A stretch of DNA of 64,000 nucleotides from Aureimonas sp. AU20 (GTDB taxonomy: Bacteria > Pseudomonadota > Alphaproteobacteria > Rhizobiales > Rhizobiaceae). The stretch lies in the NCBI RefSeq assembly GCF_001442755.1, contig NZ_CP006367.1, positions 3,348,001 through 3,412,000 of the forward strand, read 5' to 3'. Position 1 is the stretch's first letter. Each line of letters opens with the position of its first letter. Of the stretch, positions 1 through 64,000 are shown one piece after another. The notes under the pieces were generated by a model. It worked only from the letters and a program-made list of their open reading frames with translations, made no database searches and was not told where the DNA came from. Position numbers and translations under genes: made by a program.

Positions 1-1336
1 CAAAGAGGGCGTTCTTTCGCGTCAGGGCGAGCGGACGGATCGAGCGCTCGACAACGTTGTTGTCCAGCTCGACGCGCCCGTCGTCGAGGAAGCGGGACAG
101 GCCTTCCCAGCGTGAGAGCGCGTAGCGGATGGCCTCAGCGAGCTTGGTCTTCTGGCTGATCAGCGTGAGCTTCTCGCGCAGCAGGGCTTCGAGTGCGTCG
201 AGAAGCGGCCGGGTGAGGTCCTGGCGCACGAGGCGACGCACCTCGGCGGATCGTCCGCGGATCTCGGTCTCGATCCGGTAGAGCGCAGCGATGCGCTCCA
301 GCGCCTCCGATGCGATCGGTGCGGGACCGGCAGCGGCGAGTTCGTAGAACTTGCGTCGCACGTGCGCCCAGCAGAAGGCGAGCTTCACCTCGCCCTTGTC
401 GGCCAACGCCCGATAGCCGGCATAACCGTCGACCTGCAGCGTGCCGGTGAAGCCCTGCAGATGCTCGACCGGACGCTCGGCCTTGCGGTCGGGGGCATAG
501 ACGAAGACAACGGCAGGCGGATCGGCTCCCTGCCAGGGGCGATCGTCGCGGGCATAGGCGAAGAGTTGGCCGGTTTTGGTCCGGCCGAGGCCGGGATCGA
601 GCACCGGCGCCGTGGTCTCGTCGGCGAAGAGCTTGGAAGAGGCCTTCAGATGACCGAGCAGCCGTTCGTGGACGGGCCGCAGCAGGAAGGCGGCACGCCC
701 GACCCAGTCGGCCAACGTCGAACGATCGAGATGGACACCCTGCCGGGCGTAGATCTGAGCCTGGCGGTAGAGCGGCAGGTGGTCGGCGAACTTGGAGACG
801 AGCACCTGCGCAACGGTCGCTTCGGTGGGCATACCGCCCTCGATCAGCCGTGCCGGCGCGGGAGCCTGGACCACGACGCCCTCGCAGGCCCGGCAGCCGT
901 AGCGCGGGCGCCGCGTCACCAGCACCCGGAACTGGGCTGGGACGATGTCGAGACGCTCGGCGACATCTTCGCCGATCACGTGCAGCGCATGCCGGCAGCA
1001 GGGACAGACCTTGTCCTCGATGTCGACGACGGTCTCGATCCGCGGCAGATGAGCGGGCAGCGAACCCCGGTTCGCCCGGCGGCGGACGGCCCGTTCGGCC
1101 TTCGCCTTCGGAGCGGAAGCTTCTTCGGCCGCTTCGTCGTCGGCCACGCCCTGCTCGACGTCTTCCAGCCCGAGCAGGAGCTGGTCCTCGGGCAGCGTCT
1201 CGGCGCGGCGGCCGAAGCGGTGACGCTGCAACTCCTTGATGATCTGCTCGAGCCGCTCGGCGCGCAGCCGCTCGGCGATCAGCATCGCCTTGAGCGTGCT
1301 GGGATCGTCGGGAAGCGTGTCGGCCGCTAGGGTCAT
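1..1336 (-). CDS. tnpC: IS66 transposase TnpC, cut by the left window edge
   Basis: This is the DDE transposase of IS66. Translation from the ATG at 1336 reads open to base 1 (about 445 codons). It begins with a coiled-coil leucine-rich segment (residues about 15-40), then a zinc-binding region with CPCC and a CRAC pair, then the catalytic core with the DETT segment and the late CWAH/RRKF block. Near the window edge it has LDNNVVERSIRP, the conserved C-terminal DDE glutamate region, so only a short C-terminal tail is missing. It lies downstream of tnpB with a 55-base gap. No frameshift is visible in the part seen. Confidence 0.93.
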   Translation of the reverse strand, partial: MTLAADTLPDDPSTLKAMLIAERLRAERLEQIIKELQRHRFGRRAETLPEDQLLLGLEDVEQGVADDEAAEEASAPKAKAERAVRRRANRGSLPAHLPRIETVVDIEDKVCPCCRHALHVIGEDVAERLDIVPAQFRVLVTRRPRYGCRACEGVVVQAPAPARLIEGGMPTEATVAQVLVSKFADHLPLYRQAQIYARQGVHLDRSTLADWVGRAAFLLRPVHERLLGHLKASSKLFADETTAPVLDPGLGRTKTGQLFAYARDDRPWQGADPPAVVFVYAPDRKAERPVEHLQGFTGTLQVDGYAGYRALADKGEVKLAFCWAHVRRKFYELAAAGPAPIASEALERIAALYRIETEIRGRSAEVRRLVRQDLTRPLLDALEALLREKLTLISQKTKLAEAIRYALSRWEGLSRFLDDGRVELDNNVVERSIRPLALTRKNALF

Positions 1337-1391
1337 AGAGCCAGTGAATCACCTCCCAATCCCAGCGGCAACAGGCTTTGCCGCTCCTACG

Positions 1392-1748
1392 TCAGCCTGG
1401 CAGAGCCGGCACACGGGTCTCCCGCACGGCATGGACGCGGCGCCAGTCGAGGCCTTCCAGGAGCGCCGAGAGCTGGGCCGCTGTCAGATGCAGCACGGCG
1501 TCCTGCGCCTTCGGCCAGCGGAACTCGCCGTCCTCCAGGCGTTTGGCGACGAGGACGACGCCCGTGCCGTCCCAGAACACCAGCTTGATCCGATCGGCCC
1601 GCTTGGCGCGGAACACGTAGACCGCGCCCGAGAAGGGATCGGCGCCCATCGTGTCGCGCACCAGGGCCGCCAGCCCTTCGGCGCCCTTGCGGAAGTCCAC
1701 CGGCTTGGTCGCCACCATCACCCGGACCGAGCCCGAGGGGCCGATCAC
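1392..1748 (-). CDS. tnpB: IS66 accessory protein TnpB
   Basis: 118 aa, the usual size of IS66 Orf2/TnpB. The protein has the family hallmarks MVATKPVDFRKG near the N terminus, a central block FRAKRADRIKLVFWDGTG, and KRLEDGEFRWP. Its ATG overlaps the stop of tnpA (ATGA), indicating translational coupling. TnpB is required for transposition in several IS66 elements but its biochemical role is not established. The ORF looks intact. Confidence 0.93.
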   Translation of the reverse strand: MIGPSGSVRVMVATKPVDFRKGAEGLAALVRDTMGADPFSGAVYVFRAKRADRIKLVFWDGTGVVLVAKRLEDGEFRWPKAQDAVLHLTAAQLSALLEGLDWRRVHAVRETRVPALPG

Positions 1749-2206
1749 GATGAGCCCTTCAACGCCTGTATCACCGCCGTGATCGTGCGCGGGTCGGTGC
1801 CATTGGGGATCCGCACCGAGACGCCGTCGATCTCCAGTTCGATCGTTGGGCCTGCCTTGCCGGCGGAGCGCGGACGTCGCTTGCGCGCCGGACCCTTAGT
1901 CTCCACGCTCGCCGCCGCGACCACCACCGGCACGAAGCGTTGCTCGATGACCGGTGAGGGCAAAAGCGGCGAAGCTCGATCGGCGTCATTCATCGGTCCG
2001 CGAAGCTGGCGGCGCCAGGTGAAGAGCTGGGAATGGCCGAGCCCATGGCGGCGAGCCACCGCGCTCACGCTCTCCAGGCCCGAATAGCTCTCGGCAACGA
2101 TCGCAGCCTTCACCTCATCGCTCCATTCGCGCCGACGGCCCGCGCCCGTGAACACCTCGAACCGCCGAACCGGCTCCGGGCCAGCATCGGCACATGACAT
2201 CGACAT
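1745..2206 (-). CDS. tnpA: IS66 accessory protein TnpA with helix-turn-helix
   Basis: 153 aa, a typical length for IS66 Orf1. It carries an N-terminal helix-turn-helix of the IS3/IS66 Orf1 type (roughly residues 25-65, including RREWSDEVKAAIVAESY and SAVARRHGLGHSQLFTWRRQ), followed by a variable basic linker and a C-terminal block with IELEIDGVSVRIPNGTD. It is the first gene of the element, starting about 85 bases inside the terminal repeat. The upstream stretch to 2290 would hold the transposase promoter. Confidence 0.92.
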   Translation of the reverse strand: MSMSCADAGPEPVRRFEVFTGAGRRREWSDEVKAAIVAESYSGLESVSAVARRHGLGHSQLFTWRRQLRGPMNDADRASPLLPSPVIEQRFVPVVVAAASVETKGPARKRRPRSAGKAGPTIELEIDGVSVRIPNGTDPRTITAVIQALKGSS

Positions 2207-2260
2207 AGCTCCAAGCCCTCCTGCAACGCGAAGGGCTCAGACTCGACGCCTACCTCGCCC

Positions 2261-2290
2261 TCAGCAAGGTGCGGTCGGGACGACGCTTAC
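2261..2290 (-). repeat. IS66 terminal inverted repeat (tnpA-side end)
   Basis: The terminal stretch ends with ...GACGACGCTTAC on the plus strand, so the element tip is GTAAGCG on the minus strand. The first base of the element completes an alanine codon of the interrupted flagellin frame and the next three bases are TAA, its new stop. The partner repeat is off the left edge, so the repeat length is only estimated from typical IS66 ends. Confidence 0.75.
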
Positions 2291-4266
2291 GCTGCATCGA
2301 TCTTGACGTTCTTAGAAGAACCAGTTCCGACGGCGATGTCGAAGGAAATGTTGTCGTCAGCGTCGAGCGCGATGCCACCGACGGGAAGAGAAATCGTGTT
2401 GGCCGCCGAAGCTTCGACCGCGTTGGTGCCCTGCTTGATACCAGCCGCCTTGGTCAGACCAAAGGTGCTCGCGATTGCGGACGAAGGATCAACTGCCGTC
2501 AGCGAATTCACGATCAAGAGATCTTGACCAGCCACGCCTGGGCCGTTGCGCGTCAGCGTCAACGTAGTGGTGTTGCTGGAGACGGTGTAGTTACCGAAGA
2601 TCGAGTTGGTCGCAGCCTGACGCGTAAACGCGGCAGAGAGCGCCTTCTGCATATCGCTCGCAGAGGTGCCACCATCAATGGTGAAGTTCGACAAACCAGC
2701 CGTCTGAAGATCCGCGCGGGTGATTTCGACCGTCTGAGTCGTGCCACCACCCACAAGGCTGTCCGTGAACTGGAACAGGATCTTGTCGTCCGCATCTGCG
2801 AAGACTGCGGTCGCACCACCACCGATGGTCAGGGTATCCTTCGCACCATTTGCCACATAGGCTTGAGCATCAACAGCCGTCGCAGTCGAATTTGCAGCCG
2901 TCGAGTTGATGGTGGTCGCTGTGGCCGTGCTAACCATCGTCGCGGACGGCTTATCACCAGCCGTCTTGTAGGTCAGCGTCAGAACGCCAGCGCCGTCATC
3001 GCTGGCAGTTACAAGCGCGCTGAGCGTGCTATTGCCATTGATGAAGGCTTTCACCTTCTGAGCTTGCACGATGGCTGTGTCGGCATTGGCAATAGCTACT
3101 GTTGCGCCGCCAGTCTCGCCGGTGCCAAGCGTGAACGTCAGAGTGCCGGCCGCGCTAGCAGTGGTAGCAAACGTGAAGGTTTGGGTTTCAGCCGTGAAAG
3201 CCTGACCTTGCGTGCCAGCAGCAGCCGTTACTGTCAACGCTCCCAAATCAAACGTCTTATCGGCGCCAGAGAACGCAGTGACTTCAACGGTCTTGTTCAG
3301 ACCACCATCGGTGCGCTGCAGCGCAAAGCTGTTGCCGTCCTTGACAGCGGCAACGTTCGTGATGCCATTGCTCTTCAGAACGTTGTTGACGACGGTGGCG
3401 AGTTCGTCAACCGAGCCGATCGTCCCAGCCTTCGCGATGCCAGCGCCGGCAACATCGCCAACTTTGATCTTGACCGTCGTAGCGGAAGCAGCGTTGTCAG
3501 CCTTGAACGACAGGGTCAGTTCGTCATCGAGGTCGAGCGTCGTCGCCGTGAACGCACCGGTGAACGTGCTGGTCGCCTTGGTCGCGTCCGAACCCGTGAC
3601 GGTAGCCTCAGTTAGACCGCCTGCGCTCTTGTTACCGGTCATCGCGGCACCACCGAAAGACAGGTCCTTGCCCTTGGCATCCTTCAGGGACACCGAAGCA
3701 TCAATGATGCCGGACTTCGTCGTGTCAGCGTTCGCATCAAACAGGGCGGCGTTCGAAGCATCGAGCTTGATCGTGCCGATCGTGAGCGCGCCATTCGAAT
3801 CGCGAGAGGCAGACGCCACGATGGTCTTGGTGGCGCTGTAGCCAGCGGCCGAACTATCCACCGAAAGCAGGTTTTCACCGGCAAACACGGAAGTGCTGGC
3901 AATCGACTTAAGCTGTTCCTGAAGCTGCTTGATCTCAGCCTGAATCGTATCGCGGTTAACGCCGTCCTGCGAAGCAGCCGTAAGCTTGGACTTGATCTCG
4001 TCGAGAACGTCCTTGGCTTTGGTAAGACCCTGATAGGCGGTATCGACGGTCGCAGCGCCAAGGCCAAGCGCGTCCTTGACGGTCGAGAGCGACTTGTTGT
4101 CGGACTTCAGCGTGGTGGAGATCGACCAGTAAGCCGCGTTGTCCTTGGCCTCACCGATCTTCAGACCCGTCGAAATGCGGCCCTGAACGGCTTCAAGCTG
4201 CTGGTTCGTGTTCTGGAGGGTACGCAGCGCGGTGAGAGCGGCGGCGTTCGTGTTCACGGAGGTCAT
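2287..4266 (-). CDS. Flagellin, C-terminus removed by IS66 insertion
   Basis: This gene encodes the filament subunit. The start is set at the ATG at 4266, giving MTSVNTNAAALTALRTLQ, the conserved start of rhizobial flagellins; an in-frame start 35 codons upstream would lie in the leader. Residues 1-140 are the N-terminal D0/D1 helices. A very long variable region then runs to residue 659, with three DxDDxIxF-type modules near residues 244, 491 and 635 resembling flagellin IN repeats. The third module is cut: the last residues are NVKIDAA and the TAA comes from the IS66 tip. The C-terminal D1/D0 helices needed for polymerisation are absent, so the product should not form normal filament. Base composition is lower in GC than the neighbours. 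Confidence 0.9.
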   Translation of the reverse strand: MTSVNTNAAALTALRTLQNTNQQLEAVQGRISTGLKIGEAKDNAAYWSISTTLKSDNKSLSTVKDALGLGAATVDTAYQGLTKAKDVLDEIKSKLTAASQDGVNRDTIQAEIKQLQEQLKSIASTSVFAGENLLSVDSSAAGYSATKTIVASASRDSNGALTIGTIKLDASNAALFDANADTTKSGIIDASVSLKDAKGKDLSFGGAAMTGNKSAGGLTEATVTGSDATKATSTFTGAFTATTLDLDDELTLSFKADNAASATTVKIKVGDVAGAGIAKAGTIGSVDELATVVNNVLKSNGITNVAAVKDGNSFALQRTDGGLNKTVEVTAFSGADKTFDLGALTVTAAAGTQGQAFTAETQTFTFATTASAAGTLTFTLGTGETGGATVAIANADTAIVQAQKVKAFINGNSTLSALVTASDDGAGVLTLTYKTAGDKPSATMVSTATATTINSTAANSTATAVDAQAYVANGAKDTLTIGGGATAVFADADDKILFQFTDSLVGGGTTQTVEITRADLQTAGLSNFTIDGGTSASDMQKALSAAFTRQAATNSIFGNYTVSSNTTTLTLTRNGPGVAGQDLLIVNSLTAVDPSSAIASTFGLTKAAGIKQGTNAVEASAANTISLPVGGIALDADDNISFDIAVGTGSSKNVKIDAA

Positions 4267-4383
4267 GAGATTGTCCCGAAAAGAATTCGATGGGACAGAC
4301 CGGATCGGGCCGGCATAGGAGCTCGGCATCATGCCTTTGATCGCGACTCCTTGGAGCGTTTCGGCGATCAATCTCCTATGCCG
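4267..4383 (-). promoter_or_regulatory. Structured 5' leader of the flagellin mRNA
   Basis: An 11-base perfect inverted repeat (4311-4321 with 4373-4383) encloses two smaller hairpins: an 8-base one (4337-4344 with 4364-4371, with CTCC/GGAG inside it) and a 5-base one (4324-4334). A further 6-base repeat (TGTCCC at 4272-4277, GGGACA at 4292-4297) sits five bases before the start codon and would pair the only Shine-Dalgarno-like bases. The pairing is read directly from the sequence. A role in translational control, for example by FlbT as in Caulobacter, is inferred. Confidence 0.65.
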
Positions 4384-4479
4384 TCGAAATTAGGTCGTGA
4401 CCTTTAAAACAAGGTAAAACGAGGCGAGAGAAAGACGATCATTTCTTGGCGGATGCTGGCGGAAGATCAGCAGGACTTT

Positions 4480-5262
4480 CTACATGAACGAGCGCACCAG
4501 GCTTCCCGTCAGCATGTTCCAACCGTCGATCAGCACGAAGAACAGGATCTTGAAGGGCAGCGAGATGACGGTGGGGGGGAGCATCATCATGCCCATAGAC
4601 ATGGTGAGCGTCGCCACGATCAGGTCGATCACAAGGAAGGGCAGAACGATCAGGAAACCGATCTCGAAGCCCCGGCGCAGTTCCGAGATCATGAAGGCGG
4701 GGACGAGGACGCGGAAGTCCACGGTGTCGCCCTCGCCGTCGCCTTGCTGCACTTCCGGCAGGCGGCTGCGGTTGGCCGTCTGGCTGAAGTCGGAAAACAG
4801 CGCCAGATCCTGCTTGCGCACCTGATCCAGCATGAACTCGCGGAACGGCTCGGCAATGCGCGGCAGCGCTTCCTCTTCTGTGATCTGCCCCTTCATCAAG
4901 GGCTGCAACCCGTCGCGCCAGCTTTGGTCGAAGGTCGGCATCATCACGAAGAAGGTGATAAAGAGCGATAGCGAGATGATGATGAGATTGGCCGGCGTCG
5001 TCTGCAGGCCAAGGCCCGAGCGCAGGATCGACAGGGCGATGACGACGCGCGTGAAGGCGGTGACCATAACCAGAAGGCCTGGCGCGACCGAGAGAACGGT
5101 GACGATGCCGAAAAGCTGTACGATGCGCCCCGACACCGCGCCGTCGCCGGCCGGAATCAGCGAGGCCAGATCGTTCGCCGCATTCGCCACCGCATCCTGC
5201 GCCTGAGCGGGGAGCGCGGCGGCGGCCGCCAACAGAACGCCGAGAAGAAGGGCGCGCTTCAC
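4480..5262 (-). CDS. fliP: Flagellar type III export protein FliP
   Basis: FliP forms, with FliQ and FliR, the export gate in the inner membrane at the flagellar base. The 260-aa product has an N-terminal signal sequence (VKRALLLGVLLAAAAALPAQAQ), then the conserved block with VTAFTRVVIALSILRSGLG (about residues 65-85), and membrane segments LIIISLSLFITFFVMMP and, near the C terminus, FLIVLPFLVIDLIVATLTMSMGMMMLPP. The start is the GTG overlapping the fliL stop (GTGA), which gives the signal peptide at the very N terminus and implies coupling to fliL. The length is normal. fliQ and fliR are not in this window. Confidence 0.96.
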   Translation of the reverse strand: MKRALLLGVLLAAAAALPAQAQDAVANAANDLASLIPAGDGAVSGRIVQLFGIVTVLSVAPGLLVMVTAFTRVVIALSILRSGLGLQTTPANLIIISLSLFITFFVMMPTFDQSWRDGLQPLMKGQITEEEALPRIAEPFREFMLDQVRKQDLALFSDFSQTANRSRLPEVQQGDGEGDTVDFRVLVPAFMISELRRGFEIGFLIVLPFLVIDLIVATLTMSMGMMMLPPTVISLPFKILFFVLIDGWNMLTGSLVRSFM

Positions 5263-5861
5263 TTCACCACCAGCGAGCGGACGGTGACGTCGACCACCGC
5301 GGGCGAGCGAAGGCGGGCGCGCTCCAGAAGGTCTTCCTTCAGGTGGAGAAGGCCGCGCGAGCCCTCGATTTGCGCCAGTTCCAGCGTACGCAGGAAGACC
5401 AGCGTGTCGGCCTGGATCTGCGAGCCGAGAACCGTCTCGTCCACCTTCTCCTCGCTGCGCAGAACGAGGCCCATCTCGAGGCGGACCTGCGCGCCCACGG
5501 GCGAGGCGAGATCGGTGAGAATCGCGGGGATGGTCACGAAGGATTCCTTGGGCGGCTGGCCCTTGGCTTCCTTGTTGGCGAGCGAGCCCCCCTCGCCCGT
5601 TTCCGCCTTGGCGGAATGCTCGCCCGGCTTGGCTTCGCCGTGCGCGGCGGCGGCCGCCGGATCGCTCGCCGCTGTCTCCGTCGCGGGCGCCGGCGCCGGC
5701 GCGGGCGCGGGCTTCAGGAGAAAGCCGAGGGCCGCCCCGCCGCCGCCGGCCAGAAGCGTCAGCCCCGCCACCACGGCAATGGTCTGCATCCGCCCGCCCT
5801 TCTTGGCTTGCGGATCGCCGCCCGCGAGAATGGCGAGCGCTTCGGGGGTCAGGTCGGTCAT
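5259..5861 (-). CDS. fliL: Flagellar basal-body associated protein FliL
   Basis: FliL is a single-pass inner-membrane protein that associates with the stator and basal body and supports torque. The 200-aa product has one membrane segment at about residues 26-48 (TIAVVAGLTLLAGGGGAALGFLL), a long Ala/Pro/Glu-rich periplasmic linker (about 50-105) and the C-terminal FliL domain ending VVDVTVRSLVVK. The linker is longer than in many homologues. It is translationally coupled to fliP. It is separated from flgH by about 270 bases that contain a strong minus-strand terminator, so fliL-fliP probably has its own promoter. Confidence 0.93.
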   Translation of the reverse strand: MTDLTPEALAILAGGDPQAKKGGRMQTIAVVAGLTLLAGGGGAALGFLLKPAPAPAPAPATETAASDPAAAAAHGEAKPGEHSAKAETGEGGSLANKEAKGQPPKESFVTIPAILTDLASPVGAQVRLEMGLVLRSEEKVDETVLGSQIQADTLVFLRTLELAQIEGSRGLLHLKEDLLERARLRSPAVVDVTVRSLVVK

Positions 5862-6046
5862 AGGCCGCTCCGGCGGGAAGGAATGCGCGAAAAATCAATT
5901 GGCCAGCATGCGGCCGCCCGGGGGCGGCCTGCCCTTTGGCAGCCTTAAGCGCCGCCGCGTTCGCCCAGGGGCGTGCGCGGAAGCACCGGGCCAAGTGTTA
6001 AGAAATCGTGCTGGCCCGAGCCTTGCGATCCGTCCAAACGCGAAAA

Positions 6047-6070
6047 AACGGGCCGGCAAGCCGGCCCGTT
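6047..6070 (-). terminator. Intrinsic terminator after flgH
   Basis: An 11-base perfect stem (AACGGGCCGGC / GCCGGCCCGTT) with an AA loop is followed on the minus strand by TTTTTT. It sits about 65 bases past the flgH stop and is oriented to end the flgB-flgH transcript before fliL. Confidence 0.85.
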
Positions 6071-6134
6071 CTGTCGGGAAGCGGAGAAAGGGAAGCGCTG
6101 TGGGCCGGACGAGCCGGCCCCTGCCGCGAAGGCG

Positions 6135-6842
6135 TCAGTAGGGCAGCGCGTTGTCCAGGACCTGCTGGCCCCAGCCCGGCTGCTGCACCTCGGAGAGGCG
6201 ACCGCGACCACCGTAGGAAATGCGCGCTTCGGCGATCTTCTCGTAGGAGATCGTGTTGTTGGGCAGGATGTCGCCCGGCCGGATGATGCCGGCGATCGAC
6301 AGGACGCGGACCTCGAAATTGACCCGGATCTCCTGCTGGCCGGCAATATAGAGATTGCCGTTAGGCAGAACCTGCGTGACCACGGCGGCGACGGAGACGT
6401 TGATCTCCTCCTTGCGGTCCACGGTTCCCTTGCCGGTCGTCTTGGTGCCGTTCTTGAGGCCGAGCGTCGTGCCGACGGTGGGAAGGCCGTAGGAGCCGAT
6501 CGAACCCTTGAGGTCGGCGCCGACGCTGACACCCGAATCGCGCGAGCGCTTGGTGTTGTTGTCGAGCGTCGCCTTGTCGTCGATCTTGATCTTGACCGTG
6601 ACGATGTCGCCGACATTGAGCGCGCGCGTATCGCGGAAGAAGTCCGCATTGCGCCCGGTCCAAAGCGAGTTCACGTGGCGCGGCGGCTCGGCCGAATAGG
6701 CCGCCGTCGGCTGGACCACGGGCGGGAACTGGTGCAGGCCGGTGCCGACCGGGGTCAGGATCGGCTCCTTCATCAGGTCTTCGCGCGACGTGGTGCAGCC
6801 GGCGAGAACGCCGGTGGCGAGAAGGCAGGCGAGAAGTCTCAC
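6135..6842 (-). CDS. flgH: Flagellar L-ring lipoprotein FlgH
   Basis: FlgH builds the outer-membrane L-ring around the rod. The 235-aa product starts with a lipoprotein signal: MRLLACLLATGVLAGC, with lipobox LAGC and Cys16 as the acylated residue. The mature part has the FlgH core, including SLWTGRNADFFRDTRA, VGDIVTVKIKIDDKA, and the C-terminal LPNGNLYIAGQQEIRVN and GIIRPGDILPNNTI. The length is normal. It overlaps the upstream motE gene by four bases (ATGA) and is the last gene before a strong terminator. Confidence 0.97.
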   Translation of the reverse strand: MRLLACLLATGVLAGCTTSREDLMKEPILTPVGTGLHQFPPVVQPTAAYSAEPPRHVNSLWTGRNADFFRDTRALNVGDIVTVKIKIDDKATLDNNTKRSRDSGVSVGADLKGSIGSYGLPTVGTTLGLKNGTKTTGKGTVDRKEEINVSVAAVVTQVLPNGNLYIAGQQEIRVNFEVRVLSIAGIIRPGDILPNNTISYEKIAEARISYGGRGRLSEVQQPGWGQQVLDNALPY

Positions 6843-7480
6843 GATTTTTGTCCCCCGGCGGCGGGAGCCGCGCCGGCATTGTCCGCCTGGGCCGCTCGGT
6901 CTGTCTTCTGGGTGATGATGTTGGCGAGCTCGGCGGCGACGGGCGCCGACATCTCGGCGAGAATCGCGCTGGCCTGGCGCGACTTGAGGCGCGCCAGGAG
7001 CGAGGCCGCGACCGGGCGCTCCATGCCGGCGAGCTGGCCGGCGGCCGCGTCGGGCTTCATGCCGGAATAGATCTGGATCATCGTCTCGGACGTGGAGTCG
7101 ATGAACTCCTTGCGCGCGGCGAGCCAGGTCTCGACCTCCTGGCGCTTGGTCTCCAGCTCGGCGATGCGGGCGCTGAGCTGATCCTCGGCTTCCTTGACCT
7201 TGGCGAGCTGCAGCGCGTTGCGCGCGTCCAGCGCGGGGTCGGCGATGTTGGAGCAGTAGCGCTGCACGTCCGTCACCGGCTGCACCGGCACGGAGGATTC
7301 GCTCCCGTCCGCGCCGATCACCCGCAGCTTGGCCGGCGTCGTCGGCGGGCCGACCGGCTCCTTGCCGCCGCCCTCGGCCGCCGCGCCGTGAAGACCGGCG
7401 AAGAGCAGCGCGCCGGCTAGAAGCGCGGTCGACAGGGAGGAGCGGCGGGCGATGGGCGAAAGGGTCATGGCGGGTCTCAC
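6839..7480 (-). CDS. motE: Flagellar motor chaperone/structural protein MotE
   Basis: MotE is a periplasmic protein that in Sinorhizobium is a chaperone for the motor protein MotC; orthologues occur in rhizobial flagellar operons at this position. The 213-aa product has a signal peptide (about residues 1-35, ending LHGAAA), a proline-rich stretch, a conserved RYCSNIADPALDARNALQ segment, and a coiled coil (about 90-125, with KEAEDQLSARIAELETKRQEV). A MgtE-N-like C-terminal block follows (YSGMKPDAAAGQLAGMERPVAASLL). It lies between flgI and flgH with four-base overlaps on both sides. Confidence 0.9.
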   Translation of the reverse strand: MRPAMTLSPIARRSSLSTALLAGALLFAGLHGAAAEGGGKEPVGPPTTPAKLRVIGADGSESSVPVQPVTDVQRYCSNIADPALDARNALQLAKVKEAEDQLSARIAELETKRQEVETWLAARKEFIDSTSETMIQIYSGMKPDAAAGQLAGMERPVAASLLARLKSRQASAILAEMSAPVAAELANIITQKTDRAAQADNAGAAPAAGGQKS

Positions 7481-8676
7481 TGAACCACGAGGTCGGCCTG
7501 AAGCGCGCCTGAGGTCTTGATGGCCTGGAGAATGGCGATGATGCCGGTGGGCTTCAGGCCTAGCCTGTTGAGCCCGCGCACCACGGCATCGAGATTGGCG
7601 CCCTGCACGATGGCGAGATTGCCGCCCTCCTGCTGGGCGTCCACCGTCGTGTCCTTGGTGACCACGGTCTGCCCGTTGGAAAGCGGGCCGGGCTGCGAGA
7701 CGTTGGGTGTGTCGGTGATGCGCACGGTCAGGCTGCCGTGGGTGACGGCCACCGTCGAGATCTTGACGTCCTGCCCGATCACCACCGTTCCCGTGCGCTC
7801 GTCGATCACCACTTTCGCCGCCTGGTCGGGCGCGATCTGCAGATCGCCGAGATCGGCGATAAAGCGCGTGGAGGAAAGCTTGGCGGGCTTGGTCAGCGTG
7901 ATGTTGCGGAAATCCTGCTCGCGCGCCACCGGCCGCCCATAGGCGCTGACGGAGAAAGCGTTGATCGCGTCCACGACGCGGATCGCCGTGCGATAGTCGG
8001 GGTTGCGCAGTTCCATCGTGATGGTCGGTGTTTCCACTGTGGCGCGCGGCACTTCGCGCTCGATCAGCGCGCCGCCGGCGATGCGCCCGGTGGTGGGCGT
8101 GCCCTGCGTCAGACTCTCGTTGGTGCCCTCGGACGAGAAGCCGCTGACCGCAAGCGCGCCCTGGCCGACGGCGTAGATCTCGCCGTCCGGGCCATAGAGC
8201 GGGGTCATCACGAGCGTGCCGCCCATCAGCGAGGAGGCGTCGCCGAGCGAGGACACGTTGACGTCGATGCGCGAGCCGATGCCGGAAAAGGCCGGCAGAT
8301 CGGCCGTCACCACCACGGCCGCGACGTTGCGGGTGCGCGGGTTGGCCGAGCGCACGTTGACGCCCATCCGGTCCAGCATGGACTGGAGCGACTGTTCGGT
8401 GAAGGGCGAGTTGCGCAAACTATCGCCCGTGCCCTGAAGGCCGATCACCAGACCGTAGCCGACGAGCTGGTTGTCGCGCACGCCCTTGATCGTGGTGATG
8501 TCCTTGATGCGCACGCCGCCCGAAGTGCGCACGCGCGGAACCACGACGTTGAAACGCTCCTGCGCGCCGATGCCGGCCTGTCCGTAGGAGCCGGCGCCGT
8601 AATCGGCGGCGAAGGCCGTGGTGAGGCTGAGCGAGGCAGCAGTGGCTAACCCGAGAAGGCGAAGGTAACGGCTCAT
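7477..8676 (-). CDS. flgI: Flagellar P-ring protein FlgI
   Basis: FlgI forms the periplasmic P-ring bushing around the rod. The 399-aa product has a Sec signal peptide (about residues 1-23, ending TAFA), then RIKDITTIKGVRDNQLVGYGLVIGL, LQSMLDRMGV and the C-terminal LNRLGLKPTGIIAILQAIK with GALQADLVVQ at the very end, all FlgI hallmarks. The length is slightly above the usual ~370. It overlaps flgA upstream and motE downstream by four bases each, so it lies mid-operon. Confidence 0.97.
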   Translation of the reverse strand: MSRYLRLLGLATAASLSLTTAFAADYGAGSYGQAGIGAQERFNVVVPRVRTSGGVRIKDITTIKGVRDNQLVGYGLVIGLQGTGDSLRNSPFTEQSLQSMLDRMGVNVRSANPRTRNVAAVVVTADLPAFSGIGSRIDVNVSSLGDASSLMGGTLVMTPLYGPDGEIYAVGQGALAVSGFSSEGTNESLTQGTPTTGRIAGGALIEREVPRATVETPTITMELRNPDYRTAIRVVDAINAFSVSAYGRPVAREQDFRNITLTKPAKLSSTRFIADLGDLQIAPDQAAKVVIDERTGTVVIGQDVKISTVAVTHGSLTVRITDTPNVSQPGPLSNGQTVVTKDTTVDAQQEGGNLAIVQGANLDAVVRGLNRLGLKPTGIIAILQAIKTSGALQADLVVQ

Positions 8677-9158
8677 TGCGCGGACACCTCGATCGAGCCG
8701 TCTTCCATGGCGACGCCGGAAATCGTGACGCCGCTGTCGATATTGCGCACGCGCACCGCCTGCCCCGTGCCGGCGGACTGGAGCGGCGTGCCCATGCCGG
8801 TGATGAGAAGCCCCTCTTCCCGGTAGATCAGCTTGGCCGGCACGCCCGCCGTCACCGTGTCGGGAGACTTCAGGTCCGACAGAAGGATGGGCTGGTTGGG
8901 CAGGAGTGTGCGCCGCGCCAGGCGGTTGCGCAGCATGCCTTCCTCCACGACGTAGGCGGACAACTGCTCGCCCGGCACGGTGAAGCGCATGGGCATGACG
9001 CCTTTGTCGAGAACGCTCTGGCCGGGATAGACCACGGCGGTCGGCACCGGCAGGTTGAGATCCGCCGCCAGCGAGGGCGACGGCAGGAGTGATGGAGCGA
9101 GCCCCGCGCCCAGCGAAGCCGCGAGGAAGAGACGGCGGAGAAGCGAGGCTGCAAGCAT
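8673..9158 (-). CDS. flgA: P-ring assembly chaperone FlgA
   Basis: FlgA is a periplasmic chaperone for FlgI polymerisation. The 161-aa product has a signal peptide (about residues 1-32, ending SLAADL) and a SAF/ChapFlgA domain with VVYPGQSVLDKGVM and the C-terminal AGTGQAVRVRNIDSGVTISG block. It is short compared with enteric FlgA but normal for rhizobia, which lack the extra N-terminal domain. The gene follows flgG after three bases and overlaps flgI by four. Confidence 0.94.
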   Translation of the reverse strand: MLAASLLRRLFLAASLGAGLAPSLLPSPSLAADLNLPVPTAVVYPGQSVLDKGVMPMRFTVPGEQLSAYVVEEGMLRNRLARRTLLPNQPILLSDLKSPDTVTAGVPAKLIYREEGLLITGMGTPLQSAGTGQAVRVRNIDSGVTISGVAMEDGSIEVSAQ

Positions 9159-9161
9159 GGC

Positions 9162-9944
9162 TTAGCGGAGGCCCTTGGAGACGACGCCGGCCATTTCGTC
9201 GGCGGCCTGGATGACCTTGGAGTTCATCTCGTAGGCGCGCTGCGCCGAGATCAGCTCGGAGATTTCCTTCACCGGATCGACGTTGGAGTTTTCCAGATAG
9301 GCCTGCTTGATGACGCCGTAGCCGGGGTCGCCCGGAATGCCGGCGATCGGCGCGCCGGACGCGGCGGTCTCGCGGAACAGGTTGTTGCCCTGCGCGGCGA
9401 GGCCCGGCTCGTTGGCGAAGTTGACGAGCGTGAGCTGGCCGATCAGCTGATCGGTGCCCTCGACCTTGGCATAGACCTCGCCGGTGTTGTTGACGCTGAC
9501 CTGCGTGGTGTTCTGGGGAATGGTGAGGCCGGGGTCGACGGTGAAGCCGTCCAGCGTCACGATCTGGCCCGTGGCGCTTTTGTTGAAGGCGCCGTCGCGG
9601 GTGTAGAGCACCTCGCCGCCCGGGCCCTGGATCTGGAAGTAGCCCTGGCCGTTGATGGCCAGATCCAGATCGTTGCCGGTCTGCTCCAGAGCGCCCTGGA
9701 TGTGCACCGAGCGAACCGCCGCCGTGCGCACGCCGAGGCCGATCTGCACGCCTTCGGGAACGACGTTCTCGCCGCCGCGCGCCGGAACGCCCTGGGCCCG
9801 CTCGACCTGATAGAGAAGGTCGGTGAACTCGGCGCGGGCGCGCTTGAAGCCGGTGGTGTTGATGTTCGCGATGTTGTTCGCGATCACTTCGACATTGGTC
9901 TGCTGGGCGTTCATGCCGGTCGCGGCGATCGCAAGGGCGCGCAT
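9162..9944 (-). CDS. flgG: Flagellar distal rod protein FlgG
   Basis: FlgG forms the distal rod. The 260-aa product has the standard length. The N terminus [20 protein letters not shown] with [13 protein letters not shown] is the conserved rod/hook signature; a central [14 protein letters not shown] segment follows; and the C-terminal helix has [32 protein letters not shown]. It lies between fliE and flgA in the flgB operon. Confidence 0.98.
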
Positions 9945-9959
9945 TGGCTGATACTTTCG

Positions 9960-10286
9960 TTAGATCGACATGCGGGAAAGTTCGAGATAGGCGGAGACGA
10001 CCTTGTCGCGGATAGCGATGGCCGTCTGGAGCGTGCGTTCGGCGCCCATCACCGCGTCCACCACGGCCTGGGTCGAGGCCTTGCCGTTGACGCCCTGGAT
10101 CGAGGTCGCCTCGGCGCCTTTCATCGTGTGGCTGGCCTCGCGGGCCATGTCGGCCATGGCGGCGGCGAAGCCCTGCCCGGCGGAGGCGGCGCTGGATTCG
10201 GACGGGCCGGAGGTCAGCGCGGGGGCGAGCCCATCCAGGCGAAAGGTGTCGACGCGCGCGGCCGCGCTTCCGATGGCGGGGATCAT
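9960..10286 (-). CDS. fliE: Flagellar hook-basal body complex protein FliE
   Basis: FliE links the MS ring to the proximal rod and is an early export substrate. The 108-aa product is typical in length. Its C-terminal half carries the FliE signature: MKGAEATSIQGVNGKASTQAV, AERTLQTAIAIRDKVVSAYLELSRMSI. The N-terminal third is low-complexity Ala/Ser-rich, as usual. It is five bases downstream of flgC. Confidence 0.95.
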   Translation of the reverse strand: MIPAIGSAAARVDTFRLDGLAPALTSGPSESSAASAGQGFAAAMADMAREASHTMKGAEATSIQGVNGKASTQAVVDAVMGAERTLQTAIAIRDKVVSAYLELSRMSI

Positions 10287-10291
10287 GGCGT

Positions 10292-10708
10292 TCAGCCTCT
10301 CATGAGATCGATGGTCAGGTTGATCAGCTCGCGCGCCTGCTTGATGACCTGCAGGTTCGCTTCGTAGGAGCGGTTGGCCTCGCGCATGTCGGCCATTTCG
10401 ACGAGCGGGCTGACATTGGGCATCTTGACGTAGCCGTCGGCATCCGCCGCCGGATTGCCCGGGTCGTATTCCGACTTGAACTCGGACCGGTCGACGCCGA
10501 CGTCCTTCACATGGACGATCTCGGCGCCGGTCAGGCGGTCGATCTCGGAGGTGAAGGTCACGGTCTTGCGGCGATAGGGATCGGAGCCCGGCGTCTCGCC
10601 AGTCGAGCGCGAGTTGGCGACGTTTTCGGAAACGACGCGCAGGCGGGTCGACTGGGCTTCGAGGCCGCTGGCGGCGATGCGAAGCGCGGAGGAAATGGCG
10701 TCGGTCAT
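10292..10708 (-). CDS. flgC: Flagellar proximal rod protein FlgC
   Basis: FlgC is a proximal rod subunit. The 138-aa product has the N-terminal rod signature [29 protein letters not shown] and the C-terminal [32 protein letters not shown] helix. The length matches the family. It follows flgB after six bases and precedes fliE. Confidence 0.97.
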
Positions 10709-10714
10709 CGCCCG

Positions 10715-11095
10715 TCAGCCTTTCACGGTCGAGAGATACATGCGGTGAAAGGCCTTGGCGATCGACGTGTCGAGCGCGTAGTCGCGCGAGATCTCGCCCG
10801 CCTTCAGCATTTCCTGCTCAAGGCTCACCGAGTTGCCGGAATGGGTGATGTCCCAAGGAGTCTGGCGGGCCTCGTCGACGCCGAAATCCTTGCCCGCCGA
10901 GGCCACGAGGTGGCTCGGGTTGGAGGCGGCCAGATCCAGCTTGGTGGTTTCCAAGACCGTCGTGAAGGCCGACACGTCCTTGGCCCGGTAGCCCGGCGTG
11001 TTGGCGTTGGCGACGTTTTCGGCGACCACGGCCTGGCGCTGCGAAAGCCAGTCGGCGCGCGTGGAGGAAAGGCCGAAGAGATAAAGATCGCTCAT
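10715..11095 (-). CDS. flgB: Flagellar proximal rod protein FlgB
   Basis: FlgB is the other proximal rod subunit and the first gene of the flgB-flgC-fliE-flgG-flgA-flgI-motE-flgH operon. The 126-aa product includes RQAVVAENVANANTPGYRAKDV near the N terminus and the C-terminal EEM-type helix with SLEQEMLKAGEISRDYALDTSIAKAFHRMY. The upstream 200 bases carry a CtrA-type box and an 18-base palindrome. Confidence 0.97.
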   Translation of the reverse strand: MSDLYLFGLSSTRADWLSQRQAVVAENVANANTPGYRAKDVSAFTTVLETTKLDLAASNPSHLVASAGKDFGVDEARQTPWDITHSGNSVSLEQEMLKAGEISRDYALDTSIAKAFHRMYLSTVKG

Positions 11096-11185
11096 GGGGG
11101 GCGTTCATCCTCGAGAAACATCTCGTAACGCCGTTTTAAGAAAATCCACTTGTCCGAAACTGGTGAACGGAACAAAAACGCCTTA

Positions 11186-11200
11186 TTAATCAATCGTTAA
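11186..11200. promoter_or_regulatory. Candidate CtrA box upstream of flgB
   Basis: The sequence TTAATCAATCGTTAA is an exact TTAA-N7-TTAA match to the CtrA consensus and is followed by CC. It lies about 90 bases before the flgB start in an AT-rich stretch of an otherwise GC-rich window. CtrA controls motility genes in several alphaproteobacteria. Binding here is inferred. Confidence 0.55.
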
Positions 11201-11212
11201 CCGCGGTTAACG
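11195..11212. promoter_or_regulatory. 18-base perfect palindrome CGTTAACCGCGGTTAACG
   Basis: A perfect two-fold symmetric site that shares its left arm with the CtrA-type box. A further TTAA follows at 11217-11220, so TTAA recurs at 11197, 11207 and 11217, that is every 10 bases or one helical turn. It is a plausible operator for a dimeric regulator of the flgB operon; the regulator is unknown. Confidence 0.5.
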
Positions 11213-11240
11213 CACGTTAATACTTAAAGACAAAATAAAA

Positions 11241-11262
11241 GGCCCCGCCTTGCGGCAGGGCC
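11241..11262 (-). terminator. Intrinsic terminator after the flhB-linked unknown gene
   Basis: GGCCCCGCC and GGCAGGGCC form a 9-base stem with one mismatch around a four-base loop. On the minus strand it is followed by TTTTATTTT. It lies 30 bases past the stop of the gene at 11292-11741 and separates that unit from the flgB promoter. Confidence 0.75.
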
Positions 11263-11291
11263 TGGATTGGAACCGGGTGGTGCGAGAGGGC

Positions 11292-11741
11292 TCAGACGCG
11301 CGGCGCGGTGCGCATCCTGGCGCCCTCGATCGCGCGCGCCAGGCGCTGCGTGTTGACGCTGGGGTCGGTGTCCGGCTCGGAAAACGCGATGTAGTTGATA
11401 TGGACGGAGGCCCGCGTCGAGGACAGGCTTAGGCGGAAATGGACGCTGACCTCGGGCAGGCGAAGCTCCATGTCGAGATCGATGGTCGGGGCCGAGCCCC
11501 AGGTCAGCTGCACTTCGCCTGAGTCCGCGAAGCGCAGCGCGCCGGGCTGGAGGTAGAGCTGCGCCGAGGATTCCATGATGTCGGCGATGTTGCCGTAGGC
11601 TTCCATACGCAGGAAGGCGACATAGTCGATCGCTTCCACCAGTCGCAGTTCCGCGACGACTTCGCGGATGCCGTTCGCCACCAGCCGTTCCCGATCCGCT
11701 GCGTGCTTGTTGCGAACGTTAAGCATGACTTGGGCGCCCAT
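11292..11741 (-). CDS. Unknown protein in the flagellar locus, downstream of flhB
   Basis: 149 aa. I do not recognise a family. There is no signal peptide or membrane segment. The protein looks like a mixed helix/strand domain: an acidic/basic N-terminal helix (residues 1-45), a middle part with alternating hydrophobic residues (EVQLTWGSAPTIDLDMELRLPEV), and a basic C-terminal tail. It starts 65 bases after flhB in the same direction and ends at a terminator, so it is probably the last gene of the motA-flhB unit. Its position between flhB and flgB suggests a flagellar role; this is inferred only. Confidence 0.75.
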   Translation of the reverse strand: MGAQVMLNVRNKHAADRERLVANGIREVVAELRLVEAIDYVAFLRMEAYGNIADIMESSAQLYLQPGALRFADSGEVQLTWGSAPTIDLDMELRLPEVSVHFRLSLSSTRASVHINYIAFSEPDTDPSVNTQRLARAIEGARMRTAPRV

Positions 11742-11806
11742 GGAGAACCTTTACTCGGGAAGAAGAACATGTCGGTCCGGACGCATGACGGTGTGCCACG
11801 GTCCGC

Positions 11807-12895
11807 TTAGGCGACCCCAATTTCCATGCGCGTGCCTGACCGCTCATGGAGATAGTAGATAACCTCGGCGACAGCTTTGAAGAACTGCGGCGGAATCATC
11901 TGATCGACTTCGACATGATCGTACATCGACCTTGCCAAGAGCTTGTCCTCCACTACGGGAATGTCATGCGTCTCGGCAATCTCGCGAATTTTCAAGGCCA
12001 TGGCGTCGACGCCCTTGGCGACGACGAGCGGCGCGCCGCCTTCCTCGCGCACATAGCGCAGGGCGATGGCGTAGTGGGTCGGGTTGGCGATCACGACCGT
12101 GGCCTTGGGAACCGAGGCCATCATGCGCCGGCGGTTGCGCTCGCGGGCGATCTGGCGCTGGCGCGCCTTGACCATCGGATCGCCTTCCGACTGCTTCATC
12201 TCGTCCTTGATTTCCTGCTTGGACATGCGCAGGTCGCGCCGCCACAGGATGCGGGAGAAGAGAAGGTCGGCCGCCACGAGCAGGATCGTAGCCACCGACA
12301 CGGCGGCCAGGAGCCGCATCGCCAAGCCGAGGATGGTTTCCGGCAACTGAAGAGGATCTGAGAACATCGTCGTCAACAAGAGGGGTAATTCCTCGGAAAG
12401 AATCCATCCGACGATGATTGTTACGCCAAAGAACTTGAACAAGGACTTAGCGAACTCGGTGAAGCCGCGCTTGCCGAACATGCGACCCCAACCTTGGCTT
12501 AACGAAACATTCGAAGCCTTGGGTCGAATTCGCTCAAGATTGATCTGCGGCGGATTCTGCAGGAGCGAGGCGAGAATGCCGGCCACGACAAAGAGGCCGG
12601 TGGCCGGCAGCACGAAATGGGCTGCCTGAAGCGTCGTGGCATGAAGAAAGCCGAGCGCGTCGTAGCCGTTGCGCAGCGGCCATTGCGTCGGGTTCTCGAA
12701 GGTGACCTTCAGATCGCTGAACAGCTGGGCGGCGTTGTTGCGCGCCTGGAAGATGACGACGCAGATGGACGCCAGGAGCGAGGCGAGGATCGGCGCCTCG
12801 CGCGAGACGGGAAGGTTGCCCTTCTCCACCGTGTCGCGAATGCGCTTCTCTGTCGGGTCTTCTGTTTGGGACTCTTTGTCCGCGCCGTCCGCCAT
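11807..12895 (-). CDS. flhB: Flagellar export switch protein FlhB
   Basis: FlhB is the export-apparatus component that switches substrate specificity from hook to filament. The 362-aa product starts TEDPTEKRIRDTVEKGN (typical of FlhB), has four membrane segments over about residues 35-215, then a cytoplasmic domain with EIKDEMKQSEGDP and the self-cleavage site NPTH (about residues 268-271, in VIANPTHYAIALRY). The C terminus is of the usual length. It follows fliG after 75 bases. Confidence 0.97.
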   Translation of the reverse strand: MADGADKESQTEDPTEKRIRDTVEKGNLPVSREAPILASLLASICVVIFQARNNAAQLFSDLKVTFENPTQWPLRNGYDALGFLHATTLQAAHFVLPATGLFVVAGILASLLQNPPQINLERIRPKASNVSLSQGWGRMFGKRGFTEFAKSLFKFFGVTIIVGWILSEELPLLLTTMFSDPLQLPETILGLAMRLLAAVSVATILLVAADLLFSRILWRRDLRMSKQEIKDEMKQSEGDPMVKARQRQIARERNRRRMMASVPKATVVIANPTHYAIALRYVREEGGAPLVVAKGVDAMALKIREIAETHDIPVVEDKLLARSMYDHVEVDQMIPPQFFKAVAEVIYYLHERSGTRMEIGVA

Positions 12896-12970
12896 GGTCC
12901 GCCCGCTCCCGATCGCGCATGAGAAAACGCCGGGAGAGGACCCTCATGGTCCCCGCCCGGCGTCCTTGGT

Positions 12971-13993
12971 TCACTCGCCCTTTTCGGTGAGGTCGAGACG
13001 ACCTTCGGCCGAAAGGCGAAGGGCGGCCGCGGCGATGGAGCGCCGCGCGTCGTGGACGAGGTTCGCAGCCACCGCCTCGTTGCGGCCGAGCTCGGCTTCG
13101 ACCATGCGCCGGGCGCGGGCGCCGAGCGCTGCCAGAACGGCCTCGCGCATGGTTTCGTCGGTGCCCGACAGGGCCTGCGTGACCGTTTCGGTCGGGATCG
13201 CGTCGAACAGGAGCAGGCGGGACTTCTTGGGAAGACCCGGAATGTCCTCGAAGGCGAAGAGCAGCTTGCGCAGCTCCTTGGCCTCTTCCGGCTCGCTGCT
13301 CTCGATCGATTCCAGGAGATCGTCGGTCTGCCGCTTTTCCATGCGGTTGACGATCTCGGCGAGCGTGGCGTGCCGGGCCTTGCGCTCGGCACCGTTGCCG
13401 GCCGCCACGAAGGACTCGCGGAAGCGGTGCTCGATGAGCCGCGCCATCTGCTCGGTCGGCGGCTTGGCCGAGAGCATGCGTCGCACCACGTCGTTGCGCA
13501 GCGGCCCGTCCAGCGCGGCGACGACCTGGGCGGCCACCTCCGCCTTCAGGCGCTGCACGGCATAGGCGATGATCTGCGGATGCTCCTTGAGAAGAAGCGC
13601 GGTGATGGCCTGCGCGCCGAGCTGTTCCAGCTCGTACCAGACCGGCAGCGCGTTCTCGTCCTCGAGACCTTCGTCGCGATCGAAGACCAGCGCCAGTTCC
13701 TCGCTCGACAGCGACGAGCGCAGGAGCTTGGACAGTTCGCTGTCGAGGGCGGCAAGGCCCGGACCGCTGCGGAAGGCGTCCTGGAAATCGGCGACGATGG
13801 CGTCGAGCTCGATCGCGGTCACCGGCTTCTGGTGCGAGGCGCCTTGGCGCAGGGTGCGGATCTCGTCGGGGGTAAAGTGCTTCAGGAGCTTGGCTGCGCC
13901 TTCGCCGCCAAGCGTGAGCAGCAGGATCGCCGCGCGAGCTGCGCCGGACTTGTTCGGTCCTTCGAGCTCCAAAGGTGAGTAGGCACCCAACAT
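12971..13993 (-). CDS. fliG: Flagellar rotor switch protein FliG
   Basis: FliG is the rotor component that interacts with the stators and FliF. The 340-aa product has the normal three-part architecture. Residues about 17-110 are FliG-N (AAILLLTLGGEGAAKLLKHF). A middle domain contains the conserved EHPQIIAYAVQRL. The C-terminal domain has the charged torque helix with FAFEDIPGLPKKSRLLLF. Gene order motA-fliM-(DUF6468)-fliN-fliG-flhB is the rhizobial one. Ten bases separate it from fliN. Confidence 0.96.
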   Translation of the reverse strand: MLGAYSPLELEGPNKSGAARAAILLLTLGGEGAAKLLKHFTPDEIRTLRQGASHQKPVTAIELDAIVADFQDAFRSGPGLAALDSELSKLLRSSLSSEELALVFDRDEGLEDENALPVWYELEQLGAQAITALLLKEHPQIIAYAVQRLKAEVAAQVVAALDGPLRNDVVRRMLSAKPPTEQMARLIEHRFRESFVAAGNGAERKARHATLAEIVNRMEKRQTDDLLESIESSEPEEAKELRKLLFAFEDIPGLPKKSRLLLFDAIPTETVTQALSGTDETMREAVLAALGARARRMVEAELGRNEAVAANLVHDARRSIAAAALRLSAEGRLDLTEKGE

Positions 13994-14003
13994 GGCGAGG
14001 CCG

Positions 14004-14459
14004 TCAGATGGCGCCGGCGGACTTCGAGCGCGGCTGGCGCACGGCCGGCGACACGATCTCCGTCAGCGTGATGCCGAACCGTTGGTCCTCGTTCTCGAGC
14101 ACCACCACCTCGCCGCGCGCCACGATGCGGCCGTTGACCATCAGGTCCACCGGGTCGGACACGTTGGTGTCGAGCTTCACCACGGCGCCGCGCCCGAGCT
14201 TCATCAGGTTGGCGACCGGCATCACGGTGGAGCCGAGCACGACCTGCATGGTCACGGGGATGTTCATGATGACGTCGAGATTGGGCTGGGCCGGGGGCAG
14301 GTCCGCCGCGGCCGGCGCCATCTCCTCGTAGCCTTCCGCCATGAAGCCGTTTTCGGTGCCGAACTCGGTTTCGGTCTCTTCGGCGAACTCGGTGGCCTCC
14401 ATGCCGAAATTGGGCGTGAAGGTCGTTTCGGTCTCGAGGTCGATCGTCTGGTTGGGCAT
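14004..14459 (-). CDS. fliN: Flagellar switch protein FliN
   Basis: FliN forms the base of the C-ring with FliM. The C-terminal SpoA domain (from about residue 58: NLDVIMNIPVTMQVVLGSTVM, through LGRGAVVKLD, VNGRIVARGEVVV and FGITLTEIV) is clear. The acidic Glu/Thr-rich N-terminal half is typical of alphaproteobacterial FliN. I chose the ATG at 14459 (MPNQTIDL, 151 aa) because GAAGGA lies ten bases upstream; an in-frame ATG at 14504 has no such site. Confidence 0.93.
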   Translation of the reverse strand: MPNQTIDLETETTFTPNFGMEATEFAEETETEFGTENGFMAEGYEEMAPAAADLPPAQPNLDVIMNIPVTMQVVLGSTVMPVANLMKLGRGAVVKLDTNVSDPVDLMVNGRIVARGEVVVLENEDQRFGITLTEIVSPAVRQPRSKSAGAI

Positions 14460-14507
14460 GGAAGACAGGTCCTTCGAAATGTCGCCGGGTCGAAGCGACC
14501 CCATTTA

Positions 14508-14858
14508 TTAACGAATAGCTGCTGGAACTGACGCGAAGCGGGACAGGGCGTCCACATCGTTGGCGGGCTGGGCGCGTCGGCGCTCGTAGCTGTCCAGGAT
14601 GATGTCGAGGCGTTCGGTGAGCTCCTGGGCCTCGCCCATGCGCTCCTCGAGGCTGCGCAGCGTCTGCACGCCCTCGGTCTTCAGGAGGATCACGGCGTTG
14701 GCCGCCCGGTTGATCGACTGGTCGGCCTCCACCAGCGCCGCGCGCAGGGCCGACTCGTCGCCGCGCAGGCGGCGCAGCTCGCGATACATCGAGCCCGTGC
14801 GCCAGCTGGTAACGAGAAGGGCGCCGACCAGAACCGCGTCAATCAGAAAGGATGTCAT
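14508..14858 (-). CDS. DUF6468-like flagellar-locus membrane protein
   Basis: 116 aa. One N-terminal membrane segment (MTSFLIDAVLVGALLVTSW) is followed by a cytoplasmic coiled coil (about residues 25-95, including YRELRRLRGDESALRAALVEADQSINRAANAVI and EERMGEAQELTERLDIILDSYERRR). Proteins of this shape sit between fliM and fliN in rhizobial flagellar clusters and are annotated DUF6468; I assign this from shape and context. It overlaps the fliM end by 20 bases. Function unknown; a membrane-tethered coiled coil next to C-ring genes could be an assembly factor. Confidence 0.75.
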   Translation of the reverse strand: MTSFLIDAVLVGALLVTSWRTGSMYRELRRLRGDESALRAALVEADQSINRAANAVILLKTEGVQTLRSLEERMGEAQELTERLDIILDSYERRRAQPANDVDALSRFASVPAAIR

Positions 14859-15774
14859 CGATGAACTCCTCCGTCGGGTCGACCGATTCCTCGATCCGCA
14901 CCATGTAGCTGTCGCGCGAGCGGCCCATATGGCCGCGGAACAGGCGCTGGCCCTCGCATTCGAGAACGAGCAGGCTTTCCATCGTCACATTGAGCGAAAG
15001 GGTCTGGCCGACCTGGAAGCAGGCGACCTCGCCGAGCGTCGTCGGGTGCTCGGCCAAAAGCGCGCTGACGCGCATGTCCGCCTTCTGGAAGCCCGCTTCC
15101 AGATCCTTGGTCCAGCTTTCGTCGACGATCGAGGGGCCGGCGTCCGGGATCACGGCGAGCGCGCGCTTGTGGAGCGAGAGCACCGCTTCGGGCACCGCGA
15201 TCCTGAGCGCCGCCAGACAGCGGCCGATCGAGACCTCGAAGCGGAATTCCACGAACTGGCGCGCGTCCTTGAGCAGCAGCGCGTCGAGCTTTGGACCGAT
15301 CTCCTCGGTGACGAGCCGGTCAGGCGCCATCTGCATCGGGGCGATGTCGCCGAACACGGCGTTGCCCGTATCGACAAAGGCGCGCAGGGCGTTGTCGGCG
15401 AAGAACTTGCCGACGCTGGTGAGCGGGCGGCCGAGCTCGGGCTTGTTGCGCCCGTCGCCGCCGAAGGCCGCTTCCGCCACTGTGTCGACGAAGAGCGGGC
15501 CGCCGGCCACCAGAACCGTCTCGCGCCATTTGGGTGAGCGCACGGTGAGCGCGATCTGCGTTTCGGCTTGCTCCATCGCCTTGGCGTCGAAGACGAAGTT
15601 CGAAAGGTCCGCGAACTCGATCTTCAGCTCGGAGGCGTAGGTCGCGTTCAGCTTGGCGCTCGCGGCCTCGGCCCAGGCGGCGCCGATGACCTTGAGGCGG
15701 GGGTAGCGGTCCGGCTCGATCCGGGCCGCCGAGCGAAGCCGCTCTCCGATGCGGCGGTCGGTGACGGTGTCCAT
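14839..15774 (-). CDS. fliM: Flagellar switch protein FliM
   Basis: FliM is the C-ring protein that connects FliG with FliN and receives CheY-P in enterics. The 311-aa product has a FliM middle domain (about residues 25-215) and a C-terminal SpoA domain (about 240-300, with FQVGQTLSLNVTMESLLVLECEGQRLFRG). The usual N-terminal CheY-binding peptide of the LSQxEIDALL type is not visible: the protein begins MDTVTDRRIGERLRSAARIEP. Identity as FliM rests on the position between motA and fliN, the length and the SpoA domain. Confidence 0.9.
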   Translation of the reverse strand: MDTVTDRRIGERLRSAARIEPDRYPRLKVIGAAWAEAASAKLNATYASELKIEFADLSNFVFDAKAMEQAETQIALTVRSPKWRETVLVAGGPLFVDTVAEAAFGGDGRNKPELGRPLTSVGKFFADNALRAFVDTGNAVFGDIAPMQMAPDRLVTEEIGPKLDALLLKDARQFVEFRFEVSIGRCLAALRIAVPEAVLSLHKRALAVIPDAGPSIVDESWTKDLEAGFQKADMRVSALLAEHPTTLGEVACFQVGQTLSLNVTMESLLVLECEGQRLFRGHMGRSRDSYMVRIEESVDPTEEFIDDILSD

Positions 15775-15783
15775 GAAGCCTCC

Positions 15784-16653
15784 TTATGCCGCTGCCGGTG
15801 CGCCGCCGCCGATCGTCTCGGCCTCGACCTGATCGATCGTCGGGCGATCATGGGCGGAGATCGCCTTGCGGCCGTATTCGAGAGCGACCTGCGGAAGGGC
15901 GCCGTTCATGTAGGCGATGAGCGTCTGCTTGATGATGATGTACATGCGCATCTGCTTCTCGCGCACGCTCTTGATTTTGGCGGCCAGCGGGGCGAACACG
16001 CCGTAGGAGAAGAAGATGCCGGCGAAGGTGCCGACCAGCGCGGCGCCCACGAGATGGCCCAGCACTTCGGGCGACTGGTCCAGCGCGCCCATGGCGTGCA
16101 CGATACCTAGAACGGCGGCGACGATGCCGAGCGCGGGAAGACCGTCGGCGACTTCCTGTACGGCATGCTTGGGCTTCAGCTTGTCGTGCTGGACGGTGTG
16201 GATTTCCTCGTCCATCAGCGCCTCGATCTCGTGCGGACGGGCGTTGCCGATGATGATGAGGCGGCAATAGTCGCAGATGAAGTTGGTCATCGCCTGGTTC
16301 TTCAGGATGTTCGGAAACGCGCTGAAGATCGCCGACTCGGCGGGGTTGTCGACATGAGCTTCCACTTCCGAGCGCGACTTGGAGCGCATCTCGCGCATCA
16401 GGGAGTGGAGGAGGCTGAGAAGGTCGAGATAGTCGCGCTGCTTGGGAACGGCGTCCTTGAACGCCTCGCCCATCGCCTTGCCCGTGTCCTTCACCACCTT
16501 CATGTTGTTGGCGATCAGGAAGGTGCCCAGCGAGGCGCCCAGAATGATCAGCAGTTCGTAGGGCTGCCAGAGGACGTAGAGATGGCCGCCCGAAGCGACG
16601 TAGCCGCCCAGCACGCAACCGATCGTGACGAGAAGGCCGAGAATGATACCCAT
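15784..16653 (-). CDS. motA: Flagellar stator protein MotA
   Basis: MotA is the proton-channel stator subunit. The 289-aa product has four membrane segments: two at the N terminus (about residues 3-20 and 33-50) and two near 165-220, with the conserved [22 protein letters not shown] block and the cytoplasmic loop between. The length matches rhizobial MotA. Its partner motB is not in the window. It is the first gene of the minus-strand motA-fliM-fliN-fliG-flhB unit and is divergent from flgF across about 220 bases. Confidence 0.97.
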
Positions 16654-16877
16654 CGGGTGCCCCTGGTGAGGAAAGAATTGGTTAACGCATAGGGGGGCCG
16701 ACTTGCGCGAGACTGTGCGCTGCGGAAGGTTCCATGGGCCGCACGAAAGGGTCAGCTTCGATCCATTTGCTTAGGGTTATGGTGGGCTCGAAGGGAGGCA
16801 TCCGCCACGTGCGGGGGCCGCCCGCCCGCTTCCCTCCGGGACCGGCACCCTCTCGCGATTCCCAAGGCCTCTCCCCC

Positions 16878-17603
16878 ATGCAGACATCGCTCCCCGTCGC
16901 TCTTTCCGGCCAGCTCGCCACGGAAAAGCGCCTCGACACGATCGCCAACAATCTGGCCAACCTGCGCACGGCGGGCTTTCGCGCCGAAGAGGTGAAGTTC
17001 GAGAGCTTCCTGTCGCGCACCGCGCCCGAGACCGTGGCCTTCACCTCCGGCGGCGAGCGCTACCTGTCCACCCGCGCCGGCGAGATGACGCAGACCGGCA
17101 ACGCGCTCGACATCGCGGTGGGCGGCGACGCCTTCTTCGCGATCCAGACGCCCAAGGGCACCGTCTATACCCGCGACGGCCGCATGCAGATGCGCAATAC
17201 GGGCGAGCTCGTGACCGTGAACGGCGAGCCGTTCCTCGACGTCGGCGGCGCGCCCCTGCTGATCGACCCGGCGGGCGGCCCGGTCTCCATCGCGCGCGAC
17301 GGCATGCTGACCCAGAAGAACGTGCAGGTCGGCGCGGTGGGCCTGTTCGAGATGCCGGTGGGCGCCAATCTGCAGCGCGCCGGAACCTCCGGCGTGGTGC
17401 CCGACAAGGCGGCCGTGCCCGTGGTGGACTTCGAGAAGACCTCGGTGCTCCAGGGCTATGTGGAAGGCTCCAACGTCAACCCGATCCTTGAGATGACGCG
17501 CCTCATCGAGGTGCAGCGCGCCTTCGAGCAGGCCGCCAATATGATCCAGACCTCCGAATCCTCGCTCAACAACGCCGTCACCCAGCTCGGAGCCGTGAAG
17601 TGA
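16878..17603 (+). CDS. flgF: Flagellar proximal rod protein FlgF
   Basis: FlgF is a proximal rod subunit. I set the start at the ATG at 16878 (MQTSLPVALSGQLATEKRL, 241 aa) because it places the rod signature TIANNLANLRTAGFRAEE at the normal distance from the N terminus; the frame is open upstream but without recognisable similarity. The C terminus has GYVEGSNVNPILEMTRLIEVQRAFEQAANMI. Its stop overlaps the fliI GTG start (GTGA), so the two are coupled. Confidence 0.95.
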   Translation: MQTSLPVALSGQLATEKRLDTIANNLANLRTAGFRAEEVKFESFLSRTAPETVAFTSGGERYLSTRAGEMTQTGNALDIAVGGDAFFAIQTPKGTVYTRDGRMQMRNTGELVTVNGEPFLDVGGAPLLIDPAGGPVSIARDGMLTQKNVQVGAVGLFEMPVGANLQRAGTSGVVPDKAAVPVVDFEKTSVLQGYVEGSNVNPILEMTRLIEVQRAFEQAANMIQTSESSLNNAVTQLGAVK

Positions 17604-18931
17604 CGGCAGGCCCGAGGCAGAAGGTCGATCTGTCCGGCTTGAGCGAGCCCCTGATCCGCGTCAGCGGCCATATCGTGGACGTGTCGGCGCAGGCCTTCCG
17701 CGTTGCAGGCCTCAGCCCCTATGTGAAGCTCGGCGACTGCGTGGTCTGCGACGGGCCCGAGGGCGAGGAGCTGGGCGAAGTGGTGCGCGTCGAGGAAGCG
17801 GCCGCGACCGTCAAGCCCTTCGCCGTGCGCTTCCAGAGCGGCGTGCGCTCGCTCGCCTGGCGCACCGGCCCGGTCACCGTCTCGCCCGCGGCCAGCTGGC
17901 GCGGGCGCACGGTGAACGCCTTCGGCCGCCCCTGCGACGATCTCGGCCCCCTTGAGCAAGGTCCCGTCGCCTATCTCACCGACACGCTGCCGGACGCGGC
18001 CATGCGTCGTGGCCGCGTCACCGCGCCGGTCCAGACCGGCGTCAAGGCGATCGACATCTTCACGCCCCTGATCCGGGGCCAGCGCATGGGCATCTTCGCC
18101 GGTTCGGGCGTCGGCAAATCGACCCTGATGGGCATGTTGGCGCGGGCCAAGGGCTTCGACACGGTGGTCGTGGCGCTGGTCGGCGAGCGCGGCCGCGAGG
18201 TGCGCGAGTTCCTCGAAGTCACCATGCAGGGCGAGCTGTCGCGCGTGGTGACCATCGTCGCCACCGGCGACGAGAGCGCCATGATGCGCCGCCTCGCGCC
18301 CAAGACCGCGATGACGGTGGCCGAATATTTCCGCGACCAGGGCGACCATGTGCTCCTGATCGTCGACTCGGTGACGCGCCTTGCCCACGCCGCGCGCGAC
18401 GTGGCGCTGGCGGCTGGCGAGCCACCCGTGGCGCGCGGCTATCCGCCCAGCGTCTTTTCCGAGCTGCCGCGCCTTCTGGAGCGCGCCGGCCCCGGCGCTC
18501 CCAACAGCGGCACGATCACCGGGCTCTTCGCGGTGCTGGTGGACGGCGACGACCACAATGAGCCGGTGGCCGATTCCATTCGCGGCACGCTGGACGGCCA
18601 TATCGTGCTCAGCCGCTCGATCGCCGAGGAAGGCCGCTTTCCGGCCGTGGACGTTTTGAAATCCATCTCGCGTCTGGCGGACCTGTCTTGGAGCACGGAG
18701 GAGCGCGAGCTCGTCTCACGCCTTCGCTCGATGATCTCCCGCTTCGAGGACACACGCGATCTTCGCCTGCTCGGCGGCTACCAGCGCGGCGCCGACGCCA
18801 CGCTCGATCAGGCGGTGGATCTCGTACCGCATGTCTATGGCGCCCTGTTGCAGGGCCCGGCGGACGGGCCGACCGATCAGCCGTTCGAAGACCTCTCGCG
18901 CCGGCTGAAGGCCGGCATGACGCCCGGCTAA
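17600..18931 (+). CDS. fliI: Flagellum-specific ATPase FliI
   Basis: FliI is the ATPase that powers or assists export of flagellar proteins. The 443-aa product has an N-terminal beta-barrel (about 1-90), the catalytic core with Walker A FAGSGVGKSTLMG (about residues 170-180), the ALVGERGREVREF block, Walker B LLIVDSVTRLAHAARDV, and the GYPPSVFSELPRLLERAG motif, then the C-terminal domain. The length is normal. Start is a GTG overlapping the flgF stop. fliJ does not follow. Confidence 0.97.
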   Translation: MTAGPRQKVDLSGLSEPLIRVSGHIVDVSAQAFRVAGLSPYVKLGDCVVCDGPEGEELGEVVRVEEAAATVKPFAVRFQSGVRSLAWRTGPVTVSPAASWRGRTVNAFGRPCDDLGPLEQGPVAYLTDTLPDAAMRRGRVTAPVQTGVKAIDIFTPLIRGQRMGIFAGSGVGKSTLMGMLARAKGFDTVVVALVGERGREVREFLEVTMQGELSRVVTIVATGDESAMMRRLAPKTAMTVAEYFRDQGDHVLLIVDSVTRLAHAARDVALAAGEPPVARGYPPSVFSELPRLLERAGPGAPNSGTITGLFAVLVDGDDHNEPVADSIRGTLDGHIVLSRSIAEEGRFPAVDVLKSISRLADLSWSTEERELVSRLRSMISRFEDTRDLRLLGGYQRGADATLDQAVDLVPHVYGALLQGPADGPTDQPFEDLSRRLKAGMTPG

Positions 18932-18963
18932 TCTCGAACCGCCCCTCTCCTTGAGACCGCCGC

Positions 18964-19209
18964 TCAGGCCGACTTGCGCGGCCGGGTGGCGGGCGGGCGG
19001 CTCCAACCTTCCACCACGGCGCGCGGCGCATCGGCCGGCCCATCCCGCCAACCGATATCCCGCTTCAGCCAGTCCGGCATCTCCTCTTCCTGCAGGACGC
19101 AGACATGCTGCGCGAGACGCTGCCTGACCGAGCTGATCCATAAGCTGAGTTTGGCGAGAAGACCGGATGCAGTCCGACTCCTCGCCCGTTCGATCGATCT
19201 CGTCCGCAT
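18964..19209 (-). CDS. DUF1127-like small protein
   Basis: 81 aa. The ATG at 19209 has a strong AGGAGGA site seven bases upstream, which decides the start. The C-terminal half carries a DUF1127-like motif: a tryptophan-leucine pair then LKRDIGWRDGP, preceded by a basic amphipathic helix with SLWISSVRQRLAQ. DUF1127 proteins in alphaproteobacteria often act in stress or phosphate/RNA responses, but the role of this one is unknown. The assignment is by motif only. It is convergent with fliI and divergent from the LysR gene. Confidence 0.7.
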   Translation of the reverse strand: MRTRSIERARSRTASGLLAKLSLWISSVRQRLAQHVCVLQEEEMPDWLKRDIGWRDGPADAPRAVVEGWSRPPATRPRKSA

Positions 19210-19278
19210 GGCCTGATCCTCCTGTTTGCGATGGAAGAGATCGCGCCGGAAGGCTTGCGGGTCCAATCGAAGCTCGGG

Positions 19279-19309
19279 CATGATGCAAAAGGAGGTTTTA
19301 TGCATCATG
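19279..19309. promoter_or_regulatory. Inverted repeat flanking the LysR-gene ribosome binding site
   Basis: CATGATGCA (19279-19287) and TGCATCATG (19301-19309) are perfect 9-base inverted copies with the GGAGG ribosome binding site in the 13-base spacer. The right arm includes the start codon. It could be an autoregulatory operator of the LysR protein or an RNA hairpin presenting the binding site in its loop. Confidence 0.55.
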
Positions 19310-20230
19310 TCGCGATCTCTGCCGCCGCTCGCTGCCCTACGCGCCTTCGAGGCCGCCGCGCGCCATCTGAGCTTCACCCGCGCCGCCGCCGAGCTCGGCA
19401 TGACGCAGGCCGCCGTCAGCTATCAGATCCGCGTTCTGGAAGAGCGCGTTGGCACGCCGCTCTTCCTGCGCGGCAAGCGGCCGATTTCGCTGACCGACGC
19501 TGGCCGGCGCCTCGGCACGGACACGACCGGCGCCTTCGATCTCATCGCCGCCGCCTTCGAAGCGGCCAAAGGCGGAGCGTCCGGCGTCCTCACCATCAGC
19601 GTCATTCCGACCTTCGCCACTGGCTGGCTGGCGCGGCATCTCTATGCTTTCCAACTCGCCCATCCCGAGATCGCGGTGCGCCTCCATGCGACGCGCGACG
19701 TCAGCGATTTCGAGCGCGAACCGGTGGACCTCGCCATTCGGGGTGGCCCGCCTCCCTCCCCCGCGCTCGTCTCTCACAAGCTCCTGTCCGCCGACTTCAC
19801 GCCCATGCTGAGCCCGGCGCTGGAAGCGAAGATCGGCTTGGCCCTGCGCGAGCCCGCCGATCTCCTGCGCTATCCCCTGATCGACCCGACAGATCCCTGG
19901 TGGAACGAATGGTTCGCCCATGCCGGCGTCAAGCGGCCGGGGTTCGACAAGGACGACGGCCACAAGATGGGCGGGCAGGATCTGGAGGCCATCGCCGCCA
20001 TCTCGGGGCACGGCGTTGCGATCCTCACGCCCTTCTTCTATCGGGACGATGTCGCCGCCGGGCGGCTGCGCCCGCCCTTCGACCTTCTCTGCCCCAGTTC
20101 GCGCGGCTATTGGCTGTGCTATCCGCCCGGCCGGCGCAACGCGCCGAAGATCCGCCTTTTCCGCGAATGGCTGCTCGGCCACTTCCCCGAGGAGGACGGC
20201 GATCTTTCAAGCCGGAAAGGGATCGGCTAG
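19307..20230 (+). CDS. LysR-type transcriptional regulator, GcvA-like
   Basis: 307 aa, standard LysR length. The start at 19307 (MSRSLPPLAALRAFEAAARH) places the winged helix-turn-helix at residues 5-65 (LSFTRAAAELGMTQAAVSYQIRVLEERVGTPLF), exactly as in the family; GGAGG lies 11 bases upstream. The rest is a substrate-binding domain (about 90-300). The N-terminal pattern LPPLAALRAFEAAARHLSFTRAA is typical of the GcvA/AmpR subgroup. The inducer and targets are unknown. No obvious metabolic operon is adjacent, only an ABC-F gene ten bases downstream in the same direction. Confidence 0.92.
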   Translation: MSRSLPPLAALRAFEAAARHLSFTRAAAELGMTQAAVSYQIRVLEERVGTPLFLRGKRPISLTDAGRRLGTDTTGAFDLIAAAFEAAKGGASGVLTISVIPTFATGWLARHLYAFQLAHPEIAVRLHATRDVSDFEREPVDLAIRGGPPPSPALVSHKLLSADFTPMLSPALEAKIGLALREPADLLRYPLIDPTDPWWNEWFAHAGVKRPGFDKDDGHKMGGQDLEAIAAISGHGVAILTPFFYRDDVAAGRLRPPFDLLCPSSRGYWLCYPPGRRNAPKIRLFREWLLGHFPEEDGDLSSRKGIG

Positions 20231-20239
20231 AAGCCGGCC

Positions 20240-22060
20240 ATGGCTCCTCCCCCGCTTCTTCGTCTCGACGGCGTGCGCCTCACCTTCGGCGGCACCCCCC
20301 TTCTCACCCATGTCGAACTCGGCGTCCTACCGGGAGACCGGATCGCATTGGTCGGCCGCAACGGCTCCGGCAAGTCGACCCTCCTGAAGATCGCGGCCGG
20401 CATCGTCGAGCCCGATGGCGGCGAGGTGTTTCGCCAGCCCGGTGCGACGATCCGCTATCTCGCGCAGGAGCCTGATTTCGGCGCGGCCGAGACGGTGGAG
20501 GCCTATGTCCTGGCCGGGCTCGGGCCGGCTGATGAGCCCTATCGCGTCACCCGCCTGATCGAGGGCCTCGGGCTTCGCGCCGACGCGCGGCCGGGCGATC
20601 TGTCGGGCGGCGAGGCGCGCCGCGCCGCGCTCGCCCGCGTTCTGGCGCCCGAGCCCGACATCGTGCTTCTGGACGAGCCCACCAACCACTTGGACCTTCC
20701 GACCATCGAATGGCTGGAAGAGGAAATCCGGGGCATGCGCTCGGCGGTCGTCACGATCAGCCACGACCGGCGCTTCCTTGAGCGCGTGACGGAGGCCACC
20801 GTCTGGCTCGACCGCGGCTCGGTGCGCCGGCTGAACGAGGGCTTTTCCGGCTTCGAGGCCTGGCGCGACAAGGTGCTGGAGGAAGAGGAGCGCGACCTTC
20901 AGAAGCTCGACCGCAAGATCGTTCGCGAGGAGCACTGGCTGCGCTACGGCGTCACCGCCCGGCGCACGCGCAACGAGCGGCGCCTCGCCGGCCTTCACCA
21001 ATTGCGCGCCGACCGCAAGAACGCCCGGCGCGCCGTCGGCACGGTGGAGATGGCGGTCGGCGAGACGCGCGAAAGCGGCAAGCTGGTGATCGAGGCGAAG
21101 GCCATCTCCAAGCGCTATGACGAGCGCGTCCTGATCGACGGGTTCTCCACCCGCATCCAGCGGGGAGACCGGGTCGGCCTCGTCGGGCCGAACGGCGCGG
21201 GCAAGACGACGCTGCTCAAGATCCTGATCGGCGAGGCCGAGCCCGACAGCGGCACCGTGCGCCTTGGCACCAATCTGGATCTCGCCTTTCTCGACCAGAA
21301 GCGCGCCAGCCTGAGGGACGATCTGTCCGTGTCCGACGCGCTGACCGACGGGCGCGGCGATCAGGTCATGGTGAACGGCGAGCCGCGCCATGTCGCGGGC
21401 TATCTCAAGGACTTCCTGTTCCAGGCCGAGCAGATCCGCACCCCGGTCGGCAACCTGTCGGGCGGCGAGCGGGCGCGGCTGCTTCTGGCCAAGACCTTGG
21501 CGACGCCCGCCAACATCCTGGTGCTGGACGAGCCGACCAACGATCTCGACATGGAGACGCTGGATCTCCTGCAGGAGCTCATCGCCAACTATCCCGGCAC
21601 CGTGCTTCTCGTCAGCCACGACCGCGACTTTCTCGACCGCACGGTGACGAGCGTCATCTCACCGGAAGAAAACGGCCATTGGCTGGAATATGCCGGCGGC
21701 TACTCCGACATGGCCTCGCAGAAGCGCGGCGCGCTGAAGGAAGCGCGCAAGGCCGACAAGCCCAAGGCAGCGGCCGGTTCGGGCGCGGAGAGCAAGGCCC
21801 CGGCGAAGACAGCCGCCGCCACGACCAAGCTGTCCTTCAAGCAGAAGTTCGCACTTGAGAACCTGCCCAAGGAAATCGCCAAGCTGGAAGCGGCGATCGC
21901 CAAGGCCGAAGCGGAGATGGCCGATCCCGCTCTCTTCACCAAGAACCCCGACCGTTTCGCCAAGCTCGCCGCCAGCAGCGAGAAGGACCGCGCTGCCCTC
22001 GCCAAGGCCGAGGACGAATGGTTGGAGCTGGAAATGCTCAAGGCCGAGATGGAGAGTTGA
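20240..22060 (+). CDS. ABC-F family ATPase, Uup-like
   Basis: 606 aa. Two ABC domains without membrane segments: first Walker A GRNGSGKST (about residue 38) with signature LSGGEARRA and Walker B VLLDEPTNHLDLPT; second Walker A GPNGAGKTT (about 317) with LSGGERARL and VLDEPTNDLDME. A charged linker joins them. A C-terminal coiled coil (about 530-605, KFALENLPKEIAKLEAAIAKAEAEM) is a Uup feature. ABC-F proteins act on ribosomes or DNA, not transport; Uup is linked to precise transposon excision and ribosome function. The exact subfamily is inferred from the C-terminal coil. Confidence 0.92.
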   Translation: MAPPPLLRLDGVRLTFGGTPLLTHVELGVLPGDRIALVGRNGSGKSTLLKIAAGIVEPDGGEVFRQPGATIRYLAQEPDFGAAETVEAYVLAGLGPADEPYRVTRLIEGLGLRADARPGDLSGGEARRAALARVLAPEPDIVLLDEPTNHLDLPTIEWLEEEIRGMRSAVVTISHDRRFLERVTEATVWLDRGSVRRLNEGFSGFEAWRDKVLEEEERDLQKLDRKIVREEHWLRYGVTARRTRNERRLAGLHQLRADRKNARRAVGTVEMAVGETRESGKLVIEAKAISKRYDERVLIDGFSTRIQRGDRVGLVGPNGAGKTTLLKILIGEAEPDSGTVRLGTNLDLAFLDQKRASLRDDLSVSDALTDGRGDQVMVNGEPRHVAGYLKDFLFQAEQIRTPVGNLSGGERARLLLAKTLATPANILVLDEPTNDLDMETLDLLQELIANYPGTVLLVSHDRDFLDRTVTSVISPEENGHWLEYAGGYSDMASQKRGALKEARKADKPKAAAGSGAESKAPAKTAAATTKLSFKQKFALENLPKEIAKLEAAIAKAEAEMADPALFTKNPDRFAKLAASSEKDRAALAKAEDEWLELEMLKAEMES

Positions 22061-22067
22061 GAGGAAA

Positions 22068-22088
22068 GACGGGGCTCAGCGCCCCGTC
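22068..22088. terminator. Hairpin between convergent genes
   Basis: GACGGGGC / GCCCCGTC form a perfect 8-base stem with a TCAGC loop. It lies between the ABC-F gene and the convergent DUF808 gene, overlapping the stop of the latter. No strong T-run follows, so efficiency is uncertain. Confidence 0.5.
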
Positions 22089-23041
22089 ACCGCCTTCCAG
22101 GCCGGGGCGAGCAGCTTGCCGACGATCGGGATCAGCGCGAAGCCGACGAGGAGGCCGACGATGCCGGAGCCGATCGCCGTGACGAGCCAGCCGAGGAACC
22201 CACCGAGCGCCGGCACGAGGGCGGACACCGCGACGCTGGCGTCGTGGATGACGTGTTCGATCCCCGTCAGGCCGTAGCCAGCCAAGCCATGGACGATGAT
22301 GCCGCCGCCGACCCAGACCATGGCGGCGGTGCCGACCAGCGCTAGGAGGCGCAGGAAATGCGGCATGAAGCGCACGAGGCCGCGCCCGAAGGCCGCCGCC
22401 GCTCCGTTGCTCTGCCTTGCCAGGGCGACGCCCACATCGTCGGCCTTCACGATCAGCGCCACCGCGCCGTAGACCACCGCCGTGATGCCGACCGCGACGA
22501 TCGCCATGACCACCGCCTTGGTCCAGATTCCGCTCTCTGGCAGGCCGGCCAGGGTGATCGCCATGATCTCGGCCGACAGGATGAAATCGGTCTTCACGGC
22601 GCTCGCGACCCGCTCGTCCTCCAGCGCCTGCGGCGCCTTGGCGGCCACCGTCGGCAGCGCCGCCTCGTGCCCATGGGCCTCGTGGGGCACCAGCTTCTCG
22701 TAGATCTTTTCCGCCCCCTCGTAGGAGAGATAGGCGCCGCCCAGCATCAGGAGCGGGGTGATGGCCCAGGGCGCGAAGGCGCCGAGCACGAGCGCGATCG
22801 GCAGGAGAAACAGGAGCTTGTTGCGCACCGAGCCCTTGGCGATGCGCCAAACGATCGGCAGTTCGCGCTCGGCCGCGAAGCCCACGACATAGCGAGGCGT
22901 CACAGCCGCATCGTCGATCACGACGCCGGCGGCCTTGGCGCCAGCCTTGGCCGCCTGCGCGCCGACATCGTCCAGCGAAGCGGCGGCGACTTTCGAAATC
23001 GCGGCGACATCGTCCAGAAGGGCGATCAATCCGATGCTCAT
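22076..23041 (-). CDS. DUF808 family inner-membrane protein
   Basis: 321 aa. The pattern MSIGLIALLDDVAAISKVAAASLDDVGAQAAKAGAKAAGVVIDDAAVTPRYV is the hallmark N terminus of DUF808 (E. coli YedI) proteins. About five to seven hydrophobic segments follow, including PIALVLGAFAPWAITPLLML and a conserved LSAEIMAITL block. The length is normal. The function of the family is unknown. It has its own promoter region and is divergent from the dac gene. Confidence 0.9.
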   Translation of the reverse strand: MSIGLIALLDDVAAISKVAAASLDDVGAQAAKAGAKAAGVVIDDAAVTPRYVVGFAAERELPIVWRIAKGSVRNKLLFLLPIALVLGAFAPWAITPLLMLGGAYLSYEGAEKIYEKLVPHEAHGHEAALPTVAAKAPQALEDERVASAVKTDFILSAEIMAITLAGLPESGIWTKAVVMAIVAVGITAVVYGAVALIVKADDVGVALARQSNGAAAAFGRGLVRFMPHFLRLLALVGTAAMVWVGGGIIVHGLAGYGLTGIEHVIHDASVAVSALVPALGGFLGWLVTAIGSGIVGLLVGFALIPIVGKLLAPAWKAVTGR

Positions 23042-23271
23042 GGTCTCTTAACATCCCCTCGAATGCACCCGGCGCGATCTCCAGCCCACCCCATGAGACC
23101 CCGCTTGCCGCTGGTTAAGCTGCGGCCTTGATGCCACTCATACACAGCCAACGTCTCTCCAACGAGATCGTGCGCGAAGAGTGCTTTCCTTTTCCGTTCG
23201 GCGATGCACTCTTTCGGTTCGAAGCCGCCCGCACGGGGCGGCTGGATGCGGCCGTGAGGGGGGAGACAGCC

Positions 23272-24435
23272 ATGAGCTTCAGCGCAACGATCGAATCGCC
23301 GCGTGGGGCGAAGCGGGTCCTTGCTCTCGCGGCCCTCGTCCTGGCGCTCGCCCAGCCCGCGCTGGCGCTGGAAACCACCGCCCGAGCCGCTCTCATGGTT
23401 GATCTCGGCAGCGGCACGCTTCTGTTCGAAAAGAACGCCGACCAGGAAATCCCGCCCGCCAGCCTGTCGAAGCTGATGACGCTGGCGGTGATCTTCGACG
23501 AGCTGCGCAAGGGTTCGGTGCGGCTGGACGAGAGCTTTCCCGTGTCCGAAAACGCCTGGCGCACGGGCGGCGCGGCGTCCGGCGGCTCCACCATGTTCCT
23601 GCCGCTGAATTCGCAGGTCACCCTTGCCGACCTCATCAAGGGCATCGCCATCCAGTCCGGCAACGACGCGACGATCGTCGCCGCCGAGGGCATTGCCGGC
23701 AGCGTTCCGGCCTTTGCCGAGATGATGAACCGCAAGGCACGCGAGCTGGGGCTGACCCATTCGCATTTCGTCAATCCGCACGGCCTGCCCGACCCCCAGC
23801 AATATGTCTCCGCGCGCGATCTGGTGACCCTGGCAAGCTATCTCATCCGCGAGTTTCCCGAGCAGTACCCGCTCTTCTCGGAGGAGGAGTTCACCTTCAA
23901 CGGCATTACGCAACGCTCGCGCAACCCGCTCCTGCCGCTCGGCGCGGACGGGCTGAAGACCGGCCACACGGCCGAGGCGGGCTACGGGCTCGTCGCCTCG
24001 GTGAAGGACGACACGGGCCGGCGCATCGTCTTCGCGCTGACGGGGATGAAGAGCGTGCAGGAGCGCGCCGAGCAGGCGCGCGCCATGATGACGGCGGGCC
24101 TGCGCGGCTTTGAATCCATCGTCGTGGCGAAGGCGGGGGAATCGCTCGGCGAGGTGCCGGTGCGCAACGGGGCGGAGGAGAGCGTGCCGGTGCGCCCGGG
24201 CGGCGAGATCCGCTTTCTCCAGCCGCGCGGCGAAGGCGGCGGGCCGGTGACCCACGAGATCGTGCCGCTCGGCATCGTGGACGCGCCGGTGCCCGAGGGG
24301 CGCCGCGTGGCGCAGCTGCGCGTCCTGCAGGGTGGGAAGGTGCTGCGCGAGGAGCCGCTTTTCGCCGCCCGCGCGGTCGAGGAGGCGAGCCTGCTGCAGC
24401 GCATCCAGAACACCGTGCTCGGGCATTTCCGCTGA
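23272..24435 (+). CDS. D-alanyl-D-alanine carboxypeptidase (DacC/DacF type)
   Basis: 387 aa. A periplasmic penicillin-binding protein that trims the terminal D-Ala from peptidoglycan side chains. The start at 23272 has GGGGGAGA upstream and gives a signal peptide (about residues 13-36, ending LALE). Catalytic motifs are present in order: SLSK (SxxK, about residue 63), SGN (about 126) and KTGH (about 228). A C-terminal beta domain (PBP5_C, about 290-370) and a short tail LLQRIQNTVLGHFR that may be a membrane-anchoring amphipathic helix follow. The length is normal for class C PBPs. Confidence 0.94.
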   Translation: MSFSATIESPRGAKRVLALAALVLALAQPALALETTARAALMVDLGSGTLLFEKNADQEIPPASLSKLMTLAVIFDELRKGSVRLDESFPVSENAWRTGGAASGGSTMFLPLNSQVTLADLIKGIAIQSGNDATIVAAEGIAGSVPAFAEMMNRKARELGLTHSHFVNPHGLPDPQQYVSARDLVTLASYLIREFPEQYPLFSEEEFTFNGITQRSRNPLLPLGADGLKTGHTAEAGYGLVASVKDDTGRRIVFALTGMKSVQERAEQARAMMTAGLRGFESIVVAKAGESLGEVPVRNGAEESVPVRPGGEIRFLQPRGEGGGPVTHEIVPLGIVDAPVPEGRRVAQLRVLQGGKVLREEPLFAARAVEEASLLQRIQNTVLGHFR

Positions 24436-24449
24436 TGCGCGAGGCTTAA

Positions 24450-24472
24450 GGCGGCGCGTCGCCCGCGCCGCC
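24450..24472. terminator. GC-rich hairpin between dac and the receiver gene
   Basis: GGCGGCGCG / CGCGCCGCC, a perfect 9-base stem with a five-base loop, between two convergent genes. No T-run is present. Confidence 0.45.
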
Positions 24473-24483
24473 GGCTTTGCCTC

Positions 24484-24870
24484 TCAGACCGTCGCCTGCG
24501 CCATGGCGCTCATCACGGCCTGATGGGGATAGGGCTTGAAGAAGAACAGGCTGTCTTCAGGCAGTTCGTCGCCGGCGGGCGGCCGCACGCCTGACGTCAC
24601 CAGAATACGCACGTTCGGCCAGCGGCTGCGCACCGTGGCGGCAAGCCGGTAGCCGTCCATCGAGCCCGACATCTGCACGTCGGTGAAGAGGATACGGATA
24701 TCGGGCTGGGCTTCCAGAAGGCGGATGGCCTCGTCGGCATTGCGCGCCCCATAAGCCACGAGCCCCGCCTCTTCCGCGATGTCCATTGCATCCATCATCA
24801 GAAGCGTGTTGTCATCGACAATCACGGCACCATGGCGTTGCGGAAAGCGAGAACGACCCAAGGGAAGCAT
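24484..24870 (-). CDS. Single-domain response regulator receiver
   Basis: 128 aa consisting of one receiver domain with no output domain. Acidic pocket in VIVDDN, phospho-acceptor Asp in LFTDVQMSG (about residue 63), the conserved Ser/Thr in ILVTSG, and Lys in FFFKPYPH are all present. It lies 52 bases downstream of the HWE histidine kinase in the same direction, so it is the likely partner. Such stand-alone receivers usually act as phosphate sinks or through protein contacts. Confidence 0.93.
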   Translation of the reverse strand: MLPLGRSRFPQRHGAVIVDDNTLLMMDAMDIAEEAGLVAYGARNADEAIRLLEAQPDIRILFTDVQMSGSMDGYRLAATVRSRWPNVRILVTSGVRPPAGDELPEDSLFFFKPYPHQAVMSAMAQATV

Positions 24871-24922
24871 CCTTTGATACGAAGAGGGTCGGCCTCGGCC
24901 GCCCGTTCGTATGACTATGATA

Positions 24923-26410
24923 CTATAATCTTGCGCTCACCTTTCCATTCAACGTGAACACTAGACCTTGGGTTGCATAATCCAGCTTTGCTACACCTTG
25001 GAAATAGGGTGCCACGATCCGCTGGACGAGGCGCGTTCCAAAGCCTGACCGGACGGGAACCTCGACGCTGGGGCCGCCCGACTCCTGCCACCGGAAGGTG
25101 AAATCTCCGTCCGATTTGGCATCCCATTCTATCTCGACCTGACCCGTATCGTTCGAAAGCGCCCCGTATTTGACGGCGTTGGTGGCGAGTTCGTGCAGCG
25201 CCAGCGATAGGCCGAGCGCCTTCTGGCTGCTGAGCGTGACCGGGCCGCCGGAAATGCGGAACCGCCCGCGCGCATGGTCGAGCACGCTCAAGGCGGCATC
25301 CACCACCTCGCGAATGTCGGCGCTGTCCCAGTCCACCCTTGTCAGGATGTCCTGCGCGCGGGCCAGCGCGGCGATGCGGCCGGAAATGGCCTCCCGCCCC
25401 TCTTCCACGGTCTTCACCTGCCGCAGCGTCTGCGTGGCGATGGCCTGCACCATGGCCATGGAGTTCTTCATGCGATGGGCCATCTCGCGCATCAGCTCGA
25501 TGCGCTGCTGCTCGGCCATGATACGCGATGTGACGTCGTAGCCCTCCACCAGAATGCCGACCACGGCATTCGCCTCGTCACGAACCGGCTGGTAGACGAA
25601 GTCGAGGAAGCGCTCCACCTGAGGCCCACCAGGCTCGTTTTGGGTCACGAAGCGCGCCCCGCTCTGCGCGTGCGCCTCGCCGCTGGCGAAGGCCTCGGCC
25701 AGAAGCGCGCCATAGCCCTGCTCCATCGCCTCCGGCAGCGCCTCGCCGATCGTGCGGCCAATGAGGTCACGATCGCCGACGAGCCTGAGATAGGCCGGAT
25801 TGGCCCATTCGAACCGATGCTCCGGCCCGTTCATCATGGCCATGAAGCTCGGCGCCTGCTGGAACATCTGCTGAAACCGGGCGCGCTCGGCCGCCATCCG
25901 GCGCCGCGCGATGACCTCGCCCGTGGTTTCCGTGCAGGCGCAGAACATGCCCCCGACCTCGCCGTTTTCGACGCGCACCGGCGTATAGGAGAAGGCGAAA
26001 TGCGTCTCCTCGGGATAGCCGTTGCGGTGCATCGTGAACTCGATGTCGTCCATATGCGTGGACACGCCGGCATAGGCCCGGTCCAGAATCGGCTTCACGA
26101 CATCCCACAGGTCGAACCAGAGATCGTGGAACGGACGCCCCAGCGCGCGCGGATGGCGCTGGCCGCACATGGCGGCATAGCCGTCGTTATAGAGGGTGAT
26201 CTGCTCGCGCCCCCAGACCACGAGCATGGGCTGGCGCGAACCGAGCATGATGCCGACGACCGTGCGCAGGCTCTGCGGCCACGCCTCCACCGCGCCGAGC
26301 GCGGTGGCGGACCAGTCGGTCTGCCGCATCAGCTCGCCGCATTCTCCGCCTCCCTCCAGAAACGAAAAGCCCACGTCGCCTGCGGCGCGCAGCACCGTTT
26401 CCCCTGACAA
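24923..26410 (-). CDS. PAS-containing HWE-type sensor histidine kinase
   Basis: 495 aa, no membrane segments, so cytoplasmic. The N-terminal part (about 25-160) is PAS-like (WPQSLRTVVGIMLGSRQPMLVVWG). A second PAS domain lies at about 175-300 with EGYDVTSR at its end. The HisKA_2/HWE region has the phospho-acceptor His in MAHRMKNSMAMVQAIA (about 318); the ATP-binding domain has LHELATNAVKYGALS and the W-x-E motif FRWQES. The assigned start is a TTG with a purine-rich site upstream. It probably phosphorylates the receiver encoded next to it. The HWE class is common in rhizobia. Confidence 0.92.
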   Translation of the reverse strand: MSGETVLRAAGDVGFSFLEGGGECGELMRQTDWSATALGAVEAWPQSLRTVVGIMLGSRQPMLVVWGREQITLYNDGYAAMCGQRHPRALGRPFHDLWFDLWDVVKPILDRAYAGVSTHMDDIEFTMHRNGYPEETHFAFSYTPVRVENGEVGGMFCACTETTGEVIARRRMAAERARFQQMFQQAPSFMAMMNGPEHRFEWANPAYLRLVGDRDLIGRTIGEALPEAMEQGYGALLAEAFASGEAHAQSGARFVTQNEPGGPQVERFLDFVYQPVRDEANAVVGILVEGYDVTSRIMAEQQRIELMREMAHRMKNSMAMVQAIATQTLRQVKTVEEGREAISGRIAALARAQDILTRVDWDSADIREVVDAALSVLDHARGRFRISGGPVTLSSQKALGLSLALHELATNAVKYGALSNDTGQVEIEWDAKSDGDFTFRWQESGGPSVEVPVRSGFGTRLVQRIVAPYFQGVAKLDYATQGLVFTLNGKVSARL

Positions 26411-26754
26411 ATCAGCTCGCCTTTCCCTATGTCCCCCTTTTGTTCATATCGGAGAGGCCCGCCGGAAATCCAACGGAAAAAAGGGGGCATGATTGTCAGG
26501 CTGGTGTCTTTCTGCATGGCTGGCAATCGCTGGCGCGCGCCGAAATGCCTTGACGCCCGGTCCGCATGCGCCGATATGGGAGCCACATACCCGCGTTTGC
26601 GCAGTGCCCGCTTCCCCCGACTATTTGGGGTCAGGCCATCGGGCGCCTGCTGGCTGCAATGTTTGCCAGCCGCGGTCCGTGCTGATCTGCTCCCGCGCAG
26701 GAACGGTCAGCCGTTTATCGGCCTCCACAGGCCGAAGCCAGTCAAAGGCACTCC
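26411..26754. other. Divergent intergenic region with the helicase leader
   Basis: No gene. The left part would hold the promoter of the kinase gene; CCCCCTTTT (26433-26441) and AAAAGGGGG (26479-26487) are inverted copies. The right part shows several hairpins in the presumed helicase mRNA leader: CCCC/GGGG at 26615-26630, GCTGGC/GCCAGC at 26649-26670, GGCCT/AGGCC at 26720-26733. AAAGG lies just before the TTG start of the helicase gene. Confidence 0.5.
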
Positions 26755-28161
26755 TTGACCCAGACGAACTTCCAGGCGCTCGGCCTTGCCGACGCGCTTC
26801 TGTCCGCCCTTGCGGCGATGGACTTCACCGTGCCCACGCCGATCCAGGCGCAGGCCATTCCCGCCGTTCTGAAGAATCGCGACGTTCTCGGCATCGCGCA
26901 GACCGGCACCGGCAAGACCGCCGCCTTCTCGCTTCCCATCATCGACGCGCTGCTGCGCCAGGGCGCCCGGCCGAAGTCCGGCTCCGCCAAGGTTCTCGTG
27001 CTCGCCCCGACGCGTGAGCTCGCGATCCAGATCGCCGAGAACGTGAAGGGCTTCACGGCCGGCACACCGATCCGCCACATGACCGTCTTCGGCGGCGTTT
27101 CCATCCGTCCGCAGATGGAAGCGGCCCGTCGCGGCGTCGACATCGTGATCGCGACCCCCGGTCGCCTTCTCGACCTGATCGACCAGCGCGGCCTGACCCT
27201 GTCCGACATCAGCCACGTCGTGTTCGACGAGGCGGACCGGATGCTCGACATGGGCTTCATCCGCGACATAACCCGCATCGTGAAGATGCTGCCCTCCGAC
27301 CGACAGTCGCTCCTGTTCTCGGCCACCATGCCGGACAACATCGCCTCGCTGGCCGCCAAGCTCCTGAAGAACCCGGTTCGCGTCGAAGTGACGCCGGAAG
27401 TCGTGACGGTCGAGAAGATCGAGCAGAGCGTCTTCCTGGTGCCGCAGAAGATGAAGAAGCACTGGCTGATCAAGCATCTGCCGGGCTTCGACAAGGCGGT
27501 GATCTTCACCCGCACCAAGCATGGCGCCAACCGCCTGTCGGAAGACCTGGAAAAGGCCGGTATCGGCGCGCTGGCGATCCATGGCAACAAGAGCCAGGGC
27601 GCGCGTCAGCGGGCACTGTCCGAGTTCCATGCCGGCAAGCTGAAGGTTCTCGTCGCCACCGACATCGTGGCGCGCGGCATCCATGTCGATGACATCAGCC
27701 ATGTCGTGAATTTCGACCTGCCGGAAGAGCCGGAAAGCTATGTGCACCGCATCGGCCGCACGGCCCGCGCCGGCAAGTCCGGCATCGCGGTCACCCTGTG
27801 CGATCCGTCCGAGCGCTCCAAGCTGCGCCAGGTCGAGAAGCTGACGGGCCTTCGCTTCGACGTGCAGTCGAACGAGTTCTCCGACGCCTCCGGCGCCCCG
27901 GACGAGCCGCGCGGCGAGCGCGGCCCCCGGCCGCAGCGCTCCGGCCGCCCCGGCGGCGGACGCAGCGAAGCCGGTCGTGGCGGCGGTGGTGGTCGCGGCG
28001 GCCAGTCCGGCGAGCGCCGTCCGCATGGTGAGCATCAGCGCGGCGCTCAGCGCAGCGAGAATGCCGCGCCGCGTGGCGACGAGCGCGACGGCCAGCCGAA
28101 CCGCAACCGCACCCGTCGGCGCAGCCCGCGCCCGCAGGGCGGGACTCGCGTCGCCGGCTGA
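26755..28161 (+). CDS. DEAD-box RNA helicase, RhlE-like
   Basis: 468 aa. ATP-dependent RNA helicase for RNA remodelling in ribosome assembly, decay or cold adaptation. The motifs are in order: Q-motif (FTVPTPIQAQAIP), I AQTGTGKT, Ia PTRELA, Ib TPGR, II DEAD, III SAT, IV VIFTRTK, and VI HRIGRTARAG. After about residue 380 comes a low-complexity Arg/Gly-rich RNA-binding tail with repeated RGG-like stretches, as in RhlE. The start is a TTG preceded by AAAGG six bases away. The leader is structured. A strong terminator follows. Confidence 0.93.
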   Translation: MTQTNFQALGLADALLSALAAMDFTVPTPIQAQAIPAVLKNRDVLGIAQTGTGKTAAFSLPIIDALLRQGARPKSGSAKVLVLAPTRELAIQIAENVKGFTAGTPIRHMTVFGGVSIRPQMEAARRGVDIVIATPGRLLDLIDQRGLTLSDISHVVFDEADRMLDMGFIRDITRIVKMLPSDRQSLLFSATMPDNIASLAAKLLKNPVRVEVTPEVVTVEKIEQSVFLVPQKMKKHWLIKHLPGFDKAVIFTRTKHGANRLSEDLEKAGIGALAIHGNKSQGARQRALSEFHAGKLKVLVATDIVARGIHVDDISHVVNFDLPEEPESYVHRIGRTARAGKSGIAVTLCDPSERSKLRQVEKLTGLRFDVQSNEFSDASGAPDEPRGERGPRPQRSGRPGGGRSEAGRGGGGGRGGQSGERRPHGEHQRGAQRSENAAPRGDERDGQPNRNRTRRRSPRPQGGTRVAG

Positions 28162-28188
28162 GCCGGACCGCCATCCATCCGACAAGCG

Positions 28189-28213
28189 AAAGGGGCCGAA
28201 AGGCCCCTTTTTT
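28189..28213 (+). terminator. Intrinsic terminator after the helicase gene
   Basis: AAAGGGGCC / GGCCCCTTT, a 9-base perfect stem with a GAAA tetraloop, continuing into a run of six T. It lies 28 bases after the stop. Confidence 0.9.
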
Positions 28214-28307
28214 CGTGTCCGCGCCGGGGCCGAGCCGGCAAGGTTGCGCGTCTGCCCCTGCCCCCCATATGCAGGGGCGAAGCAAACGCCAATCGAAAGA
28301 CGGTGAC

Positions 28308-28625
28308 ATGGCCGAGACGGTGAAGGTCGACATCCCCCACAAGCTGACGCGCGAGGCGGCGCGGCAGCGGATCAACGAGGGGTTCGACCGCATTCGGTCC
28401 GAGGCCACCGGCGGCATGCTGAAGTTCGAGGACCAATGGTCGGGCGACCATCTCGACTTTCGCGCCGGAATGCTCGGCCAGCGCATCGTCGGCCGGCTCG
28501 ACATTCTGGACGACCATGTCCATGTCGAGCTCGACCTGCCCGGCTTCCTCGCCTCGCTCGCCAACAAGGTGACGGGCAAGATCCGTTCGGAAGGAACCCT
28601 CCTGCTGGACAGCAAGAAGGCCTGA
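28308..28625 (+). CDS. Polyhydroxyalkanoic acid system family protein
   Basis: 105 aa. Small, soluble, with the family pattern VKVDIPHKLTREAARQRINEG near the N terminus, then WSGDHLDFRAGMLGQRIVGRLDILDDHVHVELDLPGFLASLANKV. Such PHA_gran_rgn proteins are widespread in proteobacteria and were named for links with polyester granules; the precise function is unclear. No PHA synthesis genes are near, although a MaoC-type hydratase lies 16 kb away. I set the start at ATG 28308. Confidence 0.8.
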   Translation: MAETVKVDIPHKLTREAARQRINEGFDRIRSEATGGMLKFEDQWSGDHLDFRAGMLGQRIVGRLDILDDHVHVELDLPGFLASLANKVTGKIRSEGTLLLDSKKA

Positions 28626-28637
28626 GGCCGCTAGCCG

Positions 28638-29150
28638 TCAGCGCGTAGCGGGCGCGCCGTGCAGAGTGGCGTTCTCGGCTACCACGGTCGGGCTTCCCGC
28701 CTCCGTGTCGATGGTGCGGACCAGTCCGAGCCCCGGCACGATCGAGCCCACCTTGACGCGCATCAGCTCGTTGCGCGTCGCCAGCAGCGCCTCGTTGTTG
28801 AACACCATCACGATCTGATAGTCCGCCGGCGTCGGCTCGCTCAGGCGCACGATCTGCGGCACCGGCATGGCGTTCTCCACGTCGATCGAGCCGGTTTCGA
28901 TTCGGTCGAGCTTCGGCGGCATATTGGCGAGCGCGGCCTGCTGGAAATAGTCCGGCGACTTCATCGACACGACGAAGGACCAGCCGAAGAAGCCGGCGGA
29001 CGCGATCGCCAGCAGGACCGAGGCCGAGCCGACAATCCAGTCCGCCGCCGTCCATTCGTCGGAAAAAGGCCCGAGCGACAGGCGTTCGCGCAAAGGTCGC
29101 GGCGCCTGCCCGCTCGCTTCGTCCAGTTCCATTGCCGTCATATCAGACAT
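28638..29150 (-). CDS. Unknown single-pass membrane protein
   Basis: 170 aa. I recognise no family. A cytoplasmic N terminus with basic patches (about 1-35) is followed by one membrane segment (about 38-60, WIVGSASVLLAIASAGFFGWSFVVS) and a periplasmic domain that ends with GSIVPGLGLVRTIDTEAGSPTVVAENATL. The topology is type II and resembles small envelope anchor proteins. It is convergent with the PHA-system-type gene. Codon use fits the host. Confidence 0.7.
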   Translation of the reverse strand: MSDMTAMELDEASGQAPRPLRERLSLGPFSDEWTAADWIVGSASVLLAIASAGFFGWSFVVSMKSPDYFQQAALANMPPKLDRIETGSIDVENAMPVPQIVRLSEPTPADYQIVMVFNNEALLATRNELMRVKVGSIVPGLGLVRTIDTEAGSPTVVAENATLHGAPATR

Positions 29151-29310
29151 GGCGAAATCCTCGGTGCGTGGTTAGCCGAGGGTTGCGCCGAGCCCGTTAA
29201 CGAAGATCGAGCATGGCGCATTGGCGCCGGGCGTATCTCTGCGTAGGGTTAGCCAAGTCTGAATCGACGCCGCCCGATGCGGCGTCCCGCCTCGGAGGTG
29301 ATGGCCTGTG

Positions 29311-29634
29311 ATGCACGATCGACGCCGGGAAGCGCGGCGCAGGACGCGCCTCAGACCCGCCAAGCTCCTGAGTCAGGCGGGGCGGTTCCTCTGCGACTGC
29401 ACGATGGTGGAGCGCTCGCCCCATGGCGCGCGCGTGCGCGCTTTCGCGCCGGTTCAAACCGCGATCCCGGACGAGCTGTTTCTGTTCGACGAGGTCGAAT
29501 CGCACAAGCATCGCGCGCGCATCGTCTGGGCGAACGGCGCCGAACTCGGCCTCGTTTTCGACTCGCTCGCGCTCGCGGTGGAAACGCAGGAGCGCCACCG
29601 CATTGCCGGGCGCTTCTACGCCGTCTCGCCCTGA
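29311..29634 (+). CDS. PilZ-domain-like protein
   Basis: 107 aa. The N terminus is Arg-rich (DRRREARRRTRLRPAKLL), resembling the RxxxR c-di-GMP binding motif of PilZ domains. It is followed by ERSPHGARVR, a possible version of the D/NxSxxG motif, and hydrophobic strands up to IVWANGAELGLVF. PilZ domains bind cyclic di-GMP and act on motility or envelope targets. I call it PilZ-like because the second motif is not perfect. The start is the ATG at 29311; a GTG directly before it is in frame. Confidence 0.65.
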   Translation: MHDRRREARRRTRLRPAKLLSQAGRFLCDCTMVERSPHGARVRAFAPVQTAIPDELFLFDEVESHKHRARIVWANGAELGLVFDSLALAVETQERHRIAGRFYAVSP

Positions 29635-29729
29635 TGCGCGCGAGAGCGTGATGATCGGGCATCTGGCCGCGTCCGCCCGCTGCCGCATGTAAAAGGACTT
29701 GTTCTCCGACGCATCGAGGCCTTGCGGGT

Positions 29730-30992
29730 TTGATTCGAGTTCTGTTGCTGCTTCTCGGCCTGCTTGTCGTGGCTGGCCTCGCCTTTCTGGCCTATGCGCT
29801 GAGCCCGAAGGCCATGGAGCCCGTGCCGCGCCAGAGTCGCGCCGCCTTCTCGGAACTGGCGATCGAGCGCGGCCAGCGCGTGGCGCGGATCGGCAATTGC
29901 CAGGTCTGCCACACGGCGAAGGGTGGCCCCTCCTATGCCGGCGGCTACGGCGTCGAGACGCCCTTCGGCACGATCTACGGCACCAACATCACGCCCGACG
30001 AGGAGACCGGCATCGGCTCCTGGTCGCTCGAGGCCTTTTCGCGCGCCCTGCGCGAAGGCATCGGCCAGCGCGGCGAGCATCTCTATCCCGCCTTTCCCTA
30101 CGACCATTTCACCAAGCTGTCGGACGGCGACGTTTCGGCGCTCTACGCCTTCCTGATGACGCGCGAGCCGGTGCGCCGCGCGGCGCCCGAAAACGACCTG
30201 CCCGCCCTTCTGCGCTTTCGCCCGCTTCTGGCGGGCTGGAAGCTGCTCGGCTTCTCCGAAGGGCGTTTCGAGCCCGACCCCGCCTCTGACGAGCGGGTGG
30301 ACTATGGCCGCTATCTCGTGGAAGGGCCGGGCCATTGCGGCGCCTGCCACACGCCGCGCAATCTCATCCAGGCCGAGAAGAGCTCGCAGGCGCTGGAAGG
30401 GGGCCTATCCGCCGGCTGGTCCGCCCCGGCCATCGCAGGCCGGATCGAGGTCGCCGTGCCCTGGACGCAAGGCACGCTCGAAACCTACCTGCGCGACGGC
30501 TACTCGGTCGACCACGGCGCGGCGGCGGGGCCGATGCAGCCGGTCGGCGTCAATCTGGCCCGCACGCCTGGGGAGGATGCCGGGGCGATCGCGGCCTATC
30601 TTCTATCGGTGATGAATCAAGACGTGCGTCGGCAGGTGGAGCCGTCACAGGCGGAGGCCGCCGAGCGGCTGCCCGGCGCGGCGCTCTTTGCCGGCGCCTG
30701 CGCCCAGTGCCATGGCGGGGGCGCATCCGCGAGTGCGCAGGGCCTCCCCCTGGAGAGGAGCGGCGCGACCCATGCCGAAACGCCGCGCAATCTCGTGAAC
30801 TTCATTCTGCATGGGCGCCAGCCCTCAGCCAGCGCGATCGGCCCGGCCATGCCCGGCTTCGCCGCGATCCTGACGCCGGCACAGGTGGCGGAGATCGCAG
30901 CTTATGTGCGCGCCCGCTATTCCAGCGAGCCGCCCTTCGCCAAGCTGGGCGAGACCGTGGACGAACTTGTCGCCAAGGCGGCGCGGCCGTGA
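29730..30992 (+). CDS. Triheme membrane-anchored cytochrome c
   Basis: 420 aa. N-terminal membrane anchor (about residues 2-24), then three c-type heme motifs: CQVCH (57-61), CGACH (203-207) and CAQCH (324-328). The layout matches the cytochrome subunit of membrane-bound alcohol/aldehyde dehydrogenases and of periplasmic molybdenum hydroxylases. The start is a TTG just before the hydrophobic stretch. It overlaps or abuts the 2Fe-2S subunit gene, so the three-gene unit is likely an operon in which this protein passes electrons from the Mo enzyme to the respiratory chain. Confidence 0.9.
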   Translation: MIRVLLLLLGLLVVAGLAFLAYALSPKAMEPVPRQSRAAFSELAIERGQRVARIGNCQVCHTAKGGPSYAGGYGVETPFGTIYGTNITPDEETGIGSWSLEAFSRALREGIGQRGEHLYPAFPYDHFTKLSDGDVSALYAFLMTREPVRRAAPENDLPALLRFRPLLAGWKLLGFSEGRFEPDPASDERVDYGRYLVEGPGHCGACHTPRNLIQAEKSSQALEGGLSAGWSAPAIAGRIEVAVPWTQGTLETYLRDGYSVDHGAAAGPMQPVGVNLARTPGEDAGAIAAYLLSVMNQDVRRQVEPSQAEAAERLPGAALFAGACAQCHGGGASASAQGLPLERSGATHAETPRNLVNFILHGRQPSASAIGPAMPGFAAILTPAQVAEIAAYVRARYSSEPPFAKLGETVDELVAKAARP

Positions 30993-31012
30993 AGCATAAG
31001 GAAACCGGGGCC

Positions 31013-31498
31013 ATGGTGAGCTTCACCGTCAATGGACGGCGCGTCGAGACGGATGCCGATCCCGCCATGCCGCTTCTCTATCTCCTGCGGGGCGAACTGA
31101 AGCTGAACGGCGCGAAATATGGTTGCGGCGTCGGCCAGTGCGGCTCCTGCGCCGTGCTTGTGGACGGGCGCTCCACTTTTTCCTGCCTCCTGCCGCTGGC
31201 CGCGCTGGCGGGTCGCGAGGTGGTGACGCTGGAGGGGCTGGGCGCCGGCGACAAGCCAGGGCCGGTGCAGGCCGCCTTCATCGCCGAGCAAGCCGCGCAA
31301 TGCGGCTATTGCATTCCCGGCATGATCGTCGCCGTGGAAGGGCTTCTGCGCCGGGATGCCTCGCCCGACGAGGCGGCGATCCGCGAGGCGCTGCAACCCC
31401 ATCTCTGCCGTTGCGGAACGCATGCCCGCATCCTGCGCGCCGCCTTGCGCGTGACGACGCCACGCGCGCCCGCAGCCACGCCGGAGCCCAAGCGATGA
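31013..31498 (+). CDS. 2Fe-2S subunit of a molybdenum hydroxylase
   Basis: 161 aa. Two 2Fe-2S clusters are coded: plant-type ferredoxin cluster with CGVGQCGSC and a later Cys (SCLLPL), and the second cluster with CGYC and CRCG. This is the small subunit of xanthine-oxidase-family enzymes (isoquinoline 1-oxidoreductase alpha type). The start at 31013 has AAGGAAA upstream; an in-frame GTG at 30989 overlaps the cytochrome stop and is the alternative. The stop overlaps the ATG of the large subunit (ATGA). No FAD subunit is present, which fits the two-subunit plus cytochrome layout. Confidence 0.92.
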   Translation: MVSFTVNGRRVETDADPAMPLLYLLRGELKLNGAKYGCGVGQCGSCAVLVDGRSTFSCLLPLAALAGREVVTLEGLGAGDKPGPVQAAFIAEQAAQCGYCIPGMIVAVEGLLRRDASPDEAAIREALQPHLCRCGTHARILRAALRVTTPRAPAATPEPKR

Positions 31499-33729
31499 GC
31501 GCCGGCCTGTCGCGCCGGGCGCTCCTGAAAGGCGGCAGCCTGACGCTCGCCTTTGCCCTCGTGCCCCGGCGGCTGCTGGCGCAGGAGGGCGATCCCGGCG
31601 GCGAAAGCAGGACGGCCGGCGGCGCACTTCCCGGCAGCCTGGAGGACACGCCGCGCCTCGACAGCTGGATCCGCATCGAGGCGGACGGCACGGCCACTGT
31701 CTTCACCGGCAAGGCCGAGTTGGGCCAGGGCGTGCGCACCGCGCTCTGGCAAATCGCGGCCGAGCAGCTCGCCATGGCGCCCGCCACGGTGCGGCTTCGA
31801 ACCGCCGACACCGCCGAGACGCCCAATGAGGGGTTCACCGCCGGCAGCCAGTCGATCAGCGAAAGCGGCATCGCCATCGGTCATGCTGCGGCGGAGGTTC
31901 GCCAGAAGCTCCTCGCGCTGGCGGCGGACCGGCTCGGCGTCCCGGCCGAGACCCTGACGGCCGAGAACGGCGCGATCCTTGCGCCGGACGGGCGAACACT
32001 CGCCTATGGCGCGCTGGTGGAAGGGCTGGATCTCGCGGTGGAGGCGACACAAGGCGCGCCGCTCATCGCGGGCGCCGCCCGCCGCCTCGTCGGCCAGCCC
32101 CTGCCCCGGCTCGACATTCCCGCCAAGCTCACCGGCCGCGAGGCCTATGTGCAGGATATGCGCCCGGAGGGCATGGTGCATGGCCGCATCGTGCGCCCGC
32201 CCGTGCAGGGCGCCCGCCTGCGCGCGGTTGCCAGCGCCCAAGTCGAGGCGATGCCCGGCGTTCTCGCGGTGGTGCGCAATGGCAGCTTTCTCGGCGTCGT
32301 GGCGGAGACGGAATGGCAGGCGATCGCGGCGCGCCGCACGCTCGCAAGCCTTGCCGAATGGGATGCGCCGCCCGCCCGTCCTTCGCTCGCCTCCATCCAC
32401 GACTGGCTGCGCCTCGCCCCGGCCGAGACGAGCGAGATCGCGGCTACGGGCGGTCCCGAGCCGGTGGGCGACCTCGTCACCGCGACCTATCGCCGGGCCT
32501 ATCAGATGCACGGCTCGATCGGCCCGTCCTGCGCGCTTGCCGAAGCGCGAGACGGGCAGCTGACGGTCTGGACCCACACGCAAGGCGTCTTTCCCGACCG
32601 GGACGCCATTGCCGAGTTGACGCGCCTTCCGACTGGGCGAGTGCGCGTGATCCATGTCGAAGGGTCTGGCTGCTACGGCCACAACGGGGCCGACGACGCG
32701 GCAGGCGATGCCGCCCTCTTGGCGCTCGCCCTGCCCGGCCGGCCGGTGCGCCTGCAATGGATGCGCGAGGACGAGCACGGGTTCGAGCCCTATGGCTCGG
32801 CCATGATCTCACAGCTCGGCGCGCGGCTTTCGGCCGAGGGACGGATCACCAGCTGGCGCTACGACGTATGGTCCATGCCGCACTCGACGCGGCCGGGCAC
32901 GGCCGGCAACCTTCTGGCGGGCCAGCTGGTGGAGCCGCCCTTCGCCCCGGAGGAGCCGCGCCCCATCCCGCAGCCGACGGGCGGCGGCGACCGCAACGCC
33001 ATTCCCGGCTACGACCTGCCGAACCTTTCCGTGCAAAACCATTTCGTCGCCGAGATGCCGGTGCGGGTGTCCGCCCTGCGCTCGCTCGGCGCCTATCACA
33101 ACGTCTTCTCGATCGAGAGCTTCATGGACGAGCTCGCGCTGCGCGCGAGCGTCGATCCCGTCGCCTTTCGCCTGGCGCATCTGGCCGACCCGCGCGGGCG
33201 CGCGGTCATAGAGGCGGCGGCAAAGCGCTTCGGCTGGGAACATTGGGCGGCAAAGGGCGAGATGGCCGGCCGGGGCTTCGGTTATGCCCGCTACAAGAAC
33301 CTAGCGGCCTATTGCGCGGTGGCGGTCGAACTCGGGCTCGACCGAGACACGGGGCGGGTGCGGCTCGGCCGCGTGGTCGCGGCCTGCGACAGCGGCGAGG
33401 CGGTGAACCCGGATGGCATCCGCAACCAGATCGAGGGCGGGCTCGTCCAGGCCGCGAGTTGGACCCTGTTCGAGGAAGTGGCCTTCGACGCCGCCGGCCC
33501 CGCCTCGCGCGACTGGTCGAGCTATCCCATCCTGCGCTTTGCCGACGTGCCGGCCTCCGTCGAGGTGCATGTGATCGACCGCGTCGGCGAGCCCTTCCTC
33601 GGCACGGGCGAAGCCGCGCAGGGGCCGATGGCCGCCGCGATCGGCAACGCCCTGGCGCACGCTGCAGGGACCCGCATCCGCGACCTGCCGCTGCGGCCGG
33701 ACCGGATCACCGCCGCGCTCGGCGCCTGA
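31495..33729 (+). CDS. Molybdenum-binding large subunit, IorB/aldehyde-dehydrogenase type
   Basis: 744 aa. The N terminus has a Tat-like signal (SRRALLKGG then a hydrophobic stretch ending LLAQ), so the enzyme is exported folded, with its small subunit, to the periplasm. Residues after about 40 carry the Ald_Xan_dh_C2 domains, with FTGKAELGQGVRTALWQIAAEQ, the RMREDE-like block WMREDEHGFEPYG and the conserved GTGEAAQGPMAAAIGNA near the C terminus. The substrate cannot be read from sequence: isoquinoline-type N-heterocycles and aldehydes are both possible. No dedicated XdhC/CoxI-type chaperone gene is adjacent. Confidence 0.9.
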   Translation: MSAGLSRRALLKGGSLTLAFALVPRRLLAQEGDPGGESRTAGGALPGSLEDTPRLDSWIRIEADGTATVFTGKAELGQGVRTALWQIAAEQLAMAPATVRLRTADTAETPNEGFTAGSQSISESGIAIGHAAAEVRQKLLALAADRLGVPAETLTAENGAILAPDGRTLAYGALVEGLDLAVEATQGAPLIAGAARRLVGQPLPRLDIPAKLTGREAYVQDMRPEGMVHGRIVRPPVQGARLRAVASAQVEAMPGVLAVVRNGSFLGVVAETEWQAIAARRTLASLAEWDAPPARPSLASIHDWLRLAPAETSEIAATGGPEPVGDLVTATYRRAYQMHGSIGPSCALAEARDGQLTVWTHTQGVFPDRDAIAELTRLPTGRVRVIHVEGSGCYGHNGADDAAGDAALLALALPGRPVRLQWMREDEHGFEPYGSAMISQLGARLSAEGRITSWRYDVWSMPHSTRPGTAGNLLAGQLVEPPFAPEEPRPIPQPTGGGDRNAIPGYDLPNLSVQNHFVAEMPVRVSALRSLGAYHNVFSIESFMDELALRASVDPVAFRLAHLADPRGRAVIEAAAKRFGWEHWAAKGEMAGRGFGYARYKNLAAYCAVAVELGLDRDTGRVRLGRVVAACDSGEAVNPDGIRNQIEGGLVQAASWTLFEEVAFDAAGPASRDWSSYPILRFADVPASVEVHVIDRVGEPFLGTGEAAQGPMAAAIGNALAHAAGTRIRDLPLRPDRITAALGA

Positions 33730-33748
33730 CGATCCCTTCAAACGAAAA

Positions 33749-33778
33749 AGGCCCACCCCGATCGCTCGGGGCGGGCCT
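33749..33778. terminator. Bidirectional terminator between the Mo-hydroxylase operon and dctA
   Basis: AGGCCC-CCCCGA / TCGGGG-GGGCCT stem with one mismatch and a TCGC loop, flanked by AAAAA on the left and by CGTCTTTT on the right, so it can act in both directions for the convergent genes. Confidence 0.8.
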
Positions 33779-33802
33779 CGTCTTTTGGGTCGAGCCGTCC
33801 GC

Positions 33803-35152
33803 TCAGGCGGCGGGCGCGGCCTGGACCGTGCCGGTCTCGGCCGTCGCGGGGCCGATCGGCTTGATCTGGCCGTTCAGCGCGGCATGCAGACGATCGGTGT
33901 CGAGCTCGCCTTCCCAGCGGGCGACGACGAGCGTGGCGACCGCGTTGCCGACGAGGTTGGTCAGCGCACGGCATTCCGACATGAAGCGGTCGATGCCGAG
34001 GATCAGCGCCATGCCGGCGACCGGAACCGAGGGCACAACCGAGAGCGTGGCGGCGAGCGTGATGAAGCCGGCGCCCGTGATGCCCGCCGCGCCCTTGGAC
34101 GAGAGCATGGCGACGAGGAGCAGGAGAACCTGTTCGCCCAGCGAGAGATGGATGTTGGTGGCCTGGGCGATGAACAAAGCCGCCAGCGTCATGTAGATGT
34201 TGGTGCCGTCGAGATTGAAGGAATAGCCGGTCGGGATCACGAGACCGACCACCGACTTCTTGGCGCCGGCCGCTTCCATCTTCTCCATCAGGGTCGGCAG
34301 CGCGGCCTCGGAGGAGGACGTGCCAAGCACCAGCAGCAGCTCTTCCTTGATGTAGCGGATCAGCGCCACGATCGAGAAGCCGTTGTAGCGGCAGACCGCG
34401 CCGAGCACGACGAAGACGAAGAGGAAGGCGGTGATGTAGAACGTGCCGACCAGCATGGCCAGGTTGGCGACCGAGGAGACGCCGTACTTGCCGATGGTGA
34501 AGGCCATGGCACCGAAAGCGCCGATCGGAGCGGCCTTCATCAGGATGCCGACGAGCTTGAACATCGGGGCCGAGACGGCCTGCAGGAAGTTGAGGACAGG
34601 CTCGCCCTTCTCGCCGACCATGCCGAGCGCGATGCCGAACAGGACGGAGAAGAACAAGACCTGGAGAATGTCGCCCGATGCGAAGGCGCCGACGATCGTG
34701 GTCGGAATGATGTTCTGCAGGAAGCCGGTGATGGTCTGCTCGTGCGCCTTCGTGGCGTAGTCGGCGACCGCCTTGCCGTCGAGCGTGGCGGGGTCGATGT
34801 TGAGGCCGGCGCCCGGCTGGATCAGATTGCCGACGATGAGGCCGACGATCAGCGCGAGCGTCGAGAAGGTGATGAAGTAGAGCATCGCCTTGCCGGCGAC
34901 GCGGCCGACCTTCTTCAGATCGCTCATGCCGGCGATGCCGGTGACGATGGTCAGGAAGATGACGGGCGCGATGATCATCTTGACGAGCTTGATGAAGGCG
35001 TCGCCCAGCGGCTTCATCGCCTCGCCGGTCTGCGGATAGAAATGGCCGAGCAGGATGCCGATCGCGATCGCGGTCAGCACCTGAACGTAAAGCTGCGCGT
35101 AGAGCGGCTTGCGAGGAGCGGGCTCGCTCCGCACGACGGGTATGGATGCCAT
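33803..35152 (-). CDS. dctA: C4-dicarboxylate transporter DctA
   Basis: 449 aa. A sodium- or proton-coupled importer for succinate, fumarate and malate in the inner membrane. The N terminus ([26 protein letters not shown]) and the blocks [61 protein letters not shown] and [33 protein letters not shown] are diagnostic. The start at ATG 35152 has GGGGAGG six bases upstream. It is divergent from dctBD and preceded by a perfect sigma-54 promoter. Confidence 0.98.
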
Positions 35153-35242
35153 GAATGCCTCCCCAAAAGGTTTTCTTCGCGATCCATCCCGATCGCGTTG
35201 CAGAAGCTGGCGAACCCCGCAAAGCCTCTTGAGAACTGCATC

Positions 35243-35259
35243 TGCAAGCCGCGTGCCAA
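35243..35259 (-). promoter_or_regulatory. Sigma-54 promoter of dctA
   Basis: On the minus strand the sequence is TTGGCACG-CGGC-TTGCA, a full match to the RpoN consensus (-24 GG, -12 GC). It lies about 90 bases before the dctA start. It is consistent with control by the sigma-54 activator DctD encoded next door. Confidence 0.93.
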
Positions 35260-35331
35260 CCGCTCTGCGCAAACGACATGCCGGCCATGCAAGGGCCCTT
35301 GGAACCTTTCGAAGCCGGCCCAACGGCGATT

Positions 35332-35349
35332 TGTGCGAATTTCCACTCA
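35332..35349. promoter_or_regulatory. Promoter-proximal DctD-type site
   Basis: TGTGCG-N6-CACTCA: the left half is identical to the distal site and the right half is degenerate (4 of 6). It lies 33 bases, about three helical turns, from the distal site. A weaker second site is the arrangement described for DctD in rhizobia. Confidence 0.6.
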
Positions 35350-35364
35350 CCTCGGGACCCGATT

Positions 35365-35382
35365 TGTGCGATAAACCGCACA
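35365..35382. promoter_or_regulatory. Promoter-distal DctD-type palindrome
   Basis: TGTGCG-ATAAAC-CGCACA, a perfect palindrome about 105 bases upstream of the sigma-54 -24 element. It ends one base before the dctB start codon, so DctD bound here could also repress or tune dctBD. Confidence 0.7.
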
Positions 35383-35383
35383 G

Positions 35384-37237
35384 ATGAACAGTGCCACCGT
35401 CTCTCTCGCTTCCGGCCCCCCCTTGTCGATCCGCAGGGCGATGGTTCTCCTGGCCGGCGCCGGGCTGCTCGTTCTCGTCTGGGCGGGCGCGGGTGAGGTC
35501 GGGCGGCGGCAGGCGGACGCGCAGCTTGCGAACCGCGCCGACAGCGCGCTCGCCTCCGCGCTTTCGGTGCTGCGCAGCGAGATCGCCAAGCAGCGCGCCG
35601 TGCCAAGCGTCCTGGCCGAGGACCCGGAAGTCGCGAGCGTGCTGCGCCAGCCGACCGAGGCCGGGCTCGACCGGGTGAACCGGCGGCTGAAGACCCTCGC
35701 CGACACGACCGGCGCGAGCGTCATCTATCTCGTGTCGCGGTCCGGCTTTGCCGTCGCCTCCAGCAATTATGCCGAACCGCAGAGCTTCGTCGGCAACGAC
35801 TATCGCTTCCGTCGCTATTTCACCGCCTCGCTCAAGGATGGCGAGGCCGAGCAATATGCGCTGGGCTCCGTCAGCCGACGGCCGGGCCTCTATATCGCGC
35901 GCCGGGTCGGCGGAGCGGAGGCGCCGCTCGGCGTCGTGGTGCTGAAGGTCGAGCTCGACGCGGTGGAAGAAACCTGGCGGGCCGGTGGCTCGACGCTATT
36001 CGCGACCGACGAGCAGGGCGTCATCCTCGCCACGACCCGGCCGGACTGGCGCTTTCGCACGCTCACCCCCCTTCCCCCGAATGAGCGCGCCGCGATCCGC
36101 GAAACGCTGCAGTTCGGCGAGGCGCCGTTGACGCCGCTGGACGCGCTCGCCGCGCGCGGCGGCGCCTATTGGGAGTTGAACGAACGGCGCTCGGACGGGC
36201 TGGTCTTCGAGGCCGCCCGCCCCATCGCGGACCCGGCCCTGCCCTGGCGCCTTACGCTTCTGCTGCCGGCGGGGGACAGTTTGAGCGAAAGCCTGCGCTC
36301 CGCGCGGCTCGCCGGCTTCGCGCTGCTTCTGGCCGTCGCCGGCCCCGCCATCGCGCTTTATCGCAGGCGCGAGCGCTCGCATCGGCGCCAGCGCGAGCTG
36401 CGCGCCACGGCGGCCGAGTTGGAACGGCGCGTCGCCGAGCGCACCGCCGAGATCGCCGAGGCGAACCAGCGCCTGCGCGAGGAGATGGAAGCGCGCGAGC
36501 GCTCCGAGCGCCGGGCCGGCGAGTTGCGCGAGGAATTGGATCAGGCCGGGCGTCTCGCCACGCTCGGTCAGATCGCCGCCGGCGTCGCGCACGAGATCAA
36601 CCAGCCGCTCGCGGCCATCCGCACCTATGGAGAGAATGCCGGCCTGTTCCTCGAAAGGGGCGACACGGCCCGCACGTCGGACAATCTGAAGCTCGTGGTG
36701 GGGCTGACCGAGCGGATCGGCGCCATCACCGGCACCTTGCGCAATTTCTCCCGGCGCGGCTCGCAGGCGCTCGGCCCCGTCTCGCTGCAGAGCGCGGCGG
36801 AAGGCGCCGAGATGCTCCTGCACAACCGCCTTTCCGTCGTGGCCGCCGCGCTGGCACGAGAGGGCGACGCCTGGGAGACGAGCGTCCTGGCCGAGCCGAT
36901 CCGGCTGGAACAGGTGCTGGTGAACCTCCTGCAGAACGCGCTCGACGCGGTGGCCGAGCGGCCGGAGCCGCGCATTATCCTCGCCGCCGAATGCGACGGC
37001 GAGACCGTGCGCCTGTCGGTGTCCGACAACGGGCCGGGCATCGACCCGGCCGTCCTGCCTCGCCTCTTCGCGCCGTTTTCCACCGCCAAGCCGCGCGGCC
37101 TCGGCCTCGGCCTCGTGATCTCGCGCGACATCCTGGCCGAATGGGGCGGCGATCTCACCGCGAGCAACGATCCCGGGCGCGGCGCGCGCTTCACCGCGCG
37201 GCTGAAACTTGCGCCCGCAACGAGGAGCCCTTCATGA
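35384..37237 (+). CDS. dctB: C4-dicarboxylate sensor histidine kinase DctB
   Basis: 617 aa. A membrane sensor that phosphorylates DctD when dicarboxylates are sensed. Two membrane segments (about residues 18-36 and 308-327) bracket a periplasmic double-PAS (dCache) domain with the motif [19 protein letters not shown] coiled coil follows (about 335-390), then HisKA with the phospho-acceptor in [20 protein letters not shown] and the ATPase domain with [16 protein letters not shown] and [10 protein letters not shown]. No ribosome binding site is obvious before the ATG, which abuts the distal DctD-type palindrome. It is coupled to dctD by an ATGA overlap. Confidence 0.96.
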
Positions 37238-38586
37238 GCGACGCCCCGAGCCTGCCCGTCGCTTTCGTCGACGACGAGCCCGACCTTCGCGCCGCCAACG
37301 AGCAGTCGCTGCTTCTGGCGGGCTATCGCCCGCTCCTGTTCGACCGCGCCGAAGCCGCGCTCGCCGCGGTCGATGCCGGCTTCGAGGGCGTCGTCGTCAC
37401 CGACCTGCGCATGCCCGGCCTCAGCGGGCTCGACCTGTTTCGCCGTCTGCGCGCGCTGGACGCCGATCTGCCGGTGATCCTCGTCACCGGGCACGGCGAC
37501 GTCGCCACCGCCGTCGATGCGCTGCACGAAGGCGTCTACGACTTCATCGCCAAGCCCTATCCCGCCGCGCGGCTGATGGACGCCGTGCGCCGGGCGGGCG
37601 AGAAGCGCCGGCTCGTTCTGGAAAACCGCCGACTGCGCGCGCTGGCCGCGCAAGGCAGCGAGGCCGACGCGCCGCTGATTGGCGACAGCCCCTCCATGCA
37701 GCGCCTGCGCCGCACGCTGCGCCAGATCGCCGACGCCGATGTCGACGTTCTCGTGGAAGGCGAAACGGGCTCGGGCAAGGAGGTGGTGGCGAGCGCGCTG
37801 CATGGCTGGAGCCGCCGCGCGGCCCATCCCTTCGTGGCGCTCAACTGCGGCGCTCTGCCCGAGACGGTGATCGAGAGCGAACTCTTCGGGCACGAGAGCG
37901 GCGCCTTCACGGGCGCGGCCAAGCGGCGCGTCGGGCGCATCGAGCATTCCAGCGGCGGAACGCTGTTTCTGGACGAGATCGAGTCCATGCCGCTGGCATT
38001 GCAGGTCAAGCTCCTGCGAGTCCTGGAAACGCGCGAGGTGGAGCCGCTCGGCACCAACGAGCGCCGGCCGGTGGACCTGCGCGTCGTCGCGGCCGCCAAG
38101 GTCGATCTCGGCGGGGCCGAAGCGCGAGCCTATTTCCGCGAGGATCTGTTCTACCGGCTGAACGTCGTGACCGTGCAGATCCCGCCCCTGCGCGAGCGGC
38201 GGGGCGATGTGCCGCTGCTCTTCGCCACCTTTCTGGAGCGGGCGGCCAAGCGGTTCCGTCGCGAACCGCCGGCCCTTTCGCCCTCCGTCGCCCGGCATCT
38301 GCGCGAGCACGACTGGCCGGGCAATGTGCGCGAACTCGTTCATTTCGCCGAGCGCGTGGCGCTGGGCATCGAGGAACCGGCGGAGCCTGCCGATTGCGCT
38401 CGAACCGGCATGACCCTGCCGGAGCGGGTGGACGCCTTCGAGGCCGACGCGATCCGCGCAGCCCTCGAAGGGAGCAATGGAGACGTGAAGCGGACGATCG
38501 AAGCGCTCGGCATTCCGCGCAAGACCTTCTACGACAAGCTCCAGCGACACGGCATAAGCCGCCGCGACTTCGCGGGCGAGAGCTAG
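37234..38586 (+). CDS. dctD: Sigma-54-dependent response regulator DctD
   Basis: 450 aa. Receiver domain at residues 8-125 (VDDEP, phospho-acceptor in [14 protein letters not shown]), AAA+ domain at about 145-370 with Walker A GETGSGKE, the sigma-54 contact GAFTGA and Walker [10 protein letters not shown], and a Fis-type helix-turn-helix at the C terminus ([23 protein letters not shown]). It activates dctA from the tandem sites in the dctA-dctB gap. The length and architecture are normal. The start overlaps the dctB stop. Confidence 0.97.
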
Positions 38587-38642
38587 ATCACCTCTGAATT
38601 GTCCGACAGCTAAGCGTGTCCGCTTTACCGTCGCAGGATGCT

Positions 38643-38894
38643 CTAGGCGCCCTGCCGAATGGCATCGAGCACCTTGCCGAGATGCTGCGAGCCGGCTTCG
38701 GTCAGCGTGCCCCGATCGCCTTCGGCCTCCAGGAGCCCGGCCTTTTCGAGTTCCTCGACGCCGGCCGAATCCGCCTTGTGCCCCTTGCCGTCGTCGAGCA
38801 CGACGCGCGTCACCACCTCGCCGCTGACGAGCGAATGATAGGCCGCGAAGGTGAGGATGGAGAGGGCGTGGTCGCTGAGTTTCGTCTGGCTCAT
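38643..38894 (-). CDS. Small unknown protein, possibly winged-helix
   Basis: 83 aa. I recognise no family. Soluble. The order helix-helix-strand (LSDHALSILTFAAYHSLVSGEVVTRVVLDDG, then SAGVEELEKAGLLEAEGDRGTLTEAGSQHLGKVL) looks like a small winged-helix fold. The start at ATG 38894 is favoured by GGGAAAG just upstream; a TTG 33 bases further up is in frame. It faces dctD at its 3' end and is divergent from the tandem paralogue genes. Confidence 0.7.
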   Translation of the reverse strand: MSQTKLSDHALSILTFAAYHSLVSGEVVTRVVLDDGKGHKADSAGVEELEKAGLLEAEGDRGTLTEAGSQHLGKVLDAIRQGA

Positions 38895-39081
38895 GTCGGC
38901 TTTCCCAAGCTGAGGTTCTGTCTCCAAAACCCAATGGAACGGGCGCCCGATGGCTCCGCCGGAGCGGCAAATTCACGCGCCCCGGGCAGGCCGTTCTGCT
39001 GCGAAAAAAGTCCCTCTCCCCTTTCTCGACAGCGCCACGATCCGTCGTTACCTCTGCCCGCGGAACTGCAAGGCATCGCAT

Positions 39082-39339
39082 ATGACGAAGATCGTAGACC
39101 CCGAGTTGAACGCCCTGATTCGCGAGGTGATCGACGCCCGGCTCATCAAGCCCGGCTCGCCCGAGCAGATCGTGGCCGCGCGCGTGGCGAGCGAAGGTCT
39201 GGGCGCTCTGGCGCCCGACGAGCGGGAACTGTTCGAAACGAGGGTGCTGCCCATTCTGGCCAAGCCGATCCGGGAGCAACTGGCGATCGCCTCGATCGTG
39301 CAGCGCGGCGGCTACGTGCCCCGCAAGATCGAATTCTAA
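39082..39339 (+). CDS. Small unknown protein, tandem paralogue 1
   Basis: 85 aa, soluble, helical. It contains DPELNALIREVIDARLIKPGS and LFETRVLPILAKPIREQLAIASI. The second copy (39444-39695) shows the same pattern: DPELxxLIxxVIDAxLxKxGS and VLPxLAKPIxxQxAxxS. I recognise no family and find no membrane segment or known catalytic motif. The tandem arrangement suggests a duplication; both copies keep frame and normal codon use. Function unknown. Confidence 0.75.
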   Translation: MTKIVDPELNALIREVIDARLIKPGSPEQIVAARVASEGLGALAPDERELFETRVLPILAKPIREQLAIASIVQRGGYVPRKIEF

Positions 39340-39353
39340 GCCCATCATATTTT

Positions 39354-39383
39354 GGCGAGGCGGGCGGTTGCGCCCGCCTCGCC
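39354..39383. terminator. Strong hairpin between the tandem paralogues
   Basis: GGCGAGGCGGGCG / CGCCCGCCTCGCC, a perfect 13-base stem with a GTTG loop, 15 bases after the first paralogue's stop. No T-run follows, so it may be a terminator, an attenuator or an mRNA stabiliser. Confidence 0.5.
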
Positions 39384-39443
39384 CCGTGGAAACCGGACGA
39401 GACGATCCTAGATTCAAAGGGATATCTGTTTCGGAGTGTTTCG

Positions 39444-39695
39444 ATGCGTGCCGACCCCGAATTGTCGCAATTGATCGCCGACGTCATCGACGCCGGGCTT
39501 TTGAAAGCGGGGTCGCGCGAGATCGAGATCGCCCAGCTCGTGGCCCGTCAGGGCCAGCGTCGGCTGACGCCGGAGGACCGGCATATTTGGGAAAACGGCG
39601 TGTTGCCGGTCCTGGCGAAGCCCATCGACATCCAGATCGCCGTCCGCTCGCTGGAGCGACGCTCCTACGGCTTGGCGCCCAGACCGTTGGCCTGA
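39444..39695 (+). CDS. Small unknown protein, tandem paralogue 2
   Basis: 83 aa. It is clearly related to the preceding 85-aa protein: DPELSQLIADVIDAGLLKAGS aligns with DPELNALIREVIDARLIKPGS, and VLPVLAKPIDIQIAVRSL with VLPILAKPIREQLAIASI. The middle part is diverged (ARQGQRRLTPEDRHIWENG against ASEGLGALAPDERELFETR). The start is the ATG at 39444. It lies about 105 bases after the first copy, beyond a strong hairpin. Function unknown. Confidence 0.75.
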   Translation: MRADPELSQLIADVIDAGLLKAGSREIEIAQLVARQGQRRLTPEDRHIWENGVLPVLAKPIDIQIAVRSLERRSYGLAPRPLA

Positions 39696-39735
39696 GGGTG
39701 CGGTCTCAGGCGTGGTCGGGCGGGCGAGCGCGGGA

Positions 39736-40833
39736 TCACGGCGTGTCCTTCTCATCGCCGTCCAGCGCGGAGAAATCCGCCGAGAGGCCGAGGGCGGGCG
39801 CGACTTCAGTGGTGAGAACCGTTTCCACCGTTTGGATGCGTGCCATGGCATCGCGCAGCACGGCCTCGCCCTCCGCCGTGCCGGCGGCCTGACCGAGATC
39901 GGGGCCGAGCGCGCGGATCGACACGGCGATGGCACCGAGCTCCTGCGCCGGGTCGAGCGACGTGCCGGGCTTGAGCGCCAGCAACCCCGAGTCCGCCAGG
40001 AGCGCCCGCAGCCCGTCGAGATCGGCCACCAGCATGGCGGTCGCGTGATCGCTGCGCCCGAACAGGAAGAGATTGGTCTTGGTCTCGCCGGGCAGCGCGT
40101 TGAGGCCCGGCAGGATGCGCAGCTCGCGGACCGCCGTCAGTCCGCGAACCACGGTGGCGAAGAGTTCCTGCAGCGAATCCTGCGTCGAGCGATAGGTCGG
40201 GTCGGAGGGTTTGGGCTTGGTCAGGCGCTCGACTATGCCGTGCGGATGGCGCCATTGCTCGGCCACCGCATCGGAAATCTGGCCGAGATTGCCGACGATC
40301 GTCGCGCCGTAGCGGCAGCGGAACGCGCCGGCCTGGCTCGCCAGCGCATCCGAGCCATTGCCGAACAGAACATATTCCAGCGCCGTCAGCCCCTGCACGG
40401 CGACGCTCTTGCGCGGCAGGAGATCGCTCGTCGCCGCGTCCGCGTCGCGCCGGTTGACGATGATCTGCGCCTGACGCTGGGCCGCGCCGCGCCGGTCGGG
40501 CCAGAACAGGTAGCGCTCGAAGCGACTGCCTTCGGTGATCGGCCCGAAGCGGATGAACTCCACCGCACCGAAGGCCTGCGCCAGATCGGCAAAGCCCTGG
40601 CGCGCCGCCTTCAACTTGGCTTCGTCGGGCTTGGCGCAAAGCTCGGTGAAGGCCTTGGCCTCGACCTCGCCGGCCTTGTCCAGTCGCTCGTAGCCCGGCC
40701 GGATCACGCTTTCGATCGCCCGCGCCACCACCGCTTCGCGCGTCGGCGCGGCAGGAGCGGTCTGCGCCAATGCCGCGCTGCCCGTGGAGAGAACGAGACA
40801 GGCCGCGATCGAGGCCCTGAAACTGTGCCGCAT
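39736..40833 (-). CDS. Imelysin-family periplasmic protein
   Basis: 365 aa. A signal peptide (about residues 1-23, ending ALAQ) and an imelysin/EfeO-like helical body: VVARAIESVIRPGYERLDKAGEV, the GxHxxE region present as GLTALEYVLFG, and AGTAEGEAVLRDAM near the end. Imelysins are linked to iron uptake; the GxHxxE His is replaced by Thr, as in some non-peptidase members. I placed the start at 40833 because the upstream reading frame is the leftover of a DUF1111 gene. The usual operon partners are missing or decayed. Confidence 0.87.
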   Translation of the reverse strand: MRHSFRASIAACLVLSTGSAALAQTAPAAPTREAVVARAIESVIRPGYERLDKAGEVEAKAFTELCAKPDEAKLKAARQGFADLAQAFGAVEFIRFGPITEGSRFERYLFWPDRRGAAQRQAQIIVNRRDADAATSDLLPRKSVAVQGLTALEYVLFGNGSDALASQAGAFRCRYGATIVGNLGQISDAVAEQWRHPHGIVERLTKPKPSDPTYRSTQDSLQELFATVVRGLTAVRELRILPGLNALPGETKTNLFLFGRSDHATAMLVADLDGLRALLADSGLLALKPGTSLDPAQELGAIAVSIRALGPDLGQAAGTAEGEAVLRDAMARIQTVETVLTTEVAPALGLSADFSALDGDEKDTP

Positions 40834-41020
40834 CTGCAAGGACTCCCGAAAGCGAAGCAGTGCGGCGCGATCCTCGGCCGACAGGGCCGCGCGCACCCAC
40901 GCCGCCATGCCAGCGGATCGCCTCCGCTAAGCTTCTGGCGCGGCCATCATGAAGACACAGCGTGTGGCCGCCCACGGTCTGCGCCAGACCGATACCCCAT
41001 AGCGTCGGCCTGCGCCACAT
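40834..41020 (-). pseudogene. Remnant of a DUF1111 di-heme cytochrome gene
   Basis: Minus-strand translation from 41020 gives RRPTLWGIGLAQTVGG, then HDGRARSLAEAIRWHGG, which is the conserved C terminus of DUF1111 di-heme oxidoreductases. After WHGG (near 40900) the match jumps to another frame: VRAALSAEDRAALLRFRESL, the expected ending. So one frameshift is present and everything upstream (about 400 codons) is gone. The second frame runs open into the imelysin ATG. DUF1111 and imelysin genes commonly form one iron-linked operon. Confidence 0.75.
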
Positions 41021-41632
41021 TGCGAAGGGCCGACATCACTCATAGGCGGATGGTCGGCCAGCCCCCCGCCCCTGTCGAACAGCGGGAGGTCGGAAGAAGG
41101 CGGGATCGGTTGGAAGGCACGGTGCCTGTCGGTCTGACGGTTGGTGACGAGATCGAGCACCGGGTCCGGCGCCTCCCCCGGCCCAAGCTCTCTAGAACGC
41201 CGCTGCACGGAGAGGCAGCCAGCATCGGCCTGCGTGCAGGCGCGCGAGAGGCCGGCGGACACGGAAAATCGAAGGCGGGGCTTCGGCCGCGCAACGTGTT
41301 GAACATTGGCCCCAAAGCCACCGGTGGCAAAGTGGTGAATCTCGGGTTCGCCTCGGATCTCCAAGTTTGCGCAAGTGCGCTTTCCGTCTGAAATCGTTCC
41401 GAGATTCACGCCATTCGAGACGAGGCGCCAGGGCCGGCGATCGAGGCGAACACACTTGGATTCGGAGCCGTGCCGACGCGGCGAGGCCGACCTTGCGAAG
41501 AATCAATCTTCACGCGCTGGAACCGCCACAATTCGTCGCACATCTCTTCTCTCGTCCACCTAGATTCGGCTTCGAATCCGCGGCCGAGGACAAGCGAAGG
41601 CCGCCGCAGTGGCCTGTGAACGAGGGACCGAG
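41021..41632. other. Gene-free stretch between the DUF1111 remnant and the DUF2076 gene
   Basis: About 600 bases. Open frames here have no recognisable domain, no good ribosome binding sites and compositions like shadows of GC-rich non-coding DNA. I see no repeat or IS tip that would mark the deletion that removed the rest of the DUF1111 gene. The right end should hold the promoter of the DUF2076 gene. Confidence 0.5.
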
Positions 41633-42463
41633 ATGAACAGCGACGAACGTCAGATGCTGCAAAGCCTCTTCACCCGCCTGGGGGACGCGGAACGGGGCGC
41701 CCCGCCCCGCGACGGCGAGGCGGAAAGCTTCATTCGCGACCGCGTTTCCAGCGCGCCGCACGTGCCCTACTACATGGCGCAGACGATCATCGTGCAGGAA
41801 GAGGCGTTGAAGGCGGCCCACGCCCGCATCGAGGAACTGGAGCGCGCCGAGCGCGAGCGCCCGGCCCAGAGCAGCGGCGGCGGCGGCTTCCTCAGCGGGC
41901 TCTTCGGCGGCGGCGGTTCCGCGTCGCGCGACAGCCAGTCCAATTCCCGCGACAGCCAGCCGATGGGCGTGCCGCAGGGCTATCGCGGCGGGCAGGATGC
42001 CGGCTACGGGCAGGCGCAGCCCGCGCGCGGCCCCTGGGGCGCCAGCCCCCCGCAGCAGGGCGGCGGCTACGCGCAAGCCCCGATGCCTCCGCAAGGCGGG
42101 TACGGCGCGCAGCCCGGCTATGGCCAGCCCGCCGCCTACCAGCCGCCCGCGCAGGGCGGGCGCGGCGGCGGCTTCCTGGCCGGCGCGGCGCAGACGGCGG
42201 TGGGCGTGGCCGGCGGCGTGGTGCTCGGCAACATGCTGGGCAACATGTTCGGCGGCTCGCATTCCTTTCTCAATCCTGGCGGCGCGGGCGGGGTCGTGGA
42301 GAACACCACGATCGAGAACACCGAGATCATCAACGAGGCGCCCGGCGCGCAGGACGTGTCGGCATCCGACTCGGGCGATAATTCCTATGACGACGGCGGG
42401 ATGCAGGACGCCGACTACGACGATCCCGGCTTCGGCGGCGGCGACGATTTCGAGGACATCTGA
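41633..42463 (+). CDS. DUF2076 domain-containing protein
   Basis: 276 aa. The N terminus (MNSDERQMLQSLFTRLGDAE, FIRDRV, VPYYMAQTIIVQEEALKAAHARIEELE, about residues 1-75) is the DUF2076 signature. A long Gly/Gln/Pro/Tyr-rich low-complexity region follows (about 80-190), then a hydrophobic Gly/Ala segment (FLAGAAQTAVGVAGGVVLGNMLGNMF) that may be membrane-associated, and an acidic tail. The family function is unknown; periplasmic ligand-type or envelope roles have been proposed. The start is the ATG at 41633. Confidence 0.87.
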   Translation: MNSDERQMLQSLFTRLGDAERGAPPRDGEAESFIRDRVSSAPHVPYYMAQTIIVQEEALKAAHARIEELERAERERPAQSSGGGGFLSGLFGGGGSASRDSQSNSRDSQPMGVPQGYRGGQDAGYGQAQPARGPWGASPPQQGGGYAQAPMPPQGGYGAQPGYGQPAAYQPPAQGGRGGGFLAGAAQTAVGVAGGVVLGNMLGNMFGGSHSFLNPGGAGGVVENTTIENTEIINEAPGAQDVSASDSGDNSYDDGGMQDADYDDPGFGGGDDFEDI

Positions 42464-42485
42464 GCCCTTTGCGGAACGGTTGAAA

Positions 42486-42522
42486 CGAAGAAGGCCCGCC
42501 GGTCTCCGGCGGGCCTTCTTCG
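42486..42522. terminator. Strong bidirectional terminator
   Basis: A 17-base perfect stem starting CGAAGAAGGCCCGCCGG with a TCT loop, placed between the DUF2076 gene and the convergent permease gene. AAG/CTT-rich bases at its foot serve both directions. Confidence 0.85.
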
Positions 42523-42548
42523 TGAGGCGTCGGACTTTCAGGAGCGCC

Positions 42549-43910
42549 TCAGTTGGCGCCTTCGCTTTCCAGGAAGGCGTCGATGCGCCCTTCCCGGCCC
42601 GCGCCGGTCGCGAAATACAGAAGCACGATGCCGAGGAGCAGGCTGCCGGCGATGATCGGGGCGGCCCAGTCTCCTTCCGCGATGCGCACGACGATCAGCG
42701 TGGCGCAAAGCGCGGCGCCCAGGATCGGCACGAGGCTCGGGATTTCGAACCGCCCCTTGGCCTCGCCCTTGCGGCGCTGGAGCACGAGAAGCGCGACATT
42801 GACCACGGTGAAGACCGTGAGAAGCAGGAGCACGGTGGAGGCGGCGAGCGCGCCGATATTGCCGACCAGCGACAGCGCGACGACGATCACCAGCAGCACG
42901 CCGATCGCGACATAGGGCGTGTGGCGCGTCTTGTGCACGCGCCCGAAAGCCTCGGGCAGGAGCCCCTGACGCGACATGCCGTAGAGCAGCCGCGAGGCCA
43001 TGACGTAGTTGACCAGTGCCGTGTTGGCGACCGCGAAAATGGTGATGCCGGCATAGATGCCAGTCGGGAACCAGGGCGCGGCGCGCTCCACCACGAGAAT
43101 GAGCGGCCCGGGCGCTTCGGCGAGTTCCCGCCAGGGCACGACGGACACCGCCGTCACCGCCACGGCGATATAGATCGCGGTGGCCGCCAGCATGGCGGCG
43201 AGGATGGCGATGGGCATGGTGCGCTCGGGCTCGCGCACTTCCTCCGAGACGTTCAGCATGTCCTCGAAGCCGATGAAGGAGAAGAAGGTCAGCACCGCGC
43301 CTTGCGCGACGAGCAGCATGACGGAGCCGCCCAGCGGCTCACCTCCCTCGCCGGTCGGAAACTCCAGGAGATTGGTCTCGCCCCAATAGGAGATGCCGAC
43401 GGCGATGACGAGGATAAGGCCGAAGGCCTCGATCACGGTGCAGAGCGCGTTCAGCCAGAGCGATTCCGAAATGCCCCGGAACAGAACGCCGGCGAGCAGC
43501 ACGAGGAAGCCGATGGCGAGAACGCTTTGCGGCGTGTCGATGCCGACGACGCTGGCGAAATTGCGCGCCACGACATTGCTTTGCGTGGCGATGGAGGTGA
43601 GGCCCGAGCACACGACGGCGAGGCCCACGACATAGGAGAGCATGGGCCGGCCATAGGCGCGCTGCGTGACATAGGCCGCCCCGCCGGCGCGCGGATAGCG
43701 CGAGGCGATCGAGGCATAGGACAGGCCCGTGAGCAGCGCCGCCACCATGGAGACAAGGAAAGCCATCCAAATGGCGCTGCCGAGTTCCTTCGCCGCCTCG
43801 CCGACTAGCCCGTAGATGCCCGCGCCGAGCATGGAACCGAGGCCGAACAGGGCGACCTGCGGCAGGCCCACCGCCCGCTTGAGCTTCGCTTCGCCATCCG
43901 TCTGCGTCAT
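42549..43910 (-). CDS. APC-family amino-acid permease
   Basis: 453 aa, about twelve membrane segments. Family signatures include GLGSMLGAGIYGLVGEAAKELG near the N terminus, ASIASRYPRAGGAAYVTQRAYGRP, and AVLTFFSFIGFEDMLNVSEEVREPERTMP (the conserved loop of amino-acid/polyamine permeases). The substrate cannot be inferred. There is no neighbouring catabolic gene. The length is normal. Confidence 0.9.
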   Translation of the reverse strand: MTQTDGEAKLKRAVGLPQVALFGLGSMLGAGIYGLVGEAAKELGSAIWMAFLVSMVAALLTGLSYASIASRYPRAGGAAYVTQRAYGRPMLSYVVGLAVVCSGLTSIATQSNVVARNFASVVGIDTPQSVLAIGFLVLLAGVLFRGISESLWLNALCTVIEAFGLILVIAVGISYWGETNLLEFPTGEGGEPLGGSVMLLVAQGAVLTFFSFIGFEDMLNVSEEVREPERTMPIAILAAMLAATAIYIAVAVTAVSVVPWRELAEAPGPLILVVERAAPWFPTGIYAGITIFAVANTALVNYVMASRLLYGMSRQGLLPEAFGRVHKTRHTPYVAIGVLLVIVVALSLVGNIGALAASTVLLLLTVFTVVNVALLVLQRRKGEAKGRFEIPSLVPILGAALCATLIVVRIAEGDWAAPIIAGSLLLGIVLLYFATGAGREGRIDAFLESEGAN

Positions 43911-44002
43911 CGCGGCCCGTTCCTTTCCCGTGACTTCATCCGGGGAACGATAGCGGCGAGCGGTCGCATGGCGAGGGGGATTGCGGCGAAAAAGCGGCTG
44001 GA

Positions 44003-44683
44003 CTAGCCCTTAAGCCCGGCGAGGCGGCCCGGAATCTCGTCCAGCCGGTCGAGCACGAGATCGGCGCCGAGTGCTTCGGCCGCATGCACGGTATAGCCGC
44101 CGCGCAGCGCGATCGCCTTCATGCCGGCGGCCTTTGCGGCATCCACGTCGTTTTCCGAGTCGCCGACGAAGACGACATCCGCCGGCTCCAGGCCAAGCTC
44201 CCGGGCGGCGAAGAGGAGGAGATCGGGCGCGGGCTTCTTGCGCGGGCCGGCATCGCCGCCGACCACGATCTCCATCCGCTCCAAAACGCCGAAATGCTTC
44301 AGGATCTCGTCGGTCTCGGCGCGCGGCTTGTTGGTGACGACGCCGAGCCGAAAGCCGCCCTCGCCGAGGAAGCGCAGCGCGTCGCTGGCGCCGGCGTTCA
44401 GCGTGGTCAGCTCTGTGGCGCGCGGGCCGTAGATCGAGAGGTAGCGGGCGACGACCTTGTCGCGCGTCGCCGGGTCGATCGCCTTGCCGAGCGCGGCATA
44501 GGCCCGCTCGATCAGGGCCTGCACGCCAGCGCCCACCATGGCGGCGACGGCCTCGGGCATGAAGGGCGGCTCGCCGTAGCTCGCCAGCGTCTCGTTCAGC
44601 GCGGCGTGAATGTCGGGCAGCGAGTCGATCAGCGTGCCGTCGAGATCGAACAGCACGGCCTTCGGCCAGGTTGCGTCTTGCAT
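44003..44683 (-). CDS. gph: Phosphoglycolate phosphatase, HAD superfamily
   Basis: 226 aa. It removes phosphate from 2-phosphoglycolate, arising from DNA repair or Rubisco oxygenation. HAD motifs: I DLDGTLIDS (nucleophile Asp about residue 13), II VVTNKP, III KKPAPD, IV VGDSENDVDAAKAAGM. A helical cap (about 20-90) fits subclass IA. The length matches Gph. Other HAD-IA phosphatases are possible. It is 13 bases downstream of the MaoC-type gene. Confidence 0.88.
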   Translation of the reverse strand: MQDATWPKAVLFDLDGTLIDSLPDIHAALNETLASYGEPPFMPEAVAAMVGAGVQALIERAYAALGKAIDPATRDKVVARYLSIYGPRATELTTLNAGASDALRFLGEGGFRLGVVTNKPRAETDEILKHFGVLERMEIVVGGDAGPRKKPAPDLLLFAARELGLEPADVVFVGDSENDVDAAKAAGMKAIALRGGYTVHAAEALGADLVLDRLDEIPGRLAGLKG

Positions 44684-44696
44684 GGAACGGGTCTCC

Positions 44697-45191
44697 TCAG
44701 GCGGCGGGCGGCTCGATCACGGCGAGCGTGATCCAATGGGCGGTGAGCGCGGGCTTGGTCACGTTCTCGATCTCGATCGAGGCGTCCCAGGCGGACTGCA
44801 CGGAAACGGCCCGCTCGGTGAGCCCGATCAGCCGGAAGCGCCCGCGCACTCGCGCGCCGGATTTGACCGGCGTCAGGAAGCGCACTTTCTCGAACCCGTA
44901 ATTGATGCCCATCTTGGTGCCCTCGACGCCAGGCATGGCGCCATAGGCGAGGATCGACAGAAGCGAGAGCGTCAGGAACCCATGCGCGATCGTTCCGCCG
45001 AAGGGCGCCTCGGCCGCTGCGCGCGCGGGATCGACATGGATGAACTGGTGGTCGTGCGTGGCGTCGGCGAACGTGTCGATCATGCGCTGGTCCACCACCA
45101 GCCAGTCCGACACGAAGGCCTCGCCGTCGAGATGCGCGCGATAGACGTCCATCGGCACGAGGGTTGGGCCCTTGGGGCTCGTCGCGGTCAT
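44697..45191 (-). CDS. MaoC-like hydratase
   Basis: 164 aa. A single hot-dog domain with the catalytic motif FADATHDHQFIHVDPARAAAE (about residues 45-65) and FGGTIAHGFLTLSLLS, typical of R-specific enoyl-CoA hydratases. The C terminus IENVTKPALTAHWITLAV is conserved. Start ATG 45191 has AGGA upstream. The substrate is unknown. It shares the direction of gph and is divergent from the NAGGN operon. Confidence 0.9.
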   Translation of the reverse strand: MTATSPKGPTLVPMDVYRAHLDGEAFVSDWLVVDQRMIDTFADATHDHQFIHVDPARAAAEAPFGGTIAHGFLTLSLLSILAYGAMPGVEGTKMGINYGFEKVRFLTPVKSGARVRGRFRLIGLTERAVSVQSAWDASIEIENVTKPALTAHWITLAVIEPPAA

Positions 45192-45379
45192 GATGCGTCC
45201 TGAAACGGTTCCAGACCCCCGCTCATAGAGAAGTCCGGCCGTCCTGACCACGGCAGGAGGTCACTTTGCCGGAGAGGCGGGCTTCCCTTCGCGTTCGGCC
45301 TTTTTGCTGGGATGCAGCAAAGGCCGCCCTAGCTAACGAACCCGACCCCGAACCCAAGACATCCCTGGAAAGGAAAACC

Positions 45380-47155
45380 ATGTGCGGAATCTGCGGTGAA
45401 GTCCGCTTCGACGGCGGGTTCGCTTCGCCGGACCGGATCGGTGCCATGGCCACCTGCCTCGCCCCGCGTGGGCCGGACGGCGCGGGCCTCGTGGTGCGCG
45501 GGCGCGTCGGGCTCGGCCATCGCCGGCTGAAGATCATCGATCTCACCGAAAACTCCGCCCAGCCTATGGAAGACCCCGAGCTCGGCCTGACGCTCGCCTT
45601 CAACGGCTGTATCTACAATTATCCCGAGCTGCGCCGCGAGCTGCAGGGCATGGGCTATCGCTTCTTCTCGCATGGCGACACGGAAGTGATCCTCAAGAGC
45701 TACCACGCCTGGGGCCGGGACTGCGTGAAGCGCTTCCACGGCATGTTCGCCTTCGCCATCCACGAGCGCGAGACCGGGCGCGTGTGCCTGGCGCGAGACC
45801 GGTTCGGCATCAAGCCGCTCTATCTCGCTCAGGACAAGGACCGGCTCCTGATCGCCTCCTCCCTGCCCTCGATCGTGGCGGCCGGCGGCGTCGACACGTC
45901 GATCGACCCGGAAGCCCTGCACCACTACATGAGCTTCCACGCCGTCGTGCCGGCGCCGCTCACCATCCTGAAAGGCGTGCGCAAGCTGCCGCCGGCCACC
46001 ACGCGCATGGTGGAGCCGGACGGTCGCTTCGACGACGTGACCTATTGGGCGCCCGCCTTCGGGCCGCAAGCGGGCGACGTGGGCAAGACGACGCGCGACT
46101 GGGAGGACGAGCTGCTCGCTCATCTTCGCCGCGCGGTGGAGCGGCGCATGGTGGCGGACGTGCCGGTCGGCGTGCTCCTGTCGGGCGGCGTCGACTCCTC
46201 CGTCATCGTCGGCCTCCTGGCCGAGGCCGGGCAGACCGGTCTCTCCACCTTCTCGATCGGCTTCGAGGACGCCAATGGCGAGGTCGGCAACGAGTTCGAA
46301 TATTCCGACCTGATCGCCAAACATTACGGCACGAAGCACCACCGCATCTTCGTGCCCGGAGCGGAGCTTCTCCAGAACCTGCCGGCGGCGATCCGCGCCA
46401 TGTCGGAGCCGATGGTCTCCTACGACAATATCGGCTTCTTCCTCCTGTCGCGGGAAGTGTCGAAGCACATCAAGGTCGTGCAGAGCGGCCAGGGCGCGGA
46501 CGAGATCCTGGCCGGCTACCATTGGTATCCGCCGATGCAGGGCGCGGCCGATCCGCTCAAGGCCTATTCCGGCGCCTTCTTCGACCGCTCGCACGAGACC
46601 CTGCAAAGCCAGCTCGGCCCCAAATGGCGCGGCGGATCGAACGTGAGCCTCGACTTCGTGCGCCGACATTTCGAGCTGCCTGGCGCCGAGGACCCCGTCG
46701 CCAAGGCGCTGCGCATCGACAGCCAGATCATGCTGGTGGACGACCCGGTGAAGCGTGTCGACAACATGACCATGGCCTGGGGCCTGGAAGCGCGCGTGCC
46801 CTTCCTCGACCATGAATTCGCCGAGCTGGCCGCGCGCATTCCCTCGTCGGAAAAGCTGAAGGGCGGCGGCAAGGGCATTCTGAAGGACGTGGCGCGGCGG
46901 ATCATCCCGTCCGAAGTGATCGACCGCAAGAAGGGCTATTTTCCGGTTCCGCAGCTAAAATATCTCGCTGGGCCGACGCTCGACATGGTGCGCGACACGA
47001 TGGGCTCAGCCCGAGCGCGCGAGCGCGGTCTGTTCGACCCCGCCTATCTCGACCGGCTCTTCGCCGACCCCGCCGGCCACATCACGCCGCTCCAGGGCTC
47101 CGAGCTTTGGCAGGTGGCGCTTCTGGAACTTTGGCTGGGCGAACAGGGGCTTTGA
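45380..47155 (+). CDS. N-acetylglutaminylglutamine amidotransferase (NAGGN synthesis)
   Basis: 591 aa. It transfers the amide group to the dipeptide in the last step of N-acetylglutaminylglutamine amide synthesis, an osmoprotectant. The N-terminal class II glutaminase begins MCGICGEV (Cys2 nucleophile); conserved RGPDG and FNGCIYNYPELR follow. The asparagine-synthetase-type domain has the PP-loop VGVLLSGGVDSS (about residue 270) and GQGADEILAGYHW. The next two genes are the ligase and the M42 peptidase, so this is the characteristic trio. Start ATG 45380 has GGAAAGGAAA upstream. Confidence 0.93.
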   Translation: MCGICGEVRFDGGFASPDRIGAMATCLAPRGPDGAGLVVRGRVGLGHRRLKIIDLTENSAQPMEDPELGLTLAFNGCIYNYPELRRELQGMGYRFFSHGDTEVILKSYHAWGRDCVKRFHGMFAFAIHERETGRVCLARDRFGIKPLYLAQDKDRLLIASSLPSIVAAGGVDTSIDPEALHHYMSFHAVVPAPLTILKGVRKLPPATTRMVEPDGRFDDVTYWAPAFGPQAGDVGKTTRDWEDELLAHLRRAVERRMVADVPVGVLLSGGVDSSVIVGLLAEAGQTGLSTFSIGFEDANGEVGNEFEYSDLIAKHYGTKHHRIFVPGAELLQNLPAAIRAMSEPMVSYDNIGFFLLSREVSKHIKVVQSGQGADEILAGYHWYPPMQGAADPLKAYSGAFFDRSHETLQSQLGPKWRGGSNVSLDFVRRHFELPGAEDPVAKALRIDSQIMLVDDPVKRVDNMTMAWGLEARVPFLDHEFAELAARIPSSEKLKGGGKGILKDVARRIIPSEVIDRKKGYFPVPQLKYLAGPTLDMVRDTMGSARARERGLFDPAYLDRLFADPAGHITPLQGSELWQVALLELWLGEQGL

Positions 47156-47157
47156 CC

Positions 47158-48876
47158 ATGGCCGCACAAACCCCCATTGAGACCCCTGGCGAGCCCGCCG
47201 TGGACGTGTCCTTCGACTGCGGCTGGGGCCGGCTCTGCTTCGCGCAGACCTTCGCCGATCCCGCTCATCTCGCGCGCTCGCTGGAGGAGGAAGGGCCGGC
47301 GCGGCGCGACATCGCCTTCTACGTGTCGGAGCCGCACGTGCTTCTGGCGCAGGCGCCGATCGAGCTGTTTCTCGATCCCTCCCACACGTTCCGCTTGGAT
47401 CTCGCCGCGCTCAAGCCCTCGCTGCGCCACCCCACCGGCTTTCGCATCCGCCCGATCGAGCGGGAAAGCGACGCGGCGGCGATCAACCGGATCTACCGCA
47501 CGCGCCACATGGTGGAGATCGACCCCGACTTCCTCTGGCGCCACCGCGAGGGCACGGCGCTGACCTATCTCGTGGCCGAGGACGAGCGCACCGGCGCGGT
47601 GATCGGCACGGTGACGGGGATCGACCATGTCATGGCCTTCGGCGACAAGGAGAACGGCGCCTCGCTCTGGTGCCTCGCCATCGACGCGCAGGCCGTCTAT
47701 CCCGGCCTCGGGGAGGCGCTTGTGCGCGCGCTGGCCGGCCGGCTGCGCGACGAGGGACGGCAGACGCTCGACCTGTCCGTCATGCACGACAATTCAGCCG
47801 CGATCGGCCTCTACGAGCGGCTTGGCTTCGAGCGCCTGCCGCTCTTTGCGGTCAAGCGCCGCAACCCGATCAACGAGCGTCTCTTCACCGGCACGGCCAG
47901 CGCCGACGAGGCGCTGAACCCCTATGCCCGCATCATCGTGGACGAGGCGCGAAGGCGCGGCATCCATGCCGAGATCGTGGATGCGGCCGGTGGCTTCTTC
48001 CGCCTGACCTATGGGGGCAGGAGCCTTCGCTGCCGCGAGAGCCTGTCCGACCTCACCTCAGCCGTCGCGCTGTCCATCTGCGACGACAAGAGCGTGACGC
48101 GCCGGCTGGTGGCCGATGCCGGCGTCGCGGTCCCTGAGCAGATCCTGGCCGGCGACGAGGCGGAGCTGGCCGGCTTCATCGAGCGGCACGGGCAGATCGT
48201 GGTGAAGCCTGCGCGCGGCGAACAGGGGCGCGGCATCGCCGTCGGCGTGGAAACGCTGGAGGATGCGAAAGCCGCGATCGAGACGGCGCGGCGCGAATGC
48301 GACCGGGTGCTGGTGGAAAGCTGCTTCCGGGGCAAGGACCTGCGCCTCGTGGTGATCGACTTCCGGCTCGTGGCGGCCGCGATCCGCGAGCCGCCGGTGA
48401 TTACCGGCAACGGCACGGACGACGTGCGAACGCTGATCGAGCAACTGTCGCGCCGCCGCCAGAGTGCGACATCAGGCGAGAGTTCCGTTCCGCTGGATGC
48501 CGAGACCGAGCGCACCGTGCGCGCGGCGGGCTTTGCCATGGACGTGGTGCTGCCGGAGGGCGAACGGCTGACCGTGCGCCGCACCGCCAATCTTCACACC
48601 GGCGGCACGATCCACGACGTCACCGACATCGTGCATCCCCGCCTCGTTGATGCGGCGGTCGCGGCGGCGCGCGCCATCGACATTCCGGTCTGCGGCATCG
48701 ACCTGATGGTGGAGGACCCCTCGCGCGAGTCTTACGTCTTCATCGAGGCGAACGAGCGGCCGGGCCTTGCCAATCACGAGCCACAGCCGACGGCCGAGCG
48801 CTTCGTCGATCTCCTGTTTCCGCTGTCCATTCCCTCCTCCGTTCGCACCGCGCGCTTGAAGCGCCGCCTGGACTAG
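47158..48876 (+). CDS. ngg: N-acetylglutaminylglutamine synthetase (GNAT + ATP-grasp)
   Basis: 572 aa. A fusion of a GNAT acetyltransferase domain (about residues 95-245; GLGEALVRALAGRLRD and LSVMHDNSAAIGLYERLGFERLP are the acetyl-CoA site) and an ATP-grasp ligase (about 300-560; VVKPARGEQGRGIAVGVET, ESCFRGKDLRLVVID, IEANERPGLANHEPQP). It acetylates and joins two glutamines. It starts three bases after the amidotransferase stop, so the two genes are co-transcribed. Confidence 0.93.
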   Translation: MAAQTPIETPGEPAVDVSFDCGWGRLCFAQTFADPAHLARSLEEEGPARRDIAFYVSEPHVLLAQAPIELFLDPSHTFRLDLAALKPSLRHPTGFRIRPIERESDAAAINRIYRTRHMVEIDPDFLWRHREGTALTYLVAEDERTGAVIGTVTGIDHVMAFGDKENGASLWCLAIDAQAVYPGLGEALVRALAGRLRDEGRQTLDLSVMHDNSAAIGLYERLGFERLPLFAVKRRNPINERLFTGTASADEALNPYARIIVDEARRRGIHAEIVDAAGGFFRLTYGGRSLRCRESLSDLTSAVALSICDDKSVTRRLVADAGVAVPEQILAGDEAELAGFIERHGQIVVKPARGEQGRGIAVGVETLEDAKAAIETARRECDRVLVESCFRGKDLRLVVIDFRLVAAAIREPPVITGNGTDDVRTLIEQLSRRRQSATSGESSVPLDAETERTVRAAGFAMDVVLPEGERLTVRRTANLHTGGTIHDVTDIVHPRLVDAAVAAARAIDIPVCGIDLMVEDPSRESYVFIEANERPGLANHEPQPTAERFVDLLFPLSIPSSVRTARLKRRLD

Positions 48877-48883
48877 AAGCCTC

Positions 48884-50011
48884 ATGGCCCGCCATTCCAT
48901 CGACACCGCCTATCTCGACGCGCAGCTGCGCGCCCTTCTCGCGATCCCGAGCCCGACCGGCTACACCGACACTGTGGTGCGCCACGTCACCGAGGAGTTG
49001 CAGCGCCTTGGGCTTGAAGTGGAGCTGACGCGGCGCGGCGCCATCCGGGCCATCCGCCAGGGCTCGCGCCGGGCGGCGGCCCGCGCCATCGTCAGCCATG
49101 TCGATACGCTGGGCGCGCAGGTGAAGGCGCTGAAGTCCAACGGGCGGCTCGAGCTCGTGCCGATCGGCACCTGGTCGGCGCGTTTTGCGGAAGGCGCGCG
49201 GGCCACGATCTTCGCCGAGGAGACCGCCTATCGCGGTACCATCCTGCCGCTCAAGGCCTCTGGCCACACGTTCAACGAGGAGATCGACACCGCGCCGATC
49301 GGCTGGTCGCATGTGGAGCTTCGCATCGACGAGATCGTGCGGAGCGAGGCCGACGTCGTGCGGCTCGGCATCGATGTCGGCGACACGGTGGCGATCGACC
49401 CGCAGCCGGAATTCATGGACAACGGCTTCATCGTCTCGCGTCATCTCGACAACAAGGCCGGCGTCGCGGTCATGCTGGCCGCGATCGAGGCCATGGAGCG
49501 CGCGGGCTCGGCAACGCCGGTCGACATCCACTGGCTTTTCACCATCGCGGAGGAAGTCGGCGTCGGCGCCGCCTCGATCCTCAAGCCCGAGGTCGCCTCC
49601 ATGGTGGCGGTGGACAATGGAACCAGCGCGCCGGGCCAGAACTCCTCGGAATTCGGCGTCACCGTCGCCATGGCCGACCAGACCGGCCCGTTCGACTACC
49701 ACCTGACGCGAAAGCTCGTGCGGCTTTGCCGCGAGGAGGAGATCCGCTTCCAGAAGGACGTCTTTCGCTATTATCGCTCGGATTCGGCCTCGGCCGTGGA
49801 GGCGGGCCACGACGTGCGCACGGCGCTCGTCACCTTCGGCGTCGACGCCTCGCACGGCTGGGAGCGCATCCACATGCACGCCCTGCGCTCGCTGGCCGAG
49901 CTTCTGACCGCCTATGCCGTTTCGCCGCTGGAAATCGAGCGCGACATGAAGCAGAGCGGCGATCTCGCGGGCTTCACCCGCCAACCGCTGGCTGAAGCAT
50001 CCGAGGAATAA
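48884..50011 (+). CDS. M42-family peptidase of the NAGGN system
   Basis: 375 aa. A metal-dependent aminopeptidase-like hydrolase of the M42 family, third member of the osmolyte trio. The metal ligands are visible as AIVSHVDTLG (about 68), HLDNKAGVAVMLAAIEA (about 185) and FTIAEEVGVGAAS (catalytic Glu region, about 220), with VDNGTSAP and VDASHGWERIHMHALRSL further on. Whether it degrades or recycles the osmolyte is not known from sequence. The gene follows the ligase by seven bases. Confidence 0.92.
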   Translation: MARHSIDTAYLDAQLRALLAIPSPTGYTDTVVRHVTEELQRLGLEVELTRRGAIRAIRQGSRRAAARAIVSHVDTLGAQVKALKSNGRLELVPIGTWSARFAEGARATIFAEETAYRGTILPLKASGHTFNEEIDTAPIGWSHVELRIDEIVRSEADVVRLGIDVGDTVAIDPQPEFMDNGFIVSRHLDNKAGVAVMLAAIEAMERAGSATPVDIHWLFTIAEEVGVGAASILKPEVASMVAVDNGTSAPGQNSSEFGVTVAMADQTGPFDYHLTRKLVRLCREEEIRFQKDVFRYYRSDSASAVEAGHDVRTALVTFGVDASHGWERIHMHALRSLAELLTAYAVSPLEIERDMKQSGDLAGFTRQPLAEASEE

Positions 50012-50164
50012 TTTCGCGGCTATTTATAAGGACGAGGCAGGATTTATTTCCAATCCTACCCGCCACAACCTTGTCGTTCAGGGGAATGTAACCAGAGCGG
50101 GAGCGTTATTGAAACAAGGTCCGAACTATTAGCTAGGACTTATAATTTTCGATGAAGGTTTCTT

Positions 50165-51901
50165 ATGCTTCGCTTTCCCCGAATGACTGTTCGCTTGAAA
50201 ATGACGATGCTGCTGCTCGTCGGCCTGCTCGCGCTTTCGATGGTCAATTTCTGGCAGGTGCGGGACACGATGCTGCGCGATGCCGACCGAAAGGCGCAGA
50301 CGCAGCAGGAAGCCAATCTGCGCGTCGCTTGGGAAGTTCTGGAGCGCTACGGCAAGGACTTCAGCCTCGTGAACGGCGAACTCTTCGTCGGCCAGCAGAA
50401 GCTGAACGGCTTCGTCGAGCCGGTGGACAAGGTGAAGGAACTGGTCGGCGGCGTCGCCACGATCTTTGCCGGCGACACGCGCATCACCACCAATGTCGTG
50501 AAGCCGGACGGCAGCCGCGCGATCGGCACCAAGCTGACGACAGCGCCCGTGATCGAGGCCGTCCTGAAGAAGGGCGTCAGCTTCCATGGCAAGGCCGATA
50601 TTCTCGACAAGCCGTATTACACTGCCTACGACCCGATCAAGAACGCGGCCGGCGAGACGATCGGCGTAGTGTTCGTCGGCGTCGAGCAAGCTCAGTTCAT
50701 GGCCGGCGTCCATGATCTCCTAATGCAGATGGCCGTGACGAACGGGGTGATCCTCTTGGGCGTCGGCCTTCTCGCCTATGTCGGGATGGGCCCGATGCTG
50801 CGCCCGCTCCGCATCCTGCGTGAGGACGTCCTGCACATGGCGGCCGGCGATCTGGCGCGCGGGGTGCGCCTCTCCAAGGGTCGGGACGAGATCGCCGAAC
50901 TCCAGCGCGCCATGGGCGACATGACCACCAAGCTCTCCGAGATCGTCTCGGGCGTGCGCGCCTCCTCCTCGCTGGTGGCCGCCGGCTCGGCCCGCTCGGC
51001 CGAAACCGCCGACCGCCTGTCGTCGGGCTCGACGGAACAGGCCGCCGCCTCCGAGCAAGCCTCGGCCGCGATCGAGGAGATGACCGCCAACATCCGCCAG
51101 AACGCCGACAACGCCTCCACCACCGAGAAGATCGCCGCCCAGGCCGCCGAGCATGCCGGCACCACGGGCGCAGCGGTGGCGCAGTCCACCGAGGCGATGC
51201 GCGCCATTGCCGAGAAGATCGCCGTGGTGCAGGAGATCGCCCGCCAGACCGACCTCCTCGCGCTGAACGCCGCGATCGAAGCCGCCCGCGCCGGCCAGCA
51301 CGGCAAGGGGTTCGCGGTGGTGGCCTCGGAAGTGCGCAAGCTCGCCGAGCGCAGCCAGGCGGCGGCGGCCGAGATCGGTGACTTGTCGAGCCGCACGCTG
51401 GTGGTGGCGGAGGATGCCGGGGCGCGGCTGGAGCGGTTGGTTCCGGACATTCGCAAGACGGCGGAGCTAGTGTCGGAGATTTCGGCGGCGTGCCGGGAGC
51501 AGTCGATCGGCATCGAGCAGATCAACCAAGCGATCGGGCAGCTGGATCAGGTGACGCAGTCGAACGCCGGTGCGGCCAACGAGATGGCGGCCACCGCCGA
51601 CCAGCTGTCCACCGAGGCGGGCCGTCTGGAAGAGCGGGCGGGGTTCTTTCGCTTGTCGGACTCCGAACGCGAACGGCTTCGCCAGGCGGAGGCGGTGGAG
51701 ATCGAAGCCACCAACCGCCGGCTCACAGCGCAGGGCGCCAAGGCCGCGAAGGGCAAGCCGCAGGACGCCTCGGCCCCTACCCGTGCCAGCGCCCGGTCCT
51801 CTTCGGCCAAACGCAGCCGGCCGAGCGCGACCAATCTCAATCTGGACCGTTCCGAGGAGGCGGCGGAAGACCAGTCCGGGTTCCAGAAACTCAGCGCCTG
51901 A
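50165..51901 (+). CDS. Methyl-accepting chemotaxis protein with a single-Cache sensor
   Basis: 578 aa. Two membrane segments (about residues 15-30 and 188-208) flank a periplasmic Cache-type ligand domain (about 35-180). A HAMP domain follows (about 210-265), then a signalling domain whose tip carries [41 protein letters not shown]. The C-terminal tail (about 500-578) is a disordered Ala/Ser/Lys-rich stretch. The ligand is unknown. Codon use changes from GCC-rich to GCG-rich alanines in the region 51370-51660. A terminator follows. Confidence 0.93.
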
Positions 51902-51931
51902 GAACGGTGCGACCCACCGTTTCGTTCTCAG

Positions 51932-51955
51932 CGGGCCGCCCTTTTGGCGGCCCGT
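51932..51955 (+). terminator. Terminator after the chemoreceptor gene
   Basis: CGGGCCGCC / GGCGGCCCG, a 9-base stem with a CTTTT loop, followed by TTCCGTTT. Confidence 0.7.
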
Positions 51956-51970
51956 TCCGTTTAGGGCCGC

Positions 51971-52144
51971 TCAGCCCTGCCGCACGTCGCCGGTCACATG
52001 GGGATTGCCGTCGCCCTTGGGCTCGACGCGGCCGCGCTCGTCCTTCGGCTTGAGATCGCCCGACGCCGTGGAGCCCGGCGGCTTCTCGATCTGGCTTTCT
52101 CGCGACTCGTCCTCGGGACCGACACGCTTGATCTGTTCGTTCAT
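51971..52144 (-). CDS. Small hydrophilic unknown protein
   Basis: 57 aa: starts MNEQIKRVGPEDESRESQIE and ends HVTGDVRQG. Highly charged, no hydrophobic segment, probably unstructured. The start at 52144 is preceded by GGTGAG. A promoter of the general-stress sigma EcfG type (GGAAC-N16-CGAT) lies 30-55 bases upstream, which would fit a stress-induced hydrophilic protein. The gene faces the chemoreceptor gene. I recognise no family. Confidence 0.55.
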   Translation of the reverse strand: MNEQIKRVGPEDESRESQIEKPPGSTASGDLKPKDERGRVEPKGDGNPHVTGDVRQG

Positions 52145-52174
52145 GGGACTCACCCGTCTCCGTTTGAGGCCATA

Positions 52175-52199
52175 ATCGGCATGGCGGCTCGGCGGTTCC
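52175..52199 (-). promoter_or_regulatory. Candidate EcfG-type promoter
   Basis: On the minus strand: GGAAC at 52199-52195, 16 bases, then CGAT at 52178-52175. The EcfG consensus is GGAAC-N16/17-CGTT, so the -35 element is exact and the -10 element has one mismatch. It is correctly spaced for the small gene starting at 52144. Confidence 0.45.
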
Positions 52200-52455
52200 G
52201 ATCCAGCCTTTCGCCAGGCTTGCCGTGTGGGGATCGTCCCGACAGGGCGCGGCTGGACTTGGGCCCCCTCGCCGCCCATGTTCAGCACGCGAAGTCCTCC
52301 CACAGGATCGGCTCCTGCCGCGGCTCCCGACTGATCTGTCAGGGTCCCGCGACAGACCCACCATCGTCCGATCATCCACAGACACATCGCGCTTTGGCAT
52401 CAAAATGTCATTTTGCGATTGCCCCGCCCGGTCTTCTTTGGTAACAGCGCGTCAT
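52200..52455. other. Gene-free stretch before tRNA-Asn
   Basis: About 250 bases (310 counted from the small gene start) with no supported gene. The last 60 bases are richer in A/T and should hold the tRNA-Asn promoter. I see no repeats. Confidence 0.45.
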
Positions 52456-52530
52456 TCCCCGGTAGCTCAGTGGTAGAGCAATCGACTGTTAATCGATCGG
52501 TCGCTGGTTCGAATCCGGCCCGGGGAGCCA
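52456..52530 (+). tRNA. tRNA-Asn (anticodon GTT)
   Basis: The acceptor stem is TCCCCGG/CCGGGGA with discriminator G and encoded CCA. The D-arm is GGTAGCTCAGTGGTAGAGCA, and anticodon GTT at 52488-52490 sits in the loop CTGTTAA. The T-arm contains GGTTCGAATCC. All parts of the cloverleaf are present. Confidence 0.97.
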
Positions 52531-52684
52531 CCTTTCAAATTCTGATCGTTTGCCAGGTCATCGCAGGCCTAGACCGTTTGTGTCTGCACACTCAAAGCAC
52601 TCTGGTCCGGGCTCGCGCGAGCCCTATGGAACGCTGACGAGCACGATGACGTTTCCCTTCGACAAGGCTCGGAGGATCGCCAAC

Positions 52685-52924
52685 ATGACGTCGCATAGCG
52701 TGGAAGAAGATCGCGTAATCTCGCACAACAAGCCGATGGGGCCGAAGCTGCGCATCGCGATCGGCGTCTTTCTGCTGGTCCTGCTCACGGCCATGATCAG
52801 CACGCTCGTGATCGGTGGCCCGACGGCCGACCCGGCCACCGCCAAGATTTCGCTGCAGCAGCAGGGAACGATCCCGACCAATCCCGGCGCCACGCCCAAC
52901 GGCAGCCCCAGCGCCAATCCTTGA
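52685..52924 (+). CDS. Small unknown membrane protein
   Basis: 79 aa. One membrane segment (about residues 22-44, LRIAIGVFLLVLLTAMISTLVIGG) between a short cytoplasmic N terminus (MTSHSVEEDRV) and a Thr/Pro/Asn-rich C terminus. The start at 52685 has GGAGG nine bases upstream. I recognise no family. It lies between tRNA-Asn and a secreted unknown protein. It does not resemble FtsL, although an FtsI-type gene is nearby. Confidence 0.65.
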   Translation: MTSHSVEEDRVISHNKPMGPKLRIAIGVFLLVLLTAMISTLVIGGPTADPATAKISLQQQGTIPTNPGATPNGSPSANP

Positions 52925-53143
52925 CGCCAAGCGGCCGACGCCCTCAGCGTCGGCCTTCAGAGCGCCCAACCGGCCCGTCCAGCGCCCGCCGACAAGCTCG
53001 CGCCCACGAACCTCCTCGCAACCGCCTAGCGCTGAAAGCACGCTTCGACCGTGCTCTGCCCTTCCTCCGGCGAGCCTTCGATCCAGCGATTTTCGAGCGA
53101 GTTTATTCACCAAGTCTTAACCAGCCTGGGGCGAGGTTGGGGC

Positions 53144-53515
53144 ATGTCGCCTCCGCTCGCCCGCGCCTTTGCCCGGATCGCCAGCACGCTCTTCGCCTTC
53201 GCGGCGTTGGTGCTGATCGGTTTCGTGACATCGCCGGCCGGGTTTGCCGCAAGCGATCTGCCGCCCACTCTTCTGGTCCATCAGGACGCTGCCACCCCGG
53301 ACGATTCCGGCGCGCCGCAGGTCGCCGGGGATCAGGACGAGCCCTCGTCCTTCGAGGCCATGATGCCGGGAACCTGGCAGATCGCCGAGCGCCCGCAGTC
53401 CTCTTGGACGATGGCCGGTGCGCGTCTTGGTGCAGCCACCGACCTTTCCGGACCCGACAGGCCCCCTCCCCGCCACCGCTCCGATCTTCGGAGCGGATCG
53501 CTCGGGATGCTCTAG
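53144..53515 (+). CDS. Unknown exported protein upstream of the ftsI-like gene
   Basis: 123 aa. An N-terminal signal sequence (about residues 10-34, LFAFAALVLIGFVTSPAGFAA) is followed by an acidic, low-complexity mature part with no recognised domain. The start ATG at 53144 has GAGG upstream. The C-terminal third looks poorly conserved. It is 220 bases upstream of the FtsI-type gene in the same direction. I cannot assign a function. Confidence 0.55.
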   Translation: MSPPLARAFARIASTLFAFAALVLIGFVTSPAGFAASDLPPTLLVHQDAATPDDSGAPQVAGDQDEPSSFEAMMPGTWQIAERPQSSWTMAGARLGAATDLSGPDRPPPRHRSDLRSGSLGML

Positions 53516-53736
53516 CTAGCCCCGCGAACCCGAAAGGTCGAAGCCGGCCGCCCGCTCCTCGCATCCGCGCCGCCGGCGCGAGCGGGGCCAGGGCGCGATC
53601 GGCTCGCCCAGCCGGCAGGCGCCCATAGTCCCTGCCCCTTCGGTTCGCCCAGCCGGCTTGTCTCGCCCGCGCCCCTCTCCGCGAACGCCCAGCGGCCGAT
53701 TTCGGCCGGAAAGTTCCAGACGCGGACGACCCACCC

Positions 53737-55497
53737 ATGCGCTTTCCCAACATTCGACGCCTGCTATCCGCCGCGCCCGCGCCCGAGCTCCTGTCGCGCC
53801 GTCCGGCCTATGTCCGCCTTCGCACCGGGCTGATCCTCGGGCTCTTCGCCGGCATCTACTGCGTCATCGGCGGCCGGCTGGTGATGCTCGGCGCGGTGGA
53901 GGAGCCGACGCCCGTCGCCTGGCCCTCGCCGCCCTCCAAGGCGCGGCCGAACATTCTGGACCGCAACGGCCAGGTGCTCGCCATGGATATCCCCAGCGCC
54001 TCGGTTTATGCCGAGCCACGCCGCATGGTGGACGTGGACGAGGCGATCGAGGGTCTGACGCGCGTCTTCCCCGATCTCGACCCGGCCGATCTGCGCAAGC
54101 GCCTGTCGAGCCGCTCGGCCTTCACCTGGATCAAGCGCACCACGACGCGCGCAGAGCGCGACGCGCTCTGGGCGCTGGGCATTCCTGGCGTCGGCTTCCG
54201 CGACGAACTGCGCCGGCTCTATCCCAATGGCCGCGCGGCGGCGCATGTCCTGGGCGCGGTCAATGTCGACAATATTGGCATCGCGGGCATGGAAAGCTGG
54301 GTGGACCGGCAGGGACTGCAGGTGCTGCGCGGCGCGGGTCTGGATCTCGACAGCGAGAACCTGGAGCCGATCCGCCTCAGCCTCGACCTGCGCGCGCAGC
54401 ACGCGCTGACGGTGGAACTCTCCGAGGCGGTCAATAAGTTCAGCGCGATCGCGGGCGCAGGGCTTGTGATGGACGTGACGAACGGCGAGGTCATCGCCCT
54501 CGCCTCGCTGCCCGATTTCGACCCCAACGTGCCGACCGACGCCCTGAAGCCGGACCGCATCAACCGCGTCAATGTCGGCACCTACGAGATGGGCTCGACC
54601 TTCAAGGCCATGACCACGGCCATGGCGCTGGATTCCGGCCTGTTCGACCTGCGCTCGGTGGTGGACGCCAGCGCCCCCTTGCGCTTCGGCCGCTTCTCCA
54701 TCCGCGACTATCGCGGCCAGAACCGGCCTCTGAACATTCCCGAATCCTTCATCCACTCCTCCAACATCGTCATGGGCAAGATGGCGATGGCGGTCGGCCC
54801 GGAGCATCACCGCTCCTTCCTCAAGCGGCTCGGCCAGCTCGACCGGCTGAAGACCGAACTGCCGGAAAGCGCCAGCCCGCTTTTCCCCGCCAAATGGGGC
54901 GATCTCAATACGGCGACGATTTCCTTCGGCCACGGCATCGCGGTGACGCCGCTTCAGGCGAGCATGGGCATCGCCGCCGTGGTGAATGGCGGCCGCCTCC
55001 TGCGCCCGACCTTCGTCAAGGGCGCCGACGTGGCGGAGCGGGTCGTGTCGGAAGGCGTCGTGTCGGAGCGCACCGGCGAGGCGCTGCGCTTCCTGATGCG
55101 GCTGAACGCCCGCGTCGGCTCGGCCGGCAAGGCGGATGTCGACGGCTATTTCGTCGGCGGCAAGACCGGCACGGCGGAGAAGGTCGTGAACGGGCGCTAC
55201 GACAGCGGCACGGTGCTCACCGCCTTCATGGGCATCGCGCCAGCCCATGCGCCGCGCTATCTCTTCATGACGGTTCTGGACGAGCCCAAGCCCCTGCCCG
55301 AGACCTACGGCTTCCGCACCTCGGGCTGGAACGTGGTGCCGACCACGGGCAAGATCATCGCGCGCATCCTGCCGATTTTGGGCGTCGCGCCGACCGCCAC
55401 ACCCCCGGCCTCCCCCTTCCCCGCCATGGTCTCCGCCCGCGCCTGGGGCTCGAACCTCTTCGACGGACAGCGGCAGGTCGCGATCAATCAGCCTTAA
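53737..55497 (+). CDS. FtsI-type peptidoglycan transpeptidase (class B PBP)
   Basis: 586 aa. A membrane-anchored D,D-transpeptidase for septal or elongation peptidoglycan. A short cytoplasmic N terminus and one membrane segment (about residues 32-50) lead into the PBP dimerisation domain (RPNILDRNGQVLAMDIPSAS to about 220). The transpeptidase domain has SxxK as GSTFK (about 288), SxN as SSN (about 346) and KTG as GGKTGTAEKV (about 475). The pattern AEPRRMVDVDEAIEGL, VNVDNIGIAGMESWVD is rhizobial FtsI-like. However, no mraZ/rsmH/ftsL lies upstream and no murE/murF downstream, so it may be a second FtsI paralogue. Confidence 0.9.
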   Translation: MRFPNIRRLLSAAPAPELLSRRPAYVRLRTGLILGLFAGIYCVIGGRLVMLGAVEEPTPVAWPSPPSKARPNILDRNGQVLAMDIPSASVYAEPRRMVDVDEAIEGLTRVFPDLDPADLRKRLSSRSAFTWIKRTTTRAERDALWALGIPGVGFRDELRRLYPNGRAAAHVLGAVNVDNIGIAGMESWVDRQGLQVLRGAGLDLDSENLEPIRLSLDLRAQHALTVELSEAVNKFSAIAGAGLVMDVTNGEVIALASLPDFDPNVPTDALKPDRINRVNVGTYEMGSTFKAMTTAMALDSGLFDLRSVVDASAPLRFGRFSIRDYRGQNRPLNIPESFIHSSNIVMGKMAMAVGPEHHRSFLKRLGQLDRLKTELPESASPLFPAKWGDLNTATISFGHGIAVTPLQASMGIAAVVNGGRLLRPTFVKGADVAERVVSEGVVSERTGEALRFLMRLNARVGSAGKADVDGYFVGGKTGTAEKVVNGRYDSGTVLTAFMGIAPAHAPRYLFMTVLDEPKPLPETYGFRTSGWNVVPTTGKIIARILPILGVAPTATPPASPFPAMVSARAWGSNLFDGQRQVAINQP

Positions 55498-55508
55498 GAG
55501 GCTCTCAG

Positions 55509-55539
55509 CCAGCGGGCGGGCGCGAGGCGCGCCCGCTGG
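55509..55539 (+). terminator. Hairpin after the ftsI-like gene
   Basis: CCAGCGGGC / GCCCGCTGG, a 9-base stem, 11 bases past the stop. No T-run. Confidence 0.5.
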
Positions 55540-55724
55540 TTCGGCCCGGACAATGGTGCTGGGTTAAAGACTCAGACGATCATAGGCGAAGACGCCGACG
55601 CAAAGTGGCAACGCCGTCAGGCATGGAGCATCGCCGCGATGTGCAACGCCCGTCGAACGGCCAACAGCTCGACGCGACAAAGCCACCGGCTCGAACGTGG
55701 AGAATTTGAATGTCTTGAGAAAAC

Positions 55725-55799
55725 TGGAGCGGGCGATGGGATTCGAACCCACGACCCCAACCTTGGCAAGGTTGTGCTCTACCACTGAGCTACGCCCGC
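55725..55799 (-). tRNA. tRNA-Gly (anticodon GCC)
   Basis: Minus strand: acceptor GCGGGCG/CGCCCGC with T discriminator and encoded CCA, D-arm TAGCTCAGTGGTAGAGCA, anticodon stem CAACC/GGTTG around TTGCCAA, T-arm GTGGGTTCGAATCCC. A full cloverleaf. Confidence 0.97.
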
Positions 55800-56007
55800 C
55801 CGCTCTTGTCTCCGCCGCCCCGTGAGGCGCTGCGGATGGGCGGCTTATGAGCCATCCCGAGGGGGAATGCAAGAGGGTTCGATTGGAAAAAGCGGCTGAC
55901 GGCTTTCGATCGTCGCAGCCCAAGGCTGGCCCGTCTTCGGTCCTCCCTCGCCAGCCGAAACCGCGAGCCGAAGCCCGTTCGAATATCGAAAATCGGAAGG
56001 GAGATAT

Positions 56008-56082
56008 TGGAGCGGGCGATGGGGATCGAACCCACGACATCCAGCTTGGGAAGCTGGCGTTCTACCGCTGAACTACGCCCGC
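56008..56082 (-). tRNA. tRNA-Gly (anticodon CCC)
   Basis: Minus strand: acceptor GCGGGCG/CGCCCGC, D-arm TAGTTCAGCGGTAGAACG, anticodon stem CCAGC/GCTGG around TTCCCAA, T-arm with GGTTCGATCCC, encoded CCA. A full cloverleaf. It reads GGG codons and complements the neighbouring GCC isoacceptor. Confidence 0.97.
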
Positions 56083-56156
56083 GCTCACGCCCAACACGTA
56101 GCGGAACGGCGGTTTCCTGGCAAGAGCCGGCTGGCGGGAGGAAGGAGCATGCGGCG

Positions 56157-56834
56157 CTATCTCCGCCAGCGCGGCCCCGCCCCGTCTGGGCGCCCCGCCT
56201 CGGCGCACGCGCCGTCCGTCAGAAGGCGAAGGATCTCCGCCTTGCCGGCACCGGCCGGCACTTCTACCAGCGGAATGCCGACGCGCTCCAGCACGAGGCG
56301 CTTGACCGCCATGCGGTCCGCCGCATCCTCCGAAAGGTCGTGGCCGGTCCCGTGATATTCCACCACAAGCCGAGGCTGGCCGAAGCGGTCGATCAGCAGG
56401 AAATCCACCCGCTTGCTGTTGAAGGAGCTGAAGGCGGCCCGCAGGCGGCGATCGGAAGGGTCGTAGGCCGTCTTCACGAAGGCGCCCATGGCGACCTCGA
56501 AGGACAGACGCCAGTCCGGCCGCTGGTCGCGCACCCATTCGTCCAGCGCGTAGAGAACGCGCGAGGCTTCCTTATTCACGGGGCAGACGGCGCGCAGCTC
56601 AGCGCTCGCGATGAAGCGAAGCTGGTTCGCGGAGCGCGAGACGTCGTTCTCCTCGAAATATTGCCGGCGCCGCTCGGCCTCCTCCTCGCGGGCCGCCTCT
56701 TCGACGCGGAGAGCATCGATCTCGCGCCTCGCCTCGCGCGCGATGCGCCGGGCGCGGCGCGCGAAGAGCGCCAAAGCGATCGTGAAAGCGACCAGAAGCC
56801 CGATCAGCGCCGGCTGCATTCCGCTTCCCACCAT
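56157..56834 (-). CDS. DUF2726 domain-containing membrane protein
   Basis: 225 aa. One N-terminal membrane segment (about residues 5-25), a charged coiled coil (about 26-60, with EEAAREEEAERRR), then the DUF2726 domain (about 70-205), including VCPVNKEASRVLYALDEW, KRVDFLLIDRFGQPRLVVEYHGTGH and VKRLVLERVGIPLVEVPA. The VDFLLID...VVEYHG layout resembles a restriction-endonuclease-like nuclease core, so a nuclease role is possible but unproven. It lies 19 bases downstream of dcd in the same direction. Confidence 0.82.
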   Translation of the reverse strand: MVGSGMQPALIGLLVAFTIALALFARRARRIAREARREIDALRVEEAAREEEAERRRQYFEENDVSRSANQLRFIASAELRAVCPVNKEASRVLYALDEWVRDQRPDWRLSFEVAMGAFVKTAYDPSDRRLRAAFSSFNSKRVDFLLIDRFGQPRLVVEYHGTGHDLSEDAADRMAVKRLVLERVGIPLVEVPAGAGKAEILRLLTDGACAEAGRPDGAGPRWRR

Positions 56835-56853
56835 GTCTCACTCGCGCTGCGCG

Positions 56854-57936
56854 TCAGACGAAATGCTTGGAAAGCTTAAGCCCCTGGGCCTGGTAGTTGG
56901 AATTGAGGTCGATGCCGTAGAGCCGGCTCGGCAGCGAGGCCATGCGCTCGTAGACGAGGCGGCCGACGATCTGGCCGTGCTCCAGAATGAAGGGCACGTC
57001 GTGGCTGCGCACTTCCAGCACCGCGCGGCTGCCCGTGCCGCCGGCCAGACTGTGGCCGAAGCCGGGGTCGAAAAAGCCGGCGTAGTGAACGCGGAACTCG
57101 CCGACCAGCGGGTCGAACGGCGTCATCTCGGCGGCATAGGCGGGGGGGACATGCACCGCCTCTTCGGACACGAGAATGTAGAACTCGTCGGGATCGAGCA
57201 CGAGTTCGCCCGTGCCGGAGCGATGGATCGGCTCCCAGAAGTCGAGCACGGGCTGTGCGGCGCGCTTGTCCACGTCCACCACGCCCGTGTGGCGCTTGCC
57301 GCGATAGCCGACGAGACCGTCGGCATTGCCCAGGAGATCGATCGAGAGGGCGATGCCGCCACCCGAAATGTTGGCGTCCGCCGTGCTGGTCAGCCGTTCG
57401 CTGGCGTGAAGCGCGGCCAGCTCCGCTTCGCCGAGCTGCGCGTCTCCGGTGCGAAAGCGGATCTGGCTGAGGCGCGAGCCGGGCCGCACCACGATCGGAA
57501 AGGTGCGCGGGCTGATCTCGATGAAGAGCGGACCACGATAGCCGGCCGGCACCTTGTCGAACTCCTGCGCGCCGTCGACCATCACGCGGGTGAAGATGTC
57601 GAGCCGGCCCGTGGAGGATTTCGGATTGGCCGCCGCGCGAACCTCGGGCGGCAGCGCCAGGGCCTCCTGCAGCGGCACGACATAAACGCAGCCCGTTTCC
57701 AGAACGGCGCCGCCCGTCAGGTCGATCTCGTGCATGGAGAAGCGCGCGAGCTTGTCGGCGACGCAGGCGCCCCGCCCCGGCAGGAAGCTGGCGCGCACGC
57801 GGTAGGCCCTGGAGCCGAGCCGAAGGTCCAGGCTCGCTGGCTGAATCTGGTCGGCGTCGAAGACCCGATCGGCCGTGATGCCGCCCGCCTCGAACAGCGC
57901 CGCAATGTCTCGATCAGGAAGAATACCGCCGGTCAT
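56854..57936 (-). CDS. dcd: 2'-deoxycytidine 5'-triphosphate deaminase
   Basis: 360 aa. It converts dCTP to dUTP in pyrimidine nucleotide synthesis. It has the long form typical of alphaproteobacteria, made of two related dUTPase-type folds (about 1-180 and 185-355). The N-terminal half has IQPASLDLRLGSRAYRVRASFLPG and the active-site block NPKSSTGRLDIFTRVMVDGAQEF. The C-terminal half has LDFWEPIHRSGTGELVLDPDEFYILVS and FDPGFGHS. The length and motifs are normal. Confidence 0.93.
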   Translation of the reverse strand: MTGGILPDRDIAALFEAGGITADRVFDADQIQPASLDLRLGSRAYRVRASFLPGRGACVADKLARFSMHEIDLTGGAVLETGCVYVVPLQEALALPPEVRAAANPKSSTGRLDIFTRVMVDGAQEFDKVPAGYRGPLFIEISPRTFPIVVRPGSRLSQIRFRTGDAQLGEAELAALHASERLTSTADANISGGGIALSIDLLGNADGLVGYRGKRHTGVVDVDKRAAQPVLDFWEPIHRSGTGELVLDPDEFYILVSEEAVHVPPAYAAEMTPFDPLVGEFRVHYAGFFDPGFGHSLAGGTGSRAVLEVRSHDVPFILEHGQIVGRLVYERMASLPSRLYGIDLNSNYQAQGLKLSKHFV

Positions 57937-58070
57937 GCACGGGTCCTACAGGCGTCGCGGGGAAAAATCGAGATGGATCGACGCCCGACCTTGGCGTCAC
58001 GGTAAAAATCCCGTCCCGCTGCGGCATGGCGGCGATTGATTTGTGGCCGGTCGCGGCTTATGCGTCTTGC

Positions 58071-58123
58071 CGTGGTGATTTTGCCGGCCGGCTTGCAGCC
58101 ACGTTAAACAACTCGCTAAAGGG
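58071..58123 (+). promoter_or_regulatory. SAM-II riboswitch ahead of metZ
   Basis: The sequence CGTGGTGATTTTGCCGGCCG continues GCTTGCAGCCACGTTAAACA and then actcgctaaaggg, which matches the SAM-II (metA) consensus including the P1 pairing CGTGG/CCACG, the ACGTTAAACAA strand and the pseudoknot partner GCTAAA. It lies about 70 bases before the metZ start. It binds S-adenosylmethionine and lowers expression when SAM is high. Confidence 0.93.
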
Positions 58124-58195
58124 CCGTTTCTCGAGTTCTCCCGAGCGGTTCCGAAGGCGTAGCCCTTCATGAAGTCGGCCCTCGGAGTGATCCTC

Positions 58196-59389
58196 ATGTC
58201 CAAGCCCGACGAGACATCGCGCCTGCGGCCCGCCACCCAGATGGTCCACGGAGGCACGATGCGCTCCGGGTTCGGCGAGACGTCCGAGGCGCTGTTCCTG
58301 ACGCAAGGCTTCGTCTACCCCACCGCCGAGGCCGCCGAGGCGCGCTTCAAGGGCGAAGAGCCGGGCTATGTCTATTCCCGCTACGCCAACCCGACGACGC
58401 GCATGTTCGAAGAGCGGATGATGGCGCTGGAAGGCGCCGAGGACGCGCGCGCCACCGCCTCCGGCATGGCCGCGATCTCGACCGCGCTGCAATGCGCGGT
58501 GAAGGCGGGAGACCATGTGGTCGCCGCGCGCGCCTTGTTCGGCTCCTGCCGCTACATCATCGAGACCGTGCTCGGCCGCGCCGGCGTGTCCTCGACCCTG
58601 GTGGACGGGCGCGATCTCGACCAGTGGCGCGCCGCCGTGCGACCCGAGACCAAGCTCTTCTTCCTGGAAAGCCCGACCAACCCCACGCTGGAACTGGTCG
58701 ATATCCGGGCCGTCGCCGAGATCGCCCATGCGGCGGGCGCGGTTCTGGTGGTCGACAACGTCTTCGCAACGCCCCTGCAGCAGAAGCCTCTGGAGCTCGG
58801 TGCAGACGTCGTCGTCTATTCCGCCACCAAACATATCGACGGCCAGGGCCGGTGCCTGGGCGGCGTCATCCTGTCCTCGGCCGAGTGGATCGAGAAGAAC
58901 GTCCAGGACTTCTTCCGCCACACCGGCCCCTCGCTCTCGCCCTTCAACGCCTGGACGCTGCTGAAGGGCCTCGAGACCCTGCCGCTGCGCGTCGCGCAGC
59001 AAACGGCCAACGCCGCGCGCATGGCCGATGCTCTCGCCGCATCGCCCAAGGTTGCGCGCGTGCTCTATCCCGGCCGCGCCGACCATCCGCAGGCCGAGCT
59101 GGTGAAGCGGCAGATGACGGGCGGCTCGACGCTGATCGCGGTGGAGCTGGCGGGCGGCAAGGAGGCGGCCTTCCGATTTTCCAACGCGCTCCAGATCATC
59201 AAGCTGTCCAACAATCTGGGCGATGCCAAGAGCCTCATCACCCACCCCGCCACCACGACGCACAAGAGCCTGACCGACGAGGCGCGCGCGGAACTGGGCA
59301 TCGGCCCCGGCCTCCTGCGCCTCTCGGCGGGGATCGAGGACGGCGCCGATCTGGTGGAGGACCTGGAGCGGGCGCTCGCCGCCGTCTAA
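58196..59389 (+). CDS. metZ: O-succinylhomoserine sulfhydrylase
   Basis: 397 aa. A PLP enzyme of the Cys/Met metabolism family that makes homocysteine from O-succinylhomoserine and sulfide. The N terminus RLRPATQMVHGGTMRSGFGETSEALFLTQGFVYPTAE, YSRYANPTTRMFEERMMALEGAE and the PLP lysine in VVYSATKHIDGQGR (about residue 204) are typical of MetZ. The start at 58196 has GGAG upstream; an ATG nine codons earlier is in frame. A SAM-II riboswitch precedes it, which supports the assignment. Confidence 0.94.
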   Translation: MSKPDETSRLRPATQMVHGGTMRSGFGETSEALFLTQGFVYPTAEAAEARFKGEEPGYVYSRYANPTTRMFEERMMALEGAEDARATASGMAAISTALQCAVKAGDHVVAARALFGSCRYIIETVLGRAGVSSTLVDGRDLDQWRAAVRPETKLFFLESPTNPTLELVDIRAVAEIAHAAGAVLVVDNVFATPLQQKPLELGADVVVYSATKHIDGQGRCLGGVILSSAEWIEKNVQDFFRHTGPSLSPFNAWTLLKGLETLPLRVAQQTANAARMADALAASPKVARVLYPGRADHPQAELVKRQMTGGSTLIAVELAGGKEAAFRFSNALQIIKLSNNLGDAKSLITHPATTTHKSLTDEARAELGIGPGLLRLSAGIEDGADLVEDLERALAAV

Positions 59390-59470
59390 AAACGCAGGCA
59401 GCACCTTCCCTGCCCTTCGCCTCGGCTTCGCCTTGGTCGGAAGGCAGAGAGGGCTTCGACAAATCCCATC

Positions 59471-59492
59471 GCGGGCCGCTTCGGCGGCCCGC
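59471..59492 (+). terminator. UUCG-capped hairpin between metZ and apaG
   Basis: GCGGGCCGC / GCGGCCCGC, a 9-base perfect stem closed by the stable TTCG tetraloop, 80 bases after metZ. No T-run, and apaG follows 25 bases later, so it may be a partial terminator or processing element. Confidence 0.5.
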
Positions 59493-59516
59493 CACCCGGC
59501 AGGCAAACGTTCAGAC

Positions 59517-59909
59517 ATGTACAAGGCGACGACGCGGCACATCACGGTTTGCGTGAGCCCGAGCTTTCTTCCCGACCAGTCCGACCCCGAAGACGGACGC
59601 TGGGTCTTCGCCTATCGCATCGAGATCGAGAACGGTTCGCGCGAGACGGTGCAGCTGCGCTCGCGCTATTGGCACATCACCAACGGGCGCGGGCAGGTGG
59701 AGGAAGTGCGCGGGCCGGGCGTGGTGGGCGAGGAGCCGATCCTCTCGCCGGGCGACAGCTTCACCTATACGTCGGGCTGCCCGCTGGGCACGCCGTCCGG
59801 CATCATGCGCGGCTCGTTCCGCATGGAAACGGCGGACGGACGGGCCTTCGACATCGAAGTGCCCGCCTTTTCGCTGGATGCCCCGGAGGGCGTGCGCGTC
59901 CTCAACTGA
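59517..59909 (+). CDS. apaG: ApaG protein
   Basis: 130 aa, the standard length. A small all-beta fibronectin-III-like protein linked to cobalt/magnesium efflux in Salmonella, function still vague. The conserved pattern WVFAYRIEIENGSRETVQLRSRYWHITNGRGQVEEVRGPGVVGEEP, then LSPGDSFTYTSGCPLGTPSGIMRGSF, is diagnostic. The start is ATG 59517. It is convergent with the hslO-argF-argD operon. Confidence 0.95.
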   Translation: MYKATTRHITVCVSPSFLPDQSDPEDGRWVFAYRIEIENGSRETVQLRSRYWHITNGRGQVEEVRGPGVVGEEPILSPGDSFTYTSGCPLGTPSGIMRGSFRMETADGRAFDIEVPAFSLDAPEGVRVLN

Positions 59910-59924
59910 CGCGGCGCCAACCGA

Positions 59925-60989
59925 TCAGTGCTTGTCGCCGCGGCTCTGACCGTGGCTATGGCCCTGCTCGCTCTCCCGGCCATGATCGTGGTCGTGGTCG
60001 TGATGGAATTCGTCCGGCGAGAACGTGTAGGCCTCGCCGCAGAATTCGCAGGTCACGTTGATCGCCCCGTCCTCGACGCTTTCGGCGATGTCCTCGGGCG
60101 AGAAGTTCTCGAGCACGCCGCGGATCTTCTCGCGCGTGCAGGAGCAGTCGTCGCGCACCGGCACGCCGGGAAAGACGCGCACGCCGCGCTCGTGGAACAG
60201 GCGGAAGAGCAGCCGCTCGACGCCGACCTCGGGGTCCGCGAGCTCGGAGGGCTCGATCGTGCCGACAAGCGCCTGAACCTCGGTCCAAGCGTCGTCCTCG
60301 TCGAACTGAGGCTCCTGCGTCCCCTCCGGCGCATCGCCGCCCGGCAGATCGCGCAGGCGCATGCGCTCGGGCGAGGAGGGCAGGAACTGCGCGATCAAGC
60401 CGCCGGCGCGCCAGCTTTCCCGGAACCCGCCCGCCTCGGCGCGGCGCGCGATGCGCGCCACGGCCAGACGAATGGTGGTTGGGATCTGCTCGGACTGGCG
60501 GAAGTAGTTTTCCGCCACGCTTTCCAGCGAGTCCCCGTTCAGCTCCACGATGCCCTGGTAGCGCTGCGTGTGCGCGCCCTGGTCGATGGTCAGCGCCAGG
60601 ATGCCCGAGCCGAGCAGCGAGGGCGGATCGGCCTGATGCGCCGCCACGGCTTCCGCCAGACGCTCGGCGTCGAAGCGGGCATAGGCGCGCACGCTGGAGG
60701 GCGCGGTGTAGTCCACCACCAGGAGATCGACGGGACCGTCGGTCTGGGTCTGGGCGATGAACTTGCCGTCGAACTTCAGCGAGGTGCCGAGCAGCACGGT
60801 GAGAACGATCATCTCGGCCAAAAGCTGAGCGACCGGGGCGGGATAGTCGTGGCGGGCCAGAATCTGGTCCACCATGGCGCCGAGTTGCACGGCGCGGCCG
60901 CGCGCGTCCAGCGCCTCGACCGCATAGGGCACGACCGCGTCGTCGCCGGCGAAACCGAATTCGCCGAGTTCCAGATGATCTTCAGCCAT
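59925..60989 (-). CDS. hslO: Redox-regulated chaperone Hsp33
   Basis: 354 aa. A cytoplasmic holdase chaperone switched on by oxidative unfolding. The core domain (about 1-255; [25 protein letters not shown]) is followed by the redox switch with the four zinc cysteines as CSCT and CEFC (about residues 284-286 and 317-320). The C terminus ends in an unusual His/Asp-rich tail ([20 protein letters not shown]) that could bind metal. It overlaps argF by eight bases as the last gene of the argD-argF-hslO operon. Confidence 0.94.
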
Positions 60990-61938
60990 GCGTCGCCACG
61001 TTCCCGAACACCCAGGCAAGGATCGACTTCTGGGCATGAAGTCGGTTCTCGGCCTCGTCGAAGACCACGGACTGAGGCCCGTCGATCACCTCGTCCGTCA
61101 CCTCCTCGCCGCGATGAGCGGGCAGGCAGTGCATGAAGAGGGCCTGCGGATCGGCATGTGCCATCAGCCGCTCGTTCACCTGATAGGGCATGAAGACATT
61201 GTGCCCGCGCGCCTGATCCTCGCGGCCCATCGACACCCAGGTGTCGGTGACGACGCAGTCGGCGCCCGACACGGCTTCCAGGGCGTCATGCGTGAGGTGC
61301 AGACGCGTGCCCGCAGCGCGCGCCGCCTCGACATAGCGCGGATCGGGCTCGGAGCCTTCGGGCGTCGCCACGCGCAGCGCGAAGTCGAACCGCCCCGCCG
61401 CTTCGATCAGGGAGTTCAGGACATTGTTGCCGTCGCCCGTCCAGGCGAAGGTCTTGCCCTTCACCGGGCCGCGATGCTCCTCGAAGGTCAGGAGATCGGC
61501 CATGATCTGGCAGGGATGCGTGTCGTCGGTCAGCGCGTTGATGACGGGCACGGTCGCCGCTTCCGCCATTTCCAGAAGGCGCGAATGATCCGTGGTGCGG
61601 ATCATGATCGCGTCGACATAGCGCGACAGGACGCGCGCCGTGTCGGCGATCGTCTCGGCCCGGCCGAGCTGCATTTCCGAGCCCGACAGAAACAGCGTCT
61701 CGCCGCCGAGCTGGCGCATGCCGACGTCGAACGACACGCGGGTTCGCGTCGAGGGCTTCTCGAAGATCATGGCGAGCATGCGCCCTTCGAGCGGGCGCGG
61801 GCCCTGGCGGCCGAGCGCCTTGCGCTCCCGCGCGTCGTCCAGAATGGCGCGCAGATCCCCGCCCTTCATGGTGGACAGATCGATGAAGTGCCGGACGGCC
61901 GAAACGGCCGGCGGCGCGGAGGCGAGAACTTGGCTCAT
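60982..61938 (-). CDS. argF: Ornithine carbamoyltransferase
   Basis: 318 aa. It makes citrulline from ornithine and carbamoyl phosphate. Signatures: the carbamoyl-phosphate loop [10 protein letters not shown] (about residue 62), SLLEAADRHPCQ-type block [15 protein letters not shown], and the ornithine-binding [11 protein letters not shown] (about 270). Length normal. It starts four bases inside the argD stop and overlaps hslO, so it lies mid-operon. Confidence 0.97.
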
Positions 61939-63143
61939 GCCGCGCTGCTTTCGGGATGGGACTGGGACAGGTCGGCGACGGCGGCCTCCAGCCGCTCCAT
62001 CGCCTCGCGGATTTCACTCTCGGTGACGGTGAGCGGCGGCAGGAAGCGCACGACATTGTCGCCGGCGGGTGCCGCCAGCATCGAATGATCGCGCAGCGCC
62101 TCGATCAGCTTCGTGTTGGGCACCACGGCCTTGAGGCCGATCAGGAGCCCCTCGCCGCGAACTTCCGAGACCACGGCGGGATAGCGATCGGCCAGCGAGG
62201 CAAGGCTCTGCTTGAACAGAAGCGCGTTGTGGCGCACCTGGTCGAGGAAGCCCTCTCCCAGGACCACGTCTAGGACGGCATTGCCCACCGCCATGGCGAG
62301 CGGGTTGCCGCCGAATGTCGTGCCGTGCGTGCCGGGCGTCATGCCCTTGGCGGCCTCGTCCGTGGCAAGGCACGCGCCGAGCGGGAAGCCGCCGCCGATA
62401 CCCTTGGCCGAGGCCAGGATGTCAGGCGTGACGCCGGTGATCTCATAGGCGAAGAAGCGCCCGGTGCGCCCGACGCCGGTCTGCACCTCGTCGAAGATCA
62501 GGAGCAGGCCGTGCTCGTCGCAGAGATCGCGGATCAGCTTCAGGAAGCCGGCGTCGGGCGCGCGGATGCCGCCCTCGCCCTGGATCGGCTCGATCAGGAT
62601 CGCGGCCGTCTCGGCGCCGATCGCCGCGCGCAGCGCCGCCACGTCGCCGAAGGGAACCTGGTCGAAGCCCTCGACCTTCGGGCCGAAGCCTTCGAGATAC
62701 TTGGCCTGACCGCCAGCGGCGATGGTGGCCAGCGTGCGGCCGTGAAAGGCGCCCTCGAAGGTCACGATGCGGAAGCGCTCGGGATGCCCTGAGACATACT
62801 GGTAGCGCCGCGCCGTCTTGATGGCGCATTCCAGCGCCTCGGCGCCGGAATTGGTGAAGAACACCTTATCGGCGAAGGACGCCTCGACCAGCCGGCCGGC
62901 GAGCTTTTCCTGCCCAGGCACGTGGAAGAGGTTGGACGTGTGCCAGAGCTTGCCCGCCTGCTCGGTGAGCGCCGCCACGAGATGGGGATGGGCGTGGCCG
63001 AGCGAGTTCACCGCGATGCCGCCGGTGAAGTCCAGAAACTTGCGCCCGTCCGACATGTGCAGCCAGACCCCCTCGCCTCGCTCCACTCGAAGGTCCGCGC
63101 GCGCGAAGGTGGCAAACAGCGGATTGTCGTGGGTCTCGGCCAT
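61935..63143 (-). CDS. argD: Acetylornithine aminotransferase
   Basis: 402 aa. A class III PLP aminotransferase in arginine (and possibly lysine) synthesis. Signatures: [17 protein letters not shown] (about residue 95), [33 protein letters not shown], and the PLP lysine in [14 protein letters not shown] (about 250). The start at ATG 63143 gives [13 protein letters not shown]; an ATG seven codons upstream is in frame. It is the first gene of argD-argF-hslO, divergent from gcrA. Confidence 0.97.
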
Positions 63144-63524
63144 GGCGATACTTCTCGTTGGCATGGACAATGGAGGGAACGGCGGCGCGAAGGCGGCCGG
63201 AGCGGCAGGCACAATAAGCCCGCGCGCAACGCGCTGCCTATACCATGGCCGGGGCGCGAATTGTCAACGAAAGCCGAAGTTTCGCCTTTTGCGAGCCTCT
63301 ATGCTTCCGTAAACGTCGCTCCGCACCCATAAGCTGTTGAAAAGGGGGCGAAACGATTCGCCCGGCGGCGCCCACTCTTGCCGCCCTTCGCACTCGCGTT
63401 CTAGAACCCTCTCAGACACCAGATTTCGTGTGGGAAGTCCCGTCGATCCGCAAGGGGTCGACAGGGGCTATGGATGACGGCACCGGCCGCCCTCCCGCAG
63501 CGACAGAGTACGAGGAGTCTGTTC
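63144..63524. other. Divergent promoter region between argD and gcrA
   Basis: 380 bases with no supported gene. The left part has the argD promoter. A perfect 7-base hairpin GGGCGAA-ACGA-TTCGCCC (63346-63363) contains a GANTC methylation site (GATTC, 63355-63359). GAGGAG stands just before the gcrA start. Confidence 0.5.
63346..63363. promoter_or_regulatory. GANTC-containing inverted repeat upstream of gcrA
   Basis: GGGCGAA-ACGA-TTCGCCC with GATTC (a CcrM-type methylation target) at its loop. In alphaproteobacteria GcrA acts at methylated GANTC promoters; a link to gcrA control here is inferred. Confidence 0.35.
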
Positions 63525-64000
63525 ATGAGTTGGACCGAGGAGCGCATCGAGCTGCTCACCCGCCTTTGGGGCGAAGGTCGAAGCGCCAGCCAGATCGCGG
63601 CGGAGCTCGGCGGCGTGACGCGCAACGCCGTGATCGGCAAGGTTCACCGGCTGAAGCTGGACAACCGCCCCAAGGGCGGCGCGGACGAGAGCCCCGCCGA
63701 GGCCGCCCCCGTGGCGCCGATGCGCGTCGCGCCAGCCTTCGAGCCCGCGCCCCAGCCCGTGCCGGTCGCCGCCGCGCCCGTGCCGGAGCCGGTGGCCGCG
63801 CCGTCGATCGCGGCGGTGGAGCCGCCCGCCCCGCGCCGCGAGTTCGCGCCTGCGCCCGTCGCGGCTCCGGTGGCAACGCCCACCTCGGCCCCCATGCCGA
63901 CGCCGAGCGCCGCGCCGCGCATCCTGACGCCCTCCATGCCCACTTCCGCCCCGCCGCGCGCGCCCATGCCGCTCCGCCAGCCGATGATCCATTCGGTGGG
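63525..64000 (+). CDS. gcrA: GcrA cell-cycle regulator, cut by the right edge
   Basis: The reading frame from ATG 63525 begins MSWTEERIELLTRLWGEGRS, then ASQIAAELGGVTRNAVIGKVHRL, the diagnostic N-terminal DNA-binding domain of GcrA, an alphaproteobacterial transcription factor that works with sigma-70 RNA polymerase at methylated GANTC promoters. After about residue 55 a long Pro/Ala/Val-rich linker runs to the window edge (158 codons seen). The C-terminal RNA-polymerase-contacting domain is beyond the window. Confidence 0.95.
   Translation, partial: MSWTEERIELLTRLWGEGRSASQIAAELGGVTRNAVIGKVHRLKLDNRPKGGADESPAEAAPVAPMRVAPAFEPAPQPVPVAAAPVPEPVAAPSIAAVEPPAPRREFAPAPVAAPVATPTSAPMPTPSAAPRILTPSMPTSAPPRAPMPLRQPMIHSV

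Follow-up and report, generated by a model that had tools for sequence, protein, structure and literature searches.

The window analysed here, a stretch of 64,000 nucleotides from the chromosome of Aureimonas sp. AU20, carries a flagellin gene on its minus strand. Its start codon, ATG, lies at 4266-4264 (start region of the gene on the minus strand: MTSVNTNAAALTALRTLQ), its leader covers 4383-4267 of the same strand, and the gene upstream is fliP. An IS66-type element interrupts this chromosomal flagellin (seen in window 1-2286 and in L320), and the N-terminal part of the protein is encoded inside the window; a domain scan of the frame at 2287..4266 detected no Flagellin_C. TnpB_IS66 at 1392-1748 and HTH_Tnp_1 at 1745-2206 mark the IS66-type region, and a flagellin C-terminal end is encoded beyond the window start (L320, G000:C1:3346000-3348100). 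On contig C6, the same genome has a second flagellin, whose frame is intact and which also carries the leader element described below, with scores of 41.4, 56.5 and 50.5 bits for our models R1, R2 and R3, respectively. The features of the locus are as follows.

2287..4266, minus strand: flagellin reading frame, with Flagellin_N only, interrupted downstream by the IS66-type element
4272..4297, minus strand: P5 hairpin, TGTCCC / GGGACA, which covers the bases ahead of the start codon; 97.7% of cells paired in the 60-leader alignment
4300..4313, minus strand: P4 hairpin, CCGG-CCCGAT-CCGG; 99.6% of cells paired in the 60-leader alignment
4311..4321, minus strand: 3' arm of P1, CTCCTATGCCG; consensus core at 4321-4314, the last three bases belonging to P4 in the consensus (fold, covariation and arm-swap test)
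4325..4335, minus strand: P3 hairpin, GGC-AUGAU-GCC, the best-conserved part of the element; GGC-AUGAN-GCC in relatives
4337..4371, minus strand: P2 hairpin, TTGATCGC / GCGATCAA, with CTCC/GGAG in its apical part; length varies among relatives
4373..4383, minus strand: 5' arm of P1, CGGCATAGGAG; consensus core CATAGGAG at 4380-4373 (fold and covariation)
4393-4388, minus strand: -10-like CTAATT
4404..4418, minus strand: likely upstream activator box TTTAC-N6-TTAA, 11 bases from start to start, CtrA/Rem-like
4480..5262, minus strand: fliP

The leader is organized as a three-way junction (P1-P3) followed by the small hairpin P4 and the hairpin P5. Most of this architecture had been proposed from the letters of the window, and its components are present: an 11-base perfect inverted repeat (4383-4373 and 4321-4311, spaced by 51 bases), an 8-base stem enclosing CTCC/GGAG (4371-4364 and 4344-4337), and a 6-base stem beside the start codon (4297-4292 and 4277-4272). 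The supposed 5-base hairpin GGCAT/ATGCC also exists, but five pairs would leave a loop of a single base, and it folds instead as four pairs around UGA at 4335-4325; apart from this shortening, all of the proposed stems appear in the minimum-energy fold. P4, in which CCGG at 4313-4310 pairs with CCGG at 4303-4300, was absent from that proposal and shares bases with the three outermost pairs of the 11-bp P1 repeat. A 161-nt segment folds at -56.9 kcal/mol (z -3.07), a value that none of 200 shuffled sequences reached. Because the opposite strand folds equally well (z -3.38), folding energy by itself is weak evidence and does not identify the strand of the element, which was chosen from gene orientation and covariation. 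Two further ideas were discarded. A T-loop likeness of P4, spotted by eye, failed because the P4 loop varies in length and sequence, and an upstream reading frame beginning at the P3 AUG was rejected, since its frame relative to the flagellin is spread 16/22/17 over the 55 scorable of 57 leaders and, of the 16 cases in frame, just 8 run on without a stop.

P5 is predicted to hide the ribosome-binding bases, as the sequence-only reading had suggested: within the window leader, the unpaired probability of GGGAC is at most 0.002. Across 57 leaders, the region from -16 to -7 has a mean unpaired probability of 0.32 and the AUG one of 0.48, which is less closed than in the window leader. Pairing of the leaders with the assumed 16S tail averages -4.8 kcal/mol, compared with values between -1.9 and -8.6 at ten other starts in the window that were assigned to flagellar genes.

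Upstream of P1, TTTAC and TTAA recur with a spacing of 11 bases in nine leaders from the own and near genera and, judged by eye, the -10-like word follows the box at constant spacing within the genus. With such a box and such a constantly spaced word, transcripts would be expected to begin near the foot of P1, at about 4380. CtrA motifs are listed for flaA, flaC, flaD, mcpE and mcpY of S. meliloti (PMC3616915).

Evolutionary evidence for the fold comes from leaders of related genomes, where the proposed structure called for compensatory changes. Double changes in P1, P2 and P4 are already visible in an alignment of seven leaders. In a 60-leader alignment (A3), from which L051, L054 and L055 (28.0, 22.7 and 19.1 bits; not beside flagellin) were left out, 92.9% of cells are paired and 26 of 29 pairs show change on both sides; double-change cells number 258, against 68.8 after shuffling and 16-38 when the pairing is slid by 1-3 columns. 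A larger alignment (A5) of 106 copies from 85 chosen sources, in which many rows, the named ones, had been chosen for carrying P3, P4 and half of P5 and the weakest row scores 23.0 bits, gives 91.8% paired cells, both-side change at 27 of 29 pairs, and 505 double-change cells compared with 154 shuffled and 36-91 slid. Compensatory change thus extends to all helices in rhizobia-type bacteria, as the claim of a branched leader with a start-region hairpin implies, although counts from A2, A3 and A5 lean towards structure because these alignments were fitted to the model. RNAalifold applied to an unfitted MAFFT alignment of 78 pattern-selected sites (A4), in which the P1 and P2 arms were not aligned, returned P3 and two pairs outside the proposed structure; it did not recover P1, P2, P4 or P5 and reported no covariation, a negative outcome that, taken at face value, counts against the proposed structure.

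An alignment-free arm-swap test, run afterwards on 38 of the 78 sites, put the P1 duplex at -12.33 on average, compared with -10.10 for swapped arms (sd 0.34; lowest of 200 rounds -10.91), and the 45 bases preceding P3 at the same sites fold at -12.39, against -9.36 for shuffled letters (sd 0.39). This test supports P1 without any alignment. The aligned relatives also bear on the idea that the inverted repeats act as DNA, either as transcription factor sites or as a fliP terminator. Their location between fliP and flagellin, close to the CtrA/Rem-like box, would suit such a role; however, the letters of P1 and P2 change without loss of pairing, and the length of P2 is variable, which is unlike a protein site on DNA, and we regard this explanation as hardly credible.

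A blastn search returned matches in 8 of 41 genomes, the own genome included, one of which (L010) lacks the motif. Seven leaders from six genomes were aligned first, and model R1, whose E-values are rough, was then built; it matches 16 of 21 genomes of the genus and, at E<=0.01, 182 of 247 genomes and 84 of 109 genera of the family. No strong match was found in five genomes of the genus (G005, G012, G013, G014 and G017). Model R2 extends the distribution to 85 of 297 genomes and 39 of 123 genera of the order, with E-values down to 3e-22 in other families; in a scan of the whole window, it gives a single match at E<=1e-4, at 4261-4388 on the minus strand (98.1 bits). A pattern scan of named genomes yielded at least 119 stretches in at least 80 loci, and the matches listed include Bradyrhizobium, Sinorhizobium, Ensifer, Agrobacterium, Rhizobium, Mesorhizobium and Ochrobactrum, as well as Hyphomicrobium, Xanthobacter, Microvirga, Pannonibacter, Roseibium and others.

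The element was detected in one order only. Among 337 genomes drawn from the class, a few of them from the same order, only the own genome and 10 weak matches in unrelated sequence were recovered; these score at most 27.4 bits, none lies beside a flagellin, and inspection led us to judge them chance. Since the filters were strict and about 10 candidates were scored per genome, large searches may miss diverged copies. Within the order, L262, L263 and the match in G490 (28.6 bits) also look like chance, and those in G549 and G482 are weak (23.4 and 22.0 bits). A scan with R3 added no copy to those already known in the own genome; elsewhere in the genus it gave nothing above 24.8 bits beyond flagellin leaders.

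The genes that follow the element are predominantly flagellins. For 63 matches in 52 loci, the next gene is a flagellin in 59 cases; of the rest, L069 breaks off after MSSINT, where the locus ends, and three weak ones do not lead into a flagellin. Similarly, 97 of 106 sites in the pattern-scan loci, among the matches listed, precede a flagellin according to the script. The remaining nine comprise four at a locus end (L154, L163, L195 and L203), three that precede flagellins missed by the script (L138, split over two frames; L184; L199), L167, which precedes a methyl-accepting chemotaxis protein gene, and L172, of uncertain type. At L172 (7333-7463, minus strand; 60.2 bits), the first long frame begins 259 bases on and contains TTTQIAAL-like repeats, resembling neither a flagellin nor a chemotaxis protein. 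Seven copies of the element lie within about 7.5 kb at G303:C1:2912127-2919673, a region we read as a tandem flagellin array after checking two of the seven.

Twenty order matches, mostly outside flagellin arrays, were also examined. Additional flagellins stand behind L251, L252, L254, L259, L260 and L261, and ten non-flagellin proteins (from nine of these 20 loci and from L167) were scanned for domains: methyl-accepting chemotaxis proteins account for eight, of which three have a protoglobin domain, and the other two are a CheA-like protein and a PAS-GGDEF-EAL protein. The R2 scores of the non-flagellin copies are 56.9 (L167), 53.6 (L244), 47.9 (L253), 38.4 (L246), 35.8 (L255), 32.9 (L250) and 32.6 bits (L248); L256, L257 and L258, at 27.7, 26.4 and 24.6 bits, are singly no better than the class matches. 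Non-flagellin genes begin from 4 to about 390 bases past the element match. Before several chemoreceptor genes, P1-P4 are kept and P5 is altered or missing; P1-P4 therefore look like a portable module, and masking of the start site is not universal. The R3 scan recognised no chemoreceptor copy in the own genome. Separately, L285 (G514:C6:67989-68109; 40.2 bits) is followed by a frame that looks like a sensor protein, in a genome with no listed flagellin or FlbT.

We have very little doubt that the element is a genuine cis-regulatory RNA; it would sit at the 5' end of the flagellin message or close to it. A simpler function would be that of an mRNA stability or processing element, in which 5' structures shield the abundant flagellin message from RNases without regulated switching. 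An apparent position at the extreme 5' end, as judged from the putative promoter, would fit this, as would the many tandem flagellin genes that each carry the element (e.g., in G303, G148 and G114); yet it leaves the near-invariant P3 sequence and the pairing of the start region unexplained, and we consider it improbable.

The element is an RNA family absent from Rfam 15. No Rfam 15 match falls on the leader, and the window's four Rfam matches all lie elsewhere; the leader alone gives none at E<=10, RF01736 included, and ten related loci give six matches, all below gathering and none over a leader. At 58062-58139 on the plus strand, the Rfam scan places a SAM_alpha (SAM-II) riboswitch (74 bits). 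The sequence-only reading had stated that no consensus RNA for FlbT control of flagellin leaders is widely catalogued. The order does have a catalogued flagellar leader RNA, flg-Rhizobiales RNA (RF01736), described by Weinberg et al. 2010 (PMC2864571), but it has another structure and is located before an flgF-type gene. RF01736 is present in 18 of 150 order genomes, above the cut-off in 3, and in all 18 loci examined its matches run into this gene, which we take to be flgF-type from its N-terminus and the flgG-like frame behind it. Although both are leader RNAs of flagellar genes in one order, an identity between them was rejected: RF01736 does not score at the leader, our element precedes flagellin rather than an flgF-type gene, and the hairpins differ, those of RF01736 bearing UUGGGGAG-like loops. 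The search that recovered the family in those 18 genomes found no match in the own genome. In the open-access literature, searched for the RNA itself and for FlbT with flagellin leaders, we found no description of the element.

Translational control of flagellin at its leader is known from CsrA/FliW systems, which share that level of control with the present element but differ in the recognition sequence, the invariant loop here being AUGA and not GGA. A closer parallel is the flagellin mRNA of Caulobacter, whose 5' leader is under FlbT control (Anderson and Gober 2000, cited by PMC3930126, PMC4347634 and PMC9812332) and where a structured leader ties flagellin translation to flagellum assembly. 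The own genome encodes FlbT as well (PF07378, 140.6 bits, G000:C1:3334096-3334467), about 18 kb from the flagellin start. In the order sample of 297 genomes, FlbT occurs in 210 and Flagellin_N in 223; lists compared by eye place FlbT in 81 of the 85 element-bearing genomes, the exceptions being G137 (86% complete), the weak matches G490 and G549, and G514. FlbT is thus close to necessary, but not sufficient, for the presence of the element.

Thirty-five FlbT rows were picked by hand: 19 share a contig with an element and lie within about 35 kb of it, whereas the other 16 have none nearby. In a clean tree without G468, G068 and G151, whose sequences fit their groups by eye, a single branch with 100/100 support parts 18 element-near from 14 other rows; the label changes once there, and twice in the 35-row tree, which is disturbed by a mis-extracted row (L270). 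The FlbT near the element therefore differs in type from the FlbT of those order systems that lack it. Four genomes (G059, G167, G510 and G493) hold both types, with the element about 12 kb from one and not near the other. This split agrees with reports that the Rhizobiales have lateral and subpolar flagella, of which the Rhizobiaceae possess only the lateral (PMC6406911). In G059, about 21 kb separate the other-type FlbT (6529224-6529589) from an RF01736 match (G059:C1:6507829-6507971), and the two flagellar systems of this genome therefore seem to use different leader RNAs. Because whole flagellar systems are inherited together, these data tie the element to the lateral-type system, with its FlbT as the leading candidate, and the co-distribution may merely reflect block inheritance.

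The earlier proposal that FlbT reads this leader as in Caulobacter survives in part: co-distribution with one FlbT type speaks for it circumstantially, but the sign appears to be reversed. Caulobacter FlbT is reported to be a repressor (PMC9812332), acting jointly with the flagellin-like co-repressor FljJ (PMC7591256), whereas FlbT of the Bradyrhizobium lateral system is reported to induce LafA1 and LafA2 translationally (PMC8429497) and FlbT of Brucella to activate (PMC9812332). A review also presents FlbT as a proposed activator in Brucella and a repressor in Caulobacter, and calls its mode of action on mRNA unclear (PMC4347634). Activation is thus the effect reported for systems that carry the element. 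A second possible difference from Caulobacter is the lack of a credible element match in the strictly filtered search of the 337 class genomes, a sample that may include no Caulobacter.

The same cis-regulatory RNA could have another reader, such as a different protein of the lateral system (FlaF or the flagellin itself), an sRNA acting with Hfq or, as in a riboswitch, a small molecule. Nothing about the invariant P3 hairpin or the junction is specific to one kind of ligand, and FlbT occurs in many order genomes without the element; against this stand the tight match of the element to one FlbT type and the published translational effect of FlbT in these systems (PMC8429497 and PMC9812332). For Hfq in particular, S. 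meliloti flagellins are reported to fall just to about 0.6 in an hfq mutant, called a modest contribution (PMC3484140). We consider a different reader unlikely, although worth keeping in mind.

The mechanism we favour, FlbT activation through the leader RNA, seems to us somewhat probable in its full form. P1-P4 would constitute a recognition module built around the nearly invariant GGCAUGANGCCG hairpin, and P5 would cover the ribosome-binding bases, so that little translation is expected from the leader on its own. A motility protein, for which the lateral-type FlbT encoded at a distance of about 18 kb is the most likely candidate, may bind P1-P4 and make the start site usable once the flagellum is ready for its filament; opening of P5 by FlbT would be the simplest way of achieving this. 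The same module before some chemoreceptor genes would place late motility genes under one post-transcriptional control. More tentatively, and with real reservations, we envisage an order-wide regulon in which this three-way-junction RNA on flagellin, chemoreceptor and other motility mRNAs of the lateral-type flagellar system is read by a FlbT lineage that activates translation, while the other lineage, whose systems lack the RNA, works differently.

If the regulon exists, FlbT would comprise two RNA-binding regulators that differ in their targets and act with opposite sign. With this element, a well-delimited RNA of wide conservation becomes available, in which the P3 hairpin together with P4 is an obvious candidate for the binding site, along with a list of the genes that carry it. 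Since some genomes possess two flagellar systems, only one of them with the element, both the recognition and the sign of FlbT control are directly testable. For these bacteria, the element probably helps decide when flagellin is produced.
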